DNA from: Pseudomonas cerasi
GTDB taxonomy: Bacteria > Pseudomonadota > Gammaproteobacteria > Pseudomonadales > Pseudomonadaceae
Assembly (NCBI RefSeq): GCF_900074915.1
Contig: NZ_LT222319.1
Coordinates: 1,547,001-1,611,000 of the forward strand
Direction: 5' to 3'
Length of the DNA: 64,000 nt
The notes below the pieces were generated by a model. That model was not told the DNA's origin. It searched no databases and was given only the letters and a program-made list of their open reading frames with translations. Numbering within the stretch: the first letter of the stretch is position 1; the number at the start of each line of letters is the position of its first letter. The position numbers and the translations under genes were made by a program. Of this stretch, positions 1 to 64,000 are shown piece by piece.

Positions 1-239
1 CTGTCTTCGCCGACAATATCAAAATGATATCCATTATCGGCAATTTTCGGAGCCGAATTGCATGGTAGTACGACTTGCCAGCCCGTAGGTTATCCGTTCC
101 TGTACAGTGCTTTGACAGCAACCAGGCTAACAAAGGGACTACGTACGAGTAAAAACGTATTCCCGTTACGCGCTTTGGTTATTCTTAGGCGCTCTGGTCC
201 GTGGTAGATATTGATTTTGGGCCAACCTGCGTCGCTTAG

Positions 240-509
240 TCGTTACAAACGGAACTAAGTAGGGCATCACAGCGTACTAACCAAAACATTATATTCCCGA
301 CAATACTGCACTGGGAAGACCGAGCCACCGAGTGGTCAATGATCCCGGACAAGGTTGAAGTCAAAGTGGACGTGGTCAATGTGCGAACTGGTGATGTGAC
401 CAGCTCTGGAGTCATCAAGGGCAGCAGCGGGCTGGCCACTTGGGGCGGCGATCATCCACAGGACTTGCTTCCAGAGCCTGTAGCTGAATTCGTCTCTTCA
501 CTGTTCTGA
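240..509 (+). pseudogene. 3' fragment of a DUF4823-type lipoprotein gene
   Basis: The frame is open from 240 to the TGA at 507-509. It contains LHWEDRATEWS, then IPDKVEVKVDVV, then GLATWGGDHPQDLLPEPV, the conserved C-terminal part of the DUF4823 lipoproteins as I remember them from Pseudomonas. There is no start codon with a ribosome site, no signal peptide and no lipobox. In-frame stops lie upstream at 186 and 237, and reading further back gives only vague similarity. I therefore take it as a 5'-truncated remnant of about 90 codons. The family's function is not known to me. It lies in the mosaic left of the ICE genes, on the opposite strand to them. Confidence 0.5.
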
Positions 510-601
510 GACGTATTGTTCAGCTCGATGGGGCGACGAACCGCACGCAATTTTTTCCGGTCGTTGCCGATAGGGGTGCAGGGCAAATCAAGGAGAGAAG
601 A

Positions 602-727
602 ATGCCGTTTACAGATCATCGCGTCGCCAATTCGCTGGATATCTTCATCAGCCGCAGTGTAGTCCCGTCGAAATTGAGGCTACATCGCCCAACACAGCCA
701 AATTTTCTCTTCACGAACGCTACCTAA
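602..727 (+). CDS. short ORF, possibly the 5' stub of a broken gene
   Basis: An ATG at 602 follows a good ribosome site (AAGGAGAG at about 590-597) and opens 41 codons to TAA at 725-727. The protein begins MPFTDHRVANSLDIFISRS and I do not recognise it. The strong start signal with so short a frame, right beside the TGTCAA cluster that starts at 771, suggests the 5' end of a longer gene cut by a rearrangement. It could equally be a genuine small protein or chance. Confidence 0.25.
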   Translation: MPFTDHRVANSLDIFISRSVVPSKLRLHRPTQPNFLFTNAT

Positions 728-770
728 GGTCCGAGACGCTCGGGAGGTTTTTCCGAGCTGAACTCTATAG

Positions 771-1033
771 TGTCAATGGTGGGGCTGAAGCGAGCGTGCG
801 TCTAACGGATAGAGTGTCAATGTCTGTCGTAGTCGACCTACAGATAGTCAATCTTTAGCAATAGCATTGACAGTCAATGCTGGTTTCGCCTGGGCTGGCT
901 GAAGCCTATATTTTCCGGAGGTCATACGTTGTCAATCCATCAGGTAGATAGGTGATACGAAGCTCTTGTGTTGACAGTGATCCTCGACGGCGCTTACAGC
1001 CGCTTACCCTGTTGGCGCTGGGTCGAATTGACC
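771..1033. repeat. cluster of TGTCAA motifs in both orientations
   Basis: TGTCAAT occurs at 771-777, 815-821 and 930-936. GTCAAT occurs at 847-852 and 873-878. The inverse forms are ATTGACA at 866-872, TTGACA at 971-976 and ATTGAC at 1027-1032. The copies at 866-878 form a 19-bp palindrome (863-881, arms AGCATTGAC and GTCAATGCT around one base). No gene is visible here. Repeated short sites with mixed polarity suggest binding sites for a DNA-binding protein, for instance the transposase sites at the end of a Tn7/Tn5053-like element, or an operator array. No matching transposase gene is in the window. Confidence 0.4.
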
Positions 1034-1055
1034 CTGTTGCCGAGATGTCGCTGAC

Positions 1056-1268
1056 TCAGTCGGACGCCCTAAAAACCATTGCGCCTACTGCCGATATGGA
1101 GATGGGATAGTTTTGCGTCAGTACGTGGGTCAGTCCGGCATTAACAATCAGTAGCCATAATATCAGGGAGCTGCAGTCGCGGTTCCAGACGAAGCTCCAG
1201 TAAACTAGATAAAGAGCCGGGTGGCGAGAACTGACCAGTACCTCGCGCTTCAAAACCTGAGCGCTCAT
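1056..1268 (-). CDS. small membrane protein of the ICE block, probably truncated
   Basis: The ATG at 1268 overlaps the stop of the DsbA-like gene as ATGA, the coupling used elsewhere in this block, which is the main reason to believe it. It encodes 70 residues. A short polar N-terminus (MSAQVLKREVLVSSRHP) is followed by hydrophobic stretches around residues 18-28 and 34-50, so one or two membrane segments are likely. The frame stops just before the TGTCAA region, so the C-terminus may have been lost at the ICE breakpoint. I cannot assign a family. Confidence 0.45.
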   Translation of the reverse strand: MSAQVLKREVLVSSRHPALYLVYWSFVWNRDCSSLILWLLIVNAGLTHVLTQNYPISISAVGAMVFRASD

Positions 1269-1969
1269 TTGTCGCCACCGGCAACTGAACCAGCAGCCAG
1301 CCAGTCCATTGCGGAAAGCAGCACGTTACCGTCAGGTGCTCCCTGCAGCTTGATCGATCGTCCAGAGACTTTATCCTTGATGACCAACGTCGGTGTGGCA
1401 GTGATGCCGTCCTGGCTGGCCTTGTGAGCCTGGCTAATGACGGCCCGTTGCACGGACGGGTTGCTCGAAGCGCAGTTATCAATATATTGCTGTCGATCCT
1501 CAAGCCCCGGGATCTGCGGATTGCCAGTAGCTCCAGCACCGTTCGACCGAGTACGCTGATAAATGAGTTCGACTGCGAGCCAGAAAGCGTCATTGCCGCG
1601 CTCAATCCCTGCGCACTCAGCCCACCGAGCTTCATAGCTCGCGGCCGGCTCGTTCATAGGAAGAGGGAGGTGGTGCCACTGGAGGTTTACGTCTGGATGC
1701 TGATCAACCCATGCTTTGAGCTGTGGGAAATAATCCTTGCAGTACGGGCATTCCAGATCTGCATACTCCACGATGGTGAATCTGGCACGGCTGCTCCCGT
1801 AAACCCACGCGCCATTATGCTTCGTCTGTTTGGTTGTCTTTCTGACGCTGTCGGCGGTGTTGGGCATTTGCATGGCCTGTCTGACATCTGGCAGGCATTC
1901 AAAAGCCAGGATTGCCAAGGCGACCGCACCGATGCCGTACAGGATCTGGCGATGTGTGGGTCGCTTCAT
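1265..1969 (-). CDS. DsbA-family thiol:disulfide oxidoreductase of the ICE
   Basis: The protein has 234 residues. An N-terminal signal anchor (about residues 9-24) is followed by a thioredoxin-fold domain with the active site CPYC at 74-77 (context DLECPYCKDY) and a probable cis-proline loop ATPTLVI near the C-terminus. Proteins of this type oxidise or isomerise disulfides in the periplasm, and in ICE transfer operons they are thought to help fold secretion-channel components. It overlaps the 99-aa gene upstream by 4 bp and the 70-aa gene downstream by 4 bp. A DsbA-like gene after the PFL_4706-type ATPase is usual in this ICE family. Confidence 0.8.
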   Translation of the reverse strand: MKRPTHRQILYGIGAVALAILAFECLPDVRQAMQMPNTADSVRKTTKQTKHNGAWVYGSSRARFTIVEYADLECPYCKDYFPQLKAWVDQHPDVNLQWHHLPLPMNEPAASYEARWAECAGIERGNDAFWLAVELIYQRTRSNGAGATGNPQIPGLEDRQQYIDNCASSNPSVQRAVISQAHKASQDGITATPTLVIKDKVSGRSIKLQGAPDGNVLLSAMDWLAAGSVAGGDK

Positions 1970-2265
1970 GCGGAGGCCTCTTTGTCGAGGAGCTGTTTGG
2001 CCAGCAGCTCCTGATCCAGCAGCGTCAGAAGAGCTTTCTGGGCGCTTTCAGGCTGTGGGTGATGCTCAAGCCACTGGTCCAGCGCTTTGTGCAGTTGGGA
2101 CTGGATCTCTCGACGATCAACCGCTACATGTTTCACGACTTCCAGGTGTTCGATCAGGACCGGTGCGCAAATTTTCAAGGCCAGCAGAGCATCTTCCTGT
2201 GGGTTTTTGAGTAGTTGAGTCAGGCTGTCGATCAGATTTTGAGTCAGGGCATCCATGGCTCTCAT
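1966..2265 (-). CDS. conserved small ICE protein of unknown function
   Basis: It encodes 99 residues, beginning MRAMDALTQNLIDSLTQ, rich in Leu, Gln, Glu and Lys with no membrane segment. It is probably all helical and cytoplasmic. It overlaps the ATPase stop by 4 bp (ATGA) and the DsbA-like start by 4 bp, so it is almost certainly translated with them. A second ATG three codons in is an alternative start. I do not recognise a domain; its position between the conjugative ATPase and the oxidoreductase suggests an accessory role in transfer. Confidence 0.7.
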   Translation of the reverse strand: MRAMDALTQNLIDSLTQLLKNPQEDALLALKICAPVLIEHLEVVKHVAVDRREIQSQLHKALDQWLEHHPQPESAQKALLTLLDQELLAKQLLDKEASA

Positions 2266-5219
2266 GCCAGGTTCTCCAAGGGTGAAGCGGGGAATGTAAT
2301 GGTTGTCGGTTCAATCCCGCGAATGCGGTCGAGGTCGTGTGCGATCGCCATTGCGGCTCCCAGCTCGTCTACCCCTAATGACTGCATTAGATCGTACCGC
2401 TGTTTTTTTTCTTCCGGCTCAGTCATGGCCAATGCCAGGAGCAGGCTTGGGGGCACGGCTCGAAACAAAACCTCCATCGATTTGGAAAGCACAACCCCTT
2501 CAGTATACTTTCCGCTCTCTTTGCGGGCTGACAGCATCAGTGACTTTTGCGCAGGCGTCAGCTTACGGAACGTGGTGATTTTCTCCACTTCATCCGGTGG
2601 CATGTTCAGGCAGATCCACCACTCGATCATGTTAAGCATCGGTGCTGCTGCTGACGGAAGGTCGTCGATGTTCTGAGTGGCAAGCCAGAACCAGGCACCG
2701 AGTTTTCGCCACATCTTGGTGATCTTGATGACGTAGGGCGAGAGAAGGGGATTTTTCGTAATGATGTGACCCTCGTCAGTGAAGTTGACGATCGGACGCC
2801 CCTTGAATTGGTCCCGTTCTGCAATGTTGTTCACGGTGTTGATCAGCGAGATGTAGGCGACCGACAGTTGGGCGTTATACCCCTCGCGGGCGTAGGTGGC
2901 CAAGTCCAGGATTGTGATGTCGGCCTCAGGCCAAGGCGTACCCTCCCGGTTGAACATCTCACCGTCAGCCCCCATGCAGAACATGTCCATGGCTTCAGCC
3001 ATCTCAAACATGCGTTCTCGGCGCTTTTCCGGAAGGGTGGTGTCCTTGCCAGCGTCACTCAGCGCATCACGCACATCCTCCGTCTTGACTGCTCGTTCAG
3101 CGTCAAAGCATGTTCTGGCTGCCGTCAGAATGCAGTGCCTAATGGCGCTGCGGTCTGCGCGAGTGAGTCGAGCCTCTTCTCTCTCTTCGCCGCCGGTGAT
3201 CATGAGCCTGGCCACGATCTCCATTTCGCCCAAAACATCACGCTCCTCTTCGCCCTGTTCAGGCATTGTTTGCAGATGCTCATCGGATCCTTCAATGTCA
3301 TCGGCATCCAGGATCGTGACTTTGTCAGGTGTTGAAACCAGGCGAATGGCATCAGTGAAGGGGGCCAGACTCACGCCCGACCCTGGCGCCAACTTGAGCC
3401 GGTTGACCGTCAGCCCAAGCTTTTGGGCAAAATCTCCCAGTAGGCCGAAACTATTACCGGCTTCAATGATGAACAGGCGCGGCCTGTAAATGGCGATTAA
3501 CTGCATCAGCAAATTGTTGGCCGTGGCTGACTTACCTGAACCTGTCGGGCCAAACAGGAGCAGATGGGCATTCATCTGCCGATCAAGCTTGTTGAACGGG
3601 TCGAACGTCAGCGGTGCCCCGCCCCTGTTGAACAGGGTTATGCCGGGGTTGCCCGTGCCGCTGGCACGACCCCATATCGGCGAAAGGTTCGCGACATGCT
3701 GGGCGAGCATCATCTGCGTGTACCAGTCCAAAGCATGTTTCTTGTTCACATCAAAACTGGCGGGCAGCCACCGCAGGTAACTGCTGAGAGGGGCGACTTC
3801 ATCACGAGGATAGACAGGTTCCATACCGGCGCTAAGCATGGCATTGGCAAGCTCCATGCTTCGACTTTCCAGTTGTTGCTCATCCTTGCCGGTCAAGTAA
3901 AAAACCACGTTGCCCCGGTACAGCTTGTGTTTTCGACCGATCAGTTTCCGGGCTTCGTCGACCGCTTCACGGGTCAGGGCGGAGGCTTGATTGTCACCGA
4001 CTGATTTACGTGCCAGTTTTTCCAGGTGGGCCTCCAGAACATCCTGTGGAGTGATCACCAGCGTGATGTTGAGTACTGTGTCCTCGGGCAACTTGTCGAA
4101 CAAGGCATGCAGCGCGTCCCCGCCTTTACGGTTTTCACCCGTCAGGTGCCCGGTCTTTGGCGCATCGCGTAAGCGATCGAGGACGATGACGCGGTGAGGG
4201 CGCGAGTCGAAGTACCAGAGACCCTTCTTGGCATCCGATTGCGGTTCGCTGTAGAACAGGCACTGAGAGAAATCATCGCCGCTGGCCAGCGGCAGCGTGC
4301 CCTCTTCTGGTGGTTCGACCGTGCGGTTATTGACGATTTCGAAGAAACGATCGATGTCCTGGCGCTTTGATCCCAAGTGTTCGGGATGCGGGTTGAACCA
4401 GTGCAACAGCCAGTGACGAATGTCATGGCGATCCATGCGCCGGGTTTTGATGCCCGCGTTGGCCAGTCCTCCCGTCAGGCGCTCGCAAATGTTTTTCAAG
4501 TACATCGACGGCGTCTGGCCACGAACCAGTCCATCGCCGGTGCAACGCCGGTAGACGACCATGCGAACCCTGCGTTGCTGGCCGCGCCAGGGCAGTTGAG
4601 ACACTTTGGTGTCTTCAAATAAACCTCCCGGCTTGGAGATTGCCTCTAGGTGATGTTTGAATTGCTGCAGGTACATTTCTGTAAACGCCGTACCCTGAGC
4701 GCGAGGCTGGACGTAATCATGCAACGTCTCCAGATAATCTTCCCAACTGGTTTCATCCTTGGCGTAGAACTGCACCACCCAAGGCGATTCATCCAGTTCG
4801 TCAAAACTGTCCTGCAGCGCATTTTCGAGAGCATCGCGCGCTTTGCGTAACCACTCAGGATCCCGACCTTCGGTGCCGATGGGGGTGAGTTCATAGAATG
4901 CTGCCAGTGACTTGCCGTCCTCGAGCAGCATCGCTTGCTCCTGAGGGAGGTACTCCGTCCAGGGCAGCATGTCGACGAATGACGGGTTGACGGCATACAG
5001 GGCTGCGATATCGTCGACCGTCGCAGGTTTGCGCTTGGGATCTAGCCACGCGCCAGGCTCTGGTATGCCCTCAGCCGCCAGGCGAGCCAGATAACGCTCT
5101 CTGGCCTGTGCGAAGATGGCCTCATCTCGTAGCTGATCGGCGATCGTCTCGACTGGAGTATCAACCACGGTGTCAGTGCCTCGATCCCGACGCTTTGTCA
5201 AACGCTTCAAAAGTCCCAT
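2262..5219 (-). CDS. conjugative transfer ATPase (VirB4/TraC-like, TIGR03744/PFL_4706 type)
   Basis: The protein has 985 residues from the ATG at 5219 (MGLLKRLTKRRDRG). The open frame runs further upstream, but that part overlaps the lipoprotein gene, and the chosen start couples to its stop as TGATG. Walker A is GPTGSGKS at about 557-564; the Walker B-like segment VNFTDEGH is at about 811-818, followed by WFWLATQN. This is the layout of type IV secretion ATPases of the VirB4/TraC group, which power pilus or channel assembly at the inner membrane. Length and context fit the PFL_4706 family of SPI-7/PPHGI-1-like ICEs. The frame is intact, so the gene itself is not decayed. Confidence 0.9.
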   Translation of the reverse strand: MGLLKRLTKRRDRGTDTVVDTPVETIADQLRDEAIFAQARERYLARLAAEGIPEPGAWLDPKRKPATVDDIAALYAVNPSFVDMLPWTEYLPQEQAMLLEDGKSLAAFYELTPIGTEGRDPEWLRKARDALENALQDSFDELDESPWVVQFYAKDETSWEDYLETLHDYVQPRAQGTAFTEMYLQQFKHHLEAISKPGGLFEDTKVSQLPWRGQQRRVRMVVYRRCTGDGLVRGQTPSMYLKNICERLTGGLANAGIKTRRMDRHDIRHWLLHWFNPHPEHLGSKRQDIDRFFEIVNNRTVEPPEEGTLPLASGDDFSQCLFYSEPQSDAKKGLWYFDSRPHRVIVLDRLRDAPKTGHLTGENRKGGDALHALFDKLPEDTVLNITLVITPQDVLEAHLEKLARKSVGDNQASALTREAVDEARKLIGRKHKLYRGNVVFYLTGKDEQQLESRSMELANAMLSAGMEPVYPRDEVAPLSSYLRWLPASFDVNKKHALDWYTQMMLAQHVANLSPIWGRASGTGNPGITLFNRGGAPLTFDPFNKLDRQMNAHLLLFGPTGSGKSATANNLLMQLIAIYRPRLFIIEAGNSFGLLGDFAQKLGLTVNRLKLAPGSGVSLAPFTDAIRLVSTPDKVTILDADDIEGSDEHLQTMPEQGEEERDVLGEMEIVARLMITGGEEREEARLTRADRSAIRHCILTAARTCFDAERAVKTEDVRDALSDAGKDTTLPEKRRERMFEMAEAMDMFCMGADGEMFNREGTPWPEADITILDLATYAREGYNAQLSVAYISLINTVNNIAERDQFKGRPIVNFTDEGHIITKNPLLSPYVIKITKMWRKLGAWFWLATQNIDDLPSAAAPMLNMIEWWICLNMPPDEVEKITTFRKLTPAQKSLMLSARKESGKYTEGVVLSKSMEVLFRAVPPSLLLALAMTEPEEKKQRYDLMQSLGVDELGAAMAIAHDLDRIRGIEPTTITFPASPLENLA

Positions 5220-5680
5220 CAATAATCCTCCACCCGCTCGCCGGGCATCGCGTATTGCACGCGTTGATACAGCGGAAATACGGTCGTATACCCCGGTACT
5301 GGCGCGGGATCGGAGCCCGCCAGGTGAGGGAATACGTACATGACCAGGTCCGGATTGGGCAGGCGCTTGAACTGGCTGTAGATCTCGTTCTGAGCCGTGC
5401 GCGTGTACGCGGCGCTGTCCTGCAGCGGCTGAGTGGCCCGCACATCGAGCGGGCGGCGCAGCTCTGCGCGAGCATCGAGCAGTTGCCGACCACTGGCGCT
5501 GCCACCCGAGCCCGTGGTGCCCTGGTTCCAGACATCCATCATGGTGCTGTCGCCATGCGGCAGCATTTCCTCCTTGCTGGTCTGGCATCCTGCGAGTGTG
5601 AGCAAGGCGACAATGAGTGACAGGCCGAGCCGTCCGCTACGGGGTGGCCTTGAAAGATCAATCCAGGTTGGCAGTGGCAT
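5219..5680 (-). CDS. conjugative transfer region lipoprotein (TIGR03751 type)
   Basis: The protein has 153 residues from the ATG at 5680, the start that places a signal peptide with lipobox LAGC directly after a hydrophobic stretch (LSLIVALLTLAGC, Cys at about 30). The frame is open further upstream, but those residues look non-native. The mature part is polar and ends PGERVEDY. It overlaps the end of the TraB-like gene by 23 bp and the ATPase start by one base. By position and size it matches the small lipoprotein between TIGR03752 and TIGR03744 in this ICE family, probably an outer-membrane part of the channel. Confidence 0.8.
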   Translation of the reverse strand: MPLPTWIDLSRPPRSGRLGLSLIVALLTLAGCQTSKEEMLPHGDSTMMDVWNQGTTGSGGSASGRQLLDARAELRRPLDVRATQPLQDSAAYTRTAQNEIYSQFKRLPNPDLVMYVFPHLAGSDPAPVPGYTTVFPLYQRVQYAMPGERVEDY

Positions 5681-7154
5681 GGCTCGCTCCTGATGCGTAC
5701 TTGACCTTGCGGCCTTTGAGTTCGTAATCGATTTCCAGCTCCTGATCGATGTGCAGTGAGACTTGCGCACCAGGCAAGACATAAATGGCCGCGAACGCTT
5801 GTCCGTAGAGTTTGTTAACCCAGCTCGAAACATCCGTGACGCCTTGGGTCAGGATCTTTCCCATCGCCTCGTTACCAGACAAACCGGTGCTACCCAGCGT
5901 CCCAGAAGCGTTCGAGATGTAAGAGGAGGTGCTGCCCTCGGTCTTGATCAACGAGGCTGCTCCAGCACCTGCTGCGGTAATCAGGGCTTGTGAACCGATG
6001 TACTGCTGCGCATTGCTGCGTCGCTCGCCGGCGATGCACGGAATGCCGTAGGGATCACTGATCCAGCCCAGACCACCCTGGATGGGTTGTTGGTCGCCAG
6101 AGTTGTTTTGGTTGTTCTGGTTATTATTCTGCTGATTACCGCCCTGGACTGGGGCGGGTAACGTGCGGACAGTCCCATCGTTGAACACGAAGGTCAGGCT
6201 TTTGATCTGCCCCCGCACGCATGAGAGGGTCCAGTCGCCGGACGCTGTACCGCTGGCCACGGCACCGGCCACGTCTGGGAGATCGATGCCATTGGCCGTG
6301 AGGTTGTCCGGACCGATCAACACCTTGAACGGGTAGGGGTCATTAACCGTCCCATCCACGGGAACCCGGCCAATCAATGCTGACATGGCCACTGACCCCA
6401 TCAACGTCGAGTTCTGAGGCAGGGTGTAGGCACGACGTACCTTCTTACGCTCCTGTTGCTGACCACCCATGTCATCGCGGACAGACTGAGCGCCTGTCGT
6501 CAGGGCTTTCTGGCCTCGGTCTACGGACTCGCCGAAGGCCGTAGGAAAACTGTAGCCGCTCGGAGAGACGCTCGTGCCAGCGGCGATCGGTTTACCGTTG
6601 CTGTCCAGGGCCGTCGCGTCCTGCGGATCGATCCAAACGATGTCTGAACCGCTTGAGTCGGACTTGAACTGTTGGCCATCTCCTTGCTGAACGCCCAGGC
6701 CAATCGGTAGATCCGGGTTCGTAGCGCCGTTTTGTCCCATCCGGGTCAGTTCGTCCATCTGTTTCTTGAAACCCTCCACCACGCTTTGCTGTTGCTGCTG
6801 ACTGTCGAGTTTGAACTGCTCCTGGGCATTCTTCAGACGCTGCTCTACCGTCTGATCGATGTTCGCCAATCGTTGTTTGAGCGCCTCGTTGTCCTGCTTG
6901 ACGGCTGAGTTCTGCGCCATCACATCGGTGATCTGCTGCTTGAGCTCGCGCCCTTCAGCCACGACCGTGCGTAGCGTGTCGCTCGGCGTGTCGCCTTCCA
7001 CACCCAGAGCCTTGGCCTGTTCCGCTGTAAGTTTTGGGGCCGGTGCGTTGTCAGCCTGCTGTTCGGGTCCACCTCTCATCATCTTGATGCCGATGAACAC
7101 CGTGAGCAGGAGAAGCGGAACCACCAGGTACTTGAGCAGCGGGTTACTCTTCAT
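5658..7154 (-). CDS. ICE protein TIGR03752 (PFL_4705 family), TraB/VirB10-like
   Basis: The protein has 498 residues from MKSNPLLKYLVV at 7154. One membrane segment (about 7-22) is followed by a Pro/Ala linker, a coiled-coil stretch rich in Gln/Glu/Lys (about 60-140), and a large periplasmic part with a Gln/Asn-rich insert (near 6090-6150 on the DNA). The C-terminal half has the beta-rich look of TraB/VirB10 proteins, which span the periplasm and gate the type IV channel. Its start lies 11 bp inside the end of the upstream fused gene, which is where it would overlap TIGR03749 in an intact ICE. Confidence 0.85.
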   Translation of the reverse strand: MKSNPLLKYLVVPLLLLTVFIGIKMMRGGPEQQADNAPAPKLTAEQAKALGVEGDTPSDTLRTVVAEGRELKQQITDVMAQNSAVKQDNEALKQRLANIDQTVEQRLKNAQEQFKLDSQQQQQSVVEGFKKQMDELTRMGQNGATNPDLPIGLGVQQGDGQQFKSDSSGSDIVWIDPQDATALDSNGKPIAAGTSVSPSGYSFPTAFGESVDRGQKALTTGAQSVRDDMGGQQQERKKVRRAYTLPQNSTLMGSVAMSALIGRVPVDGTVNDPYPFKVLIGPDNLTANGIDLPDVAGAVASGTASGDWTLSCVRGQIKSLTFVFNDGTVRTLPAPVQGGNQQNNNQNNQNNSGDQQPIQGGLGWISDPYGIPCIAGERRSNAQQYIGSQALITAAGAGAASLIKTEGSTSSYISNASGTLGSTGLSGNEAMGKILTQGVTDVSSWVNKLYGQAFAAIYVLPGAQVSLHIDQELEIDYELKGRKVKYASGASHATANLD

Positions 7155-8013
7155 GCTTGGCTCCCCGGGTTGCACGCGGATCTGCTGGGGCGGCGGAGAA
7201 CACGGTTGCTTGTGTCAGCCCGTGTCCCCGTGTGACCAGGTACAAGGTCGTAGTGTCACTGGCATCACCACAAGGTCCGAGATACGGGTGCTGAAATGCT
7301 GCGGTCGCGAACTCACCCATCAGTTCACGAGGGTCCCCGGCCTGATTGCCACTCGATTGTCTGGTCGACTCCAGACGCTTGCTGGCAGTGTCCTTGTAGT
7401 CGTCGATGCGCGATGGCGTCTGGCGCAATGAGCGTCCTGCCCAGTCGGTGCGAAACGGCCCCGGCTCTACGCACGTGACGGAAATCCCCAATGGCTTGAC
7501 CTCCGCGAGCAGCGCGTCGGAAAAACCTTCGACGGCGTGCTTGGAGGCTGCGTAGTAGCCCGATCCCGGAAAGCCGATAAGGCCGGCAACCGAAGTGATA
7601 TTGATGATGTGACCGCTGCGTTGTTCGCGCATGATCGGCAGCACGGCGCGGGTGACGGCGAACAGACCAAACACGTTGGCATCGAACTGGGCACGGATTT
7701 CAGCGTCTTCGCCTTCTTCGATCGAGCTCTGATAACCGTAACCCGCATTGTTGACCAGTACGTCGATTCTGCCGAACTGCTCCTTTGCGGCAGCCACGGC
7801 GGCTTCTATCTGGTCTGCCTTGCCGACGTCGAGGTCGACCACCAGTACCTGGCCTTTTGCACCCTCGGTCAGGTCTGCGACTCGCGACTTGTCCCTGGCC
7901 GTTGCCACGAGGCGCCAGCCGCGCGCGATGACAAGTTTGGCCAGTTCGCGGCCGAAGCCGGTGGAACAGCCGGTGATGAACCACACCGGGGTATTGGTCG
8001 ATTCGCCTGCCAT
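7144..8013 (-). CDS. chimeric ORF: truncated SDR oxidoreductase fused to the C-terminus of ICE protein TIGR03749
   Basis: The ATG at 8013 follows AAGGAGAAAATGAC and opens 289 codons. Residues 1 to about 228 are a classical short-chain dehydrogenase: NAD(P) site TGCSTGFG (14-21), NNAG (88-91), catalytic Ser141 in NITSVAG and YYAASK (153-158). After GDP at 226-228 the sequence changes to LMGEFATAAFQHPYLGP...DTTTLYLVTRGHGL, which is the C-terminus of TIGR03749 (PFL_4704) proteins; that gene normally precedes TIGR03752. The junction is therefore near 7325-7335. The SDR has lost about the last 50 residues and the ICE protein all but about 60. The catalytic residues remain, but folding is doubtful. 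Confidence 0.8.
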   Translation of the reverse strand: MAGESTNTPVWFITGCSTGFGRELAKLVIARGWRLVATARDKSRVADLTEGAKGQVLVVDLDVGKADQIEAAVAAAKEQFGRIDVLVNNAGYGYQSSIEEGEDAEIRAQFDANVFGLFAVTRAVLPIMREQRSGHIINITSVAGLIGFPGSGYYAASKHAVEGFSDALLAEVKPLGISVTCVEPGPFRTDWAGRSLRQTPSRIDDYKDTASKRLESTRQSSGNQAGDPRELMGEFATAAFQHPYLGPCGDASDTTTLYLVTRGHGLTQATVFSAAPADPRATRGAKHEE

Positions 8014-8252
8014 GTCATTTTCTCCTTCACAAGGGGTCTGATGGTTGTGACAGGGCATAGCGTGGGTCGTTTCATTGAGTCGCCAGTCGGAATCACGCCT
8101 CGGCAAGCGGGTCTTCATGAACGCTTCTCATCGCTGCCTGATGAGCCAGAAACAGCTGTTAAATCAGTTTTTTGGCGCTAGAATCGGCGCGCCTCAAGAA
8201 GTCTGGCCGATATCCACCGGATATCAGCCATAAGCCTTTGTACAGATGGCGC

Positions 8253-8273
8253 AGCCTCTGTCAGGCTTTTTTT
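8253..8273 (+). terminator. short hairpin with T-run upstream of nadA
   Basis: AGCCT (8253-8257) pairs with AGGCT (8263-8267) across a 5-base loop and is followed by TTTTTT. The stem is only 5 bp. It lies 60 bp before the nadA start and could end upstream plus-strand transcription or act as a leader attenuator. Confidence 0.4.
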
Positions 8274-8335
8274 ATTGCCTGTATTTCGGGTGTAAACTTG
8301 CCTTTCGCGCACTGGCGCTTTCAGGTCCCGTGAAC

Positions 8336-9394
8336 ATGACACAGATCTCCGAACGTTTCCTGGTGCAGGCGCATCTTGATGCCAAACAGCCCAGGACGTT
8401 GAGCCCGGCAGAGCAGGCGCGTTACCGTGCCGACATTGCTGAGGAACTCAAGAAGCAGGACGCCGTGCTGGTCGCTCACTATTACTGTGATCCGGTTATC
8501 CAGGCGCTGGCCGAGGAAACCGGTGGCTGCGTGGCCGACTCTCTGGAAATGGCGCGCTTCAGCAATAACCACGCGGCCAGTACTGTGCTGGTGGCGGGTG
8601 TACGTTTCATGGGCGAAACCGCGAAGATCCTCAACCCGGAAAAACGCGTGTTCATGCCGACGCTTGAGGCCACCTGCTCGCTCGATGTGGGGTGCCCGGT
8701 CGATGAGTTTTCCGCTTTTTGCGACCAGCATCCGGAGCGTACGGTGGTGGTGTATGCCAACACCTCGGCAGCGGTCAAAGCCCGTGCGGACTGGGTAGTG
8801 ACCTCAGGCTGTGCGCTGGAGATCGTCGAGAGTCTGATGGACAACGGTGAGAAAATCATCTGGGCGCCAGACAAGCACCTGGGCCGCTACATTCAGCGTG
8901 AAACCGGTGCCGACATGCTGTTGTGGGACGGTGCCTGCATCGTCCACGAAGAGTTCAAATCCAAGCAGCTCGAAGACATGAAAGCCTTGTACCCCGAAGC
9001 TGCGATTCTGGTTCACCCGGAGTCGCCGGAAGCGGTCATCGAGCTGGCTGACGTGGTCGGCTCCACCAGCCAGATGATTGCTGCAGCGCAACGCTTGCCC
9101 AACAAGACGTTCATCGTCGCCACTGACCGCGGCATCTTCTACAAGATGCAGCAGCTGTGTCCGGACAAGATCTTTATCGAGGCGCCTACGGCCGGTAACG
9201 GCGCGGCGTGCCGGAGTTGCGCACATTGCCCGTGGATGGCGATGAATACGCTTGAGCGCACCTTGCAGTGCCTGCGTGAGGGCGGTAACGAGATATTCGT
9301 CGACCCGGCGCTGATCCCCAATGCCGTGCGCCCATTGCAACGCATGCTGGACTTCACTCAGGCAGCGCGCTTGCGACAGGCAGGCAACGCCTGA
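8336..9394 (+). CDS. nadA: quinolinate synthase
   Basis: The protein has 352 residues from the ATG at 8336 ([11 protein letters not shown]), the family's usual length in Pseudomonas. The longer frame back to 8246 lacks conserved sequence. NadA condenses iminoaspartate with dihydroxyacetone phosphate to quinolinate in NAD synthesis, using a [4Fe-4S] cluster. Visible signatures are [41 protein letters not shown] and the C-terminal [13 protein letters not shown], which supplies one cluster ligand. It stands alone, facing bepA across a shared terminator. In several pseudomonads tRNA-Lys genes, known ICE attachment sites, lie upstream of nadA; none is visible here, since ICE sequence begins about 1 kb upstream. 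Confidence 0.96.
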
Positions 9395-9403
9395 CCGCTG
9401 TGA

Positions 9404-9436
9404 TGAAAAAGCCCGACTGAAGCGCCGGGCTTTTCA
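9404..9436. terminator. bidirectional terminator between nadA and bepA
   Basis: AAAAAGCCCG and CGGGCTTTT form a stem with A-run and T-run on either side, so it can end both the nadA transcript and the convergent bepA transcript. Confidence 0.85.
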
Positions 9437-9472
9437 TTTGTGGTCGCGTATCGGGCGCCTTGCGCCGGACGA

Positions 9473-10906
9473 TCAGTTCATCATGTCCTTGACCATCCGC
9501 TCCTGCTCGATCAGATCCTTTTGCCGCGCATCGATCCGCGATGCCAGCTGAAAATTATTGGCCGCACGGCGTTTGGCGAAGTCCAGCTGCTGGATCGCCT
9601 GACGGAAATCACCGACCAGCGCAAAGTACTCGGCGCGCGCCTGATGCAGTCCGATGGTGTTGCCATTCAGGCCACGGGTTTCCGCCACGACGTACCAGAT
9701 GTCCGGATCGTCCGGGCGGGTCTTGAGCAGGGCTTCAAGGCTTTTCTCGGCTTCGGCCGTGCGGTTCTGCTTGAGCAGCACGTCGATACGCACGTCGTTG
9801 AGCGGATAATTGCCGGGGTACAGCGTCAGCATGCGATCGACACGCTGCTGCGCATCGGCCAGCCGGTTATTGGTGATGTCCAGATCGATCTGCGTCAGGT
9901 TGTAGGTAATGTCGTTCGGCGCTTTTTCGAGCAATGGCTTGAGGGTTTCCCTGGCCTCGTTCAACTGTCCGCCCTTGATCTGTGCGATGGCCAGGCCATA
10001 GCGCGCCGGATCGGATTTCGGGTTTTCAACCAGTTGCGCACGGAAGCGCTTGGCGGCGATGCCAGGCGTTTCTTCATAGATCAGTGCCACGCGGGCGCGC
10101 ATCAGTTGATACAGCGCGCTGTCTTCCTTACCGCCCGGTTTGGCCTGTTCGGCACGGTTGCGTGTGTCGGCGATCCGCGATTCGCTGACCGGGTGAGTCA
10201 GCAGAAACTCCGGAGGTCTGGCGTCGAATCGATATTGGCGCATTAGGCGCTCGAACATGGTCGGCATGTTACGCGGGTCATAACCGGCCTTCTCCAGGTT
10301 GAGAATGCCGATGCGGTCGGCCTCCTGCTCGTTCTGGCGTGAAAAGCGCCGTTGCTCCTGGATCGCGGCGGCCTGTGAGCCGGCGATGGTGGCGATACCC
10401 GCATCACCCGCGCCTGCGGCTGCCATGACGATACCTGCCAGCATCGCGGCCATGACTGGCACCTGCATGCGTTGCTGGGCTTCTATGCCTCTGGCGAAGT
10501 GGCGCTGCGACAAGTGAGCCAGCTCGTGAGCCAGTACCGAAGCGTACTCGCCCTCGGTCTGAGCATTGAGAAACAGACCGCCGTTGACGCCGATGATCCC
10601 GCCGGGTGCGGCAAAGGCGTTGAGTTGCGGGCTGTTGATCAGGATGAATTCAAGCCGCCGGTCCTGAACCTGACTGGTCTCGGCAAGGCTGTAGACCGAG
10701 GTTTCGACGTAGTCCTTGAGCTGCGGGTCCGACAGCTGCGCCACCTGGCCGCGCAGCAACCCCAGCCACGCACGGCCCAGACGGTGCTCCTGTTCGGGAG
10801 AGACAATCGAGGAGCTGGCGTCACCCAGTGAGGGGAGGTCATCCGCCATGCCGTGTGTAGCGAACAGGCAGGCGAGAGTGAGCAGTGTAGGACGCAAAAA
10901 ATTCAT
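9473..10906 (-). CDS. bepA: BepA-like periplasmic M48 metalloprotease with TPR repeats
   Basis: The protein has 477 residues. The signal peptide is about residues 1-21 (GMA before DDLPS). The M48 zinc site is HELAH at 127-131, with the later ligand in NEQEADRIG. The C-terminal ~200 residues are helical repeats of TPR type (for example YGLAIAQIKGGQLNEA, LADAQQRVDRMLTLYP). In E. coli BepA degrades or rescues stalled outer-membrane proteins such as LptD at the BAM complex. It is transcribed away from the TusA-like gene and towards nadA, the usual arrangement in Pseudomonas. Confidence 0.93.
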   Translation of the reverse strand: MNFLRPTLLTLACLFATHGMADDLPSLGDASSSIVSPEQEHRLGRAWLGLLRGQVAQLSDPQLKDYVETSVYSLAETSQVQDRRLEFILINSPQLNAFAAPGGIIGVNGGLFLNAQTEGEYASVLAHELAHLSQRHFARGIEAQQRMQVPVMAAMLAGIVMAAAGAGDAGIATIAGSQAAAIQEQRRFSRQNEQEADRIGILNLEKAGYDPRNMPTMFERLMRQYRFDARPPEFLLTHPVSESRIADTRNRAEQAKPGGKEDSALYQLMRARVALIYEETPGIAAKRFRAQLVENPKSDPARYGLAIAQIKGGQLNEARETLKPLLEKAPNDITYNLTQIDLDITNNRLADAQQRVDRMLTLYPGNYPLNDVRIDVLLKQNRTAEAEKSLEALLKTRPDDPDIWYVVAETRGLNGNTIGLHQARAEYFALVGDFRQAIQQLDFAKRRAANNFQLASRIDARQKDLIEQERMVKDMMN

Positions 10907-11046
10907 GCACGAAGCTCTGGTCAGAAGAACCTGTACTGTAGCTGGCTCAATGGCGTGCTGACCAGAGTGAGGTATTCTTGCCGCCTTGTTCGTGCTGCCT
11001 TTTCGGACCCGCTTTGTAATTCGATGTGTCCGCCTGGAGAGAAACG

Positions 11047-11298
11047 ATGTCTGACGCTGTAGTGCGCCCCGAGGTCTGTGATGCCGAACTGGATGCCAGT
11101 GGTCTCAACTGTCCGCTGCCCCTGCTGAAAGCCAAGATGGAGCTCAACCGCCTGGCCAGCGGCGCGGTGCTTAAAGTCATTGCCACCGATGCCGGTTCGC
11201 AGCGCGATTTTCGAACCTTTGCCAGGCTTGCCGGGCATGAGTTGCTGTATGAAGAGGTCGATGCTGGCATTTATCGTTACTGGCTGCGCAAGGCCTGA
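11047..11298 (+). CDS. TusA/SirA-family sulfur carrier protein
   Basis: The protein has 83 residues from the ATG at 11047, preceded by GGAGAGAAACG. It has the family signature around the sulfur-binding cysteine, LDASGLNCPLPLLKAKMELN, with the CPxP motif, then a beta-alpha-beta fold. TusA-like proteins carry persulfide sulfur to tRNA thiolation or molybdenum cofactor. The P. aeruginosa gene at this position (PA1006, from memory) was linked to molybdenum homeostasis and nitrate use, so that is a more likely role than tRNA thiolation. The perM-like gene follows 35 bp later, probably in the same transcript. Confidence 0.9.
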   Translation: MSDAVVRPEVCDAELDASGLNCPLPLLKAKMELNRLASGAVLKVIATDAGSQRDFRTFARLAGHELLYEEVDAGIYRYWLRKA

Positions 11299-11333
11299 TC
11301 CATTGCTGCGGTTTTTTTCGAAAAGGATGTTTG

Positions 11334-12404
11334 ATGTTCAATGTGCTTCGCAATTGGGTGCAACGCTATTTCTCTGACGAGGAAGCGGTGGTCCTGGCAG
11401 TTTTGCTGTTTCTGGCGTTCACCCTTGTCCTGACGCTGGGCGGCATGCTGGCGCCGGTTCTCGCCGGTCTGGTGCTGGCGTTTCTGATGCATGGTCTGGT
11501 CAGCGCTCTGGAACGCCTGCGCATGCCTGAAATGGCCGCCGTCGGTCTGGTCTTCACCCTGTTCATCGGCGTATTGCTGGTGTTCCTGCTGGTGTTGGTG
11601 CCTCTGCTCTGGCATCAGTTGATCACCTTGTTCAACGAAGCACCGGGCATGCTTGCCAAGTGGCAGTCGGTACTGCTGTTGCTGCCCGAGCGTTATCCGC
11701 ATCTGGTGTCCGACGAGCAAGTGCTGCTGGCCATTGAAGTCGCCCGTGGTGAAGTGGGCAAGATCGGTCAGTTGGCTCTGACGTTCTCGATCTCCAGTCT
11801 GCCTCTGCTGGTAAACCTGATGATCTATCTGGTGCTGGTACCGATTCTGGTGTTCTTCTTCCTCAAGGATCGGCACATGATCGGCCGCTGGGCGCGTGGT
11901 TATCTGCCCCGTGAGCGTGCCTTGATCAACCGGGTGGCGGATGAGATGAAGCGCCAGATTGCCAATTACATTCGCGGCAAGGTCATCGAGATTTTCATCT
12001 GTGGTGGCGTGACCTACATCGCTTTCGCCGCGCTCGGGCTCAATTACGCGGCGCTGCTGGCAATGCTGGTCGGCATATCGGTGGTCGTGCCTTATGTCGG
12101 CGCAGTGGTGGTCACCGTGCCGGTGGCGTTGATCGGTCTGTTTCAGTGGGGTTGGGGTGATCAGTTCATCTACCTGATGATCGCTCACGGGATCATTCAG
12201 GCGCTGGATGGCAACGTGCTTGTGCCTCTGTTGTTTTCCGAGGCCGTCAATCTGCACCCGGTCGCAATCATCTGCGCCGTGCTGTTGTTCGGTGGGCTGT
12301 GGGGGTTCTGGGGGATCTTCTTTGCGATTCCGCTGGCCACGCTGTTCAAGGCCGTGCTCGACGCCTGGCCACGCAATGAGCCGACGGTAGCCCCGTTGCT
12401 TTGA
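11334..12404 (+). CDS. AI-2E family transporter (PerM-like)
   Basis: The protein has 356 residues from the ATG at 11334, 6 bases after AAAAGGA; a TTG one codon earlier is a less likely start. It has the AI-2E/UPF0118 layout: two N-terminal membrane helices (about 20-60), a hydrophobic pair near 68-90, a cytoplasmic/periplasmic helical region, then four or five helices from about 150 onwards, with the family motif GVTYIAFAALGLNYAALLAMLVG. Members export small molecules or ions; the name does not prove autoinducer transport. It follows the TusA-like gene closely and ends facing bcp. Confidence 0.9.
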   Translation: MFNVLRNWVQRYFSDEEAVVLAVLLFLAFTLVLTLGGMLAPVLAGLVLAFLMHGLVSALERLRMPEMAAVGLVFTLFIGVLLVFLLVLVPLLWHQLITLFNEAPGMLAKWQSVLLLLPERYPHLVSDEQVLLAIEVARGEVGKIGQLALTFSISSLPLLVNLMIYLVLVPILVFFFLKDRHMIGRWARGYLPRERALINRVADEMKRQIANYIRGKVIEIFICGGVTYIAFAALGLNYAALLAMLVGISVVVPYVGAVVVTVPVALIGLFQWGWGDQFIYLMIAHGIIQALDGNVLVPLLFSEAVNLHPVAIICAVLLFGGLWGFWGIFFAIPLATLFKAVLDAWPRNEPTVAPLL

Positions 12405-12432
12405 CGCGATTATTGCGACAGCAGGACTGAAT

Positions 12433-12459
12433 CGCTGCGGCACCTTGCGCGCCGCAGCG
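12433..12459. terminator. hairpin between convergent perM-like and bcp genes
   Basis: CGCTGCGGC (12433-12441) pairs perfectly with GCCGCAGCG (12451-12459). There is no clear T-run on either side, so termination is inferred from its place between convergent genes. Confidence 0.45.
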
Positions 12460-12470
12460 GGGCATGCCGA

Positions 12471-12944
12471 TCAGCCTTTGTTCAGGGCTTCGGCCTGCGC
12501 CAATACTTCAGCCACATGGCCTGGCACTTTCACACCGCGCCATTCCTGACGCAGTACGCCTTCCTTGTCGATCAGGAAGGTGCTGCGGTCGACGCCCAGG
12601 TATTCCTTGCCGTAGAGCTTCTTGAGCTTGATGACGTCGAACAGTTGGCAGACAGCTTCGTCCTTGTCCGAAATCAGCTCGAACGGGAACGACTGCTTGG
12701 CCTTGAAGTTTTCGTGGGTCTTCAGGCTGTCCCGGGAAACACCGAGCACAACCGTGTTGGCTGCCTGAAACTGCGCGATGTGGTCACGAAAGTCCTGGCC
12801 CTGCGTGGTGCAGCCGGGCGTGTTGTCTTTCGGGTAAAAATAAATCACGACCTGCTGACCCTTGAGCGCAGACAGCTCGACAGTCTGTCCGCTGGTAGCG
12901 GGTGCCTGAAAATCGGGAACCGGATGATCTACTGTGACAGTCAT
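12471..12944 (-). CDS. bcp: thioredoxin-dependent peroxiredoxin (Bcp/PrxQ)
   Basis: The protein has 157 residues. The peroxidatic cysteine is Cys45 in the motif YPKDNTPGCTTQ; the fold and length are those of Bcp/PrxQ, which reduce hydrogen and organic peroxides with thioredoxin. At position 50, where E. coli Bcp has its resolving cysteine, this protein has Gln; another Cys is at 99. It therefore differs from the E. coli type and may use Cys99 or act as a 1-Cys enzyme. It lies 9 bp after the GcvR-like gene and is probably co-transcribed, as in other Pseudomonas. Confidence 0.93.
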   Translation of the reverse strand: MTVTVDHPVPDFQAPATSGQTVELSALKGQQVVIYFYPKDNTPGCTTQGQDFRDHIAQFQAANTVVLGVSRDSLKTHENFKAKQSFPFELISDKDEAVCQLFDVIKLKKLYGKEYLGVDRSTFLIDKEGVLRQEWRGVKVPGHVAEVLAQAEALNKG

Positions 12945-12953
12945 GAGGACTCC

Positions 12954-13517
12954 TTACATTGGGGCTTGTGGGCGCCAGGGTTCGATCAGTGCGTCCAGAT
13001 TCAACGCGTCGGCGAAATCGAGGAATTGATCGCGCAGCCAGCTGATCTGCGTCCCGGCAGGCAGTGTCACCGTGAACGTGGCGTTGAGCATGGTGCCGCC
13101 GGTCTGCGGAGCCTGATAGGTGTCGCAGATCAGGTTCTCCAGCTCGACATTGTGGTCGATGAAGAACTGGCACAGCTCATTGATGATGTCCGGGCGGTAC
13201 GCCGAGCTGACGTAGGCCACGTAGGGCAGGGCTTCCGGACGGTTCTCCAGCGTGGCGCTGCGCACGACGCTGGTCGTGAACGCATGCTTCTTGGAGAGAC
13301 TCGCCAGGCCGGTTTCAAGGCGCGCCAGAGCGTCCCAGCTGCCCGACACCTGAAGAATCAGCGCACTGCACTCGCCGTGGCGGGTGAGGCGCGAGGTGAC
13401 GACCGAGCAGCGGTTTTCATGGCTGGCGCGGCACAGGACGTTGGTCAGCTCCATGGGGTTTGCGCCAAGGGCACTGATGACAAGGAATTGTTCGCGAACT
13501 GTGGGGGTGGACGACAT
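12954..13517 (-). CDS. gcvR: GcvR-like ACT-domain regulator
   Basis: The protein has 187 residues with two ACT-type domains: about 8-85 (VREQFLVISALGANPMELTN...) and about 98-180 (YVAYVSSAYRPDIINELCQFF). This is the layout of GcvR, which in E. coli binds GcvA and represses the glycine cleavage operon. Pseudomonas homologues keep the fold, but direct evidence for the same target is thin, so the symbol is by similarity. It is transcribed divergently from dapA and is followed at once by bcp. Confidence 0.85.
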   Translation of the reverse strand: MSSTPTVREQFLVISALGANPMELTNVLCRASHENRCSVVTSRLTRHGECSALILQVSGSWDALARLETGLASLSKKHAFTTSVVRSATLENRPEALPYVAYVSSAYRPDIINELCQFFIDHNVELENLICDTYQAPQTGGTMLNATFTVTLPAGTQISWLRDQFLDFADALNLDALIEPWRPQAPM

Positions 13518-13842
13518 GCAGCATTCCTAGACGATGAGCGGTCGGTACTTTTTCGGACTTGCGGGGCTGTTTCGACAATCGATGGCGCAAGATAACTTGC
13601 CGGGTCCCTCGGCGCCTGGCCTGCATGGATATACCATGACTGGGCTGGAGTGCGCTGGGGCAGGGCTTCTGGCGACAAATTCGACCGATTGAGCGAGGTG
13701 CGCAGGTGACCAGTACCGATCAAAGGACGAAGGGTAGCGAAAACCATCGCTCAGGGGAATGCTCAGAGCGCGGTACTTCGCTTGTACAAGGCTGATAGCG
13801 CCAGTACCATTACGGCTCTCTTTTTCCGGCAGGAGCGGTTGC
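13518..13842. other. intergenic region between gcvR and dapA
   Basis: These 325 bp hold the divergent control regions of gcvR/bcp and dapA. The open frames on both strands look like shadows with no family features. The dapA ribosome site GCAGGAG is at 13830-13836. I see no convincing promoter hexamers or operator. Confidence 0.5.
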
Positions 13843-14721
13843 ATGATTGCGGGCAGTATGGTGGCACTGGTCACACCAATGGATGCACAAGGTCGTCTGG
13901 ACTGGGACAGCCTGAGCAAACTGGTTGACTTCCACTTGCAAGAGGGCACCAACGCCATTGTTGCCGTAGGCACCACCGGTGAATCGGCGACGCTGGATGT
14001 GAACGAACACATCGAAGTCATCCGCCGGGTGGTCACTCAGGTTGCAGGTCGCATTCCGGTCATCGCCGGTACAGGCGCCAATTCGACGCGTGAAGCCGTC
14101 GAACTGACCACCAACGCCAAAAATGCGGGTGCCGACGCGTGCCTGCTGGTGACGCCCTACTACAACAAGCCGACTCAGGAAGGCCTGTTCCAGAATTTCA
14201 GCCACATCGCCAATGCCGTCGACATCCCGCAGATCCTCTACAACGTGCCGGGCCGTACGGCCTGCGACATGCTGCCAGAGACCGTTGCGCGTCTGTCGAC
14301 GGTAAAAAACATCGTCGGCATCAAGGAAGCCACCGGCAACCTGCAACGCGCCAAGGACATCCTGGCCAGCGTCAGCAGCGATTTTCTGGTGTACTCCGGC
14401 GACGACGCTACAGCAGTCGAGTTGATGCTGCTGGGTGGCAAGGGCAATATTTCCGTCACCGCCAACGTTGCACCGCGCGCCATGAGCGATCTGTGCGCAG
14501 CGGCCATGCGTGGCGATGCGCAAACGGCCCGGGCGATTCACGAAAAGCTCATGCCGCTCAACAACACCCTGTTCATCGAATCCAACCCTATCCCCGTGAA
14601 GTGGGCCTTGCATGAAATGGGTTTGATGCCAGACGGTATCCGTCTGCCGCTTACCTGGCTCAGCGAAGCCTGTCATGAACCGCTGCGTCAGGCCATGCGC
14701 CAGTCCGGCGTCCTGGTTTAA
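13843..14721 (+). CDS. dapA: 4-hydroxy-tetrahydrodipicolinate synthase
   Basis: The protein has 292 residues from the ATG at 13843 ([13 protein letters not shown]), with AGGAG 7 bases before it; the upstream extension is not conserved. DapA condenses aspartate semialdehyde and pyruvate in the lysine/diaminopimelate pathway. The Schiff-base lysine is Lys161 in [14 protein letters not shown] is at 43-48, the YY pair at 106-107 and Tyr133/Arg138 in YNVPGR. The downstream bamC follows after 18 bp, so the two are translated from one message, the usual Pseudomonas arrangement linking cell-wall precursor and outer-membrane assembly genes. Confidence 0.97.
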
Positions 14722-14739
14722 TTGAGGAAGTATCACGCA

Positions 14740-15858
14740 ATGAAGCGATTGGCCGGACTTTCCGCACTTGCTCTTATTATCTCCAGCACCAGCGGTTGCG
14801 GTTGGCTCTGGGGCGAAGATGGTTACTTCCGTGATCGCGGCAGCGATTACCTCCAGGCGACCCAGACCCCGCCCATGCAGTTGCCCGCCGATGTTAGCGG
14901 CGTCAAACGCCTGGATCCTTTGCTGCCGATCCCGCGTAACGTGGCTGACAGCACCCAGAAAGACGGCGAGTACATCGTGCCGCGTCCTCAGCCGCTGGGC
15001 ACGACTTCCGAGTCGAGCGACTTCAGCCTGCAGAAGAGTGGCGATGCGCGCTGGATCCTGGCTCAGCGCCAGCCTGCCGAAGTCTGGCCGGTGGCTCATC
15101 AGTATTTCGAAGACAACGGTTTCCGTATCGCCGAAGAGCGTCCGCAGACAGGCGAGTTCAGCTCCTCGTGGCAGCGCCTCGATGAGTTGTCCGCTTCGGT
15201 GGCCAAGCGTCTGAGCGCCGCTGGCGTCACCGCCGATGCAGAAACCCGCGTGCGGGTGCGTATCGAGCCGGGCGTGCAGCGCAATACCAGTGAAGTCTAC
15301 GTGGTCAGCGTCGAGCGTCCTGCCGGCAGCACTGCCGACGTGGCTTTCCCGACGCGCACCACCAACCTGGGCCTCGATGCCGCACTGACCGACGATCTGC
15401 TGGCCAGCATGGGCCGCAACGCCGAGAAGGGCGGCTCTATTTCCCTGTTGGCGGCACGTGACTACGACACCCCGAGCCGTGTTGCCTTGAGCGAAGACGG
15501 CAGCGGTAACCCGGTATTGAACCTCGGTGCCGATCTGGACCGCGCATGGTCGAGTGTTGGCCGCGCCCTGGATCAGGGCGACTGGCGTGTCGAGGACATC
15601 AACCGCAGTCTGGGTCTGTACTACATCAACCTGGCTGAAAAGGCCAAAACGCCTGAAAACGAGCCTGGTTTCTTCGGCAGGATGTTTGGCAGCAAGTCGA
15701 CCAAGGAAGAGATCGATGCCCGTGCCGAGCGCTATCAAGTCCGCCTGAGCAAGGTCGGTGACAACGTTCAAGTGACCGTCGAGAAGAACATCAACACCGT
15801 TGCGCCAGCGGATATCGCGCGCCGGGTGTTGAGCGTTATTCAAGACAACCTGGGTTAA
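14740..15858 (+). CDS. bamC: outer membrane assembly lipoprotein BamC
   Basis: The protein has 372 residues from the ATG at 14740, after GAGGAAG at 14724-14730. The signal peptide ends in STSGC, giving a lipidated Cys near residue 20. The N-terminal region ([19 protein letters not shown]...) is the conserved unstructured segment that binds BamD, followed by two helix-grip domains. BamC is a non-essential lipoprotein of the BAM complex that inserts beta-barrel proteins. The next gene starts one base after its stop. Confidence 0.93.
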
Positions 15859-16617
15859 GTGCGTTTCGCGGTTCTCGGCAGCGGTAGTCGTGGCAACGGC
15901 ACGCTGGTCGCAAGCAACGATACGTGCGTACTGGTCGATTGCGGTTTCTCCTTGCGGGAAACCGAGCGGCGCCTGGCTCGTCTGGGCGTCTCGGCAAGCC
16001 AGCTGAGCGCTATTCTGGTAACCCACGAACATGCCGATCACGTGCATGGCGTGGGTTTGCTGTCGCGGCGCTACAATGTGCCGGTCTACCTCAGCAACGG
16101 GACCTTGCGCGGAATGCGCAAGCCGGTGGAAATTGCCGGCCTCCTGGCAGGCGGGGAGAGTTTGCGGATCGGCGCACTGGACATCGACGTGGTGTCGGTC
16201 GCTCACGATGCGCTCGAGCCGACGCAGTTCGTCTTCAGTGACGGCAAGCGCCGCTTCGGCCTGCTGACCGACCTTGGGTCTTACTGCTCCAACGTATTAC
16301 AGCGTTATCAAGGCCTGGATGCCTTGATGATCGAGGCCAATCACTGTCGCGACATGCTTGCCCGAGGCCAGTATCCGGTCTTTCTCAAGCAGCGCGTGGG
16401 CTGTGAAACAGGTCATTTGAACAACCATCAGGCCGCCAGCCTGGTGAGCGAGCTGGGATGGCAGGACCTTCAGCACTTGGTGCTGGCGCATCTCAGCAGC
16501 AAGAACAACCTGCCGCATCTGGCCCGGCAATGTTTCGTCGACACCCTCGGGTGCGACCCGGACTGGCTGCAACTGGCCGATCAAGATTCAGGGCTCGACT
16601 GGCGACATATCGCCTAG
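15859..16617 (+). CDS. metallo-beta-lactamase fold hydrolase (YycJ/WalJ-like)
   Basis: The protein has 252 residues. It starts with GTG at 15859, directly after the bamC TAA, so translation is probably by reinitiation. The N-terminus RFAVLGSGSRGNGTL and the metal motif THEHADHVHG (HxHxDH) are typical of the YycJ-type metallo-beta-lactamase proteins, thought to be exonucleases or phosphodiesterases. Further ligands are likely the His in EANHC and a C-terminal LAHLSSKNN. The substrate is unknown. It precedes purC by 28 bp. Confidence 0.88.
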   Translation: MRFAVLGSGSRGNGTLVASNDTCVLVDCGFSLRETERRLARLGVSASQLSAILVTHEHADHVHGVGLLSRRYNVPVYLSNGTLRGMRKPVEIAGLLAGGESLRIGALDIDVVSVAHDALEPTQFVFSDGKRRFGLLTDLGSYCSNVLQRYQGLDALMIEANHCRDMLARGQYPVFLKQRVGCETGHLNNHQAASLVSELGWQDLQHLVLAHLSSKNNLPHLARQCFVDTLGCDPDWLQLADQDSGLDWRHIA

Positions 16618-16645
16618 CCCAACTACTTAGCAAGCGGAGCCCATC

Positions 16646-17356
16646 ATGGAAAAACGTGAAGAACTCTACCGCGGCAAAGCCAAATCGGTTTACAAGACTG
16701 ACGACGCTGACCGCTTGATCCTGCTGTTCCGCAACGACACCTCGGCGTTCGACGGCAAGCGCATCGAACAGCTGGACCGTAAAGGCATGGTGAACAACAA
16801 GTTCAACGCCTTCATCATGCAGAAGCTTGAAGAGGCGGGTATCCCCACCCAATTCGACAAGCTGCTGGGCGACAACGAGTGCCTGGTCAAGAAGCTCGAC
16901 ATGATCCCGGTCGAATGCGTCGTGCGTAACTGCGCCGCTGGCAGCCTGGTCAAGCGTCTGGGCATCGAAGAGGGCACCAGGCTCAATCCGTACACCTTCG
17001 AACTGTTCCTCAAGGACGACGCCAAGGGCGACCCGTTCATCAACGAATCCCACGTTGTGGCATTCGGCTGGGGTACCGCCGAGCAACTGGTTCGCATGAA
17101 AGAGCTGTCGATCAAGGTCAACGACGTGTTGACCAAGCTGTTTGACGACGCTGGCCTGCTGCTGGTCGACTTCAAACTCGAGTTCGGCGTATTCCACGGT
17201 GAAATCGTCCTTGGCGACGAATTCAGCCCTGACGGCTGCCGTCTCTGGGACAAAGACACCCGCAAGAAAATGGACAAGGACCGCTTCCGTCAGGGTCTGG
17301 GCGACGTTATCGAAGCTTATGAAGAAGTCGCAAACCGTCTGGGCGTGCCGCTGTAA
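16646..17356 (+). CDS. purC: phosphoribosylaminoimidazole-succinocarboxamide synthase
   Basis: The protein has 236 residues, normal for bacterial PurC (SAICAR synthetase), which joins aspartate to CAIR in purine synthesis with ATP. Signatures are [13 protein letters not shown] at the N-terminus, [13 protein letters not shown] in the middle and LVDFKLEFG plus [12 protein letters not shown] near the C-terminus. It is the last gene of the dapA-bamC-MBL-purC run and is followed by a hairpin and tRNA-Ser. Confidence 0.97.
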
Positions 17357-17398
17357 GCGGAAAAAGCACGCAAGCGCTTGATAGCACGAAAAAAAACA

Positions 17399-17420
17399 GC
17401 AGAAGGGCTTCGCCTTCTGC
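17399..17420 (-). terminator. hairpin with a strong T-run on the minus strand
   Basis: GCAGAAGG and CCTTCTGC form an 8-bp stem around GCTTCG. On the minus strand it is followed by TGTTTTTTTT, so it reads as a Rho-independent terminator for leftward transcripts. On the plus strand, after purC, the T-run is poor. Confidence 0.5.
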
Positions 17421-17447
17421 GTTGATGCTGTTATGATGCGCGCCGTT

Positions 17448-17537
17448 GGAGAGATGCCAGAGTGGCCGAATGGGACGGATTCGAAATCCGTTGTACCTTC
17501 ACCGGTACCTAGGGTTCGAATCCCTATCTCTCCGCCA
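17448..17537 (+). tRNA. tRNA-Ser(CGA)
   Basis: It has 90 bases with encoded CCA. The acceptor GGAGAGA (17448-17454) pairs with TCTCTCC (17527-17533). The anticodon loop TTCGAAA gives anticodon CGA, reading TCG. A long variable arm (TTGTACCTTCACCGGTACCTA region) and the T-loop GGTTCGAATCC confirm serine type. A TATGAT at 17432-17437 could be the -10 element. A strong hairpin terminator follows. Confidence 0.96.
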
Positions 17538-17547
17538 TTATTTATCC

Positions 17548-17575
17548 AAAAAGCCCCGCAATGCGGGGCTTTTTG
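17548..17575. terminator. terminator after tRNA-Ser
   Basis: AAAAAGCCCCGC and GCGGGGCTTTTT form a 12-bp stem around a 3-base loop. It works in either direction, so it can also end the leftward oxidoreductase transcript. Confidence 0.9.
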
Positions 17576-17679
17576 GTTTCCGGGATTTGATGATCCTCAG
17601 CCCAGCCCCTCACTTCTATCCTGAAAGGCTACTTTACCGTGAGACCAGCCGAGCCACCGCTTGAGCGCGGTGCCTCATC

Positions 17680-18036
17680 AGTAGCGTGATTGGAAGGGCG
17701 TATGCGCCCCGGTTGTTTCAGCGCACCACGCGTCAGTTGTCGCTCACCGATGCGGGGGAAACCTTCTACCGTACCTGCACGACGGTCGTTTCAGATCTGC
17801 AGGAAGTCGAGATTGCGCTGACTTCAACCCAGACCGAGCACAGGGCAAGGCGCGTATTGATTGGCCAGCGGCATCTGAATAGCGGCAGGCTGGTGGAGGT
17901 GCTACTGGATCTTGCTACCGAAGGCCTGCCGATGAGTCTTGTCTGGCTGCGAAGTCGCGAGGCGCTGCCAAAAGTCAGCGCGTTAAGTGCCTGCCTGGGA
18001 GCCAACCTCACGCCTGCCGGGCGTGTTGGGACGTGA
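17680..18036 (+). pseudogene. LysR-family regulator remnant
   Basis: RLFQRTTRQLSLTDAGETFY, the end of a LysR helix-turn-helix, is followed after about 45 residues by VEVLLDLATEGLPMSLVWLRSR, the C-terminal end of the effector domain. About 150 residues of effector domain between them are gone. Just upstream LEGRM, the preceding HTH residues, lies in another frame (from 17690), showing a frameshift near 17700; the rest of the N-terminus is missing. The gene is therefore a decayed remnant. It runs towards the luciferase-like oxidoreductase and overlaps its 3' end by about 29 bp. Confidence 0.8.
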
Positions 18037-18991
18037 TGGAAAACTCGGGGAGAATGTGCTCCTGAAGTTCATCGATCACCTCCAGAGAGGGACGCCGCGT
18101 CGGTTTGAGGTTCAATGCGACATGATTGATCCCGGCTTCGCGTTGCCGGGAGAAGAAGTCCTTCAGCGCCTTTCGACCAACCCGTAGCATCCGCCCCGTT
18201 TGTAGCGGCGCGTCAGGATTGGCGTCGAGGTCGAACATCGCGCCGTAGCCGAAAGGGATGAATCCCCTGGAAGCGGTTGCCTCACGCCAATGCGGTACAG
18301 CCTCCGGCATGCGCAGCGCATCGCCATGCCAGATCCAGGCATCGACATTGGCCGCAAGCCACTCCAGGCTCTGTCCAGCACGACCGATGGCGATGACAGG
18401 GACCGGTTGAGCAGCGGGTTTGGGTACCAGATCGATGTCGCCCCGCAACTGGCCGAAATGCTGTGTCTTCAGCCGCGGAAACGACTCTGAAAGCAGCGTT
18501 TTGATCAGCGTTACCGCTTCCCGATAGCGTTCAGCCCGGCTGGCAAAGTCGACTCCGAAAGCCGGATATTCTGTTGCCCGGTCACCCGAAGCCATGCCCG
18601 CGAGAAAGCGGCCTCCGAGGAGTTGGTCCGCCGTCGCAATCTGCTTGGCGGTGATAACCGGCTCCCGCAACGGGCTGACGATGCCTGCGGTGCCGATGGC
18701 GATTCTGCTCGTGAGCGCTGCCAGCCAGCCCGCGTACACCATCGGATCAAGGACCTGGCCGGTATCACCAAATGACGGATCGTAAAACGGCACATCGCGC
18801 AGCCACAGCGCCGCAGCATCGCTCTGATCGAGGCGCTGCACGATCTCGGCCTGGTCCTCCAGGCTGGGAAAAGGGCCGTCAGGATAGCCTCGCGCGGGCG
18901 AGATGAACCCGATGGTCAACTGATCACGCTGGAATGTACCGCTGAACGCCGTATGGTTCTCCAGGCCAAGCGATGGATTGTTCTGAGTCAT
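18008..18991 (-). CDS. luciferase-like (LLM class) flavin-dependent oxidoreductase
   Basis: The protein has 327 residues. It has the LLM-class TIM-barrel features: LTIGFISPARGYPDG at the start, IAIGTAGIVSPLREP near residue 95, AKQIATADQLLGGRFLAGMASGD and the later VPVIAIGRAGQSLEWLA. Such enzymes are FMN- or F420-dependent monooxygenases; without a reductase partner nearby the substrate cannot be named. It is a single-gene unit, facing a LysR remnant that may once have regulated it. Confidence 0.85.
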   Translation of the reverse strand: MTQNNPSLGLENHTAFSGTFQRDQLTIGFISPARGYPDGPFPSLEDQAEIVQRLDQSDAAALWLRDVPFYDPSFGDTGQVLDPMVYAGWLAALTSRIAIGTAGIVSPLREPVITAKQIATADQLLGGRFLAGMASGDRATEYPAFGVDFASRAERYREAVTLIKTLLSESFPRLKTQHFGQLRGDIDLVPKPAAQPVPVIAIGRAGQSLEWLAANVDAWIWHGDALRMPEAVPHWREATASRGFIPFGYGAMFDLDANPDAPLQTGRMLRVGRKALKDFFSRQREAGINHVALNLKPTRRPSLEVIDELQEHILPEFSITSQHARQA

Positions 18992-19288
18992 CGTTTTACT
19001 CCGTTTCGGAAATCGATCATTTGATTCTATAGATGACCTTCAGGCTGATCTCAGACCTTTTGGATCAGTCATGGTGAAAAAAAATCACGAATAGTCGGTC
19101 TGCAGCACCTAACCGAACCACTGGCATCCCGTGCAGGGTAGAAATACTGTCACCATCCTCCTGCGAAATCGCTTGGTCTCACTCGTCCCATTCGGCCATT
19201 CGCAAACTAATCCTGCCTCCCGGTTTCGCTTTCGTCCTTTCTGATCTATACCTTGGGTTCAACGTTTTGTGAGGCGAGGAGCTTTCAG
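18992..19288. other. intergenic region before the GvpU-like gene
   Basis: These 297 bp separate the divergent oxidoreductase and GvpU-like genes and must hold both promoters. I see no ORF with family features. The downstream gene has its ribosome site GCGAGGA at 19274-19280. Confidence 0.5.
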
Positions 19289-19771
19289 ATGTCAGACGTA
19301 GATCAGGTACAAAAGTCGCAACCTTCTCCCAGCCAGAGCCACGATGACGTGATTGCTCAGTTCAAATGGCAGGGCAAGCAGATCGACTGGTTGCTGCAAT
19401 GGCTGGTCAAGTTTGTTGCCAACACCAAGGTTGAGATGGGCGTGACGCTGTCGGTGGGTGGAAATCTGGTTTCCGGGCATCTGATTTCTCACGATGCGTA
19501 TTTCGAGCAGTTGGCCGACGATATCTCGGCACCGTTCAGCTCGTTCGCCAACGGCACTGACGCGACCATGAAAGAGATGATCCTGTCCTTCAAGCCCGGT
19601 GAGTCATCTGAAGACACCCCGGCCTTCCATTTCATTCACTTGAAGGACTGCCGCACCTATTCCACTGACGGCAACCCGATTTGTGATGCCGGTGTGCTGT
19701 GGCGGGGCCGAATCTCGGCCGTCGATGGGTTCACCATCGGGCTTATCGCCGAAAAGCCTGACGCAGCCTGA
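19289..19771 (+). CDS. GvpU-like protein
   Basis: The protein has 160 residues from the ATG at 19289, 8 bases after GCGAGGA. After a polar, Ser/Gln-rich N-terminus (1-25) the core reads WLVKFVANTKVEMGVTLSVG, then GNLVSGHLISHDAYFEQLAD, the pattern I know from gas vesicle accessory protein GvpU. The C-terminal half is beta-rich (FHFIHLKDCRTYS, VLWRGRISAVDGFTIGLI). No gvpA or other gas-vesicle genes are in the window, so a gas-vesicle role is unlikely; the domain probably serves another, unknown function here. It is a single gene with its own terminator. Confidence 0.7.
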   Translation: MSDVDQVQKSQPSPSQSHDDVIAQFKWQGKQIDWLLQWLVKFVANTKVEMGVTLSVGGNLVSGHLISHDAYFEQLADDISAPFSSFANGTDATMKEMILSFKPGESSEDTPAFHFIHLKDCRTYSTDGNPICDAGVLWRGRISAVDGFTIGLIAEKPDAA

Positions 19772-19779
19772 CCCTATGG

Positions 19780-19805
19780 AGCCTCGACGTCCGTCGGGGC
19801 TTTTT
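19780..19805 (+). terminator. terminator after the GvpU-like gene
   Basis: GCCTCGACG and CGTCGGGGC form a 9-bp stem with one G-T pair and a 2-base gap, followed by TTTTT. Confidence 0.85.
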
Positions 19806-20084
19806 CAACCCGAGACCATGATGGCTTCCAGCGTGCTGAATGCACTGGTTGGTCACGGAATGCTGCACCTGCAGTAGCGTCACTTAGCCACTCTTTGCGC
19901 GACAAAATGTCGCAAGCCGCTGTCAGGCGAGTAATATGTTCGCCCTGACCTTATCTGCCGAATGGTTTTCGGCATGGCCTGATAGAGAGCTGGCGACAAG
20001 AAAAAACAACAAGAACTGAGCCAGGCTGCCCGCCCCGGTCGACGTAAAGAATTAATGAGTAGACGAAAAAGGCGATTAGAGAAA
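19806..20084. other. intergenic region before maeA
   Basis: No gene is supported. Two imperfect inverted repeats are visible: CGACA-AAA-TGTCG near 19900-19912 and TCAGGCGA with TCGCCCTGA near 19922-19948. They may lie in the maeA control region. The maeA start at 20085 follows a weak purine-rich stretch. Confidence 0.4.
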
Positions 20085-21776
20085 ATGACCAAAACTTCGC
20101 GACCTTTGTACATTTCCTACGCAGGACCTTCACTGCTGGAAATGCCCCTGCTGAACAAAGGCAGTGCCTTTACCCCGCAAGAGCGGGTCGAATTCAATCT
20201 GATCGGGCTCCTGCCGCAGAACGTGGAGACGATCGAAGAGCAAGTCACCCGGGTCTACAGCCAGTACAAACAGTGTGCCAGCGACCTGGACAAGCATATC
20301 TACCTGCGCTCGATCCAGGACAACAACGAAACTCTGTTTTTCCGTCTGCTCGACTCCCACCTGGACGAGATGCTGCCGATCATCTACACGCCGACGGTGG
20401 GGCAGGCCTGTCAGGAGTTTTCCAAGATCTACCGCACGCATCGCGGCCTGTTCATTTCCTACCCTGAGCGCGACCGCATCGATGATATTTTGCGCAGCGC
20501 GACCAAGGACCGGATCAAAATCATCGTCGTGACCGACAGCGAGCGAATTCTCGGTCTGGGTGATCAAGGCATCGGCGGCATGGGCATTCCGATCGGCAAA
20601 CTGTCGCTGTACACCGCTTGTGGCGGGATCAGCCCGGCGTACACGCTGCCGATCGTGCTGGATGTCGGCACCAACAACCGTGAGCTGCTGGACGACCCGA
20701 TGTACATGGGCTGGCGTCACGAGCGGGTATCGGGCAAGGAATACGAAGACTTCATCTCGCTGTTCATCGACGCGGTGCAGCGTCGCTGGCCGGACGTGCT
20801 GTTGCAGTTCGAAGATTTCGCCCAGTCCAACGCCATGCCGCTGCTCGAAAAGTATCGGGACGAGCTGTGCTGCTTCAACGATGACATCCAGGGCACCGCG
20901 TCGGTTGCCGTGGGTACGTTGCTGGCGGCCTGCAAGGCCAAGAATGAAACCCTCGGCCAGCAGAAGGTGGTGTTTGTCGGTGCCGGTTCGGCAGGCTGCG
21001 GGATCGCCGAGCACATCATCGCAGCGATGCGCATCGAAGGCCTGAGCGAAAGCGAAGCGCGCAAACGTATCTTCATGGTCGATCGTTTCGGCCTGTTGAC
21101 CGAAGGCATGGATAACCTGCTCGACTTCCAGAAGCGACTGGCGCAAAAGACTGCCGACGTATCTGGCTGGACTGCCGGCTCCGAAGCCTTCCCGCAGTTG
21201 CTCGACGTGGTCACCCACGCCGGGGCCACCGTAATGATCGGTGTGTCCGGGCAACGGGGTCTGTTCACCGAGCAGGTGATTCGCGAATTACACAAGCATT
21301 GCGCCAAACCCTTGGTAATGCCGCTGTCCAATCCGACTTCCAAGGTAGAAGCCACTCCGGAAGAAATCCTGCGCTGGACCGACGGTAATGCGCTGGTGGC
21401 CACCGGCAGTCCGTTTGCGCCAGTGGAGATCAACGGCCGCACGGTACACATAGCGCAGTGCAACAACTCCTACATCTTTCCGGGCATCGGCCTCGGCGTG
21501 GTGGCCTGCAAGGCATCGCGCATCACCGACCGGATGCTCATGGCGGCGTCCAATGCGCTGGCCGAGTGCTCGCCGATGGTGACAGGGAAGGGCGATGCGG
21601 TGTTGCCGCCGCTCAAGGAAATCCAGCAGGTCAGCCGCAAGATCGCCCTGGCTGTGGCCAAGGAAGCGCAAGCCGAAGGGCTGGCGCTGGAAACCACCGA
21701 AGAGGCGCTGCTTGAGGCCATCGAGCGTAATTTCTGGTTGCCGGGCTACCGGGCCTATCGCCGCCGCTCGGTCTGA
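20085..21776 (+). CDS. maeA: NAD-dependent malic enzyme
   Basis: The protein has 563 residues from the ATG at 20085 ([15 protein letters not shown]); E. coli MaeA/SfcA has 565. The frame is open to 20055, but those ten codons are not conserved. It decarboxylates malate to pyruvate with NAD. Motifs include [12 protein letters not shown], the malic-enzyme signature [15 protein letters not shown] and the nucleotide site [15 protein letters not shown]. It is a monocistronic cytoplasmic enzyme feeding gluconeogenesis and acetyl-CoA supply. Confidence 0.95.
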
Positions 21777-21799
21777 TCGGGCGTATCTGCGAGGATGAC

Positions 21800-21825
21800 G
21801 TCTCCGCAAGCTTGCTTGCGGAGAC
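21800..21825. repeat. perfect 11-bp inverted repeat after maeA
   Basis: GTCTCCGCAAG (21800-21810) pairs with CTTGCGGAGAC (21815-21825) across CTTG. No T-run follows. It could be a terminator stem, or a short REP-like element since the same type of palindrome is often scattered in pseudomonad intergenic DNA. Confidence 0.6.
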
Positions 21826-22008
21826 ACGCTGCTCTGCAAATGCAGTAACGCTGCAATGAGTTTATTTACAGTGAAATAAGCTTCATTCAACCCAATCCTC
21901 TCACCTTTTTCACATAAAATTGATGATGCGCTGCCTACAGTGCGCGCCATCGGAGCGTTCACTGGCTCCTGAATGCCCGATGCATATTAATTCGATAAGC
22001 AGACCACG

Positions 22009-23649
22009 ATGCCGACACCCAGAACTGTTCGTCCAGAGGTTGTAACCCTACTTGCCAGTGCGTTTCTGTTACTGGGTTTCAATATCAATCTTTGGCAGCA
22101 TCTTTTCTCGATTACCAGCGCCGATAGCAAAGGGTTGGCCATGCGCTTTGCGTTTGGCTTGATGATTTTCTGCGTGTTCAATATCGTGTTGACGCTGTTG
22201 GCATTTCGTCGTGTGCTTAAACCGGTGTTGATCAGTCTGTTTATGATCAGCGCGGGGGTGGTTTATTTCATGACCGAATACGGGGTCATGATCGACGCGG
22301 GCATGTTTCGAAACTTCGCCGAAACCAACGTCACGGAAGTGCAGGGGCTGCTGTCTTTAAAACTGGCTTTGTATATCCTTCTGCTGGGCATAGTGCCTTC
22401 GCTGATACTCTGGAAACTGCCGATCAGCTACCGTCGCTGGCACCTCGAATTGTTCAGCAAACTGTTGGTGACGGTGGCGTGCTGCGTGGCAATCGGCGCC
22501 GTTGCACTGGCCAATTACCAGGGCTTGTCGTCGTTGTTCCGCAACCACCATGAATTGCGCCTGATGGTAGTGCCAAGCAATTACATTGGTGCGTCGCTGG
22601 GCTACCTGAGTGAGCAGGTGATATCCGCCAGGCGTCCCTTCGTCAAGATCGGCGAGGACGCCAAGCGTTCTGCGGACTGGGCCACGCACGCCCGCAAATC
22701 ATTGACCGTGCTGGTGGTCGGCGAAAGTGCCCGGGCCGAGAACTTCGGAATCCTTGGCTACGGTCGTAACACCACGCCCAACCTGAACAAGGAAAGCGGG
22801 CTGGTGGCGTTTACCGATGTGTATTCCTGCGGTACCGAAACCGCAGTATCGGTGCCTTGCATGTTTTCCAATATGGGACGCAAGAACTACAACGCTACCC
22901 AGGCGCGTAATCAGGAAGGCTTGCTGGACGTACTGAAGCGCGCGGGTATAGACGTGATATGGCGTGACAATCAAGCGGGCTGCAAGGGCACCTGTGATCG
23001 AGTGACCTTCCAGGACGTGAGCAATCTCAAGGACCCGCTGTTGTGCAACAACCATGAATGCCGGGACGAGATACTCTTGCAAAACCTGCAGGCCTTTATC
23101 GACGGCCTCGACAAGGACACGGTGCTTGTTCTGCATCAGATGGGCAGCCACGGTCCTGAATACTACAAACGTTACCCGAAAGACTTTGAAACGTTTACCC
23201 CGGTGTGTGAAAGCAATGCGCTGAACAATTGCAGCCGGGACAGCATCGTCAATGGGTACGACAATACGTTGCTGTACACCGACCATGTATTGTCCACGCT
23301 GATTGATCTTCTGCGCACCAATCAAAACAAGGTCGATACCGCCATGGTGTACCTGTCGGATCATGGCGAATCTCTGGGCGAATATAATCTGTTCCTGCAT
23401 GGCACGCCTTATGTGCTGGCGCCTGATCAGCAAAAGCATGTGCCGATGATGGTTTGGTTGTCCGATACCTATCAGAAGTCCTTTGCCGTTACGCCGGAGT
23501 GTCTGGCCAAACAGCGCAATGCACCGTTGAGCCAGGACAATCTTTTCCATTCCATGCTCGGTCTGCTGAAAGTCGATACCAAGGTCTATGACCCCAGTCT
23601 CGATATGTTTGCCGCATGCCGCAGAGAGTTGGCGACCACCGACAAGTAA
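22009..23649 (+). CDS. eptA: lipid A phosphoethanolamine transferase (EptA-like)
   Basis: The protein has 546 residues. About five N-terminal membrane helices (12-30, 45-66, 70-88, 116-136, 150-170) precede a periplasmic sulfatase-fold domain from about 230. Metal and catalytic motifs are VVGESARAENFG (Glu239), CGTETAVSVPCMFS with the probable nucleophile Thr279, and SDHGESLGE near residue 450. Several Cys pairs in the soluble domain fit the disulfides of this family. It adds phosphoethanolamine to lipid A, lowering the charge and binding of cationic peptides. It is a single gene; no PmrAB-type regulator is next to it. Confidence 0.92.
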   Translation: MPTPRTVRPEVVTLLASAFLLLGFNINLWQHLFSITSADSKGLAMRFAFGLMIFCVFNIVLTLLAFRRVLKPVLISLFMISAGVVYFMTEYGVMIDAGMFRNFAETNVTEVQGLLSLKLALYILLLGIVPSLILWKLPISYRRWHLELFSKLLVTVACCVAIGAVALANYQGLSSLFRNHHELRLMVVPSNYIGASLGYLSEQVISARRPFVKIGEDAKRSADWATHARKSLTVLVVGESARAENFGILGYGRNTTPNLNKESGLVAFTDVYSCGTETAVSVPCMFSNMGRKNYNATQARNQEGLLDVLKRAGIDVIWRDNQAGCKGTCDRVTFQDVSNLKDPLLCNNHECRDEILLQNLQAFIDGLDKDTVLVLHQMGSHGPEYYKRYPKDFETFTPVCESNALNNCSRDSIVNGYDNTLLYTDHVLSTLIDLLRTNQNKVDTAMVYLSDHGESLGEYNLFLHGTPYVLAPDQQKHVPMMVWLSDTYQKSFAVTPECLAKQRNAPLSQDNLFHSMLGLLKVDTKVYDPSLDMFAACRRELATTDK

Positions 23650-23838
23650 CGACATGCGCGGCGTGCCGGGTATTGATCGTCCTCTCAAGCCGTGGGGGCG
23701 ATCATTGGCAGCCTGTCTGTGAGGCAATAGCTCCTCCTGTCCTTCATTTGCATGAAGATGCGCCAGACCCGGACGACAGACGCGCGATAATCTCCCATGA
23801 CGATATATACTGCGCGCCATTGTTGAAGGGAGAGCCGT

Positions 23839-24972
23839 GTGGCCATCGATATTCACTGGATTCGCGACGACGACAGCCTCGCCCGGCATTGCGCACAATG
23901 GCAGTCACTGCCTTTCGTGGCGCTCGACACCGAGTTCATGCGGGTCGACACTTTTTATCCGATCGCTGCGCTGCTGCAGATCGGCGACGGGCAGAGCGCC
24001 TGGCTGATTGATCCATTGCTGATCAACGACTGGCGGCCGCTGTCTGCGTTGCTCGAAAACCCCGACGTCATCAAAGTGGTGCATGCGTGCAGCGAAGACC
24101 TTGAGGTATTGCTGCGCCTGACCGGCAGCCTGCCGGTTCCGCTGTTCGATACCCAATTGGCAGCTGCCTACCTGAACCTCGGTTTTTCCATGGGCTACTC
24201 GCGTCTGGTGCAGGAGGTCCTCGATATCGACCTGCCCAAGGGCGAAACCCGCTCCGACTGGCTGCAGCGTCCGCTGTCGGAAACGCAGATCAGCTACGCG
24301 GCCGAAGATGCCGTGCACCTGGCCGAGCTGTTCACCATCCTGCGCCCGCGCTTGTCCGACGACAAATACGCCTGGCTGCTGGATGATGGCGCTGAACTGG
24401 TCGCCAACCTGCGCCGTGAGGTGGACCCATACGAGGTGTATCGCGACGCCAAGCTGGCCTGGAAGTTGTCCCGCGCCCAGCTGGCGGTGCTGCGCGAGCT
24501 GTGTGCCTGGCGTGAGCGCGAGGCGCGTGCCCGCAACCTGCCGCGCAACCGTATCGTGCGCGAGCACTCGCTCTGGCCATTGGCCAAGACCCAGCCGGAC
24601 AACCTCGGCGCGCTGGCGCGGATTGAAGACATGCACCCGCGTACGGTCCGCCATGACGGCGAGTTTCTGCTCGAGCTGATCAAGACCGCGAGCGTGCTGC
24701 CTCCAGAAGAGTGGCCACCTGCGTTGCCCGAGCCATTGCCCATCGATGCCGCCGGGTCGATCAAGCGTCTGCGTGCAATCGGTCAGCAGTATGCCGAGCA
24801 ACTGGACATGGCCCCGGAACTGATGCTGCGCAAGAAGACCCTCGAAGCCCTGCTCAAGAGCGGCTACCCCGATGGTCCTTACCAATTACCCGACTCGCTG
24901 CGTGGCTGGCGTCGCGAGTTGATGGGTCAGGCGCTGCTGGACAGCCTGGCCACCCCCGGAGAACCGTCTTGA
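23839..24972 (+). CDS. rnd: ribonuclease D
   Basis: The protein has 377 residues starting with GTG at 23839 after GAAGGGAGAGCC. The 3'-5' exonuclease (DEDDy) motifs are visible: [10 protein letters not shown] (Exo I), [12 protein letters not shown] (Exo II) and [12 protein letters not shown] (Exo III), followed by an HRDC domain (about 205-290). RNase D trims the 3' ends of tRNA and other stable RNAs. Its stop overlaps the TTG start of ycgL, so the two are coupled. Confidence 0.95.
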
Positions 24973-25262
24973 AGTGCATCTGCTCGATTTATCGCAGCCC
25001 GAAAAGAAACGAGATGTACCTTTACGTCCTGAAGAGCGACGTTCTCAAGCGTGTGCCTCCAGAGCTGATGGTGGCGTTCGGCAAGCCGGTTCATGCATTC
25101 GATCTGGTGCTGAGCCCCGAGCGGGCGCTGTCGCGTGAAGATATCAATGTGGTGCTTGAGAACCTTGACAGTCAGGGCTATCACTTGCAGATGCCGCCGG
25201 CTGAAGACGATTACATCGAGCACCTGCCCGAAGAGCTGCTGCGCCGCAACGATCCCATGTAA
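24969..25262 (+). CDS. ycgL: YcgL-family protein
   Basis: The protein has 97 residues: [20 protein letters not shown] at the start and [13 protein letters not shown] at the end, the conserved UPF0745/YcgL sequence. The start is a TTG at 24969 that overlaps the rnd stop (TTGA); no ATG gives the conserved N-terminus. The open frame runs upstream inside rnd but is only a shadow there. Function is unknown; the link to rnd is conserved in gammaproteobacteria. Confidence 0.9.
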
Positions 25263-25332
25263 TCGTTGCCCACGTTGTAAAGCAGCCCACATCGACGTGG
25301 GTTGCCTGTCCTGTTTTTAAGGTTTTTGAAAC

Positions 25333-26265
25333 ATGCGCGTTCTGATTGCCGAGCACGATTACCACGTTTACACCCAATTGTTGCGCAAGGCTGCGCCTGA
25401 TCTGGAAGTTTTCAGCACTGGCGATTCTGCCGAGCTGTCGCGCATGGCCAGCGACTGCCCGGTCTGGCTGGGACAGCCGGACCTGATGGCCAACCTGTTG
25501 CGGCAGGGGCACAAGCCGCAGTGGCTGCAATCCACCTGGGCGGGCATCACACCGCTGCTGGCTGACAGCCTGTCGCGGGAATATCGCCTGACCCGTGCAG
25601 TCGGGATTTTCGGTCAGGTCATGGCCGAATTCGTTTTGACCTACATGCTTGGCCATGAGCGCGAGGTGCTGGCGCGCCTGATGAGCCAGGTCGAACGCAA
25701 GTGGGACAACCGGACCGGGCAGAGTCTGTCGGGCCGCAAGGCGTTGATCGTCGGTGCCGGTGATATCGGTCAGCGGGTTGCCGAGTTCCTCTTGCCGTTC
25801 GGTGTGCAGGTGTACGGTGTGGCTTCCAGTGCGCGCGCACAGGAACCGTTCATCGAAGTGACGGCGTTGTCAGACATGACGCGTCTGCTCGGCGAGATGG
25901 ATTACGTCATCAACCTGCTGCCCAACACGCCCGAGACGCACGACCTGTACGATGCCAAGCTGTTCGCCAGCTTCAAGCCCACGGCGCTGTTCATCAACGT
26001 CGGGCGCGGCGTGGCGGTTGTCGATGCGGATCTGGTCGAGGCGTTGAAGGAAGGGCATCTGGCTGGCGCTGTGATTGACGTCTGCCGTCAGGAGCCTTTG
26101 CCGCAGCGGCATCCGTTCTGGACTGCCTACGGTCTGCTGTTGACCGGTCATAGCTCGGCGCCTACCTCGCCCGTGGCCATGACCGAGCTTTTCGTCCATA
26201 ACGTGCAAGCTTTCCAGGCAGGAGAAGCGCTGCGCGGCGAGGTCGATTTTTCGCGAGGTTACTGA
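25333..26265 (+). CDS. D-2-hydroxyacid dehydrogenase
   Basis: The protein has 310 residues and ends SRGY. The nucleotide site ALIVGAGDIGQRVAEFLLPFG is at about 135-155. The catalytic set of the D-isomer dehydrogenase family is present: Arg in FINVGRG, Glu in CRQEPLP and His in LLTGHSSAPT. The overall sequence is closest to the glyoxylate/hydroxypyruvate reductase branch; the true substrate is not shown by the sequence. It follows ycgL by 70 bp and ends facing the nitroreductase gene. Confidence 0.88.
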   Translation: MRVLIAEHDYHVYTQLLRKAAPDLEVFSTGDSAELSRMASDCPVWLGQPDLMANLLRQGHKPQWLQSTWAGITPLLADSLSREYRLTRAVGIFGQVMAEFVLTYMLGHEREVLARLMSQVERKWDNRTGQSLSGRKALIVGAGDIGQRVAEFLLPFGVQVYGVASSARAQEPFIEVTALSDMTRLLGEMDYVINLLPNTPETHDLYDAKLFASFKPTALFINVGRGVAVVDADLVEALKEGHLAGAVIDVCRQEPLPQRHPFWTAYGLLLTGHSSAPTSPVAMTELFVHNVQAFQAGEALRGEVDFSRGY

Positions 26266-26331
26266 CGCCCTTGCCAACGAGCCGACGTTTCAGGCGCCGG
26301 CTCGCAGGCATCGATTACTGCAACCAGTCGG

Positions 26332-26925
26332 TTACAGCGAAAAATCACCTTCGGCGGCCAGTTCTGCCAGCGGCTTGCGCGGGCTTGGCACTTCGCGGCC
26401 TTGCAGGTAGTCCGGCAGGGTCGACTTGTCACCCAGCTTGCCGATCGCGATGGCCGCGTGCACAGCGTAGCCCTCGGGAATATTCAGTTCCTTGCGGGTC
26501 AGATCCTGATCGAAACCGGCCATGCCGTGGGTGTGCCAGCCGCTCAGGCTGGCCTGCAGTGCCAGGTAACCCCATGCCGAACCCGTGTCGAAGGTGTGCC
26601 ATAGCGCCGGGCTCTCTTCGCTTGCGCCGGGGGCGACGAAGGTGGTCTTGGAAATGACGATCACCAAGGCCGCCGCGTGTTGCGCCCAGCTGCGGTTGAA
26701 CTCGTTCAGCAGGCCCAGATAACGCTCCCAGTTTGGCGTATCGCGACGTGCATAGAGAAAGCGCCAGGGCTGCGAGTTATACGCCGAGGGTGCCCAGCGT
26801 GCGGCTTCGAAAAAGCTCAGCAGGGTTTCCTGGTCGATGCTCTCGCCACTGAAGGCACGTGGCGACCAGCGCTCGGTGAATTGCGGGTCGATAGGGTGAT
26901 CGGCGATGCGAGGGTTCGTGCTCAT
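26332..26925 (-). CDS. nitroreductase family protein
   Basis: The protein has 197 residues from the ATG at 26925 (MSTNPRIADHPIDPQF), preceded by AAGGACTTTC; the longer upstream frame is not family-like. FMN-binding features include RWSPRAFSG at the N-terminus, ARWAPSAYNSQPWRFLYA, and a C-terminal AAIAIGKLGD. Such enzymes are NAD(P)H-dependent flavoproteins reducing nitro compounds or quinones. Substrate unknown. Confidence 0.9.
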   Translation of the reverse strand: MSTNPRIADHPIDPQFTERWSPRAFSGESIDQETLLSFFEAARWAPSAYNSQPWRFLYARRDTPNWERYLGLLNEFNRSWAQHAAALVIVISKTTFVAPGASEESPALWHTFDTGSAWGYLALQASLSGWHTHGMAGFDQDLTRKELNIPEGYAVHAAIAIGKLGDKSTLPDYLQGREVPSPRKPLAELAAEGDFSL

Positions 26926-27135
26926 GAAAGTCCTTGATAGCGAAGGTTGAAAACGAGCGTGGCTTGATGGGCCGTGGTCGGCAGGCATCGCTTGAACGCA
27001 CTGAAAACCCGTTAACGCTACTGTTTTGCCCCGTCGCTGATAAGTCCCGGCTACCGGCAGTCGCAAGTGCTTGGCCCGCCCCGCGTGTACCTCTAGACTG
27101 GCGGCCTTTTCATTATCGATACCGTTGTCCGAACC

Positions 27136-27585
27136 ATGGCCGCTAAAGTTGAACCCTTCTGGATTCGCAAGACCCTTGACCAGCTCGATACCCAGGAGTG
27201 GGAGTCGTTGTGCGATGGCTGTGGCCTGTGCTGCCTGCAGAAGCTTGAGGACGAGGAAGACAGCGCGGTTTATTACACGCGAATTGCCTGCAAGCTGCTC
27301 GATCTGAAAACCTGCCAGTGCTCCGACTACGCAAACCGTCGTGCCTCGGTCCCTGATTGCATTCAGCTAACGCCTGGTCAGGCAGATGAATTCAAATGGC
27401 TGCCGCCGACCTGCGGCTATCGTCTGGTCAGCGAGGGCAAGGATTTGCCGCTCTGGCACCATCTGGTGTGTGGTGATCGCACGGCCGTGCATCACGAACG
27501 CATCTCCCAGTCAGGCCGCATGCTCAGCGAGAACAATGTGGCCGAAGACGACTGGGAGGATTACCTGATTTTTCGTGCAGGTTGA
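27136..27585 (+). CDS. ycgN: YcgN-family cysteine cluster protein
   Basis: The protein has 149 residues and several conserved cysteines: [16 protein letters not shown] near the N-terminus, [16 protein letters not shown] in the middle and VPDC. The pattern is UPF0153/YkgJ-like, likely binding zinc or an Fe-S cluster. Function is unknown. It belongs to the same conserved neighbourhood as rnd and ycgL in gammaproteobacteria. Confidence 0.9.
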
Positions 27586-27589
27586 ACGC

Positions 27590-27970
27590 TTAAATGACCG
27601 GCTTTGGCTCGGTCAACGCTTCCACGCCTTTGACAGCCGCCGTCTTCACGGCATTTTCAGCGTCGTCCTTGAGGGTGTTCAGTTCTGCACCGGCACGTTC
27701 GATGGTCGAGCGTGCGCTTTGCAGATCGCTGCGGCCTTTTTCCATCAGGCTTTTCGCCGAGCAGTGACCACTGATACCGCGAGCCAGTGCCGCGCCGCCG
27801 ATGGCCAGTTGAATCAGGCCCAGAAAGCCGCCACGACGGACGCCTTTACCCATCAGCAGTACGCCGCCAGCCAGTGAGCCGATGCGCTCCCAGCCCTGTA
27901 CATTCTGCTCGGGGTTGCGTTGAAGCAGTTCAGGTGTGTCGATGCGTTCGATGATCGGGGTGTCGCGCAT
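27590..27970 (-). CDS. DUF2892-type small membrane protein
   Basis: The protein has 126 residues. After an N-terminal soluble stretch (MRDTPIIERIDTPELLQRN) comes NVQGWERIGSLAGGVLLMGKG and a Gly/Ala/Leu-rich segment (about 45-66) with the DUF2892 look, probably one or two membrane helices, then a charged helical tail (SARSTIERAGAELNTLK) that could form a coiled coil. Role unknown. It is convergent with ycgN, whose stop is 4 bp away. Confidence 0.75.
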   Translation of the reverse strand: MRDTPIIERIDTPELLQRNPEQNVQGWERIGSLAGGVLLMGKGVRRGGFLGLIQLAIGGAALARGISGHCSAKSLMEKGRSDLQSARSTIERAGAELNTLKDDAENAVKTAAVKGVEALTEPKPVI

Positions 27971-28075
27971 GATGGCTCTCCATGAGGTAGTAGGTCGGAG
28001 TTGGCAAATTGGAAGCAGTTGCTCGATTCAGAGAAACTGACTGCCCGCGCGCGACACAGGTTCAATGCTTTTCCG

Positions 28076-28576
28076 TCAGCGGTCACTGGCCGGATCAATT
28101 TTCTCGCGACCGAACTGCGGGCCCGAACGGGTATTGATACCTTTGGCCATGCGGTCGTAGAGGACGACGTTGACGGTCGCCGCCAGATTCATGCAGCCCT
28201 CGGTCGGGATATAGACCACGTCTTCACACCAGTCGCGAATCTCCTGATCCAGCGAGCCATCTTCCGGGCCGAAGATATACAGCGCGCGATCAGGGTGCGT
28301 GTATTCGGGCAGTGCGCGGGCGCCTTCGACCAATTCGACGGCCACCGGGATGCAACCCAGCGGCAGAATGCTTTTGAGGTCTTCGATGCCGATCAGCGGG
28401 ATGTCCTGATGGATTTTCTTGGTGTCGGTGATGAAGTCCCGCGCGCGCTCATAGCGTTTACCGGTATAGAACACCGACGCCACGCCGTAACAGCCGGCCG
28501 CACGCATCACGGAGCCGACGTTTTCCGGGGACTTGGGGTTGTAAAGACCGATGCAGGCGTACCGTTTGTTGGCCAC
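28076..28576 (-). CDS. TrmH-family RNA 2'-O-methyltransferase-like protein
   Basis: The protein has 166 residues. SpoU/TrmH (SPOUT) features: NPKSPENVGSVMRAAGCYGV (motif 1), ALYIFGPEDGSLDQEI (motif 2) and VYIPTEGCMNLAATVNVVLY (motif 3, the knot). It is a bare SPOUT domain without an N-terminal RNA-binding domain. It should methylate a ribose or base in tRNA or rRNA with SAM; the target is unknown. Confidence 0.88.
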   Translation of the reverse strand: MANKRYACIGLYNPKSPENVGSVMRAAGCYGVASVFYTGKRYERARDFITDTKKIHQDIPLIGIEDLKSILPLGCIPVAVELVEGARALPEYTHPDRALYIFGPEDGSLDQEIRDWCEDVVYIPTEGCMNLAATVNVVLYDRMAKGINTRSGPQFGREKIDPASDR

Positions 28577-28642
28577 GGGGAGGGTGCTCTGAAGAAAACC
28601 GGTGATTATACGGCAGCCTCAGAGCAATGCCATTGACTGTGT

Positions 28643-29539
28643 TCAGAACCACATGCGCACGCCGACCACCAGTCGCGCGTCCTGGGTGTCCTCGTCGTCC
28701 TCGCGCGCGTAATCGGCGGTCTTGCCGTAGGAGCGGTCCCAGCTCACGCCGACATAAGGGGCGAATTGCGGGGTGATTTCGTAGCGCAGCCTGAGGCCGA
28801 ACTCACTGGTCGACAGGCCCGAACCGTTGCCGCGTTGCGGGTCGTTCTTGCCATAGAAGTTCAGCTCCGCGGTGGGCTGCAGCACCAGATTGTTGGTCAG
28901 CTGGAGGTCGTAGTCGGCCTCCAGGCGAGCGGCGGTCTGCCCGGCTTCACCGATGAACGCGGTGGCCTCGATATCCAGATCCGAAATGGCTTGGCCCTGC
29001 AGGCCGAAGGCGGCCCAGGTTTGCGGCGCGCCCGGTTTGAAATCCTGACGTGCTCCGGCGACCACGTCCCACCAAGGGCTGATCGAGTGGCCCCACAACG
29101 CCTGGATTTCCGCTTCTTCGGTCTTGCCGTTGGTTCGCTCGCCTTCGGAGCGCAACAGCAGGCGGTCGATATCACCGCCGATCCAGCCGGACAGGTCCCA
29201 GGCCAGCGCGCTGCCGTCATTGGCATCCTGCCATTCCAGCTTGTCGGCCAGAAAGTAACTGTTGATGGCGCTGTCATGGACCTGATGGCCGGCGTGGCTG
29301 GTGTACACCGCAGCTCGGTCCGCATCGGTGATCGGCGGGATCGGGGTTCGGCTCTGGGCGGGCGCAGACTGCGTCGAGGACGCGTCCTCGCTGTCGCTGG
29401 CATCCATATGCATTGCATGGCTGCCGTGGTCCATGCCTTCCATACCGGCGGCCATGCTCGAGGTCCACGGTGCAGCGGTCAGCCCGGCAGCCAGCAACAG
29501 CATCGGCAGGCGGGGCGAATTCAGCGTTCTGCTCAACAT
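28643..29539 (-). CDS. copB: copper resistance outer membrane protein CopB
   Basis: The protein has 298 residues from the ATG at 29539, 6 bases after GAGGA; an ATG at 29551 that overlaps the copA stop (ATGA) is the alternative. A signal peptide is followed by a short Met/His segment ([17 protein letters not shown]) and a beta-barrel with alternating strands ending VVGVRMWF, a C-terminal aromatic typical of outer membrane proteins. In P. syringae CopB works with the multicopper oxidase CopA to hold periplasmic copper. It is shorter in Met/His repeats than the plasmid-borne CopB. Confidence 0.9.
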
Positions 29540-29547
29540 CAAGGTCC

Positions 29548-31313
29548 TCATTCTTCCACCCGCACTTCGCGGAACATGCCCATTTCCATGTGGTACAGCA
29601 TGTGACAGTGATAAGCCCAACGGCCCAGCGCATCGGCGGTCACCCGATAGCTGCGGCGTGATCCCGGTGGCATGTCGATGGTGTGTTTACGCACCATGAA
29701 CCGGCCGTTTTCGTCTTCGAGGTCGCTCCACATGCCATGCAGATGGATGGGGTGGGTCATCATCGTGTCGTTGACCAGCACGACACGCACCCGCTCACCG
29801 TATTTGAGCATCAGCGGTTTGGCATCCGAGAACTTCACTCCGTCGAACGACCAGGCGTATTTTTCCATATGCCCGGTCAGGTGCAGCTCGATCGTGCGGC
29901 TTGGCTCACGACCGTCCGGGTCTTCGAAGGTGCTGCGTAGATCAGCGTAGGTCAGGACTCTACGGCCATTGCCCCTCAGGCCGATGCCCGGATCGTCGAG
30001 CTTGGGCGAGGTGCTCATGGCTTGCATGTCGACCAGCGGGTTATTGTTTTCGCTCGCGGGGTGCGATTGCGGGTTCGGCGTTTTCGGGGCCGGCATCTGC
30101 GTGTGGTCCATTGCGGGCATCGCGTCGTGACCCATCTTGCTGTGGTCCATGCCTGACATGTCGTGCGTTGTCGGGGCTGCGGCGTGGTTCATGCTGCCAT
30201 GATCCATGCCCGCCATGCCCATATCATCCATGCTCAACAGCGGGCGTGGATCGAGGGGCGGAACGACAGCCTGCAGGCCGGGGTGCCGCGGGCATAACCG
30301 GTGCGGTCCATCGACTGGGCGAACAGGGTATAGGCACCTTCCGCCGGCTCGACAATCACGTCGAAGGTTTCCGCCACTGCGATGCGCAACTCATCGACGG
30401 TCACCGGCTTGACGTGCTGGCCGTCGCTGGCCACCACGGTCATCTTCAGGCCCGGAATACGCACGTCGAAGTACGTCATTGCCGAGCCGTTGATCAGCCG
30501 CAGTCGAATCCGCTCGCCAGGCTTGAACAGCCCGGTCCAGTTCATGTTCGGCGCCTGACCGTTCATCAGGTAGGTGTAGGTAGCACCGCTGACATCCGCG
30601 AGATCGGTCGGATCCATCCTCATCTTCGCCCACATCCAGCGATCCCTGGTGGTCTCGCTCCAGCCTTTTTCACCGACATCGTTGATGAAGTCGCCGACGG
30701 TGCGCTGGTTATTGTTGTAGTAATCGGACTGTTTCTTGAGCGTTTTCATCAGCTGGACCGGCTTTTCGTCGGTCCAGTCGCTGAGCATGATCACGTGTTC
30801 GCGGTCGTATTCGAACGGCTCCGGCTCTTTCGCGTCGATCACCAGTGGCCCGTAGACCCCCGACTGTTCCTGGAAGCCGGAGTGGCTGTGATACCAGTAG
30901 GTGCCGTTCTGCCTGACCTTGAAGCGGTAGACATACAGGCCATCCGGCGCGATGCCGTCAAAGCTCAACCCTGGCACGCCGTCCATGTTGGCCGGCAGGA
31001 TAATGCCGTGCCAGTGGATGGACGTGGTTTCGTCGAGCCGGTTCTTGACCCTCAGGGTCACGGTGTCGCCTTCGCGCCAGCGCAGCAGCGGGCCAGGAAT
31101 GCCGCCGTTGATGGTCTGCGCGGTCCTGGCGCTGCCGGTGATGTTGACTTGGGTTTCGCCGATATACAGATCGAACTCAGTGCCGGACAACCCGTTGGGC
31201 TGACCCGGATTGGTCACCGCCCACGCCGGACTGCGCCATAGCCCGAGGCCGCCGAGCAGGCCACTGGCGGCCAGCCCTTTCACAAAGGTTCGTCTTGAGG
31301 TTCGGGTGGGCAT
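29548..31313 (-). pseudogene. copA: multicopper oxidase CopA, frameshifted
   Basis: The start is the ATG at 31313 with a Tat signal (SRRTFVKGLAASG). Copper-site motifs HWHG, WYHSHSGFQ, HPIHLHGMW and [12 protein letters not shown] are all present, as are Met/His repeats (MAGMDHGSM, MSGMDHSKMGHD, MPAMDHTQM). The frame breaks at 30280-30283: the first part runs into a TGA at 30236-30234, while the true continuation (LQAVVPPLDPRPLLSMDDMG) is in another frame. One missing base in the C-run (minus strand) explains it. Without it the product would be about 585 residues, normal for CopA. As read, CopA loses its C-terminal cupredoxin domain and copper ligands. copB follows with overlap. No copRS or cop box is visible nearby. 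Confidence 0.8.
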
Positions 31314-31399
31314 GGCGAAATATCCGGTCGGTCGGGTGGCCACAGGCCAGGAGAAGTGCGGGTAGGGCGGGGGAGCGTGGGGCGTTGAAGGTACCGAGG

Positions 31400-31774
31400 T
31401 CACTCGTCCTTTTTCATCAGCCCGGCCAGTGCAGCGAACGGGTTGTGGGTCGCCTTGGCGGTTTTCGGACTGCCCAGGGAGCCATCGGCGAAGTACTGCT
31501 GATCGGTGTAGCGCGAGTGCTCGTTGTCGTGGCAATACAGGCACAGCAGCTCCCAGTTGGAGCCGTCCTGCGGGTTGTTGTCATGGTTGTGGTCGCGGTG
31601 GTGTACGGTCAGTTCGCTGAGGCGTTTACCTGCGAACTCGCGCGCGCAGCGGCCGCAAACATGCGGGTACATGCGCAGCGCCTTGTCGCGGTAGCCCATC
31701 TCGCGGTCGCGCTGGGCGTCGGCCAGGATGCGGTCCAGCTTGGCAGTATGGGAAGGAGGATTGGCCGTGCTCAT
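31400..31774 (-). CDS. yajD: YajD-family HNH nuclease
   Basis: The protein has 124 residues from the ATG at 31774 (MSTANPPSHTAKLDRILAD). The HNH features are visible: two zinc-type CxxC pairs, CGRCAREF and CLYCHDNEH, around the catalytic VHHRDHNHDNNPQDGSNW. YajD-like proteins are stand-alone chromosomal HNH endonucleases of unknown cellular role. It lies 86 bp upstream of copA on the same strand but is probably functionally separate. Confidence 0.88.
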   Translation of the reverse strand: MSTANPPSHTAKLDRILADAQRDREMGYRDKALRMYPHVCGRCAREFAGKRLSELTVHHRDHNHDNNPQDGSNWELLCLYCHDNEHSRYTDQQYFADGSLGSPKTAKATHNPFAALAGLMKKDE

Positions 31775-31840
31775 GGTGTCACCTGTGCGTGTGCGCATTG
31801 AAAGCGGAATGTCGGCAAGTTTAGCGCCAGATGGGCAAAC

Positions 31841-32317
31841 TCACACCTGCTGGGAGAGTAATTGACCATCGACCATGCGCAGGCGCTTGGACAACGAGAT
31901 GGCCAGGGCGCGAATGATCTTGGCGGCGATTTTCGGCGCGTCCTCGAGCATCTTGTCCAGCGAATCACGGCCCAGGTTCAATAGCTGGCAACTGGTGGCT
32001 GCGATACAACTGGCCGAGCGGCGCTCGCCATCCAGCACCGCCATTTCTCCGAAGGCGCGTCCGCGCCGCAGAACGGCGATTTCCACCTGTTGACCGTCTG
32101 CAGCAAGCTTCTGCACAGACACGGTGCCCTGATGGATGATGCACATGAAGGTTCCGGCATCGCCCTCGGCGAAGATGGTCTCGCCTTTATCGATATCGGT
32201 AATGCTGAAATAGCCCGCTACGGTAAAGAAATCGCCCGGCAGCAGCGTGTCGAACAGGCCGCAATCCAGCAGCATGTCGCGTATGGCGTTGTTCAGGTTG
32301 GACAGTGGTTCTGACAT
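31841..32317 (-). CDS. cyclic nucleotide-binding domain protein
   Basis: The protein has 158 residues: a single cNMP-binding (Crp N-terminal) beta-barrel with GETIFAEGDAGTFMCIIHQG, RRGRAFGEMAVLDGERRSASCIAA (the phosphate-binding cassette with FGEMAVLDGERRSA) and a C-terminal helix. There is no helix-turn-helix or effector domain, so it cannot be a Crp-type DNA binder. It may be a regulatory subunit or ligand sensor acting through a partner. The single ribosome site and intact frame show a real gene. Confidence 0.85.
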   Translation of the reverse strand: MSEPLSNLNNAIRDMLLDCGLFDTLLPGDFFTVAGYFSITDIDKGETIFAEGDAGTFMCIIHQGTVSVQKLAADGQQVEIAVLRRGRAFGEMAVLDGERRSASCIAATSCQLLNLGRDSLDKMLEDAPKIAAKIIRALAISLSKRLRMVDGQLLSQQV

Positions 32318-32393
32318 GTGAGGTCTGGTAATCCTGACAAAGGGGCAACTCCGCTGCCCCCGATCCTAGTAAGACAGGTGTTTCACACCAAGT

Positions 32394-34454
32394 TCATTCA
32401 GCGATCTGCAATACCTTGAAGATAAACGCGTATTCCAGCGCCACGTCACGCAAGCCCTGATAGCGACCGCTCATGCCTCCGTGTCCGGCACCCAGTTCGG
32501 TCTTGAGCAGCAGCGGATTGTCGTCGGTCTTGGTGGCGCGCAACTTCGCGACCCATTTGGCGGCTTCCCAATACTGCACGCGGCTGTCGTTATAACCGGC
32601 GATGACCAGCATGGCCGGGTAGGCCTGGGCCGTGACGTTTTCGTAGGGCGCGTAAGCCTTGATACGCGCGTAGACCTCGGGCTCCTGCGGGTTGCCCCAT
32701 TCGTCGTATTCGGTGACGGTCAGCGGCAGGTCCGGGTCGAGCATGGTGTTCAGCACATCGACGAACGGCACTTCGGCAATCGCTGCCTTGAACAGCTCTG
32801 GCCGCTGGTTGAGCACCGCACCGATCAGCAGGCCACCGGCGCTGCCACCGCTGATCACCATTTGTTCAGCGCTGGTCAGCCCCTGGGCAACAAGGTGTTC
32901 GGCGCAGGCAATGAAATCGCCGAAGGTGTTCTGTTTGTGCTCCTGCTTGCCGTTGCGATACCAGGCCTCGCCCAGCTCGCCGCCGCCGCGCACATGAGCA
33001 ATGGCGAACGCCACGCCACGGTCGAGCAGGCTCAGACGGGCGTGGGAAAACCACGGGTCGAGGCTCTCGCCATAGGCGCCGTAGCCGTACAGATACAGCG
33101 GGGTGGCCTGTCCGGCCAGTTCGCGCTTGACCACCAGGCTGATCGGCACCTGGGTGCCATCGCTGGCCGTGGCCCACAAACGCTGGCTGACGTAGGCATC
33201 GGCGTCGAAGGTGCCCAGTACCGGGGTTTCCTTGAGCACTACCTGCTCGCCGCTGGCCAAGGTCAATTGGCGGACCTGGGCCGGACGGTTCAGCGACTGG
33301 TAGCGCAAGCGAATTTTGTGGCTGTCGAATTCCAGCGTGTCCTGCACGTACAGGCTGTACGCGGCGTCAGGCAGCTGCACGCGATAAGTCGGCAGCGCCT
33401 GCGGACGCACTTCGATGATCGGCAGGCCGCCCTCGCGCAGGCTCAGACTGATGCCTTTGGCGTTGAGGCTGACGCCTTCGAGCATGACCTGGTCGTCGTG
33501 CGCGACCAGTGTCTGCCAGTCCTCGCGCCCCGGTACATCACTGGCTTGTTGCGCAGCGTGATACAGCGCGAAGTTGATGCCGCTCTGATTGCTGCGGATG
33601 AACCAGGTCCAGACGCCATTGAGCAGCCCGTGGTCCGGATAGTATTCGTGGCCTTCGCTGCGTGGCGCGAGGCAGGTGAAGGCCTGTTGCGTATGATCGG
33701 CGTCCAGCACCCAGGCTTCGCTGGTGGTTTTGCTGTTGAGCAGAATGATCAGTTGGCGCTCTGAGCTGCTGCGGAAGCAATGCAGGAAGAATCTGCCGTC
33801 CGGCTCGTCGAACACCAGCTCGGCTGATGACGTGCCCAGGGTATGGCGATGCAGCTTGCCCGGACGATGGGTTTCGTCCAGCTCGCCGAAAAACAGGGTC
33901 TGACTGTCGTTGGCCCAGGTCATGCTGCCGTCGCAGTTTTCGAAAGGCAGGCTGCTGATCTGACCGGTGCTCAGCTCTTTGACGTACAGCTCGTATATCT
34001 CGTCGCCACTGGTGTCCAGGCTGTAGGCCAGACGCTGGTGATCCGGGCTGATGCTGAACGCGCCCAGTGAGAAAAAGCCGCCATCGGCCATCTCGTTGGG
34101 GTCGAGCAACAGCTCCTCAGCATTTTCATCCACCGTGTTGCTGTCGTCGGCCGGGCGCGGGCAGCGGTAGTGCCGGGCGTATTCGTCGCCTTGTGTGGTG
34201 CGGGTGTAATAAAGGTACGGCCCCCAGGGGGAGGGCAGCGACAAGTCGGTTTCGAGGATACGGCCCTTGATCTCTTCAAACAGGCTATCGCGCAGTCCGG
34301 CCTGCTCTGCCAGTTGCTGCTCTTGCCAGGCGTTTTCGGCCTTGAGGTAGTCGAGCACTTCGTCAGTGTCGCGGTTCTGCAGCCAGGCGTAGGGGTCGGA
34401 ACCGTCGGCCTTGCGAGCGATCGGGGCGCTGGAGGTTGCATTCGAGAAGGACAT
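32394..34454 (-). CDS. ptrB: oligopeptidase B (S9A serine peptidase)
   Basis: The protein has 686 residues. The N-terminal ~400 residues are a beta-propeller (LLLDPNEMADGGFF..., MTWANDSQTLFFGELDETHRPGK). The C-terminal alpha/beta hydrolase holds GGSAGGLLIGAVLNQRPELF with the catalytic Ser, YNDSRVQYWEAAKW with Asp and GAGHGGMSGRYQ with His. It cleaves after basic residues in short peptides. Length and acidic pockets (DEWGNPQEPEVY) fit oligopeptidase B rather than prolyl oligopeptidase. It is a cytoplasmic single-gene unit. Confidence 0.93.
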   Translation of the reverse strand: MSFSNATSSAPIARKADGSDPYAWLQNRDTDEVLDYLKAENAWQEQQLAEQAGLRDSLFEEIKGRILETDLSLPSPWGPYLYYTRTTQGDEYARHYRCPRPADDSNTVDENAEELLLDPNEMADGGFFSLGAFSISPDHQRLAYSLDTSGDEIYELYVKELSTGQISSLPFENCDGSMTWANDSQTLFFGELDETHRPGKLHRHTLGTSSAELVFDEPDGRFFLHCFRSSSERQLIILLNSKTTSEAWVLDADHTQQAFTCLAPRSEGHEYYPDHGLLNGVWTWFIRSNQSGINFALYHAAQQASDVPGREDWQTLVAHDDQVMLEGVSLNAKGISLSLREGGLPIIEVRPQALPTYRVQLPDAAYSLYVQDTLEFDSHKIRLRYQSLNRPAQVRQLTLASGEQVVLKETPVLGTFDADAYVSQRLWATASDGTQVPISLVVKRELAGQATPLYLYGYGAYGESLDPWFSHARLSLLDRGVAFAIAHVRGGGELGEAWYRNGKQEHKQNTFGDFIACAEHLVAQGLTSAEQMVISGGSAGGLLIGAVLNQRPELFKAAIAEVPFVDVLNTMLDPDLPLTVTEYDEWGNPQEPEVYARIKAYAPYENVTAQAYPAMLVIAGYNDSRVQYWEAAKWVAKLRATKTDDNPLLLKTELGAGHGGMSGRYQGLRDVALEYAFIFKVLQIAE

Positions 34455-34586
34455 GCTGGGCTCTCTGTTAAGGCATCAATCAGGAAAATATCGGTACACG
34501 CTGAACCGAATACTGCAGCGAGGCAAGCCGCGTCAGGCAAAAGCCGTTATCATAAGCGCCTCTTTACCTGGCTTACCACGGACGTC

Positions 34587-35063
34587 ATGACCGAAAACGA
34601 CTATCTGATCGCCTGGAGCGTCTACGCCTTCGCCGCGTTGGGTTGCCTGCTGGTATGGTTTCTGATGACCCGCTGGATGTGGCGGTATCTCAAGGAGCCG
34701 TTGCTGGTGGCGGTCGCGGTGCTGCTGTTTACGCCGACCATGGTCGACCCTGCCAAGGACGCGATGGCGCCAGCCGTGGCGATCACCGCGCTCGACCTGA
34801 TGTTCAAGGTCGGCAGCAATGTCTGGACCGCCGTGTCGGACCTTGCCATGTACGGCATGTTCGCCTTCGCCGCGTACCTGCTGTTCGTGCTGATCCGCTG
34901 GCCGATCGAACGCAGCCGCAAGGCTCGCCAACCCAAGCCTGCGGCCCAGCCTGTGGACACCGACCCTGCTGACGAACCGTTTGCCGAAGACGATCACTAC
35001 GCTCGCAGAAACGCTGCGCCCCTTCCGCCGACCAGGGCTGCACGGGTCGAGCCGCGGCTGTAG
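34587..35063 (+). CDS. membrane protein of unknown function
   Basis: The protein has 158 residues from the ATG at 34587 (MTENDYLIAWSVYAFAALG); the upstream open frame overlaps ptrB antisense and is not conserved. Three hydrophobic segments (about 8-25, 38-52 and 85-103) are followed by a charged C-terminal tail rich in Pro, Asp and Arg. No family is recognised; a similar gene sits next to ptrB in other Pseudomonas. Divergent from ptrB by 132 bp. Confidence 0.75.
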   Translation: MTENDYLIAWSVYAFAALGCLLVWFLMTRWMWRYLKEPLLVAVAVLLFTPTMVDPAKDAMAPAVAITALDLMFKVGSNVWTAVSDLAMYGMFAFAAYLLFVLIRWPIERSRKARQPKPAAQPVDTDPADEPFAEDDHYARRNAAPLPPTRAARVEPRL

Positions 35064-35139
35064 ATCCCGCTTCGTTGGCAAGCGCCGTTAGCAGCGGCGC
35101 GTGACCTGCTGCAAAACGTCTTGAAGCGAGAACCTGAGC

Positions 35140-35940
35140 ATGTGTGAACTACTGGGCATGAGCGCCAATGTCCCGACCGACATAGTCTTCAGCTTTACCG
35201 GGCTGATGCAGCGGGGCGGCCGCACTGGTCCGCATCGCGATGGCTGGGGCATTGCCTTCTACGAGGGCCGCGGCTTGCGCCTGTTTCAGGACCCGGCAGC
35301 CAGCAGCGAATCGGAAGTCGCACAACTGGTGCAGCGCTATCCCATCAAAAGCGAAGTCGTGATTGGCCATATTCGTCAGGCCAACGTCGGCAAGGTCTGC
35401 CTGTCCAATACCCATCCTTTCGTGCGTGAACTCTGGGGCCGTAACTGGTGCTTTGCCCATAATGGTCAGTTGGCGGATTTCACCCCGGGCGTTACCTTTT
35501 ATCGGCCGGTGGGCGATACCGACAGCGAAGCGGCATTCTGCGACCTGCTCAATCGCGTCCGCGAAGCCTTTCCCGAACCGGTCGAAGTCGAGGAATTGCT
35601 GCCTTCTCTGATCCAGGCGTGTGCCGAATATCGCAGCAAAGGCGTGTTCAACTGTCTGTTGAGCGACGGTGACTGGCTGTTTTGCTTTTGCAGTACCAAA
35701 CTGGTTCAGATCACTCGCCGTGCCCCATTCGGTCCAGCGAGGTTGAAAGATGTCGACGTGATTGTCGATTTTCAGGCTGAAACGACGCCGCACGACGTGG
35801 TCACGGTCATCGCGACCGAACCCTTGACCGAGAACGAAAACTGGAACCGCTATGAGCCGGGCCAGTGGAGCCTGTGGCGCAAGGGCGAGTGCGTGGCGCA
35901 GGGCTCGGTCGATACCGTCACTGAAACGACCAGGCCCTGA
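35140..35940 (+). CDS. class II glutamine amidotransferase (YafJ-like)
   Basis: The protein has 266 residues. Cys2 after the initiator Met ([14 protein letters not shown]) is the expected N-terminal nucleophile. Other signatures are [43 protein letters not shown] and [12 protein letters not shown]. Such stand-alone Ntn hydrolases are often linked to gamma-glutamyl compounds or EgtC-like steps, but no partner synthase is nearby, so the substrate is open. It is followed 46 bp later by a DUF2937 gene. Confidence 0.9.
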
Positions 35941-35986
35941 GACACCGGCCCATCGGCTTACTGGATAAAAAAGAAGAGGGATATTG

Positions 35987-36511
35987 ATGCTGCGAAGTTA
36001 TCTGCGATTGGTCCTGTTCACCATGGGCCTGCTGTTCGGGGTACAGATTCCCGGTTTCATCAGTGACTACAGCAAGCGTGTCGAAGCGCATCTGATCGAG
36101 GCGCAGCAATCCGTCAAGGGCTATACCGCCACTGCGCAGCAGTTCTTCAAGGGCGATATTCAGGCGCTGATCCAGCATTATCGCAGCAGTGAGGACCCGG
36201 TTTTTCGCAGCGATGCGGACACTATCGACACCCTGATGAACCGCACCCACATCCTTGAGCGTCAGTGGCTCGGGCTTCAGGGGCCTTGGTATTCCAAAGC
36301 CTTGTTCGTGGCCACCTCTTCTGATCCGGATATCCGTCGCGAAACCTTCAACGGTTATACGTGGCAGGTTCTGCTGGCCCCCGAGGTCATTGCCTGGGGC
36401 ATTATCAGTGCATTGCTGCTGGCGCTGGTGATCGAAAGCTTCGTGCTGTTGCTCGGCTGGGTGATCCACGGCGGGCGACGCAAGCCGCAGTTCGAACGCC
36501 ACAGGAGTTGA
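35987..36511 (+). CDS. DUF2937 family membrane protein
   Basis: The protein has 174 residues from the ATG at 35987, with GAAGAGGGA before it; a TTG one codon earlier is less likely. One membrane helix near the N-terminus (about 3-20), a periplasmic helical middle (YSKRVEAHLIEAQQSVKGY) and one or two helices near 130-160, then a basic tail. The layout is that of DUF2937 proteins, whose role is unknown. Probably in the same transcript as the amidotransferase. Confidence 0.8.
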   Translation: MLRSYLRLVLFTMGLLFGVQIPGFISDYSKRVEAHLIEAQQSVKGYTATAQQFFKGDIQALIQHYRSSEDPVFRSDADTIDTLMNRTHILERQWLGLQGPWYSKALFVATSSDPDIRRETFNGYTWQVLLAPEVIAWGIISALLLALVIESFVLLLGWVIHGGRRKPQFERHRS

Positions 36512-36565
36512 CTGCAGGCCGTTGTGACGAGCAGAGCGGGCGTCGCTATGGTCGCGCGCCCGCCT

Positions 36566-37744
36566 TCACTTCGCCAGGTAGCGCATGCCTTCTTCCAGAC
36601 CGCTAAGGGTCAGTGGATACATCTGACCCTCGATCAAATCACGCACAACATGCGTCGAGGTGGTGTAGTCCCAGGCATCTTTCGGATAGGGATTGATCCA
36701 GATGATCTTCTTGAATTTGGCCATGAAGCGCTGCATCCACACATAGCCTGGCTCTTCATTCCAGTGTTCGACGCTGCCGCCGGGCTTGGTGATTTCATAG
36801 GGCGCCATCGAGGCGTCGCCGATGAAAATCACTTTGTAGTCCTCGCCATACTTGTGCAGCAGGTCCTGGGTGGCGGTCCGCTCCGAGTTTCTGCGCTGGT
36901 TGTTCTTCCACACCGATTCGTAAATGAAGTTATGGAAGTAGAAATACTCCATGTGCTTGAACTCGGTCTTGCATGCGGAGAACAGCTCTTCACAGACCTT
37001 GATGTGTGAATCCATTGAGCCGCCGATGTCGAACAGCAGCAATAACTTGATGGTGTTGCGCCGCTCCGGACGCATCTGAATGTTCAGCAGGCCCGCATCG
37101 CGTGCGGTGTGATCGATGGTGCTGTCGATGTCCAGTTCATCCGCAGCGCCCTGACGAGCGAACTTGCGCAGGCGACGCAGGGCCACCTTGATATTGCGCG
37201 TCCCCAGTTCAACCTGATCGTCCAGGTTTTTATATTCGCGCTGGTCCCAGACTTTGACGGCCTTGCCTTTGCGCTCGCCTGCATCGCCGACGCGGATGCC
37301 TTCCGGGTTGTAGCCGCCCGAACCGAACGGGCTGGTGCCACCGGTGCCGATCCATTTGTTGCCACCGGCATGGCGTTCCTTCTGTTCTTCCAAGCGTTTC
37401 TTGAACTCCTCGATCAGTTTGTCGAGGCCGCCCAGCGACTGGATCTGCGCGCGTTCCTCGTCCGTCAGCGAACGCTCGAACTCTTTGCGCAGCCAGTCTT
37501 CCGGGATCAGCGCCTGCAAATGCTCGTCGAGGTTTTCCAGGCCGTTGAAATACGCACCGAAGGCCCGGTCGAACTTGTCGAAATGGCGCTCGTCCTTGAC
37601 CAGAATCGTGCGCGCCAGGAAGTAGAACTCATCGATGTCGGCGAACACGACCCGCTGTTTCAGCGCATTGATCAGGTCCAGCAGTTCACGCAGAGACACC
37701 GGCACCTTGGCCGCGCGCATTTCGTTGAACAGGTTGAGCAGCAT
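36566..37744 (-). CDS. VWA-domain protein partnering a MoxR ATPase (CoxE-like)
   Basis: The protein has 392 residues. An N-terminal helical region (MLLNLFNEMRAAKVPVSLRELL) and a charged, Gly-rich linker (GGNKWIGTGGTSPFGSGGYN) lead to a C-terminal von Willebrand A domain starting TIKLLLLFDIGGSMD, where DxGxS is the metal-site motif. The C-terminal part has Trp/Phe-rich strands (IIWINPYPKDAW). It lies 39 bp downstream of the MoxR gene, forming the common MoxR-VWA pair thought to act as a metal-insertion or unfolding machine on an unknown target. Confidence 0.88.
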   Translation of the reverse strand: MLLNLFNEMRAAKVPVSLRELLDLINALKQRVVFADIDEFYFLARTILVKDERHFDKFDRAFGAYFNGLENLDEHLQALIPEDWLRKEFERSLTDEERAQIQSLGGLDKLIEEFKKRLEEQKERHAGGNKWIGTGGTSPFGSGGYNPEGIRVGDAGERKGKAVKVWDQREYKNLDDQVELGTRNIKVALRRLRKFARQGAADELDIDSTIDHTARDAGLLNIQMRPERRNTIKLLLLFDIGGSMDSHIKVCEELFSACKTEFKHMEYFYFHNFIYESVWKNNQRRNSERTATQDLLHKYGEDYKVIFIGDASMAPYEITKPGGSVEHWNEEPGYVWMQRFMAKFKKIIWINPYPKDAWDYTTSTHVVRDLIEGQMYPLTLSGLEEGMRYLAK

Positions 37745-37783
37745 GGCTGTCGCCCTTTTACATGGCAGGTTGGATAGACACGA

Positions 37784-38629
37784 TCAGCGATTGCCGCGAC
37801 GGCTCATGAACGCCAGACGTTCCAGCAGATGCACGTCCTGCTCGTTCTTGACCAGCGCGCCGGCCAATGGCGGAATCGCCTTGGTCGGGTCGCGTTCGCG
37901 CAGCACGGCTTCACCGATGTTGTCGGCCATCAGCAGCTTCAGCCAGTCGACCAGCTCGGAGGTGGAGGGCTTCTTCTTCAGCCCCGGCACCTTGCGCACG
38001 TCAAAGAATACGTCCAGCGCTTCGCTCACCAGGTCTTTCTTGATGTCCGGGTAATGCACATCGACGATGCGTTGCAGCGTGGCCCGATCCGGGAAGGCGA
38101 TGTAGTGGAAGAAGCAGCGACGCAGAAAGGCATCCGGCAGCTCCTTCTCGTTGTTGGAGGTAATGATGATGATCGGTCGATGCCTGGCTTTGATGGTTTC
38201 ATTCGTCTCGTAAACGTAGAACTCCATCTTGTCGAGTTCCTGCAACAGGTCGTTGGGGAATTCGATATCGGCCTTGTCGATCTCGTCGATCAGCAAAATC
38301 GCCCGCTCGTCAGACTCGAAGGCCTCCCAGAGCTTGCCCTTCTTCAGGTAATTGCGTACGTCGTGGACCTTGTCGACGCCCAGTTGCGAATCGCGCAGAC
38401 GGCTCACCGCATCGTACTCGTACAGGCCTTGATGGGCCTTGGTCGTGGACTTGATATGCCAGGTAATCAGTTTCGCGCCGAAGGACTCGGCCAGTTGTTC
38501 GGCGAGCATGGTCTTGCCGGTGCCGGGCTCGCCCTTGACCAACAGTGGACGCTCCAGCGTGATGGCCGCGTTGACCGCCAGCTTGAGATCGTCAGTGGCA
38601 ACGTAGGCCGGCGTACCTTCGAACTTCAT
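37784..38629 (-). CDS. MoxR family AAA+ ATPase
   Basis: The protein has 281 residues from the ATG at 38629 (MKFEGTPAYVATDDLK). Walker A is GEPGTGKT at 33-40, Walker B AILLIDEIDKAD, sensor 1 IIIITSNNEKE and the arginine finger in LRRCFFHYIAFPD. MoxR proteins are chaperone-like remodelling ATPases working with VWA proteins; the VWA partner follows directly. The substrate is not given by context. Confidence 0.92.
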   Translation of the reverse strand: MKFEGTPAYVATDDLKLAVNAAITLERPLLVKGEPGTGKTMLAEQLAESFGAKLITWHIKSTTKAHQGLYEYDAVSRLRDSQLGVDKVHDVRNYLKKGKLWEAFESDERAILLIDEIDKADIEFPNDLLQELDKMEFYVYETNETIKARHRPIIIITSNNEKELPDAFLRRCFFHYIAFPDRATLQRIVDVHYPDIKKDLVSEALDVFFDVRKVPGLKKKPSTSELVDWLKLLMADNIGEAVLRERDPTKAIPPLAGALVKNEQDVHLLERLAFMSRRGNR

Positions 38630-39049
38630 TGATCCATCCTTTTCGCGTGGGTGCGCGTAACCGGTCGGCACGCGCGCCGTAATAGGGCAAGCAATGCCCT
38701 GACTATAACGTGGCGGCCCGATGGCTGTGAACGAAGACGCCTCATTCAGTTCTTGAATGGGGCGTCACGCAGTGACCGGGTTGAAATTGTAACGCTGCTT
38801 TAAGGATGTTCAAGTATTGGCCGGCCACCGGCTGGCGTTGACGTTGATAGATGATCAGCAACACACCTTCGACATGAGCTCCGATGTGCAGGCCTTCCCA
38901 GGCACAGTTGGGCGACCATGGCTGGAGCGTCGAATGGCCTGAACTGGACATCCAGATAGGCGCGGATACTTTGTTTTCCGACAGTTAAGTTAACGCTGCC
39001 CCTGATGAAAACGTACGCTTTTTCATCGTTGGCGCGCCTGAAAAAACCG
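38630..39049. other. 420-bp intergenic stretch, possible gene remnant
   Basis: No intact gene is supported. On the minus strand two overlapping frames (about 38970-39050 and 38742-38951) read as if they could be one broken sequence: NDEKAYVFIRGSVNLTVGK in the first, then a different frame with GVLLIIYQRQRQPVAGQYLN. I know no family for it, so a decayed small gene is possible but unproven. The MoxR promoter should lie at the left end of the stretch. Confidence 0.3.
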
Positions 39050-40117
39050 CTAAGACCCCTTGCTGCTCTCATAACGCGCATTGAATGCCTGCACGAAAGC
39101 ATTGCGCAGGATCTGCAGAAACGCCTGGAAGCCGCTGATGTCCTGCTGATGAACGCTGCCGCTGAGGTCGACGCGTGTGGCGAACTGGTTTTCCCGCTGG
39201 TTTTTCAACACGGTTTCGCTGGTTCCGACCAGCGCTTCCCAGATCGAGCGGAAAACACCCTTGTCCTTGTTTTCGACATCCTGCTGCCAGTTGAACACGT
39301 CCACGTTGCGCAGCAGCGGCTTTATGTAGCCCTTGAGCTGGCCTTTGTCGGCCTGCGCTTCAATCACCACATCGCCATCGCCGGCGTTGAAATCGAACTT
39401 GCCGTAGGCCGACGAGAAATCGTTGAGTTTCTTGAGCTGGATGCCGGTGGCGCGCAGTTTGAAGTCGAAGTCTTCAAAGTTGCTGAACGGATCGAATCTG
39501 GCTGAGCTCTCCAGATCGGCATGGCCCAGCAGACGTGCCTTGCCCTTGAACTCGGCATCTCGATTGCCTTCCACGTCGACCACGTTGGTCAGGTTATAGA
39601 TGCTGGCATTGACCTGATCCGCCTCGATTTTTACTTTGGGCGTGGAGTTGAAGTTATTGAAGGTGATGCGCCCGTTATCGATGCGCAATTCGTTGAGGGT
39701 GATGGGCAGCAGCTTGTCCATCTGGGTACGCCAGTCGGTGCCCTGACCGGTCTGCGAGTCCTGCTTGCTGCCGCCGTCCACGAAGTTGATCTGCGGGCCG
39801 GTGAAGAGTGCTTTCGCGACCACTGCATGGTCATACCAGAGTGAATGCCAGCTGACAGCCAGTTCGATCATCGGTGCGTCGAAAAAGGGCACCGGGACCT
39901 TGCCGTCGGTCTTGACGATCTTCAGCCCCTTGATCCGGTACGCCCCTCGCCACAGTGCCAGGTCCACATCGGTGATCTCGCCCCGGTAGTCACCCATGTC
40001 GGCCAGTTTGTCGTTCAGATAGTCACGCACCAGATACGGCAGGGCGATATTGACAGCGATCAGCAGGACTACCAGAGCGGCCAGGGTCCATAGCGGCCAG
40101 CTGTAGCGACGTTTCAT
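39050..40117 (-). CDS. AsmA-like DUF748 family protein
   Basis: The protein has 355 residues from the ATG at 40117 (MKRRYSWPLWTLAALVVLL), with AGGAGA before it. One N-terminal membrane helix (about 7-25) is followed by a long periplasmic region of alternating strands, with the family's YRIKGLKIVKTDGKVPVP and LNELRIDNGRITFNNFN. AsmA-type proteins of the envelope are tied to outer-membrane lipid transport. It ends FQAFLQILRNAFVQAFNARY, helical and possibly membrane-facing. Divergent from cysK. Confidence 0.85.
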   Translation of the reverse strand: MKRRYSWPLWTLAALVVLLIAVNIALPYLVRDYLNDKLADMGDYRGEITDVDLALWRGAYRIKGLKIVKTDGKVPVPFFDAPMIELAVSWHSLWYDHAVVAKALFTGPQINFVDGGSKQDSQTGQGTDWRTQMDKLLPITLNELRIDNGRITFNNFNSTPKVKIEADQVNASIYNLTNVVDVEGNRDAEFKGKARLLGHADLESSARFDPFSNFEDFDFKLRATGIQLKKLNDFSSAYGKFDFNAGDGDVVIEAQADKGQLKGYIKPLLRNVDVFNWQQDVENKDKGVFRSIWEALVGTSETVLKNQRENQFATRVDLSGSVHQQDISGFQAFLQILRNAFVQAFNARYESSKGS

Positions 40118-40243
40118 GACATGAGTCTCCTGTTTCAATGAAGGATTGACTGCTCGCGCCGTCATCCGTTCGGTCAGACTGGACGCCCCACAGTTGGCGG
40201 CATAGGCTTTGGGTCTTTAACCGATGTGCACAAGGACACCCTC

Positions 40244-41218
40244 ATGAGCCGTATCTACGCTGATAACGCCCATTCCATCGGTAATACGCCGTTGGTGCAG
40301 ATCAACCGTATCGCGCCGCGCGGTGTCACCATTCTGGCCAAGATCGAAGGGCGTAATCCGGGTTATTCCGTTAAATGCCGTATCGGCGCCAATATGATCT
40401 GGGACGCCGAAAGCAGCGGCAGGCTCAAGCCGGGCATGACCATCGTCGAACCGACCTCGGGCAACACCGGCATAGGTCTGGCCTTCGTTGCCGCTGCCCG
40501 TGGCTACAAACTGATGCTCACCATGCCCGCTTCCATGAGCATAGAACGTCGCAAGGTACTCAAGGCACTGGGCGCAGAACTGGTGCTGACCGAAGCGGCC
40601 AAGGGGATGAAAGGTGCGATTGCCAAGGCCGAAGAACTGCTGGCAGACAACCCCGAGAAATATTTCATGCCGGCGCAATTCGAGAACCCGGCCAACCCGG
40701 CCATCCATGAAAAAACCACCGGCCCGGAAATCTGGGCAGACACCGACGGTGCCATCGACGTCCTGGTAGCAGGCGTAGGGACTGGCGGGACTATCACCGG
40801 TATCTCCCGGTATATCAAGCACACCGAAGGCAAGCCGATCCTGTCGGTCGCAGTCGAGCCGGACGGTTCGCCGATTATCACCCAGGCGATGGCCGGTGAA
40901 ACGATCACCCCCAGCTCACACAAGATTCAGGGCATTGGCGCCGGCTTCATCCCGAAAAACCTCGACCTGTCGATTGTCGACCGGGTAGAGCGTGTCACCG
41001 ATGAAGAGTCCAAGGCCATGGCCCGGCGTCTGATGCAGGAGGAGGGCATTCTCTGTGGTATTTCCTGCGGCGCGGCGATGGCGGCCGCCGTTCGTCTGGC
41101 TGAAAAACCGGAGATGCAGGGCAAGACGATCGTGGTGGTCCTGCCGGACTCCGGCGAACGTTACCTGTCGAGCATGCTGTTCAGCGATCTGTTTACCGAT
41201 CAGGAGCTTTCCCAGTAA
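40244..41218 (+). CDS. cysK: cysteine synthase A
   Basis: The protein has 324 residues from the ATG at 40244 ([19 protein letters not shown]). The PLP lysine is Lys44 in [21 protein letters not shown] binds the O-acetylserine carboxylate and [10 protein letters not shown] the phosphate. It makes cysteine from O-acetylserine and sulfide. Length and the SVKCR sequence favour CysK over CysM. No cysE or regulator is adjacent. Confidence 0.94.
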
Positions 41219-41393
41219 CACATCTTCGCAAGTGCGTACTTCATGCGGGCAACGCAAGGGTTTATGATGGCCAGCTTACGACTCGCCGGACGATCAGCGC
41301 TGTCCGCCCGGCGCTCCAGTCATTATTCAGAATCATGCATCAGCACTGCCCGCGTGACGTTTGGCGTTATCTGCCCGCTTCAAGGAGAGCTTC

Positions 41394-42332
41394 ATGACCC
41401 TTTCATTTGTTGCCAAGGCATCGATCCTGATGCTGTTTCTGGGCAGCACGCTGTACGTTCATTTGCGCGGTCGGGCCCGACTGCCTCTGTTGCGGCAGTT
41501 CGTCAACCATTCGGCATTGTTCGCACCGTACAACGCACTGATGTACCTGTTTTCCCGCGTCCCGTCCGAGCCCTATCTGGACCGCAGCAAATTCCCTGAG
41601 CTGGACATCCTCAAGGACAACTGGGAAACCATTCGCGACGAAGCCATGCACCTATTCGACGAAGGCTATATTCGTGCAGCGGAGAAAAACAACGACGCCG
41701 GTTTTGGCTCGTTCTTCAAGAAGGGCTGGAAGCGCTTTTACCTGAAGTGGTACGACAAGGCCCTGCCGTCTGCCGAGGCGCTGTGCCCGAAAACCGTCGA
41801 ACTGGTCAACAGCATTCCCAACGTCAAGGGCGCGATGTTCGCGCTGCTGCCGGGTGGCAGTCACCTCAATCCGCACCGCGATCCGTTCGCCGGCTCGCTG
41901 CGTTATCACCTGGGCCTGTCGACACCCAACTCCGATGACTGCCGGATCTTCGTCGATGGCAAGGAATACGCCTGGCGTGACGGTCAGGACGTCATGTTCG
42001 ATGAGACCTACGTTCACTGGGTCAAGAACGAGACCGACCAGACCCGTGTAATTCTGTTCTGTGATGTCGAGCGTCCGTTGACCAACCGCTTCATGACCCG
42101 TATGAACCGCAGCGTCAGCGCGTTTCTGGGCCGCGCCACCGCTCCGCAGAACCTTGATGACGAGCGCGTCGGCGGAATCAATCAGGCGTATGCATTCAGC
42201 AAGCGTTTCAGTGATGGTTTCAGTGGCAAGGTCAAGCAGTTCAAGCGCGCCAACCCCAAGGCTTACCGCGTACTGCGCCCTGTTCTGGCCGTCGTGGTAC
42301 TGACGCTGCTGGGCTACTGGTTGTTCGGTTAA
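41394..42332 (+). CDS. lpxO: lipid A hydroxylase LpxO
   Basis: The protein has 312 residues from the ATG at 41394, with AAGGAGAGC before it. An N-terminal membrane segment (about 5-22), the non-haem Fe/2-oxoglutarate dioxygenase core with HLNPHRDPFAGSLRYHLGL (His and Asp ligands) and the later VMFDETYVHWVKNE carrying the distal His, and a C-terminal membrane helix (VLAVVVLTLLGYWLF). LpxO 2-hydroxylates a lipid A acyl chain and is membrane-bound. Together with eptA, a second lipid A modifier lies in this window. Confidence 0.92.
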   Translation: MTLSFVAKASILMLFLGSTLYVHLRGRARLPLLRQFVNHSALFAPYNALMYLFSRVPSEPYLDRSKFPELDILKDNWETIRDEAMHLFDEGYIRAAEKNNDAGFGSFFKKGWKRFYLKWYDKALPSAEALCPKTVELVNSIPNVKGAMFALLPGGSHLNPHRDPFAGSLRYHLGLSTPNSDDCRIFVDGKEYAWRDGQDVMFDETYVHWVKNETDQTRVILFCDVERPLTNRFMTRMNRSVSAFLGRATAPQNLDDERVGGINQAYAFSKRFSDGFSGKVKQFKRANPKAYRVLRPVLAVVVLTLLGYWLFG

Positions 42333-42364
42333 GCGACAGTCTTTCCGGTTATTCCCCCTCTGAT

Positions 42365-42395
42365 CCGGTTGTTCGCAGCCTCTGCGAACAACCGG
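42365..42395. terminator. perfect hairpin between convergent lpxO and hybrid kinase genes
   Basis: CCGGTTGTTCGCAG (42365-42378) pairs perfectly over 14 bp with CTGCGAACAACCGG (42382-42395) around CCT. No T-run flanks it; termination is inferred from its place between convergent genes. Confidence 0.55.
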
Positions 42396-42402
42396 CATTC
42401 CG

Positions 42403-45400
42403 TTACCCGTCCAGACTCACATGCCGGCTCAACAGCGCGCGCAGCGCTGCAGGCTTGACCGGCTTGGGCAGGTAATCGAGCCCCGCCGCGTGCACCTGAG
42501 CGATCAACTCCGCACGCCCATCGGCACTGATAAGCACGCCCGGTACCGGTTGACCCAGTCGGGTGCGCAGCCAGGCCATGAGTTCAGTACCGGTTTCGCC
42601 CTCATCCAGGTGGTAATCCACCAGAGCAATCTGCGGCCGGATGCCATTGTTCAACAGCGCTTCGCATTCCTGGCGATTGCGCGCGGTCCAGACCTGACAG
42701 CCCCAGCGTGACAGCAGACTGTGCATACCGATCAGGATGCTGTCCTCGTTGTCGACACACAGCACCTGTGTGCCGTTCAGCGCGGGGCGGCTGACATCGG
42801 GCAGTGTTGCGGGGACTGCCGCCTGAGGCGCGGCCAGCGGTACCCGGACGCTGAACACGCTGCCTTTGCCGGTCCATGAGCGCACCTGCAAAGGATGCTC
42901 GAGAATGCGGCACAAACCATCGGCAATCGCCAGCCCCAGACCCAGCCCCTTGGCCGCGTGAGTCTTGTGGCTGTCGAGGCGTTTGAATTCTTCGAAGATC
43001 ACCTTGCGCTTGTCTTCGGGAATGCCCGGCCCCCGGTCCCAGACTTCCAGGCTCAGGCTGTCACCGTAGCGCCTGACACCCAGCAGAATAGGGCCTTTGG
43101 CATAGCGGAAAGCGTTGGTCAAAAAGTTCTGCAGCACCCGGCGCAACAGTTTGATATCACTGTCGACGCGCAGTGAACTGCCCCTCACACGAAAGCTCAG
43201 ACCCTGTTCCTGGGCCAGCGCCTTGAATTCGGCACCCAGGGTGTCAAACAGCGCGCTGAGCGGAAACGGCTGACGATCCGGGGTGATCTTGCCGTTTTCG
43301 ATTCGGGAAATATCCAGCAGGTCGCTGATCAGGTCTTCGGCGGAGCGCAGCGAGCTGTCCAGGTGCCGAACCAATTGCTGGGCTTCGCTGGAAATCCCTT
43401 CCTGCTGATGTGACAGCGCAGCGGAGAACAGCCGTGCAGCGTTCAACGGCTGCATCAGGTCATGACTCACCGCGGCCAGGAAGCGGGTTTTCGATTCGTT
43501 GGCGGCTTCAGCGGTGCCCTTGGCGTCGGTCAGCGCCTGGTTGAGCTGGGACAATTCGTGGGTACGTGCGGCTACCCGCTGCTCAAGGCTTTCATTGACG
43601 CCTTTGAGGGCGTGTTCGGCGGCGCGGAACTCGGTGATGTCGGTGAAACTCATGACGAATCCGCCGCCCGGCATCGGGTTGCCAATCAGTTCGATCACCT
43701 GACCATTGGGAAACAACCGCTCCGAGGTGTGAGCGCGGCCCTGGCGCATCCAGTGCAGACGCCGCGCAACGTGAACCTCTGCCTCGCCCGGTCCGCAGAG
43801 TCCGCGCTCGGCGTTGTAACGGATGATGTCGGCAATCGGCCGGCCAACGCCGATCAGGCCTTCGGGGTAGTTGAACAGCTCAAGGTAACGACGATTCCAG
43901 GCCACCAGCCGCAAGGACTGGTCCACCACGCTGATGCCTTGGGTAATGTTTTCGATGGCACCCTGCAGCAGCGCGCGGTTGAACTGCAGAACTTCGGAGG
44001 CTTCGTCGGCGATGCGTACAACGTCTTCCAACTGCATGTCGCGACCTTCGATAGCGGCCTTGACCACGGCGCGGGTCGAAGAGGTGCCGAGCACGCCGGC
44101 CAGCAGCCGCTCGGTATGCGCGATCCATTCACCATCGGCATTCAGGCCGGGGTTGAAACCCTTGCCCTGCCTGTGGGCGAAGCGGATGAAACTCTGTCGC
44201 GCGCGGTCCTCACCAACGAAGCGTGCCGACAGGCTCAGCAGGTCCTCGATCTGCACCGCGAGCAGGGGGCGGCTGAAGTCGCGTCCCTGGGTTTCCTGGC
44301 CGATGAAACGACCCGCCTGCCAGTGCTCGGCTACTCGCGTGCGCGACAACATCGACACCCAGGCGAACAACGTACAGTTGCCGGCCATCGACAGCAGCAC
44401 GCCCTGGGTCATCGGCGAGATAGGCAGGTCGAACGGGTTGCTGTGCAGCCAGGAAAGCAGCGGGAAAGTGCTCAGCGACCAGCCCATGCCATGCGCCGCT
44501 ACCGGTAGCACAAGGGTGTAGAACCAGATGAAGATGCCCGCCGCCAGGCCTGCAAATACGCCACGCCTATTGGCCTGCTTCCAGTACAAGGCACCGAACA
44601 TGGCGGGAGCCAGCTGGGTGATCGCGGCAAAGGCGATCTGGCCGATGGTTGCCAGACTGGCCGTCGACCCCAGCATCCGGTAGCTGACGTAGGCCAGCAG
44701 GAGAATCATCACGATGCTGATGCGTCTGACAGAAAGCATCCAGTGACGAAACGCCTCGAACGGCCGCTCGGTGTTTTTGCGTCTCAACAGCCACGGCAGC
44801 AGCATGTCGTTGGAAATCATCGTCGACAGCGCCACGCAGGCGACGATCACCATGCCGGTTGCTGCCGATGCTCCGCCGATGAAGGCCAGCAGCGCCAGCG
44901 ACGGGTGAGCGTGCGCCAGCGGCAGGCTGATCACGAACGAGTCGGGCAGCATGGAGCCGGGGAGGAGCATTTGCCCGGCCAGCGCAATCGGCACCACGAA
45001 CAGCGCAGCCAGCGCCAGATAGGCCGGGAACACCCATTTGGCGAGATTCAGGTCCTGAGGCTCGATGTTCTCGACCACCGTCACGTGGAACTGACGGGGC
45101 AGGCAGACAATCGCCATCATCGCCACGCCGGTCTGCACGAACATCGACGGCCAGTTGATCGTGTCTTTCCAGTATTCCTCGAGGCGTGGCGCCAGTTTGG
45201 CCTGATTGAACAGGTCGTCGAATCCGTCGTACAGGCCGAACGTGACGAACACACCGACTGCCATGAAGGCGAACAGCTTGACCAGCGCCTCGAAAGCAAT
45301 GGCCAGCACCATGCCGCGATGGTGTTCGGTGACATCCAGATTGCGCGCACCGAAGACGATGGTGAACAGCGCGAGAATCAGCGACACCACTAGCGCGGTG

Positions 45401-45879
45401 TCCTGAGCACGAATACCGGTGGAATCGGCCACGGCACCGATCAGGATATTCACCCCCAGCACGATGCCTTTGAGCTGCAGCGCGATGTACGGCAGCATAC
45501 CGATCAGGCAGATCAGCGCCACCATGACTGCGAGGGATTGGGATTTGCCATAGCGCGCCGCGATGAAGTCGGCGATCGAGGTGATGTTTTCCTGTTTGCT
45601 GATCAGCACCATTTTTTGCAGCACCCAGGGTGCCAGTACCATCAGCACGATGGGCCCCAGGTAGATCGGCAGGAACGACCACAACTGCTCGGCGGCCTGA
45701 CCCACTGCGCCGAAAAACGTCCAGCTGGTGCAGTAGACCGCCAGCGACAGGCTGTAGACCCAGGCGCGCATGGTCGGGCGCAGCGACGCGCTGTAGCGGT
45801 CGCCGTAAAAGGCGATAGCAAACATGATGGCCATATAGGACAAGGCAACGGCCGCAATCAGCCCGCTGGACAGCGACAT
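42403..45879 (-). CDS. SSS-transporter hybrid histidine kinase (MxtR/CrbS-like)
   Basis: The protein has 1158 residues from the ATG at 45879 (MSLSSGLIAAVALSY); the upstream part of the open frame is not conserved. The first ~500 residues are a sodium:solute symporter domain of about 13 helices. A helical linker and a PAS domain (near 640-760) follow, then HisKA with SHDLMQPLNAARLF (His about 806), the ATPase domain (GLGLGLAIADGLCRIL) and a receiver with LVDYHLDEG (Asp about 1088). This order matches MxtR/CrbS, which with a LuxR-type partner controls acetate/acetyl-CoA metabolism. No cognate regulator is adjacent. Confidence 0.9.
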   Translation of the reverse strand: MSLSSGLIAAVALSYMAIMFAIAFYGDRYSASLRPTMRAWVYSLSLAVYCTSWTFFGAVGQAAEQLWSFLPIYLGPIVLMVLAPWVLQKMVLISKQENITSIADFIAARYGKSQSLAVMVALICLIGMLPYIALQLKGIVLGVNILIGAVADSTGIRAQDTALVVSLILALFTIVFGARNLDVTEHHRGMVLAIAFEALVKLFAFMAVGVFVTFGLYDGFDDLFNQAKLAPRLEEYWKDTINWPSMFVQTGVAMMAIVCLPRQFHVTVVENIEPQDLNLAKWVFPAYLALAALFVVPIALAGQMLLPGSMLPDSFVISLPLAHAHPSLALLAFIGGASAATGMVIVACVALSTMISNDMLLPWLLRRKNTERPFEAFRHWMLSVRRISIVMILLLAYVSYRMLGSTASLATIGQIAFAAITQLAPAMFGALYWKQANRRGVFAGLAAGIFIWFYTLVLPVAAHGMGWSLSTFPLLSWLHSNPFDLPISPMTQGVLLSMAGNCTLFAWVSMLSRTRVAEHWQAGRFIGQETQGRDFSRPLLAVQIEDLLSLSARFVGEDRARQSFIRFAHRQGKGFNPGLNADGEWIAHTERLLAGVLGTSSTRAVVKAAIEGRDMQLEDVVRIADEASEVLQFNRALLQGAIENITQGISVVDQSLRLVAWNRRYLELFNYPEGLIGVGRPIADIIRYNAERGLCGPGEAEVHVARRLHWMRQGRAHTSERLFPNGQVIELIGNPMPGGGFVMSFTDITEFRAAEHALKGVNESLEQRVAARTHELSQLNQALTDAKGTAEAANESKTRFLAAVSHDLMQPLNAARLFSAALSHQQEGISSEAQQLVRHLDSSLRSAEDLISDLLDISRIENGKITPDRQPFPLSALFDTLGAEFKALAQEQGLSFRVRGSSLRVDSDIKLLRRVLQNFLTNAFRYAKGPILLGVRRYGDSLSLEVWDRGPGIPEDKRKVIFEEFKRLDSHKTHAAKGLGLGLAIADGLCRILEHPLQVRSWTGKGSVFSVRVPLAAPQAAVPATLPDVSRPALNGTQVLCVDNEDSILIGMHSLLSRWGCQVWTARNRQECEALLNNGIRPQIALVDYHLDEGETGTELMAWLRTRLGQPVPGVLISADGRAELIAQVHAAGLDYLPKPVKPAALRALLSRHVSLDG

Positions 45880-46121
45880 ATCAAATTCCACACCGTATCG
45901 ATAACGCGCAGTCTCGCACGATGGCTGCGCTTCGTCTTTGTCGACCAAGGTCGAGCGTGGCGCGGTGTCGCAGCTGCCCCGACCAAGCCCGAGGTGATAA
46001 AAAAAGCGACACAGGTTTTGTAAAAAGAAATGTCCTATCGACATTCGTCAGCGTTACGTCTTCAATGTGCCTCGGATTGGCCGCTGCGTCAGTTCACCCC
46101 AGCCTCTCAGGACCACGGACG

Positions 46122-47996
46122 ATGAGCCAACAGTCACAATTCAGCCTGCTCGGGAAACGCCGTTTCCTGCCGTTTTTCATTACGCAGTCCCTTGGGGCGT
46201 TCAATGACAATATCTTCAAGCAGTCATTGATCCTTGCCATCCTTTACAAGTTGAGCATCGACGGGGATCGTTCGATCTACGTCAATCTGTGCGCTTTGCT
46301 GTTCATCCTGCCGTTCTTTCTGTTCTCGGCGCTGGCCGGGCAGTTCGGTGAGAAGTACCCCAAGGACAAGTTGATCCGGATCATCAAGTTCGGTGAGATC
46401 GTCATCATGGCGGTCGGTGCCGCAGGTTTTCTGTTCAATCATCTGGAGTTGATGCTCGCCGCGCTGTTCGCCATGGGCACGCATTCGGCGCTGTTCGGAC
46501 CGGTCAAGTATTCGATCCTGCCCCAGCACCTGCGCGAGAGCGAATTGGTCGGCGGCAACGCGCTGGTCGAGATGGGCACCTTTCTGGCGATTCTGGCCGG
46601 CACCATCAGCGCGGGTGTGATGATGTCTTCTTCGCACTATGCCTGGGTGGTGGCGGCTGCCATCGTGCTGGTCGCCTGCCTGGGGTTCCTGGCCAGCTTC
46701 GGTATCCCGCGTGCCGATGCCGCCTCGCCGGAGATGAAGCTCAACTGGAACATCTTCACCCAGTCATGGGCGACCTTGCGCATGGGGCTGGGGCAAACGC
46801 CTGCGGTTTCGCGCTCGATTGTCGGCAACTCGTGGTTCTGGTTCGTGGGGGCGATCTACCTGACGCAGATCCCGGCCTATGCCAAGGAATGGATGTACGG
46901 CGACGAAACGGTCGTTACCCTGATTCTGACCGTGTTCTCCATCGGCATCGCGCTGGGCTCGCTGCTCTGCGAGCGCTTGTCCGGGCATAAGGTCGAGATC
47001 GGGCTGGTGCCGTTCGGCTCGATGGGCCTGACGATTTTCGGCCTGCTGCTGTGGTGGCATTCGGGCGGTTTCCCGCAGAACGTGCAGGCCAACGACTGGC
47101 TGGCGGTGCTGTCTTCCGGGCAGGGCTGGCTGGTGCTGTTCGACATTCTCGGTATCGGCATCTTCGGCGGCTTTTATATCGTGCCGCTGTACGCCTTGAT
47201 CCAGTCGCGCACGCCGGTGAAAGAGCGCTCGCGCGTCATCGCCGCCAACAACATTCTCAACGCGCTGTTCATGGTGGTCTCGGCGATTGTCTCGATCCTG
47301 CTGCTGAGCGTTGCCAAACTGTCGATCCCGCAGCTGTTTCTGGCCGTATCGGTGATGAACATCGCGGTCAATATCTACATCTTCAAGATCGTCCCCGAGT
47401 TCACCATGCGCTTCATGATCTGGCTGCTTGGCCATTCCATGTACCGCGTTGAACACCGCAATCTGGACCGTATCCCTGACGAAGGCGCGGCGCTGCTGGT
47501 CTGCAACCATGTGTCCTTTGTCGATGCATTGCTGATTGCCGGCGCAGTGAGGCGCCCGATCCGCTTTGTCATGTACTACAAGATCTACCAACTGCCCGTG
47601 CTTAACTTCATCTTCCGCACTGCAGGGACCATTCCCATTGCCGGGCGTAACGAAGACATGGACATCTACGAGAAATCGTTCAAACGCATCGCCCAGTACC
47701 TCGCAGAAGGCGAACTGGTGTGCATCTTCCCGGAAGGCAAACTGACCACCGACGGCGAAATCAACGGCTTCAAGAACGGCATGAGCCGCATCATTCAGGA
47801 AACCCCGGTACCGGTCATTCCACTGGCACTGCAAGGCCTGTGGGGCAGCTTCTTCAGCCGCGACCCGAGCAAGACCCTGTTTCGCCGCCTGTGGTCTCGC
47901 GTCGTGTTGGTTGCCGGCTCGCCCATTGCAGCAGACGTGGCAACCCCCGTGGACGTGCGCGAAGAAGTGAAAGCACTGAGAGGGAAAGTGCAGTAG
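46122..47996 (+). CDS. LplT-type MFS transporter fused to PlsC-type acyltransferase
   Basis: The protein has 624 residues from the ATG at 46122 (MSQQSQFSLLGKRRF). The first ~420 residues are an MFS permease like LplT, with FNDNIFKQSLILA early on. The C-terminal ~190 residues are a glycerolipid acyltransferase with VCNHVSFVDALL (the HxxxxD motif) and CIFPEGKLTTDGEI. In E. coli lysophospholipid flipping and reacylation use LplT and Aas, and Aas adds an AMP-binding domain; this protein has no AMP-binding part. Likely role is returning and reacylating lysophospholipids at the inner membrane. Confidence 0.88.
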   Translation: MSQQSQFSLLGKRRFLPFFITQSLGAFNDNIFKQSLILAILYKLSIDGDRSIYVNLCALLFILPFFLFSALAGQFGEKYPKDKLIRIIKFGEIVIMAVGAAGFLFNHLELMLAALFAMGTHSALFGPVKYSILPQHLRESELVGGNALVEMGTFLAILAGTISAGVMMSSSHYAWVVAAAIVLVACLGFLASFGIPRADAASPEMKLNWNIFTQSWATLRMGLGQTPAVSRSIVGNSWFWFVGAIYLTQIPAYAKEWMYGDETVVTLILTVFSIGIALGSLLCERLSGHKVEIGLVPFGSMGLTIFGLLLWWHSGGFPQNVQANDWLAVLSSGQGWLVLFDILGIGIFGGFYIVPLYALIQSRTPVKERSRVIAANNILNALFMVVSAIVSILLLSVAKLSIPQLFLAVSVMNIAVNIYIFKIVPEFTMRFMIWLLGHSMYRVEHRNLDRIPDEGAALLVCNHVSFVDALLIAGAVRRPIRFVMYYKIYQLPVLNFIFRTAGTIPIAGRNEDMDIYEKSFKRIAQYLAEGELVCIFPEGKLTTDGEINGFKNGMSRIIQETPVPVIPLALQGLWGSFFSRDPSKTLFRRLWSRVVLVAGSPIAADVATPVDVREEVKALRGKVQ

Positions 47997-48067
47997 CGTC
48001 GGCGCTCCGTACGACTGACGTGCCAATCACTTCGCGTTGGCACGATAGCCAAAGGTGACCTGAGCCG

Positions 48068-48214
48068 GAACCCACATCCACCTGATGTCACAGAACCGCT
48101 GTGTGACGCGGAGCATCACGAACGGCATTCCCACGCGGAGCGTGGGAGCGATAGTCGAGCCTGAACCCCAATCCGCCTGATGTCACAGAACAGCTGTATG
48201 AAGCAAAGCGTCAC
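48068..48214. repeat. 52-bp imperfect direct repeat
   Basis: GAACCCACATCCACCTGATG... at 48068-48119 and GAACCCCAATCCGCCTGATG... at 48163-48214 share most bases, with the core CCTGATGTCACAGAAC identical. Both copies are in the gap between the acyltransferase fusion and the BASS gene and flank a REP element. Confidence 0.75.
48126..48152. repeat. REP-type palindrome
   Basis: CATTCCCACGCGGAGCGTGG runs on into GAGCGAT; TCCCACGC pairs with GCGTGGGA around GGA. This resembles a REP sequence common in P. syringae intergenic DNA, as I recall it. Confidence 0.75.
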
Positions 48215-49162
48215 TGCGGCCTGGACGTATTCTCTTCCTCCGGCATCTTCCTGAAATACGTCGACAGCAACGCCCCGGAAATATTGTGCCAGACACTGAA
48301 CAGCGCACTTGGCACCGCCGCCAGCGGCGAGAAATGAGCACTCGCCAGCGCAGCGCCCAGCCCCGAGTTCTGCATACCGACCTCCAGCGCCAGCGACTTG
48401 CGTTGCGCCAATGGCAGCTTGAAAACCTTGCCAGTGAAATAACCCAACAGAAAACCGAACGTGTTGTGCAGAATCACCACCGCCATGATCAGGAGGCCGG
48501 ATTCAGCGATTTTCGCCTGGCTGGCGGCGACTACGGCGCAGACAATCATCACAATACTGACCACCGAGACCAGCGGCAGCACGTCCACGGCATAGCTGAC
48601 CCGCGCACCCAACAGGCGCTGTGCAACCACACCGAGCACAATCGGCAGCATGACCAGTTGCAGGATCGACCAGAACATATCGAGGAAAGACACCGGCAGC
48701 CACGCCGAAGCGAGGAACCAGATCAGGGTCGGGGTCAGCAGTGGGGCGAGCAGGGTAGTGACCGCAGCGATTGCCACCGCCAGCGCCAGATCACCCTTTG
48801 GTCAGCCAGGCCATGACGTTGGATGAAGTGCCGCTCGGGCAGCAACCGACCAGAATCACGCCCACGGCGATCTCCGGCGGCAGTTGAAACACCTGGCACA
48901 GCAACCAGGCTACACCGGGCATGATTACAAAGTGCGCGATCACACCCAGCGCCACTCGCCACGGGTTACGCGCCACTTCGGAGAAGTCGTCAAGTTTCAG
49001 GGTCAGGCCCATGCCGAACATGACCAGCCCCAGCAGCGGCACGATCCAGCTTTTCAGGCCGATGAAAACCTGCGGAAACAGAAATGCCAGAATGGCGAAC
49101 AACAAAACCCAGTAGGCAAACGTGTTGCCGACAAAACGACTCAAGGCTGCCAACGCACGCAT
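48211..49162 (-). pseudogene. bile acid:sodium symporter (BASS) family protein, frameshifted
   Basis: From the ATG at 49162 (MRALAALSRFVGNTF) the frame reads a BASS transporter up to CCPSGTSSNVMAWLTKG and stops at a TGA near 48792. The remainder (DLALAVAIAAVTTLLAPLL... to the end at 48211) follows in another frame. An extra base in the run read as ccc at 48794-48796 on the plus strand explains it: with one fewer, TKGDLALAV continues unbroken. Together the parts make about 315 residues with the usual nine or ten helices. So either the gene is freshly inactivated or the base is a sequence error. Substrate unknown. Confidence 0.8.
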
Positions 49163-49258
49163 GGCCTGCTCCTTCTTGTTGAATAACCGGGATGAAATGA
49201 ATGCGCCGTCTGACGAGACGGCGCGGTGTTTCGAGCGGCAATGTTGCAAAAGCGCGTA

Positions 49259-50179
49259 TCAGATGCCTTGCGGAATCTCTTCGCCGCCCAGTGCCTCGAA
49301 CAGCTCCGGCAGGAACTCGCCGAAGGTCAGCATCATCAGCGTGAAGCTGGCGTCCAGTTGCCCCAACGCTTCGTCACCACCGTCCTGTTCGGCCTGATCC
49401 TGTAGCAGGTCCTCGAACTTCAGACGCTTGACCACCAGTTTATCGTCCAGCACGAACGACAATTTGTCCTGCCAGGCCAGCGACAGCTGGGTCACGACCT
49501 TGCCTGTGCTCAGGTGCAGCTGGATTTCGTCGCCGGTCAGGTCCTGACGCTTGCAGCGCACGATACCGCCATCTTCATGGGTGTCGCGCAGCTCGCACTC
49601 GTCCAGCACGAAGAAGTTGTCGGCTGCTTTCTGGGTCTTGACCCAGTCGGTCATGGTCGCACTTGGTGAAACCTTGACCGTCAGCGGACGTACCGGCAGC
49701 GAGCCGATGACTTCGCGCAGAGTGGACAACAGGTCTTCGGCGCGTTTCGGGCTGGAGGCATTGACCAGGATCAGGCCCTGTTTCGGCGCGATGGCGGCGA
49801 AGGTGGCGGAGCGGCGGATAAAGGCGCGCGGCAGGAACGCCTGGATGATTTCATCCTTGAGCTGATCACGTTCCTTCTTGTAGACCTTGCGCATCTGCTC
49901 GGCTTCGATCTCGTCGACCTTTTCCTTGAGCGCGTCACGCACGACGCTGCCCGGCAGAATGCGTTCTTCCTTGCGTGCGGCGATCAGCATGAAGTCCTGA
50001 CTGATGTGTACCAATGGAGCGTCTTCACCCTTGCCGAAAGGAGCGACGAAACCATAGGTGGCTACCTCCTGGCTGGCGCAGGCGCGCGCCGGCTTGGTCG
50101 CCAGTGCTGTCTCCAGCGCTTCGGCATCAAAAGGCACGTCCTGGGTCAGGCGATAGACAAGCAGGTTTTTGAACCACAT
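49259..50179 (-). CDS. rdgC: recombination-associated protein RdgC
   Basis: The protein has 306 residues, [18 protein letters not shown] at the start, then [22 protein letters not shown]..., the conserved RdgC sequence. RdgC forms a ring on double-stranded DNA and limits RecA. Length and ends match the family. It is followed 97 bp later by the BASS gene on the same strand. Confidence 0.95.
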
Positions 50180-50300
50180 GAGGTGAATCTCTCTTTCTAT
50201 ACAAAGGCGGGCATTATTCGCTCCTCAGCCGCTGGGGCCAACCCTGTACAGAGCGTTTGTAAGCCTTTGGAAGGATTATAAAAATTATTTGAAAAAGTGC

Positions 50301-50329
50301 TTGCCAGAGTACAGGTCGCTCCGTAGAAT
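50301..50329 (+). promoter_or_regulatory. sigma-70 promoter for the tRNA-Val/tRNA-Asp operon
   Basis: TTGCCA (50301-50306) and TAGAAT (50324-50329) are separated by 17 bp, with tRNA-Val starting 22 bp after the -10 element. Confidence 0.8.
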
Positions 50330-50350
50330 GCGCGCCACACCGAGAGTGAA

Positions 50351-50426
50351 GGGTGATTAGCTCAGCTGGGAGAGCAGCTGCCTTACAAGCAGCGGGTCGG
50401 CGGTTCGATCCCGTCATCACCCACCA
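50351..50426 (+). tRNA. tRNA-Val(TAC)
   Basis: It has 76 bases with encoded CCA. The acceptor GGGTGAT pairs with ATCACCC (50416-50422). The anticodon loop CTTACAA gives TAC, reading GTA. The T-loop GGTTCGATCCC is present. Confidence 0.97.
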
Positions 50427-50447
50427 AACTCGCTTTTAGTGTTACGC

Positions 50448-50524
50448 GCAGCGGTAGTTCAGTCGGTTAGAATACCGGCCTGTCACGCCGGGGGTCGCGG
50501 GTTCGAGTCCCGTCCGCTGCGCCA
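50448..50524 (+). tRNA. tRNA-Asp(GTC)
   Basis: It has 77 bases with encoded CCA. The acceptor GCAGCGG pairs with CCGCTGC (50514-50520). The anticodon loop CTGTCAC gives GTC, reading GAC/GAT. It lies 21 bp after tRNA-Val and ends with a terminator. Confidence 0.97.
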
Positions 50525-50564
50525 TATTCCGCTTCAAGGCCCTTGAACTCCTTGAAGCAAACAG

Positions 50565-50591
50565 AAAGCCCGCCTAGTGCGGGCTTTTTGC
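50565..50591 (+). terminator. terminator of the tRNA operon
   Basis: AAAGCCCGC and GCGGGCTTT form a 9-bp stem around CTAGT, followed by more Ts. Confidence 0.9.
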
Positions 50592-50886
50592 TTTTTGTCG
50601 TCTGGAAATCCCAACCCTCCTCGTGCAATGCCCCTGCGGCAGTTCTATTGAAGTTCTGTAAGAATTATTCTTCGCGAATGTAAGTAATTTCCTTAAATAT
50701 TGAAGTTAAAACCAGGCTTGTTAGTTAGCTCCGGTGAACGCTTGATTTATCCTCTTTGCTGGTATTAGCTGCATGGGTTGATCGGGTATTCAGGCATCAG
50801 GAGTGCTCTTGATTACCCAGAATAATTAATCCAAGCCGACCGCCGAATCGAGGCGGTCTGATACGGTAGTGAGTTAAGGGATAACT
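50592..50886. other. AT-rich gap before the frameshifted secreted-protein gene
   Basis: These 295 bp hold no supported gene and include a notably AT-rich stretch (about 50645-50720). A hairpin GACCGCC/GGCGGTC at 50838-50858 lies in what would be the leader of the following gene. Confidence 0.4.
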
Positions 50887-51270
50887 ATGAAAAATCGTTT
50901 TAAACTGCTTGCAGGCACCACAGCCTTGATCCTCTCTGCGGGCGCGCACTGCACACCGCAACCATCGACCAGCACGGCAATGTCGTTGCTCAGTCGTCGC
51001 CGTGGATCAAGTCTGTAAGTTACAGCAGTCAGAAAGACTACTTCGCGACTTATAAAGTGCTCTTCAAGGAAGGGCAGTTTGAAAAGTCTCCAGGTTTTTG
51101 CTCGGTATCTTCCATCGATACCAGTGATCATGAGCGGTTGTTCTACGGGCACGCCAAGTTGGGCGGCGCTGCAACAACAGAGCAGGTCAATGTATTGGGG
51201 CTTATGGTCGGCAAACGGGGAGCCTCGGGTGATGCCTCGATGAGTTTCCAGTTGGCCTGCAGTAATTGAT
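50887..51270 (+). pseudogene. small secreted protein gene with a frameshift
   Basis: The ATG at 50887 starts a clear signal peptide (MKNRFKLLAGTTALILSAGA). The frame then runs into an early stop. The real continuation, in another frame from about 50946 (HTATIDQHGNVVAQSSPWIK), extends to TGA near 51270 with FCSVSSIDTSD and a terminal FQLACSN. The join near 50942-50950 needs one extra base (GCGCGC region). Rejoined it is about 127 residues with two Cys near the ends, so a small disulfide-bonded exported protein. I do not recognise a family. A terminator follows. Confidence 0.7.
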
Positions 51271-51276
51271 TCAATG

Positions 51277-51302
51277 AACCCCGCCTGGTGCGGGGTTTTT
51301 TA
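51277..51302 (+). terminator. terminator after the secreted-protein gene
   Basis: AACCCCGC and GCGGGGTT form an 8-bp stem around CTGGT, followed by TTTT. Confidence 0.88.
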
Positions 51303-51394
51303 CGGCGGTCCGATCTGGCAGCGCACCGTCCGGCTTTCCATCCAGCGCATTTGCGCAGATCATTCCTCCACCTCCCAACAAGAAAGGACGTGTC

Positions 51395-52585
51395 ATGAGC
51401 CTGCCTCTTCAGGGCATCAAGGTGGTGGAGCTGGGTCAGCTCATTGCCGGGCCGTTCGCGGCGAAGATCCTCGCCGAGTTCGGTGCCGAGGTCATCAAGG
51501 TCGAGCCGCCGCTGACCGGGGACCCCCTGCGCAAGTGGCGTTTGCTGCATAACGGCACGTCCGTCTGGTGGGCGGTGCAGTCCCGCAACAAACAGTCCGT
51601 GACCCTCGATCTGCGCCAGCCTCAGGCGCAGGAAATGGTACGGCGGCTGATCCGGGATGCCGATGTACTGGTCGAGAACTTCCGCCCCGGCACACTTGAA
51701 GGCTGGGGGTTGAGCTGGGAAGCGCTGCACGCCCTCAATCCGAAACTGATCATGCTGCGTGTCTCTGGCTACGGGCAGACCGGCCCGTATCGCGACCGGC
51801 CGGGTTTTGGCGTGATCGGCGAGGCGATGGGCGGTTTGCGTCATCTGTCCGGTGAGGCAGGGCGCACGCCAGTACGTGTCGGCGTATCGATTGGCGATTC
51901 GCTGTCTGCGCTGCACGGTGTGATCGGCGTTCTGCTGGCGCTTCGTCACCGCGAGCAGAACGGTGGCGAGGGGCAGCTGATAGATGTCGCGTTGTACGAG
52001 TCAGTGTTCAACATGATGGAAAGTCTGATTCCCGAATATTCGGTATTCGATACTGTCCGCGAGCCGGCTGGCAGCAGTCTGCCTGGCATCGCTCCGAGCA
52101 ATGCCTACCGCTGCAATGACGGCAAGTACGCGCTGATCGCGGGTAATGGCGACAGCATCTTCCGGCGCCTGATGGAAAAGATCGGCCGCATGGACCTGGC
52201 CAGCGACCCCGAACTTCAGCATAACGACGGGCGGGTCAGGCACGTTGCGCGCATCGATGCGGCCATTTCGACCTGGACCGCCGAACGCTCGATGGACGAA
52301 GTCGTTGCGGCGCTCAACGAAGCACGCATTCCGGCAGGCAAGATTTACGACGCTGCTGACATTGCCAGTGACCCGCATTATCAGGCGCGGGACATGCTGT
52401 TGCAGGGCACGCTGGACGACGGAACACCCGTCACCCTTCCGGGGATTGTGCCTAAACTTCAAGCCACGCCGGGCCAGGTAACATCGTCTGCGCCAACACT
52501 CGGTCAACACACCGATGCCGTGCTTGAAGCGCATGGTATAGACGCTGCTACACGTGCCGAATGGCGTCGGCTTGGCATTATCTGA
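51395..52585 (+). CDS. CaiB/BaiF family CoA-transferase
   Basis: The protein has 396 residues. Family III CoA-transferase features: VVELGQLIAGPFAAKILAEFG, VIKVEPPLTGDPLRKW, ADVLVENFRPGTLEGWGL (with the conserved Asn-Phe-Arg-Pro-Gly) and GYGQTGPYRDRPGFG. The catalytic Asp should be in SIGDSLSALHGVIG. Such enzymes move CoA between acids; the acids here are unknown. The ribosome site AAGAAAGGACG is at about 51380-51390. The VOC gene follows 56 bp later, probably in one operon. Confidence 0.9.
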   Translation: MSLPLQGIKVVELGQLIAGPFAAKILAEFGAEVIKVEPPLTGDPLRKWRLLHNGTSVWWAVQSRNKQSVTLDLRQPQAQEMVRRLIRDADVLVENFRPGTLEGWGLSWEALHALNPKLIMLRVSGYGQTGPYRDRPGFGVIGEAMGGLRHLSGEAGRTPVRVGVSIGDSLSALHGVIGVLLALRHREQNGGEGQLIDVALYESVFNMMESLIPEYSVFDTVREPAGSSLPGIAPSNAYRCNDGKYALIAGNGDSIFRRLMEKIGRMDLASDPELQHNDGRVRHVARIDAAISTWTAERSMDEVVAALNEARIPAGKIYDAADIASDPHYQARDMLLQGTLDDGTPVTLPGIVPKLQATPGQVTSSAPTLGQHTDAVLEAHGIDAATRAEWRRLGII

Positions 52586-52641
52586 TCCGAAACGTGGCCG
52601 TTGTCGTAAAAAAGAACTCTATTTCAAACGGAGCTGATCCC

Positions 52642-53034
52642 GTGATTGATCATCTGGACCACCTGGTACTGACCACTGCCGATATCGACGCCTGCAAGGA
52701 CTTTTACGTACGCGTTCTGGGTATGACCCCTGAACGCTTTCGTCAGGGGCGTCTGGCATTCCGCTTCGGCAATCAGAAAATCAATGTCCATGAACGCGGC
52801 AAGGAGTTCGAGCCCAAGGCCCATTTGCCGGTTCCGGGTGCGCTGGATCTGTGTTTCATCGCCACCATCCCGCTGGAGCAGGTGATTGTGCACCTGCAGG
52901 AGCAGGACTGGCCGATCGTCGAAGGCCCGGTCGAGCGCACCGGTGCTACCGGGCCGATCTGGTCGGTGTATGTGCGTGATCCGGATCTGAACCTGATCGA
53001 AATTTCCGAGCCAGCGGCGGATGTGTCGATTTAA
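52642..53034 (+). CDS. VOC (glyoxalase/dioxygenase fold) family protein
   Basis: The protein has 130 residues with a GTG start at 52642 (VIDHLDHLVLTTADIDAC), preceded by GGAG; the open frame upstream overlaps the CoA-transferase and is not family-like. Metal ligands of the fold are likely His in HLDHLVL and Glu in NLIEISEP near the C-terminus. The size and the YVRDPDLNLIEI ending are typical of stand-alone VOC proteins. Function unknown; the CoA-transferase neighbour hints at acyl-CoA or small-acid metabolism. Confidence 0.85.
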   Translation: MIDHLDHLVLTTADIDACKDFYVRVLGMTPERFRQGRLAFRFGNQKINVHERGKEFEPKAHLPVPGALDLCFIATIPLEQVIVHLQEQDWPIVEGPVERTGATGPIWSVYVRDPDLNLIEISEPAADVSI

Positions 53035-53066
53035 TCGCACTCTATGAGGGCGGCTGCATCACTGCA

Positions 53067-53585
53067 TCAGCAGCCCTTCGCAGGCGCTCCGTCTTTCGGC
53101 ACGAACGCGCCTTTGTCACCTGGCTTGGTGATGATGTACGCGCGTCGCCCCGGCTGGTCGTCGATCAGTTTCCAGCGATGGCCAGGGCCGGTGGTGTCCT
53201 GCGCCAGCAACACTTCTCCGGGGTGCAGGACAAAGTTCTCGCCGCCGGTGGTGGAAAATTCCAGAGTGCCGGACAGGGTGATCACGTACTGCTCTTCGGG
53301 TGCCGGATGCCAGTCATAGGTGGAGTGCGCCGGGGTTTCCTTGAAGTGCAGGGTGCTGACATCGGTCATGGCTTTTTGATCGATCGAACCCTCGATGACG
53401 TGTGACAGATTGTCGGGGCCTGTGCACAGGCGGTAGGCCTTGATGCCCTCAGTGACAACTATCGGCGGCTTCTTGGCGGCATAGGCTGCGCTGACCGGCA
53501 ACAGGGCTGCTGTGGCGATCAAGGCCAGGCTTGCCAATTGGCGAGCTGTCGAGCGCGTTGAGCGAAAACGAGTGGTCGGTTGCAT
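53067..53585 (-). CDS. secreted cupin-domain protein
   Basis: The protein has 172 residues from the ATG at 53585 (MQPTTRFRSTRSTARQL). The signal peptide ends at about AAYA-AKK. The mature domain has cupin motifs: STYDWHPAPEEQYVITLSGTLEF (His and Glu metal ligands) and FVLHPGEVLLAQDTTGPGHRW (second His). A single periplasmic or secreted cupin of unknown substrate. It is convergent with the VOC gene. Confidence 0.82.
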   Translation of the reverse strand: MQPTTRFRSTRSTARQLASLALIATAALLPVSAAYAAKKPPIVVTEGIKAYRLCTGPDNLSHVIEGSIDQKAMTDVSTLHFKETPAHSTYDWHPAPEEQYVITLSGTLEFSTTGGENFVLHPGEVLLAQDTTGPGHRWKLIDDQPGRRAYIITKPGDKGAFVPKDGAPAKGC

Positions 53586-53832
53586 AAAAATGTTCCTGAG
53601 CACGACAAACTGCGTAAGCCCTGGTCGCCAGTCGCGATGGTCGACGCAGGGTCTGGGCCGATTCGCCCACGCCGCGGATCGAAGCACATCCCGGAACGCT
53701 TAAAAATTATCTTTAATTTCATGTTGTTCGGCGCTGGCCGATCTACATAACGTCATATTCATCTATGTCACTCGCTGTCTAGGGTTTCCTTACGCTCATG
53801 GCTCAATCAGTCAGGCTTTCAAGGAGCCGTGC

Positions 53833-55242
53833 ATGCACCCCAGAAAAAGACTCTTCAAGCGATCCATCGATCACCACCCCGATATGCCGACGCTCAGCGC
53901 GCCGTTCGATCATCCTGATGATGCGGCGCGTTATGCTCATGAGCGGATCGGCGACCGGCGTGATCGCGAATACGGCGGTTTCATTCTGGTTCGCAGGGAT
54001 GGCAAATACATCGCGACCGAACCCATGAATGGCAGCCAGTTCAGCTTCGATCCCAATGAAGTCTTCCCGCGCAACGAGCAGGAAGGTTATGTGCTCTACC
54101 CGCATGGGCATGACGACTATGCGGTCTACCATTCTCACCCGTCACTGCAGGCCGGGCTCGACGAGTGGCCGGAGAGTGAGAAGGTTACTTACCCGAACAG
54201 CCTTTCAGTCGGCGACATTTACGCAGTGATCGATGATCAGAAGGTGTGTTCGGCGACCTATCTTTCCGGGCCTGACGGTTCCCTGATCAAATACACACTG
54301 TCCCGCTCTGCCGCCGAAGACGCCTTGTTTGCGCGCGTCTCCGGTCCGCCGAGCATGCCGCACCTGTGTGAACTCAGCCAGATCCACCAGGCGTTGCAGA
54401 ACCTCAGCATGATGCCCAGTGATGTGGTTCGTCTGCTGGCCGGTGCCGGGGATCTGCGTGTGATAGTGCCCAGCCTCCTGTGGGGACGGGCGGGCAAAGT
54501 GCTGGCCGACTGGCACCCGTATCCTGACGCAACCGCTGCTCGCGCGGCGCCGGTCAAATCGCCCGCAAGCTGCGACGTGCAATGGCCGCCCCGATCTTTG
54601 AGCCTCAGCGCGCCGTTCGATAGCGCCGATGAGGCTGCACGCTACGCACATGGCCGTATCGGCAGTCGTATTCATTCACAGATCATCGGTTTTCTTCTGT
54701 TCAATCCGGTCACCCGAGCCTATCGGATTGCCGAGCCGATGCTCGATGACGGCATGCCAGTGTATGCGCCGTGTTCGGCGTTCCACCCCGATGCGTATTA
54801 CCGGCCTGCATTACCTGACGGCTATCGTGTGGACGGTATGTATTTCTGTTCAGCCAATCTGGCCGTCGAGGGTGGGCGTGAAGTGATGAACGATTTCTTC
54901 GAGCCGGATGACCTGCATCGGATGTTCAGCTATCGGCACAAACCGGCCCAGCGCCGCAAAGGCGTGCCGATTCGCTATGGTTTCGAAATGTCCGCCGTTT
55001 ATTTCTCGGCAGCCGACGGCGCACTGCTTTGTTACACACCCAGCCAGTCCGACGAGGAGTTTCAACTGTTGCAAAGCGTATCGCGTGTCTATTCAGGGGC
55101 CGGGTCCATTCAGGCGCAACTCGCGGCCGGTACCCTCAGCGTGCAGGATTTCGTCCTTCGGGTGGCGCGGGCCGGGCATCTGCGCGTGCTGCAGACCAGT
55201 GAGCGCTGGCCCGATGCCGGTGTGATCAGTCCCGTGGCCTGA
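53833..55242 (+). CDS. tandemly duplicated DUF4329-like protein with a JAMM-like motif in the first copy
   Basis: The protein has 469 residues in two similar halves. Copy 1 begins LSAPFDHPDDAARYAHERIG (about 21-40); copy 2 begins LSAPFDSADEAARYAHGRIG (about 258-277). Copy 1 has EP (Glu63), YHSHP (His100, His102) and LSVGD (Ser125, Asp128), which read like the metal and catalytic residues of a JAMM/MPN+ metalloprotease fold, though the gap from HxH to SxxD is longer than usual. Copy 2 keeps the EP but has FCSAN in place of YHSHP and an altered SxxD, so it looks non-catalytic. The assignment to DUF4329 is from memory. No signal peptide is seen. Confidence 0.7.
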   Translation: MHPRKRLFKRSIDHHPDMPTLSAPFDHPDDAARYAHERIGDRRDREYGGFILVRRDGKYIATEPMNGSQFSFDPNEVFPRNEQEGYVLYPHGHDDYAVYHSHPSLQAGLDEWPESEKVTYPNSLSVGDIYAVIDDQKVCSATYLSGPDGSLIKYTLSRSAAEDALFARVSGPPSMPHLCELSQIHQALQNLSMMPSDVVRLLAGAGDLRVIVPSLLWGRAGKVLADWHPYPDATAARAAPVKSPASCDVQWPPRSLSLSAPFDSADEAARYAHGRIGSRIHSQIIGFLLFNPVTRAYRIAEPMLDDGMPVYAPCSAFHPDAYYRPALPDGYRVDGMYFCSANLAVEGGREVMNDFFEPDDLHRMFSYRHKPAQRRKGVPIRYGFEMSAVYFSAADGALLCYTPSQSDEEFQLLQSVSRVYSGAGSIQAQLAAGTLSVQDFVLRVARAGHLRVLQTSERWPDAGVISPVA

Positions 55243-55448
55243 GCCCTGTGCAGCGTGCCGGCGCCTTGCCGTCGCGAATCACAAACTGAACTGCAACTGA
55301 ACAATGCGGTACAGATCCGGGAAAACCTTTGGATACCTGAACTTATCGGCGTTTTCTCCCTCTCATGCCGGTAGCCATTGATCGCGGCGGCCTGATAAGC
55401 TCGCGGCTTTACTCGTTTGCCCTTTTGGCGCATGAACAAGGAATTAGC

Positions 55449-56222
55449 ATGAAACAGCATCGGTTGGCAGCGGCGATTGCCCTGGTCGGTCTGGTACTCG
55501 CAGGTTGTGACAAGCAAGCCAGCACCGTTGAGCTGAAAACCCCAGCACAAAAAGCGTCTTATGGCATCGGTCTGAACATGGGCAAAAGCCTGGCTCAGGA
55601 AGGTATGGATGATCTGGATTCCAAGGCTGTAGCCCTGGGTATCGAAGACGCTATCGGCAAGAAAGATCAGAAACTCAAGGACGAAGAGCTGGTTGAAGCC
55701 TTCTCCGCGCTGCAAAAGCGTTCCGAAGAGCGTCTGGCGAAGATGAGCGAAGAGGCTTCTGCCGCTGGCAAGAAATTCCTCGAAGAGAACGGTAAGAAGG
55801 ACGGCGTGGTCACCACCGCTTCCGGCCTGCAGTATCAGATCATCAAGAAAGCCGACGGCCCTCAGCCCAAGCCTACCGATGTTGTGACTGTTCACTACGA
55901 AGGCAAGCTGATCGACGGCAAGGTCTTCGACAGTTCTGTTGAGCGCGGCAGCCCGATCGACCTGCCTGTTGGCGGTGTGATTCCGGGTTGGGTCGAAGGC
56001 CTGCAACTGATGCACGTCGGCGAGAAGATCAAACTCTTCATCCCGAGTGATCTGGCTTACGGCGCACAGAGCCCGAGCCCGGCGATCCCGGCCAACTCGG
56101 TACTGGTGTTCGATCTCGAACTGCTGGGTATCAAAGACCCTGCAGCGGCACCGACTGCGGGTGCTGATGCCGACGAAGAAGAAGAGGCAGCCCCTGCCGC
56201 TTCGGCTCCGGCCAAGAAGTAA
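55449..56222 (+). CDS. FKBP-type peptidyl-prolyl isomerase, lipoprotein (FkpA/Mip-like)
   Basis: The protein has 257 residues from the ATG at 55449. The signal peptide ends in the lipobox LVLAGC (Cys at about 21). Residues about 35-125 are the helical dimerisation arm (QKASYGIGLNMGKSLAQEG...), then the FKBP domain (VTVHYEGKLIDGKVFDSSVERG, VIPGWVEGLQLM, FIPSDLAYGAQS) to about 230, and an acidic Ala/Glu-rich tail (DEEEEAAPAA). It is a periplasmic or surface folding catalyst of the Mip type. A strong terminator follows. Confidence 0.92.
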   Translation: MKQHRLAAAIALVGLVLAGCDKQASTVELKTPAQKASYGIGLNMGKSLAQEGMDDLDSKAVALGIEDAIGKKDQKLKDEELVEAFSALQKRSEERLAKMSEEASAAGKKFLEENGKKDGVVTTASGLQYQIIKKADGPQPKPTDVVTVHYEGKLIDGKVFDSSVERGSPIDLPVGGVIPGWVEGLQLMHVGEKIKLFIPSDLAYGAQSPSPAIPANSVLVFDLELLGIKDPAAAPTAGADADEEEEAAPAASAPAKK

Positions 56223-56241
56223 CGCTCCACCTGGCTACAGA

Positions 56242-56268
56242 AAACGCCCTGTCTCGACAGGGCGTTTT
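56242..56268. terminator. terminator after the FKBP gene
   Basis: AAACGCCCTGTC and GACAGGGCGTTT form a 12-bp stem around TC, followed by more Ts. Confidence 0.93.
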
Positions 56269-56442
56269 TGTGTCCGGCTTATTTCCCGAACGCTTGGCCA
56301 TTCGGGCAGTCCCACTACCATGGATGCATGCAAAAGCATTGTCCGACAGTCCGGCAGGATCAAGGCACTCGTCTCATAGAGGGTGTCGGGTTCACACGTT
56401 TGTAGTTTTTTTGTGAGTAAAAAACGCCCGATTTGACTGTGG

Positions 56443-56460
56443 CCCCCCGAAAACGGGGGG
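56443..56460. other. 7-bp G/C hairpin
   Basis: CCCCCCG pairs with CGGGGGG around AAAA, 25 bp before the DnaA-box palindrome. No T-run follows. Confidence 0.6.
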
Positions 56461-56485
56461 TTGAGGCTGGAAAAAAGCCACTGTT

Positions 56486-56522
56486 CACAAGGTTATCCAC
56501 AATTATTGTGGATAACCTTGTG
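56486..56522. promoter_or_regulatory. 37-bp perfect palindrome containing two inverted DnaA boxes
   Basis: Two perfect 18-base arms flank a single central T (56504). Each arm carries the strong DnaA box TTATCCACA (56493-56501 on plus; TGTGGATAA at 56507-56515 for the other strand), 5 bp apart. A weaker box-like CTGTTCACA lies just left (56481-56489). No gene covers it; it is 67 bp upstream of the DUF1232 gene. Likely uses are DnaA titration or reactivation, DnaA control of the downstream gene, or an RNA hairpin. Confidence 0.7.
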
Positions 56523-56588
56523 GCTTTGGCCAGACAGGTCCAGCGGACCTGCTTTTATCGAACGACATTTTGCTGAGCGGGAGTGGGT

Positions 56589-57041
56589 ATGAAAGCACCG
56601 TGGAATTTTATCCGTTATCTGCCCGGAGCCCGGCGTCTGCTGGCAGCCGGGCGATTGCCAGGGCTATTGTTCGCTGTCGCGCGCAAGGGCAACAGTGAAG
56701 GTAATCGTCTCGGCAAGCTCAAGGAAGACCTGCGTTTGCTGCAGGCCTTGTGCCTGGCTTACTGGCGGGGCGAATACCGCAGCATCAGCCCCAAAGCAAT
56801 TCTGTCCATCGTCGCCGGTCTGATGTACTTCCTCAGCCCGCTGGATGCGATCCCCGACTGGATACCCGGCCTCGGCATGCTCGATGACATCGCCGTGCTT
56901 GCATGGGTTACCAAGCACTTGAGCAATGAACTGGATGCCTTTCGTGCATGGCGGGCGCAGCAATCGCCCGAGAAACTCATCGTGGTCGAGCAACTGCCGA
57001 AGACTCAGGCACTGCTGGAGCAAGAGCGGGGTAAGGTGTAA
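56589..57041 (+). CDS. DUF1232 (YkvA-like) protein
   Basis: The protein has 150 residues from the ATG at 56589 (MKAPWNFIRYLPGARRLLA). The DUF1232 core ISPKAILSIVAGLMYFLSPLDAIPDWIPGLGMLDD contains the conserved SPLDAIPDWIP motif and a membrane segment. Role unknown; the family is widespread. It follows the DnaA-box palindrome, which may regulate it. Confidence 0.85.
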   Translation: MKAPWNFIRYLPGARRLLAAGRLPGLLFAVARKGNSEGNRLGKLKEDLRLLQALCLAYWRGEYRSISPKAILSIVAGLMYFLSPLDAIPDWIPGLGMLDDIAVLAWVTKHLSNELDAFRAWRAQQSPEKLIVVEQLPKTQALLEQERGKV

Positions 57042-57141
57042 GTCTCACGGATTGAACACAAGCCCTGGCGTTCCGCTGTTAAGATGCCTGCCTATGGATC
57101 AGGCCTGATCAGTATGCGGTCGTGTAGTACAAGGTGACTCT

Positions 57142-57483
57142 ATGGATCTTCAAGTGATATCCCGTGACGGGGAGCCTGAATATGCAGTGCTGCCCTGGGC
57201 GCAGTATCAAGCGCTGCTCAAGGCTGCCGGACTGGCCGGCAAACCTTCCAGCGAGCCAGCTGTATCGACTTCCGGCACTACCGCCGGTGAGCTTCCCGGG
57301 TTCGATGAGTTGCGTGCACTGCGCGAGGCCAAGGGCCTTGAAGCGGCGAGCCTGGCGCGTACCGTCGGGATCAGCCCGTCCTATCTGGAATTGATCGAGA
57401 ACGGTACTCGTGAGCCGGACGGCGCCATCAAGCGCAGCCTGGCGTGGGAGCTTGGGGTGCCGGGCTGGCGAGGTGAGTCGTGA
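57142..57483 (+). CDS. XRE-type helix-turn-helix protein
   Basis: The protein has 113 residues. The N-terminal ~30 residues (VISRDGEPEYAVLPWAQYQALL) resemble the dimerisation part of Phd/YefM-like antitoxins, with an Ala/Ser/Thr-rich linker (about 38-52). The C-terminal XRE HTH (residues about 54-105: ELRALREAKGLEAASLARTV, then GISPSYLELIENGTREPDG) is clear. A DNA-binding regulator, probably autoregulatory. It overlaps the next ORF by 4 bp (GTGA), so the two make a two-gene operon. Confidence 0.8.
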   Translation: MDLQVISRDGEPEYAVLPWAQYQALLKAAGLAGKPSSEPAVSTSGTTAGELPGFDELRALREAKGLEAASLARTVGISPSYLELIENGTREPDGAIKRSLAWELGVPGWRGES

Positions 57484-57851
57484 GCGTGCGCATCAGTCGT
57501 CAGCATTGGGACGGGCTGCTCAATGAGCTCGATCTGGCCCGTCGCCAACGGCATCTGCTGACCTATCGCGCGCTGGTGGAACGCCTGCAACTGCCCAGTC
57601 CGGCCATGCAGACCCTGACGGCGGCTCTTGAGCACCTCGCCGCCATGGATGCCCGCGCTGAACAGCCCTTGCGCAGTTCGCTGGTCATCAGTCAGGGCGC
57701 AAGCCGCCTGCCGCGTCCTGGTTTTTTCGAGTGTGCCGAACGCCTGGGCCGTTTCTCCGGACCTTCGGACGGCGTCGCGGCAGCCTCATGGCATGCCTCG
57801 GAAGTGGTTCGGGTGTTCGAATACAGTTATCCGGAAGTTGAAGCGCAGTAG
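57480..57851 (+). CDS. small protein coupled to the HTH gene
   Basis: The protein has 123 residues, starting with GTG at 57480 inside the stop of the HTH gene. It is soluble with a helical N-terminal half (HWDGLLNELDLARRQRHLLT) and PRPGFFECAERLGRFSGPS later. No family is recognised. Tight coupling to an antitoxin-like HTH gene is what a toxin-antitoxin pair shows, but nothing in the sequence shows a toxin fold, and the pair may be a conserved Pseudomonas regulator and partner. Confidence 0.65.
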   Translation: MSVRISRQHWDGLLNELDLARRQRHLLTYRALVERLQLPSPAMQTLTAALEHLAAMDARAEQPLRSSLVISQGASRLPRPGFFECAERLGRFSGPSDGVAAASWHASEVVRVFEYSYPEVEAQ

Positions 57852-57868
57852 GGGAATGGCACCGGCAC

Positions 57869-59641
57869 TCACGCCTGCATCAACAAATCCAGCCGCGTCG
57901 AATCTATGACGTGAATGCTTGCTCCGGCGACATCCTTGGCGAAGTGCTTGGCCTGTGAAGCGAGGTCGGCCAGTTGGCTGGCATCGACCAACGTGCAGCT
58001 TTCTTCATGCAGGTGCACCACGCCGATCGACAGCGACAGCAGTGGGAATTCCTGGCGTTGGCCCTGCCGGTTGAGGGCGATGAAGCACCCGGCTTCCAGG
58101 TGTTCTGCGCGGTAGAAACGACGGCATTGATTCTGAAAATCATCCAGCAGGCTTTTCAGGCGTCGTTCCCAGTCATCAAAGCCCAGCACCATCAGAAAAT
58201 CATCTCCGCCGATGTGCCCGACAAAGTCCCTTGCCGGATCGATGCGGTCGTTGAGGCATTGCGCCAGACACAGCAGCACCTCGTCGCCACGGGCATAACC
58301 GTAGATGTCGTTGAAGGGCTTGAAACTGTCGATGTCCACGTAGCAGATCATCGATGCGCGGCCTTGCTGCAGCAGTCGAGTCAGGCACTGCTGAATCGGG
58401 ACGTTGCCGGGCAGCAGGGTCAGCGGGTTGGCGTAACGTGCCTGCTGGATCTTCATTTCGGTAATCAGCTTGAGCACGTCGATCACCCGGCCCAGCCCAA
58501 GATAGGTACCGTTCGAGGTGATGATGAAATCCTCCTCGATGCGTTGCCGGGCACGGCTGGTCAACAGCCGGCTGACCTGTTGCAGCGACTGGCTGACTTC
58601 CACGGCCAGAAAGTCACTGCTCATCAGACGGCTGATCGGTTTGCGGGCAAACAGCTCGGTGCCGAAGGGCTTGAGCAGGGCCTCGGACAATGAGTGCCGG
58701 TGGACGATGCCACACGGTCGGGCGTCGTCATCCAGCACCGCCAAAGAGTTGAGGTTGGCCTGCCTGCGAAACGCTTCCAGCACTTCAGCAGTGGGAGTTG
58801 ACTGGCTGACCGATGGCTGCGGGTTGAGCAGGGCAGACAGGTCGGCCGCTTCTTCGTTGAGCGGCGTCACTGCGATCTCTGTTCTGGGCAGCATGGCGCG
58901 AGTGTCGCGCGGCGGGCGCTCCTGAGGGCGCGCCAGCAGATAGCCTTGAACCAGGTTCACACCCATGTCTTTCAGCGTCGCCAGCTCTTCGGGCAATTCG
59001 ATGCCTTCGGCAATCACCGTCGCTCTGGAAGCCTTGGCCATCTGCAGCATGGAGCCGACGAACTCGCGCTTCACCGCATCCTGATGAATGCCGTCGATGA
59101 AGTGCCGATCGATTTTCACATAGTCCGGGCGCAGCTCCGACCACAGTCGCAAGCTCGAATAACCGGCACCGAGATCGTCCAACGCAATGGAGAAGCCCAT
59201 GTCGCGATAGTGATGCAAGGCGTTGTACAGCAGGTCGAAATCGTCGGTAGGCATCTGCTCGGTCAGTTCGATGACCACGTCCTTCGGCGCGATGTGGTAT
59301 CGGCGCAGCATTTCCAGCGTCCGACCCGGAGGATGAGAGGTTTCGAGCAGCGATTCGGGGGAGACGTTGAGAAACAGCTTGCCCGGCAACTTCTGCTGAC
59401 TGAAACGTCGGCAGGCGCTGTCTCGACAACTTAACTCCAGCTCGCTCAGACGCCCGGCCTGGCGGGCGATGGCGAATAGATTCAGGGGCGAGTGCAGGGC
59501 GCTGTTGGACGGGCCGCGGGTCAAGGCTTCATAGCCCAGAATCCGGTGCTCCGACAGCGAGACGATGGGTTGGAACAAGCTGTGCAAATCACCACGAGCC
59601 AGAATGGAACTCAGTGCGCTCAGCTGCTCTGTTATGGTCAT
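57869..59641 (-). CDS. EAL-CBS-GGDEF signalling protein
   Basis: The protein has 590 residues from the ATG at 59641 (MTITEQLSALSSILARGD). An EAL domain (about 17-245) with YEALTRG (38-40 is EAL), ELTEQMP, DDLGAG and AEGIE, all catalytic residues kept; a CBS pair (about 265-400); and a GGDEF domain (about 405-580) with GGDDF at 478-482 in place of GGDEF and no RxxD I-site before it. It can probably degrade c-di-GMP; cyclase activity is possible since GGDDF is a tolerated variant. The CBS pair suggests control by an adenine nucleotide. It is separated from prc by a terminator. Confidence 0.9.
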   Translation of the reverse strand: MTITEQLSALSSILARGDLHSLFQPIVSLSEHRILGYEALTRGPSNSALHSPLNLFAIARQAGRLSELELSCRDSACRRFSQQKLPGKLFLNVSPESLLETSHPPGRTLEMLRRYHIAPKDVVIELTEQMPTDDFDLLYNALHHYRDMGFSIALDDLGAGYSSLRLWSELRPDYVKIDRHFIDGIHQDAVKREFVGSMLQMAKASRATVIAEGIELPEELATLKDMGVNLVQGYLLARPQERPPRDTRAMLPRTEIAVTPLNEEAADLSALLNPQPSVSQSTPTAEVLEAFRRQANLNSLAVLDDDARPCGIVHRHSLSEALLKPFGTELFARKPISRLMSSDFLAVEVSQSLQQVSRLLTSRARQRIEEDFIITSNGTYLGLGRVIDVLKLITEMKIQQARYANPLTLLPGNVPIQQCLTRLLQQGRASMICYVDIDSFKPFNDIYGYARGDEVLLCLAQCLNDRIDPARDFVGHIGGDDFLMVLGFDDWERRLKSLLDDFQNQCRRFYRAEHLEAGCFIALNRQGQRQEFPLLSLSIGVVHLHEESCTLVDASQLADLASQAKHFAKDVAGASIHVIDSTRLDLLMQA

Positions 59642-59660
59642 GGTCGTCTCGGAGAGAATG

Positions 59661-59691
59661 AAAAAGGGCTGAGCGCTTTCGCGTTCAGCCC
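59661..59691 (-). terminator. terminator at the end of prc (minus strand)
   Basis: GGGCTGAGCGC and GCGTTCAGCCC form an 11-bp stem with one mismatch around TTTC. On the minus strand it is followed by TTTTT, after prc and before the EAL gene. Confidence 0.88.
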
Positions 59692-59758
59692 CGTATTTCA
59701 CGACAGCTTCATGACTGTTTGATGACGTTGCGGCTAACTGGCCATCAATGAGCCTGCG

Positions 59759-61840
59759 TTACTTTTTCGCGACAGCCGCACTCAGACCCAGATAGTCGAT
59801 GAGAATGCGCCCGGTCTCTGCCAGGTAGGCATCGTCCTCGGGTTTGGTTTTCTCGTCTTCTACCGGCAGCGCGTCTTCATCTTCCTTCTTCAGCTCTTTG
59901 AGCGGCTCTTCACCCTTGGCCTTGCGGCGGGTGTTTTCCAGCACAAGTTGCTTGCTTTCGATAGACGCATGCTCGGCACGACGGTCGGCTTCATTGAGGC
60001 TGACGGTCTTCTCGTTCATCAGCTTCTTGGCCAGCGCCAGGCGATCCTCGATGAACACGAACTCGGCGTCTTTTGCCGAACGTGCTTCATGACGCGCCTG
60101 CAATTGGGCCAGGAACGGCTTGAACGGGTCGATTGCCGGCTTGATCGCCGGTTTGATGCTGTCCCACGGCATGGCTTCGGGCAGCGCGCTCTCGCCGATC
60201 TCCTTGGTGTCGATCAGCGATGGGTACGTGATGTCCGGTATCACGCCCTGATGCTGGGTGCTCTGACCGGAAACCCGATAGAACTTGGCCAGTGTCAGTT
60301 TCAGTTCGCCGTGATTGAGCGGCTGAATGGTCTGCACGGTGCCTTTACCGAAGGTCTGGCCACCGATCACCAGCGCGCGGTGATAATCCTGCATCGCCCC
60401 GGCGAAAATCTCCGACGCCGACGCAGACAGACGGTTGACCAGCAATGCCATCGGGCCTTTGTAGAACGCGCCCTTGGCTTCGTCTTCCAGGACGTCGACC
60501 TTGCCGTCGGCATTACGCACCAGCACGGTCGGGCCCTTGTCGATGAACAGGCTGGTCAGCTCGGTGGCTTCCTGCAACGAACCACCACCGTTGTTGCGCA
60601 GATCCAGTACCACACCGTCGACCTTCTCGGCCTGCAATTCGGTGAGCAGTTTCTTCACGTCACGGGTGGTGCTCTTGTATTCCGGATCGCCAGCACGGTA
60701 GGCCTTGAAGTCCAGATAGAAGGCCGGAATGTCGATGACCCCGAGCTTGTAATCCTTGCCGTCCTGCTTGAGGTGCAGGATCGACTTCTTGGCCGCCTGT
60801 TCTTCAAGCTTCACCGCTTCACGGGTAATGGCGACGATCTTGCTGGTCTGGTCGTTCGGTGCATTGCTGGCCGGGATGATCTCCAGGCGTACCACCGAGC
60901 CTTTCGGACCGCGAATCAGCTTGACCACTTCATCGAGGCGCCAGCCGATCACGTCGACCATTTCCTTGTCGCCCTGGGCAACGGCCACGATTTTGTCGGC
61001 CGGAGCGACCTGTTTGGTCTTGGCCGCCGGACCTGCCGGGACCAGACGCACGATCTTCACGTTGTCGTTGTCGCTCTGCAACACGGCGCCGATGCCTTCC
61101 AGCGACAGGCTCATGTTGATGTCGAAGTTCTCCGCGCTGTCAGGTGACAAGTAGTTGGTGTGCGGGTCGTAGGACATGGCGAACGTGTTGATGTAGGCCT
61201 GGAAGATATCTTCGGCACGGGTCTGGTTCAGACGCGCCTGCTGATTCTTGTAGCGCTTGGTCAGGGTTTCCTGAATCTTCGCCGGGTCCTTGCCCGCAAT
61301 CTTCAGACGCAGGACTTCATCCTTGATGCGCTTGCGCCACAGTTCGTCGAGCTCGGCAGTATCCTTGGGCCATGCGGCGTCCTTGCGGTCGACCAGCAGG
61401 GTTTCCTTGGTATTGAAGTCGAGCTTGTCGACGCCCTTGCCCAACTCGGCCAGCGCAAAATTCAGACGCGCATTGACGCGGTCCAGATAGCGCTTGTAGA
61501 TGGTGAAGCCGGCGTTCAGGTCGCCGCTTTTCAGGAAGTCGTCGAACTGGAACTGCCATTTGTCGAAATCGGCAATGTCGCTGGCCATGAAATAGCTGCG
61601 CGAGGGGTCCAGTTGCTTGATGTAGCTCTGGTAAATAATCGCCGAACGCTTGTCGTCCAGGGGCGGCTTGCTGTAGTGATGTCGTTTGAGCAGCTCAACC
61701 ACGTTGAGACTGGCAATCACTTCGTCGCGGTCCGGCTGAAGACTATCCCAGCTGTTGGCGGCAAAGGTACTGGCTGACATCGGCAAAACGCTAAGGCCGA
61801 CAAACAGTGCGAGGGCAGTGCTGGGGAATAATTGCTTCAT
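59759..61840 (-). CDS. prc: carboxy-terminal protease Prc (tail-specific protease, AlgO-like)
   Basis: The protein has 693 residues from the ATG at 61840 (MKQLFPSTALALFVGLSV); an ATG at 61873 is possible. A signal peptide (about 1-27) is followed by the N-terminal helical domain, a PDZ domain near 240-320 (LSLEGIGAVLQSDNDNVKIV), and the serine/lysine catalytic core: Ser474 in LSASASEIF and Lys499 in FGKGTVQ. Prc trims periplasmic proteins at their C-termini; in P. aeruginosa the homologue (AlgO) affects alginate control. The acidic tail (EDEDALPVEDEKTKPEDDA) is variable. Confidence 0.93.
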   Translation of the reverse strand: MKQLFPSTALALFVGLSVLPMSASTFAANSWDSLQPDRDEVIASLNVVELLKRHHYSKPPLDDKRSAIIYQSYIKQLDPSRSYFMASDIADFDKWQFQFDDFLKSGDLNAGFTIYKRYLDRVNARLNFALAELGKGVDKLDFNTKETLLVDRKDAAWPKDTAELDELWRKRIKDEVLRLKIAGKDPAKIQETLTKRYKNQQARLNQTRAEDIFQAYINTFAMSYDPHTNYLSPDSAENFDINMSLSLEGIGAVLQSDNDNVKIVRLVPAGPAAKTKQVAPADKIVAVAQGDKEMVDVIGWRLDEVVKLIRGPKGSVVRLEIIPASNAPNDQTSKIVAITREAVKLEEQAAKKSILHLKQDGKDYKLGVIDIPAFYLDFKAYRAGDPEYKSTTRDVKKLLTELQAEKVDGVVLDLRNNGGGSLQEATELTSLFIDKGPTVLVRNADGKVDVLEDEAKGAFYKGPMALLVNRLSASASEIFAGAMQDYHRALVIGGQTFGKGTVQTIQPLNHGELKLTLAKFYRVSGQSTQHQGVIPDITYPSLIDTKEIGESALPEAMPWDSIKPAIKPAIDPFKPFLAQLQARHEARSAKDAEFVFIEDRLALAKKLMNEKTVSLNEADRRAEHASIESKQLVLENTRRKAKGEEPLKELKKEDEDALPVEDEKTKPEDDAYLAETGRILIDYLGLSAAVAKK

Positions 61841-61978
61841 GCTGATTCGACGCGAGGACAATTGATAACGCATATTAGGCCGTCTTTGAGGTCGCCGGTT
61901 CCTTTGGACCCGGCCGCATAATGCAAAAGCCCGGGCAAAACAGCCACGGGCTCAGTCTGGACTCACTATGGAGGCACC

Positions 61979-62941
61979 GTGAAGGCATTGCAAGGCGTTG
62001 AAGGACATGTGGAATGGGTCGAGGAGCCGAGTCCGGCCCTCGATGTGGGGCAGGTACGCATCAAAGTGGCTGCGGCAGGTTTGAATCGTGCCGATCTGTT
62101 ACAGCGCGAAGGCAAGTATCCGCCGCCGCCCGGCGTCACTCAGACGCTGGGTCTGGAGTGCTCGGGCGTGATCGCCGAAGTCGGTCCGGGTACGTCCTGG
62201 GTGGTCGGAGACCGCGTCTGCGCGCTGTTGGCGGGCGGGGCGATGGCCGAAGAAGTGGTGGTCGATGGGCGACACGTGCTGCCGGTACCGGAAGGTCTGT
62301 CGCTGCACGAGGCGGCCGCCATTCCCGAGGTCTATGCCACTGCGTGGTTGAACCTGTTCGAGCTCGCCGGGCTCAAGCCTGGCGAGAAGGTTTTGCTGCA
62401 CGCTGGCGCAAGTGGGGTTGGTTCAGCCGGGATTCAGCTTTGCAAGGCGTTTGGCAACCCGGTCTGGGTCAGTGTCGGCTCGACCGAACGTCTGGCCTAT
62501 TGCGTCGAACTGGGTGCTCAGGGCGGTGTGGTACGCAGCGAAAGCCTTGAAGGCCTGAACGACTTTGCACCGTTCAACGTCATCCTCGACCCGGTGGGGG
62601 CGAGCTATGCCGAGCTCAACGTCAAACTGCTGGCCCTGGACGGTCGCTGGGTGCTGATCGGCGTCATGAGCGGCCGCGAGGCGCAGGTGGATCTGGCTCA
62701 CGTACTGGGCAAGCGTATCCGGCTGATGGGTTCGACCTTGCGCAGTCGCGACGACACGTTCAAGGCCGACCTGCTCAGCGACCTGGGCCAGCACGTCTGG
62801 CCGCTGTTCACTGAGGGCCGCCTCAAGCCGCAACTGGCGAAATCCTTTGCGATCAAGGATGCCGAGGCGGCGTTCGAAGAGCTGGCGACCAACACGGTTT
62901 CCGGCAAGATCGTGCTGGTCATCGACGAAAGCCTGGTCTGA
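61979..62941 (+). CDS. quinone oxidoreductase family (MDR superfamily)
   Basis: The protein has 320 residues with GTG at 61979 after ATGGAGGCACC. MDR features without the structural zinc: AAAGLNRADLLQREGKYPPPPG, LGLECSGVIAEVGPG and the nucleotide motif LLHAGASGVGSAGIQLCKAFG. It is like NADPH-dependent quinone reductases (Qor/TP53I3 type). Substrate unknown. Divergent from prc. Confidence 0.88.
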   Translation: MKALQGVEGHVEWVEEPSPALDVGQVRIKVAAAGLNRADLLQREGKYPPPPGVTQTLGLECSGVIAEVGPGTSWVVGDRVCALLAGGAMAEEVVVDGRHVLPVPEGLSLHEAAAIPEVYATAWLNLFELAGLKPGEKVLLHAGASGVGSAGIQLCKAFGNPVWVSVGSTERLAYCVELGAQGGVVRSESLEGLNDFAPFNVILDPVGASYAELNVKLLALDGRWVLIGVMSGREAQVDLAHVLGKRIRLMGSTLRSRDDTFKADLLSDLGQHVWPLFTEGRLKPQLAKSFAIKDAEAAFEELATNTVSGKIVLVIDESLV

Positions 62942-62960
62942 TCAGGCGGTGCCTCTGGAC

Positions 62961-63614
62961 TCAGCTCCAGTCGTGCACCGGCCAGCCGGCTTTCTGCGCG
63001 TGTTCCAGTAACACGGCATCGGGGTTGACCACGTTAGGGTGGTCAACCTTGAGCAGCAGCGGCAGGTCATTGCGCGAATCCGAATAGAAACTCGCACCCT
63101 CAAGATTTTCCCCCTCGGCATCCAGCCATTCCATCAGGCGCGTGATCTTGCCTTCCCGATAGGTCAGCACGCCGACGGTTGCACCGCTGTAGACGCCGTG
63201 CTGCACGTCCAGTTCGATACCCAGCACTTCGTCGATCCCGAGGCGTTCGGCGATCGGCTTGACCAAGTGCACGCCCGACGCCGAGATCACCAGAATGCGG
63301 TCACCCTTGGCGCGGTGCTTTGCAATGCATGTGCAGGCGTCGCTGTAGATGATCGGCTCGATGACGTCCTCGACCCAAGGGCCGACCAGATGGTCGATTT
63401 CTTCAGGGGTACGGCCAGCCATGGGTTCCAGGCTGAAGGCCATGTAGTCTTCCATCGCGAGCTTGCCCTCGCTGTAGGCGGCCATCAGTTCGTCGTTGCG
63501 TTGCATGAACGACGTCGAGTCAACCCAGCCCAGGCGACCCATCTGCTCGCTCCAGAGCGTGGCGCAGTCACCACCGATCAGGGTCTCGTCCAGGTCGAAA
63601 ATTGCCAGGGGCAT
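62961..63614 (-). CDS. HAD-superfamily IB hydrolase
   Basis: The protein has 217 residues from the ATG at 63614 (MPLAIFDLDETLIGGDCA). HAD motifs: FDLDETL (I), VISASGVHLV (II), and YREGKITRLM with FYSDSRNDLPLL (III/IV). It is a phosphoserine-phosphatase-like HAD-IB protein, a broad group; the substrate is not given by sequence. Separated by 127 bp from the partial ABC ATPase, which lies on the same strand. Confidence 0.88.
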   Translation of the reverse strand: MPLAIFDLDETLIGGDCATLWSEQMGRLGWVDSTSFMQRNDELMAAYSEGKLAMEDYMAFSLEPMAGRTPEEIDHLVGPWVEDVIEPIIYSDACTCIAKHRAKGDRILVISASGVHLVKPIAERLGIDEVLGIELDVQHGVYSGATVGVLTYREGKITRLMEWLDAEGENLEGASFYSDSRNDLPLLLKVDHPNVVNPDAVLLEHAQKAGWPVHDWS

Positions 63615-63741
63615 GTGCGTTTCTCCTAAAAGTCTGTTGAGTCGGCTGTCAGCTTCACGCATGGCGTCTTGATCGGCAAGCGCGTGGCGTTATGCGTGCA
63701 GAACGAATTCAGTTCACGGCGCGTTCAGTTCAAGGCAACGC

Positions 63742-64000
63742 TCAGTTCAAGGCGCAGAGTGCCGACGGTTCAATGTTCAGTGTTACACGCCTTCCGTCCG
63801 GGTGCAGGTCGTCGGCGCTGCGGTTCAGTACGTCGACCACAAGGTCTACGCCACGCGCCTGGACCCGGTAGCGGATGACGTTGCCGAGCAGACTGTGACT
63901 GCGTACTTCGCCTTCCAGTTCGCCCGTCAGGCTCAATTGGATCGACTCAGGGCGGATCGCCACACGGCTGTTGATCGGGCGCTGCATCAGGCGAGTGGCA
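63742..64000 (-). CDS. 3' end of an ABC transporter ATP-binding protein (PotA-like), partial
   Basis: The frame is open to the right edge; about 86 codons are seen, ending at the stop at 63742. The visible part is the C-terminal TOBE domain: RVAIRPESIQLSLTGELEGE, then VRSHSLLGNVIRYRV, ending NIEPSALCALN. This is typical of the end of spermidine/putrescine or iron ABC ATPases (PotA/FbpC type). The Walker motifs lie beyond the window. Gene order in other Pseudomonas supports an ABC operon here. Confidence 0.75.
   Translation of the reverse strand, partial: ATRLMQRPINSRVAIRPESIQLSLTGELEGEVRSHSLLGNVIRYRVQARGVDLVVDVLNRSADDLHPDGRRVTLNIEPSALCALN

Follow-up and report, generated by a model that had tools for sequence, protein, structure and literature searches.

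The ICEs of Pseudomonas syringae (PsICEs) have been reported to occupy two tRNA-Lys genes at their 3' ends, att-1 lying close to clpB and att-2 close to queC, with direct repeats of 52 bp (PMC10945833), and the same 52-bp att has also been described in a separate report (PMC3723570). In strain DC3000 of P. syringae, a degraded ICE has been described from the clpB-hopR region (PMC8895235). The locus analyzed here lies in a stretch of 64,000 nucleotides of the Pseudomonas cerasi chromosome (contig NZ_LT222319.1, positions 1,547,001 to 1,611,000; hereafter the window), and it resembles the att-2 members of the PsICE family (PPHGI-1-like, P. syringae complex) in that the P. cerasi remnant adjoins queC and tRNA-Lys, and the repeat of a related ICE in another genome of the genus (G404) is also 52 bp long. 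Unlike the published PsICEs, the P. cerasi element is without one end, most transfer genes, and any second att copy, and it ends inside a chromosomal gene. It also differs from the degraded ICE of DC3000, since the P. cerasi copy would have been locked in place by a deletion that took one of its ends and reached into a chromosomal gene, giving an open chimeric frame, and its integrase frame (479 aa) is still open. The scar looks like ordinary mobile-element decay and like a new instance of ICE decay, and it provides a base-resolved case of ICE fixation in which a deletion takes one end of the element, most of its transfer genes, and neighbouring host genes.

An ICE remnant at the queC-side tRNA-Lys gene

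To the left of the window, the gene order was queC (its end identified by PF06508), tRNA-Lys (C1:1527540-1527615), tRNA-Pro, a tyrosine recombinase, and a MobH/TIGR03760 relaxase, with queC, tRNA-Lys, and the integrase all in one locus (L005), which places the integration at the 3' end of the tRNA-Lys gene beside queC. The relaxase scored above the cut-offs of both TIGR03760 (3.4e-86) and MobH (1.3e-102), and the recombinase was of the XerA/C/D type, below the cut-offs of those families; the remnant accordingly carries a PFGI-1-class relaxase together with a tyrosine recombinase. The relaxase was followed by an effector gene, IS genes, YD-repeat genes, a thioredoxin-like gene, TraC, TIGR03751, TIGR03752, and the tail of TIGR03749, and then by the SDR gene and nadA, with 26.7 kb between the tRNA-Lys end and the join. 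IS21 and IS5 genes and YD-repeat proteins were found within the remnant, a DUF3742 frame was present in its left-hand stretch, and the ICE DNA after tRNA-Lys was 95.5% like that of G404 over 4.3 kb. As such, the block represents a PPHGI-1/PFGI-1-class ICE, of which it retains the tRNA end, in the att-2 position described on the queC side. The earlier note had stated that there is neither an attachment repeat nor a tRNA, which holds at the junction with the SDR gene only, since at its opposite end the ICE block abuts the tRNA-Lys gene, outside the window.

The right-hand part of the remnant lies in the window, all on the minus strand, and comprises the thioredoxin-like gene (1265..1969), also present in the G404 ICE, a TIGR03744 TraC/VirB4-type ATPase (2262..5588; Pfam and NCBIfam), a TIGR03751 conjugal transfer lipoprotein (5219..5833; NCBIfam), and a TIGR03752 ICE protein (5658..7175). 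The frame of the last gene overlaps the end of the fusion gene described below, as it does that of TIGR03749 in G404. On the other side, the SDR part is adjoined by nadA (8246..9394, plus strand; PF02445), a chromosomal neighbour outside the ICE that has the same position in G115, another genome of the genus.

Like the PFGI-1-class relaxase/transfer module (TIGR03760, TIGR03744/03749/03751/03752), the P. cerasi copy consists of these families and, as far as the break, keeps the gene order of G404, but it is cut inside TIGR03749, and TIGR03746, TIGR03747, and TraD are missing from the remnant. The best TraD (TIGR03754) score in P. cerasi was 20 bits, below the cut-off, whereas G404 and G115 had matches above it. 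Because TraD and other transfer genes are missing and TIGR03749 is represented by its tail only, the block is a remnant rather than a working ICE and, judging from its gene content, is probably incapable of self-transfer. Moreover, no attL/attR pair flanks it, the exact att cores in P. cerasi being confined to the two tRNA-Lys genes; the missing second att copy is, alone, weak evidence, because one of the ICE copies in G404 also has no exact partner.

The cargo of the remnant includes a frame for a type III effector of the HopW1-1/HopPmaA family (PF15457, 1.6e-171; L005:5098-7539, G000:C1:1532098-1534539), and the deletion may have fixed this effector in the chromosome. Between the relaxase and TraC, a series of YD-repeat (RHS-like) frames interspersed with transposase-like frames was also detected (L005:13013-19678).

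A chimeric SDR::TIGR03749 frame

The fusion gene is a single open frame on the minus strand (7144..8013, read from 8013 to 7144; 289 aa), starting at the SDR start at 8013, and reading from the first ATG at 8118 extends it to 324 aa (8118-7144). Its product is a classical SDR through G-D-P (residues 226-228) and thereafter consists of the 63 last residues of TIGR03749/DUF3438, just as the earlier note had read it from the letters, and the reading is borne out by Pfam, NCBIfam, and DNA matches. In the 324-aa reading, adh_short matched residues 46-229 (1.2e-53) and DUF3438 matched residues 254-308 (3.5e-14; profile 191-245 of 252). The SDR part (residues 1-226; 7336..8013, minus strand) is of the PRK06180 type and contains TGCSTGFG and YAASK, which correspond to the SDR motifs TGxxxGxG and YxxxK. 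It does not, however, form a whole SDR domain with its C-terminal part, as the PRK06180 profile was covered from 3 to 226 of 279 in the fusion versus 3 to 278 in the SDR of G115, and, relative to the normal protein (284 aa in G115), about 58 C-terminal residues have been lost.

The remainder (7144..7335, minus strand) is the 3' end of the ICE gene, comprising its last 63 codons and the stop. With one exception, the encoded residues are those at positions 272-334 of the G404 TIGR03749 frame (334 aa), and the tail DNA was 98-99% identical to the ICE gene. The TIGR03749 match (window 7207-7338; profile 215-258 of 259, E 1.2e-14) was the sole one in the P. cerasi genome, and it fell under the family cut-off, as would be expected of a tail. 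The fusion is followed by TIGR03752 (611 bits), as the note had also read, and after it come TIGR03751 and TIGR03744/TraC.

One way to deny a fusion, which the note itself had named, is that the last approximately 60 residues are the normal C-terminus of an SDR subfamily. A few distant SDR rows (35-47% identity) in a protein search of 57 genomes did run into the tail, to query residues 292-306, but they are read as probably overextended alignments of other SDRs because the tail DNA is nearly identical to the ICE gene. In close relatives, the protein goes on with a C-terminus of unrelated sequence, and the fit to the SDR profile extends to the profile end. With the DUF3438/TIGR03749 match, the ICE DNA identity, and the comparison with the G404 protein all against it, the probability of this reading is close to nil, and it was ruled out.

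The junction at base resolution

A query of 1,021 bases around the join was compared with 398 genomes of the genus, the P. cerasi genome included. The strongest DNA matches on the SDR side (G115, G417, G023, G356, G106, and G167) start at window 7330-7331 (query 231-232), apart from G167, which starts at 7376 (query 277). The strongest matches on the ICE side (G232, G404 twice, G077, G355, and G115 elsewhere in its genome) stop at 7335 (query 236), and weaker rows stop at 7326-7336 (query 227-237). Among the matches listed, only the P. cerasi row itself spans both sides (1 of 398). The breakpoint, which had been placed at about 7325-7335, is narrowed by the matches on each side to 7331-7335.

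Base by base, P. cerasi reads as ICE to 7335 and as SDR from 7334 (with G115 as the SDR parent) or from 7331 (with P. congelans). The junction (7331..7335) consists of bases common to both parents, the plus strand being GGGTC in the ICE and in P. congelans (5 shared bases), while G115 shares the last two, TC, which adjoin the join. The six SDR relatives readable at the join, a set that leaves out L042 (not aligned there), are divided between GGGTC (L038, L039, and L099) and GGATC (L037, L040, and L041). Random pairs of breakpoints (n = 100,000) shared at least 5 bases in 0.6% and at least 2 bases in 17%. The shared bases are suggestive only.

Relatives with an intact chromosome and an intact ICE

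The chromosome without the ICE is represented by G115, in which queC and tRNA-Lys are followed by a 7.1-kb interval whose genes include a chemoreceptor, a CRP-type regulator, and a DedA/UptA-type protein, and then by a complete SDR gene and nadA; the ICE is absent there (empty site). P. cerasi was 96% identical to G115 over 618 bases up to the tRNA-Lys end and again 95% identical over 3.0 kb from window 7331. The nearest named SDR was that of P. congelans (96%), and this match, together with the published ICE sites, suggests a host of the P. syringae group. P. congelans DSM 14939 (L099), the only one examined of 80 named loci, is collinear with P. cerasi from the join onwards over 10.2 kb (95.5%) and has its tRNA-Lys gene about 9.6 kb from a complete SDR gene, with the intervening DNA matching G115 only partly. 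G115 and P. congelans were the only two relatives identified with a complete SDR gene at this place, and among the 398 genomes G115 alone matched the full 3.75 kb of its own sequence that adjoins and enters the SDR gene. The length of the lost chromosome is therefore an estimate, as G115 and P. congelans differ between tRNA-Lys and the SDR gene. A 445-aa frame beside the complete SDR gene of G115 (L067:15451-16788) matched neither NCBIfam nor Pfam families within the thresholds applied, and DNA similar to it at 72% occurs in G026, G203, and G368.

The ICE is represented by two copies in G404, which were 96.5 and 96.9% identical to P. cerasi in the 6.0 kb leading up to the join; each of them runs on into a whole TIGR03749 gene. 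The copy at C1:621221 has a second att about 97 kb on, at 718046, in the form of a 52-bp exact repeat, and from this att core onward the DNA was identical to the empty site of G115 for 72 bases. Beyond the point corresponding to the join, this copy continues for about 79 kb, a length that applies to this G404 copy, with TIGR03746, TIGR03747, TraD (TIGR03754), PFL_4695, TIGR03759, and topoisomerase III. The other copy (C1:5586023) had no second exact att core in the assembly, and it may also have lost or changed one end.

With G115 as the undeleted chromosome, G404 as the undeleted ICE, and P. cerasi as their join, a deletion is supported, as is the suggestion of the earlier note that illegitimate recombination removed the rest of the ICE. 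A PPHGI-1/PFGI-1-class ICE would first have integrated in the queC-side tRNA-Lys gene (att-2). A later deletion would then have started inside the ICE gene TIGR03749, removed the remaining ICE, taken several kilobases of the adjacent chromosome (about 7 kb for a G115-like ancestor), and ended in the 3' part of the SDR gene, presumably by illegitimate recombination at a common sequence of 2-5 bp. Such an event would leave a 26.7-kb remnant in which the tRNA end, integrase, and relaxase are retained, plus a chimeric SDR::TIGR03749 open frame. On the sequences compared, this one-sided deletion, with the chimera as its by-product, is very probably what happened. The endpoints and losses are shown by comparison with the relatives, and from these we infer a single event of an illegitimate nature. 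A deletion across the far ICE end into the SDR gene is the simplest account; several successive deletions, or an IS-assisted loss followed by loss of the IS, would leave the same scar.

The missing pieces in the P. cerasi genome

The P. cerasi assembly is 99.94% complete, and the junction lies inside a 5.89-Mb contig. When the whole 7.1-kb G115 stretch was searched for in P. cerasi, 29 matches were obtained (40 of 58 candidates scored), all of them at query 1865-2721 with 65-81% identity and inside the chemoreceptor gene. The 4.3 kb of G115 that adjoin the SDR gene and take in its 3' end, up to the join and with the chemoreceptor left out, were not found in P. cerasi (37 of 37 candidates scored). 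An overlapping control query (3.6 kb in common plus 166 more SDR bases) found the scar at 93%, indicating that the search works at this locus. For the front of TIGR03749 and the next stretch with TIGR03746, DNA searches of P. cerasi returned the scar only. For the TIGR03747/TraD stretch, with 40 of 43 candidates scored, they yielded only 880 near-end and 48 far-end bases, which belong to a second ICE remnant. The genome search that the note had recommended, for the SDR C-terminus and the front of TIGR03749, has thus located neither elsewhere, which favours a deletion over a misassembly. Translocation of the missing parts to another place in the genome was rejected, as these searches did not find the pieces.

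The second remnant is of the same class and follows the other tRNA-Lys gene, outside the window (G000:C1:698211 to about 727000; L179:3211 to about L180 12000). It was 95-98% identical to the first over stretches of 4.0 and 5.2 kb, is without several G404 stretches and without TIGR03749, and breaks off inside TIGR03752 to resume beyond TIGR03749. The IS21 in the queC-side remnant (L005:8320-10892) and an IS21 next to the second-remnant DNA (L180:11919-14491) were 99.96% identical over 2,573 bases, a similarity that suggests recent transposition.

Near-identical copies of this kind can mislead assemblers, and the join could on that ground be an assembly misjoin of the ICE with the chromosome, as the earlier note had also considered. 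We regard this as most unlikely, since the join is not at a long repeat but at 2-5 shared bases inside the 5.89-Mb contig, the second ICE copy is without this part, and the displaced pieces, which would remain elsewhere after a misjoin, were not found in the nearly complete assembly.

Coding potential of the chimera

Under the deletion reading, the chimera is most likely a by-product. As the SDR is without about its last 58 residues and TIGR03749 without its first 271, neither part would be expected to work, and annotators should expect that the fusion protein probably functions neither as an SDR nor as TIGR03749. More generally, unusual chimeras found where an ICE meets the chromosome can be scars of decay.

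The fusion might instead be a selected working gene, either as a chimeric SDR or through promoter capture, with conjugation genes driven by the SDR promoter. The frame is kept across the join (the other two frames meet stops within a few codons), the SDR motifs are preserved, and the overlap of the TIGR03752 frame with the fusion end is intact, so that translational coupling could persist and read-through from the fusion into TIGR03752 is possible. An in-frame join is, however, expected by chance in 1 of 3 cases, the SDR end has been lost, the fusion occurs in one genome only, and the remaining ICE probably cannot transfer itself. Moreover, a simple scan of 6900-8400 found no sigma-70-like site (shuffles, mean 0.4). 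We therefore consider a selected working gene very improbable. It is possible that the SDR promoter drives conjugation genes, but transfer would hardly be restored because TraD and other transfer genes are missing. A further speculation, that a chromosomal promoter acts via the translated chimera on TIGR03752, TIGR03751, and TraC, such that part of a dead ICE would have been domesticated under host control, appears very unlikely.

The dN/dS of the SDR part was 0.12 between P. cerasi and G115 and 0.09 both between P. cerasi and P. congelans and between G115 and P. congelans, with five residues changed in P. cerasi only, and that of nadA between P. cerasi and G115 was 0.02. The SDR part therefore shows no clear relaxation, which would fit a working gene but may simply reflect a recent deletion.
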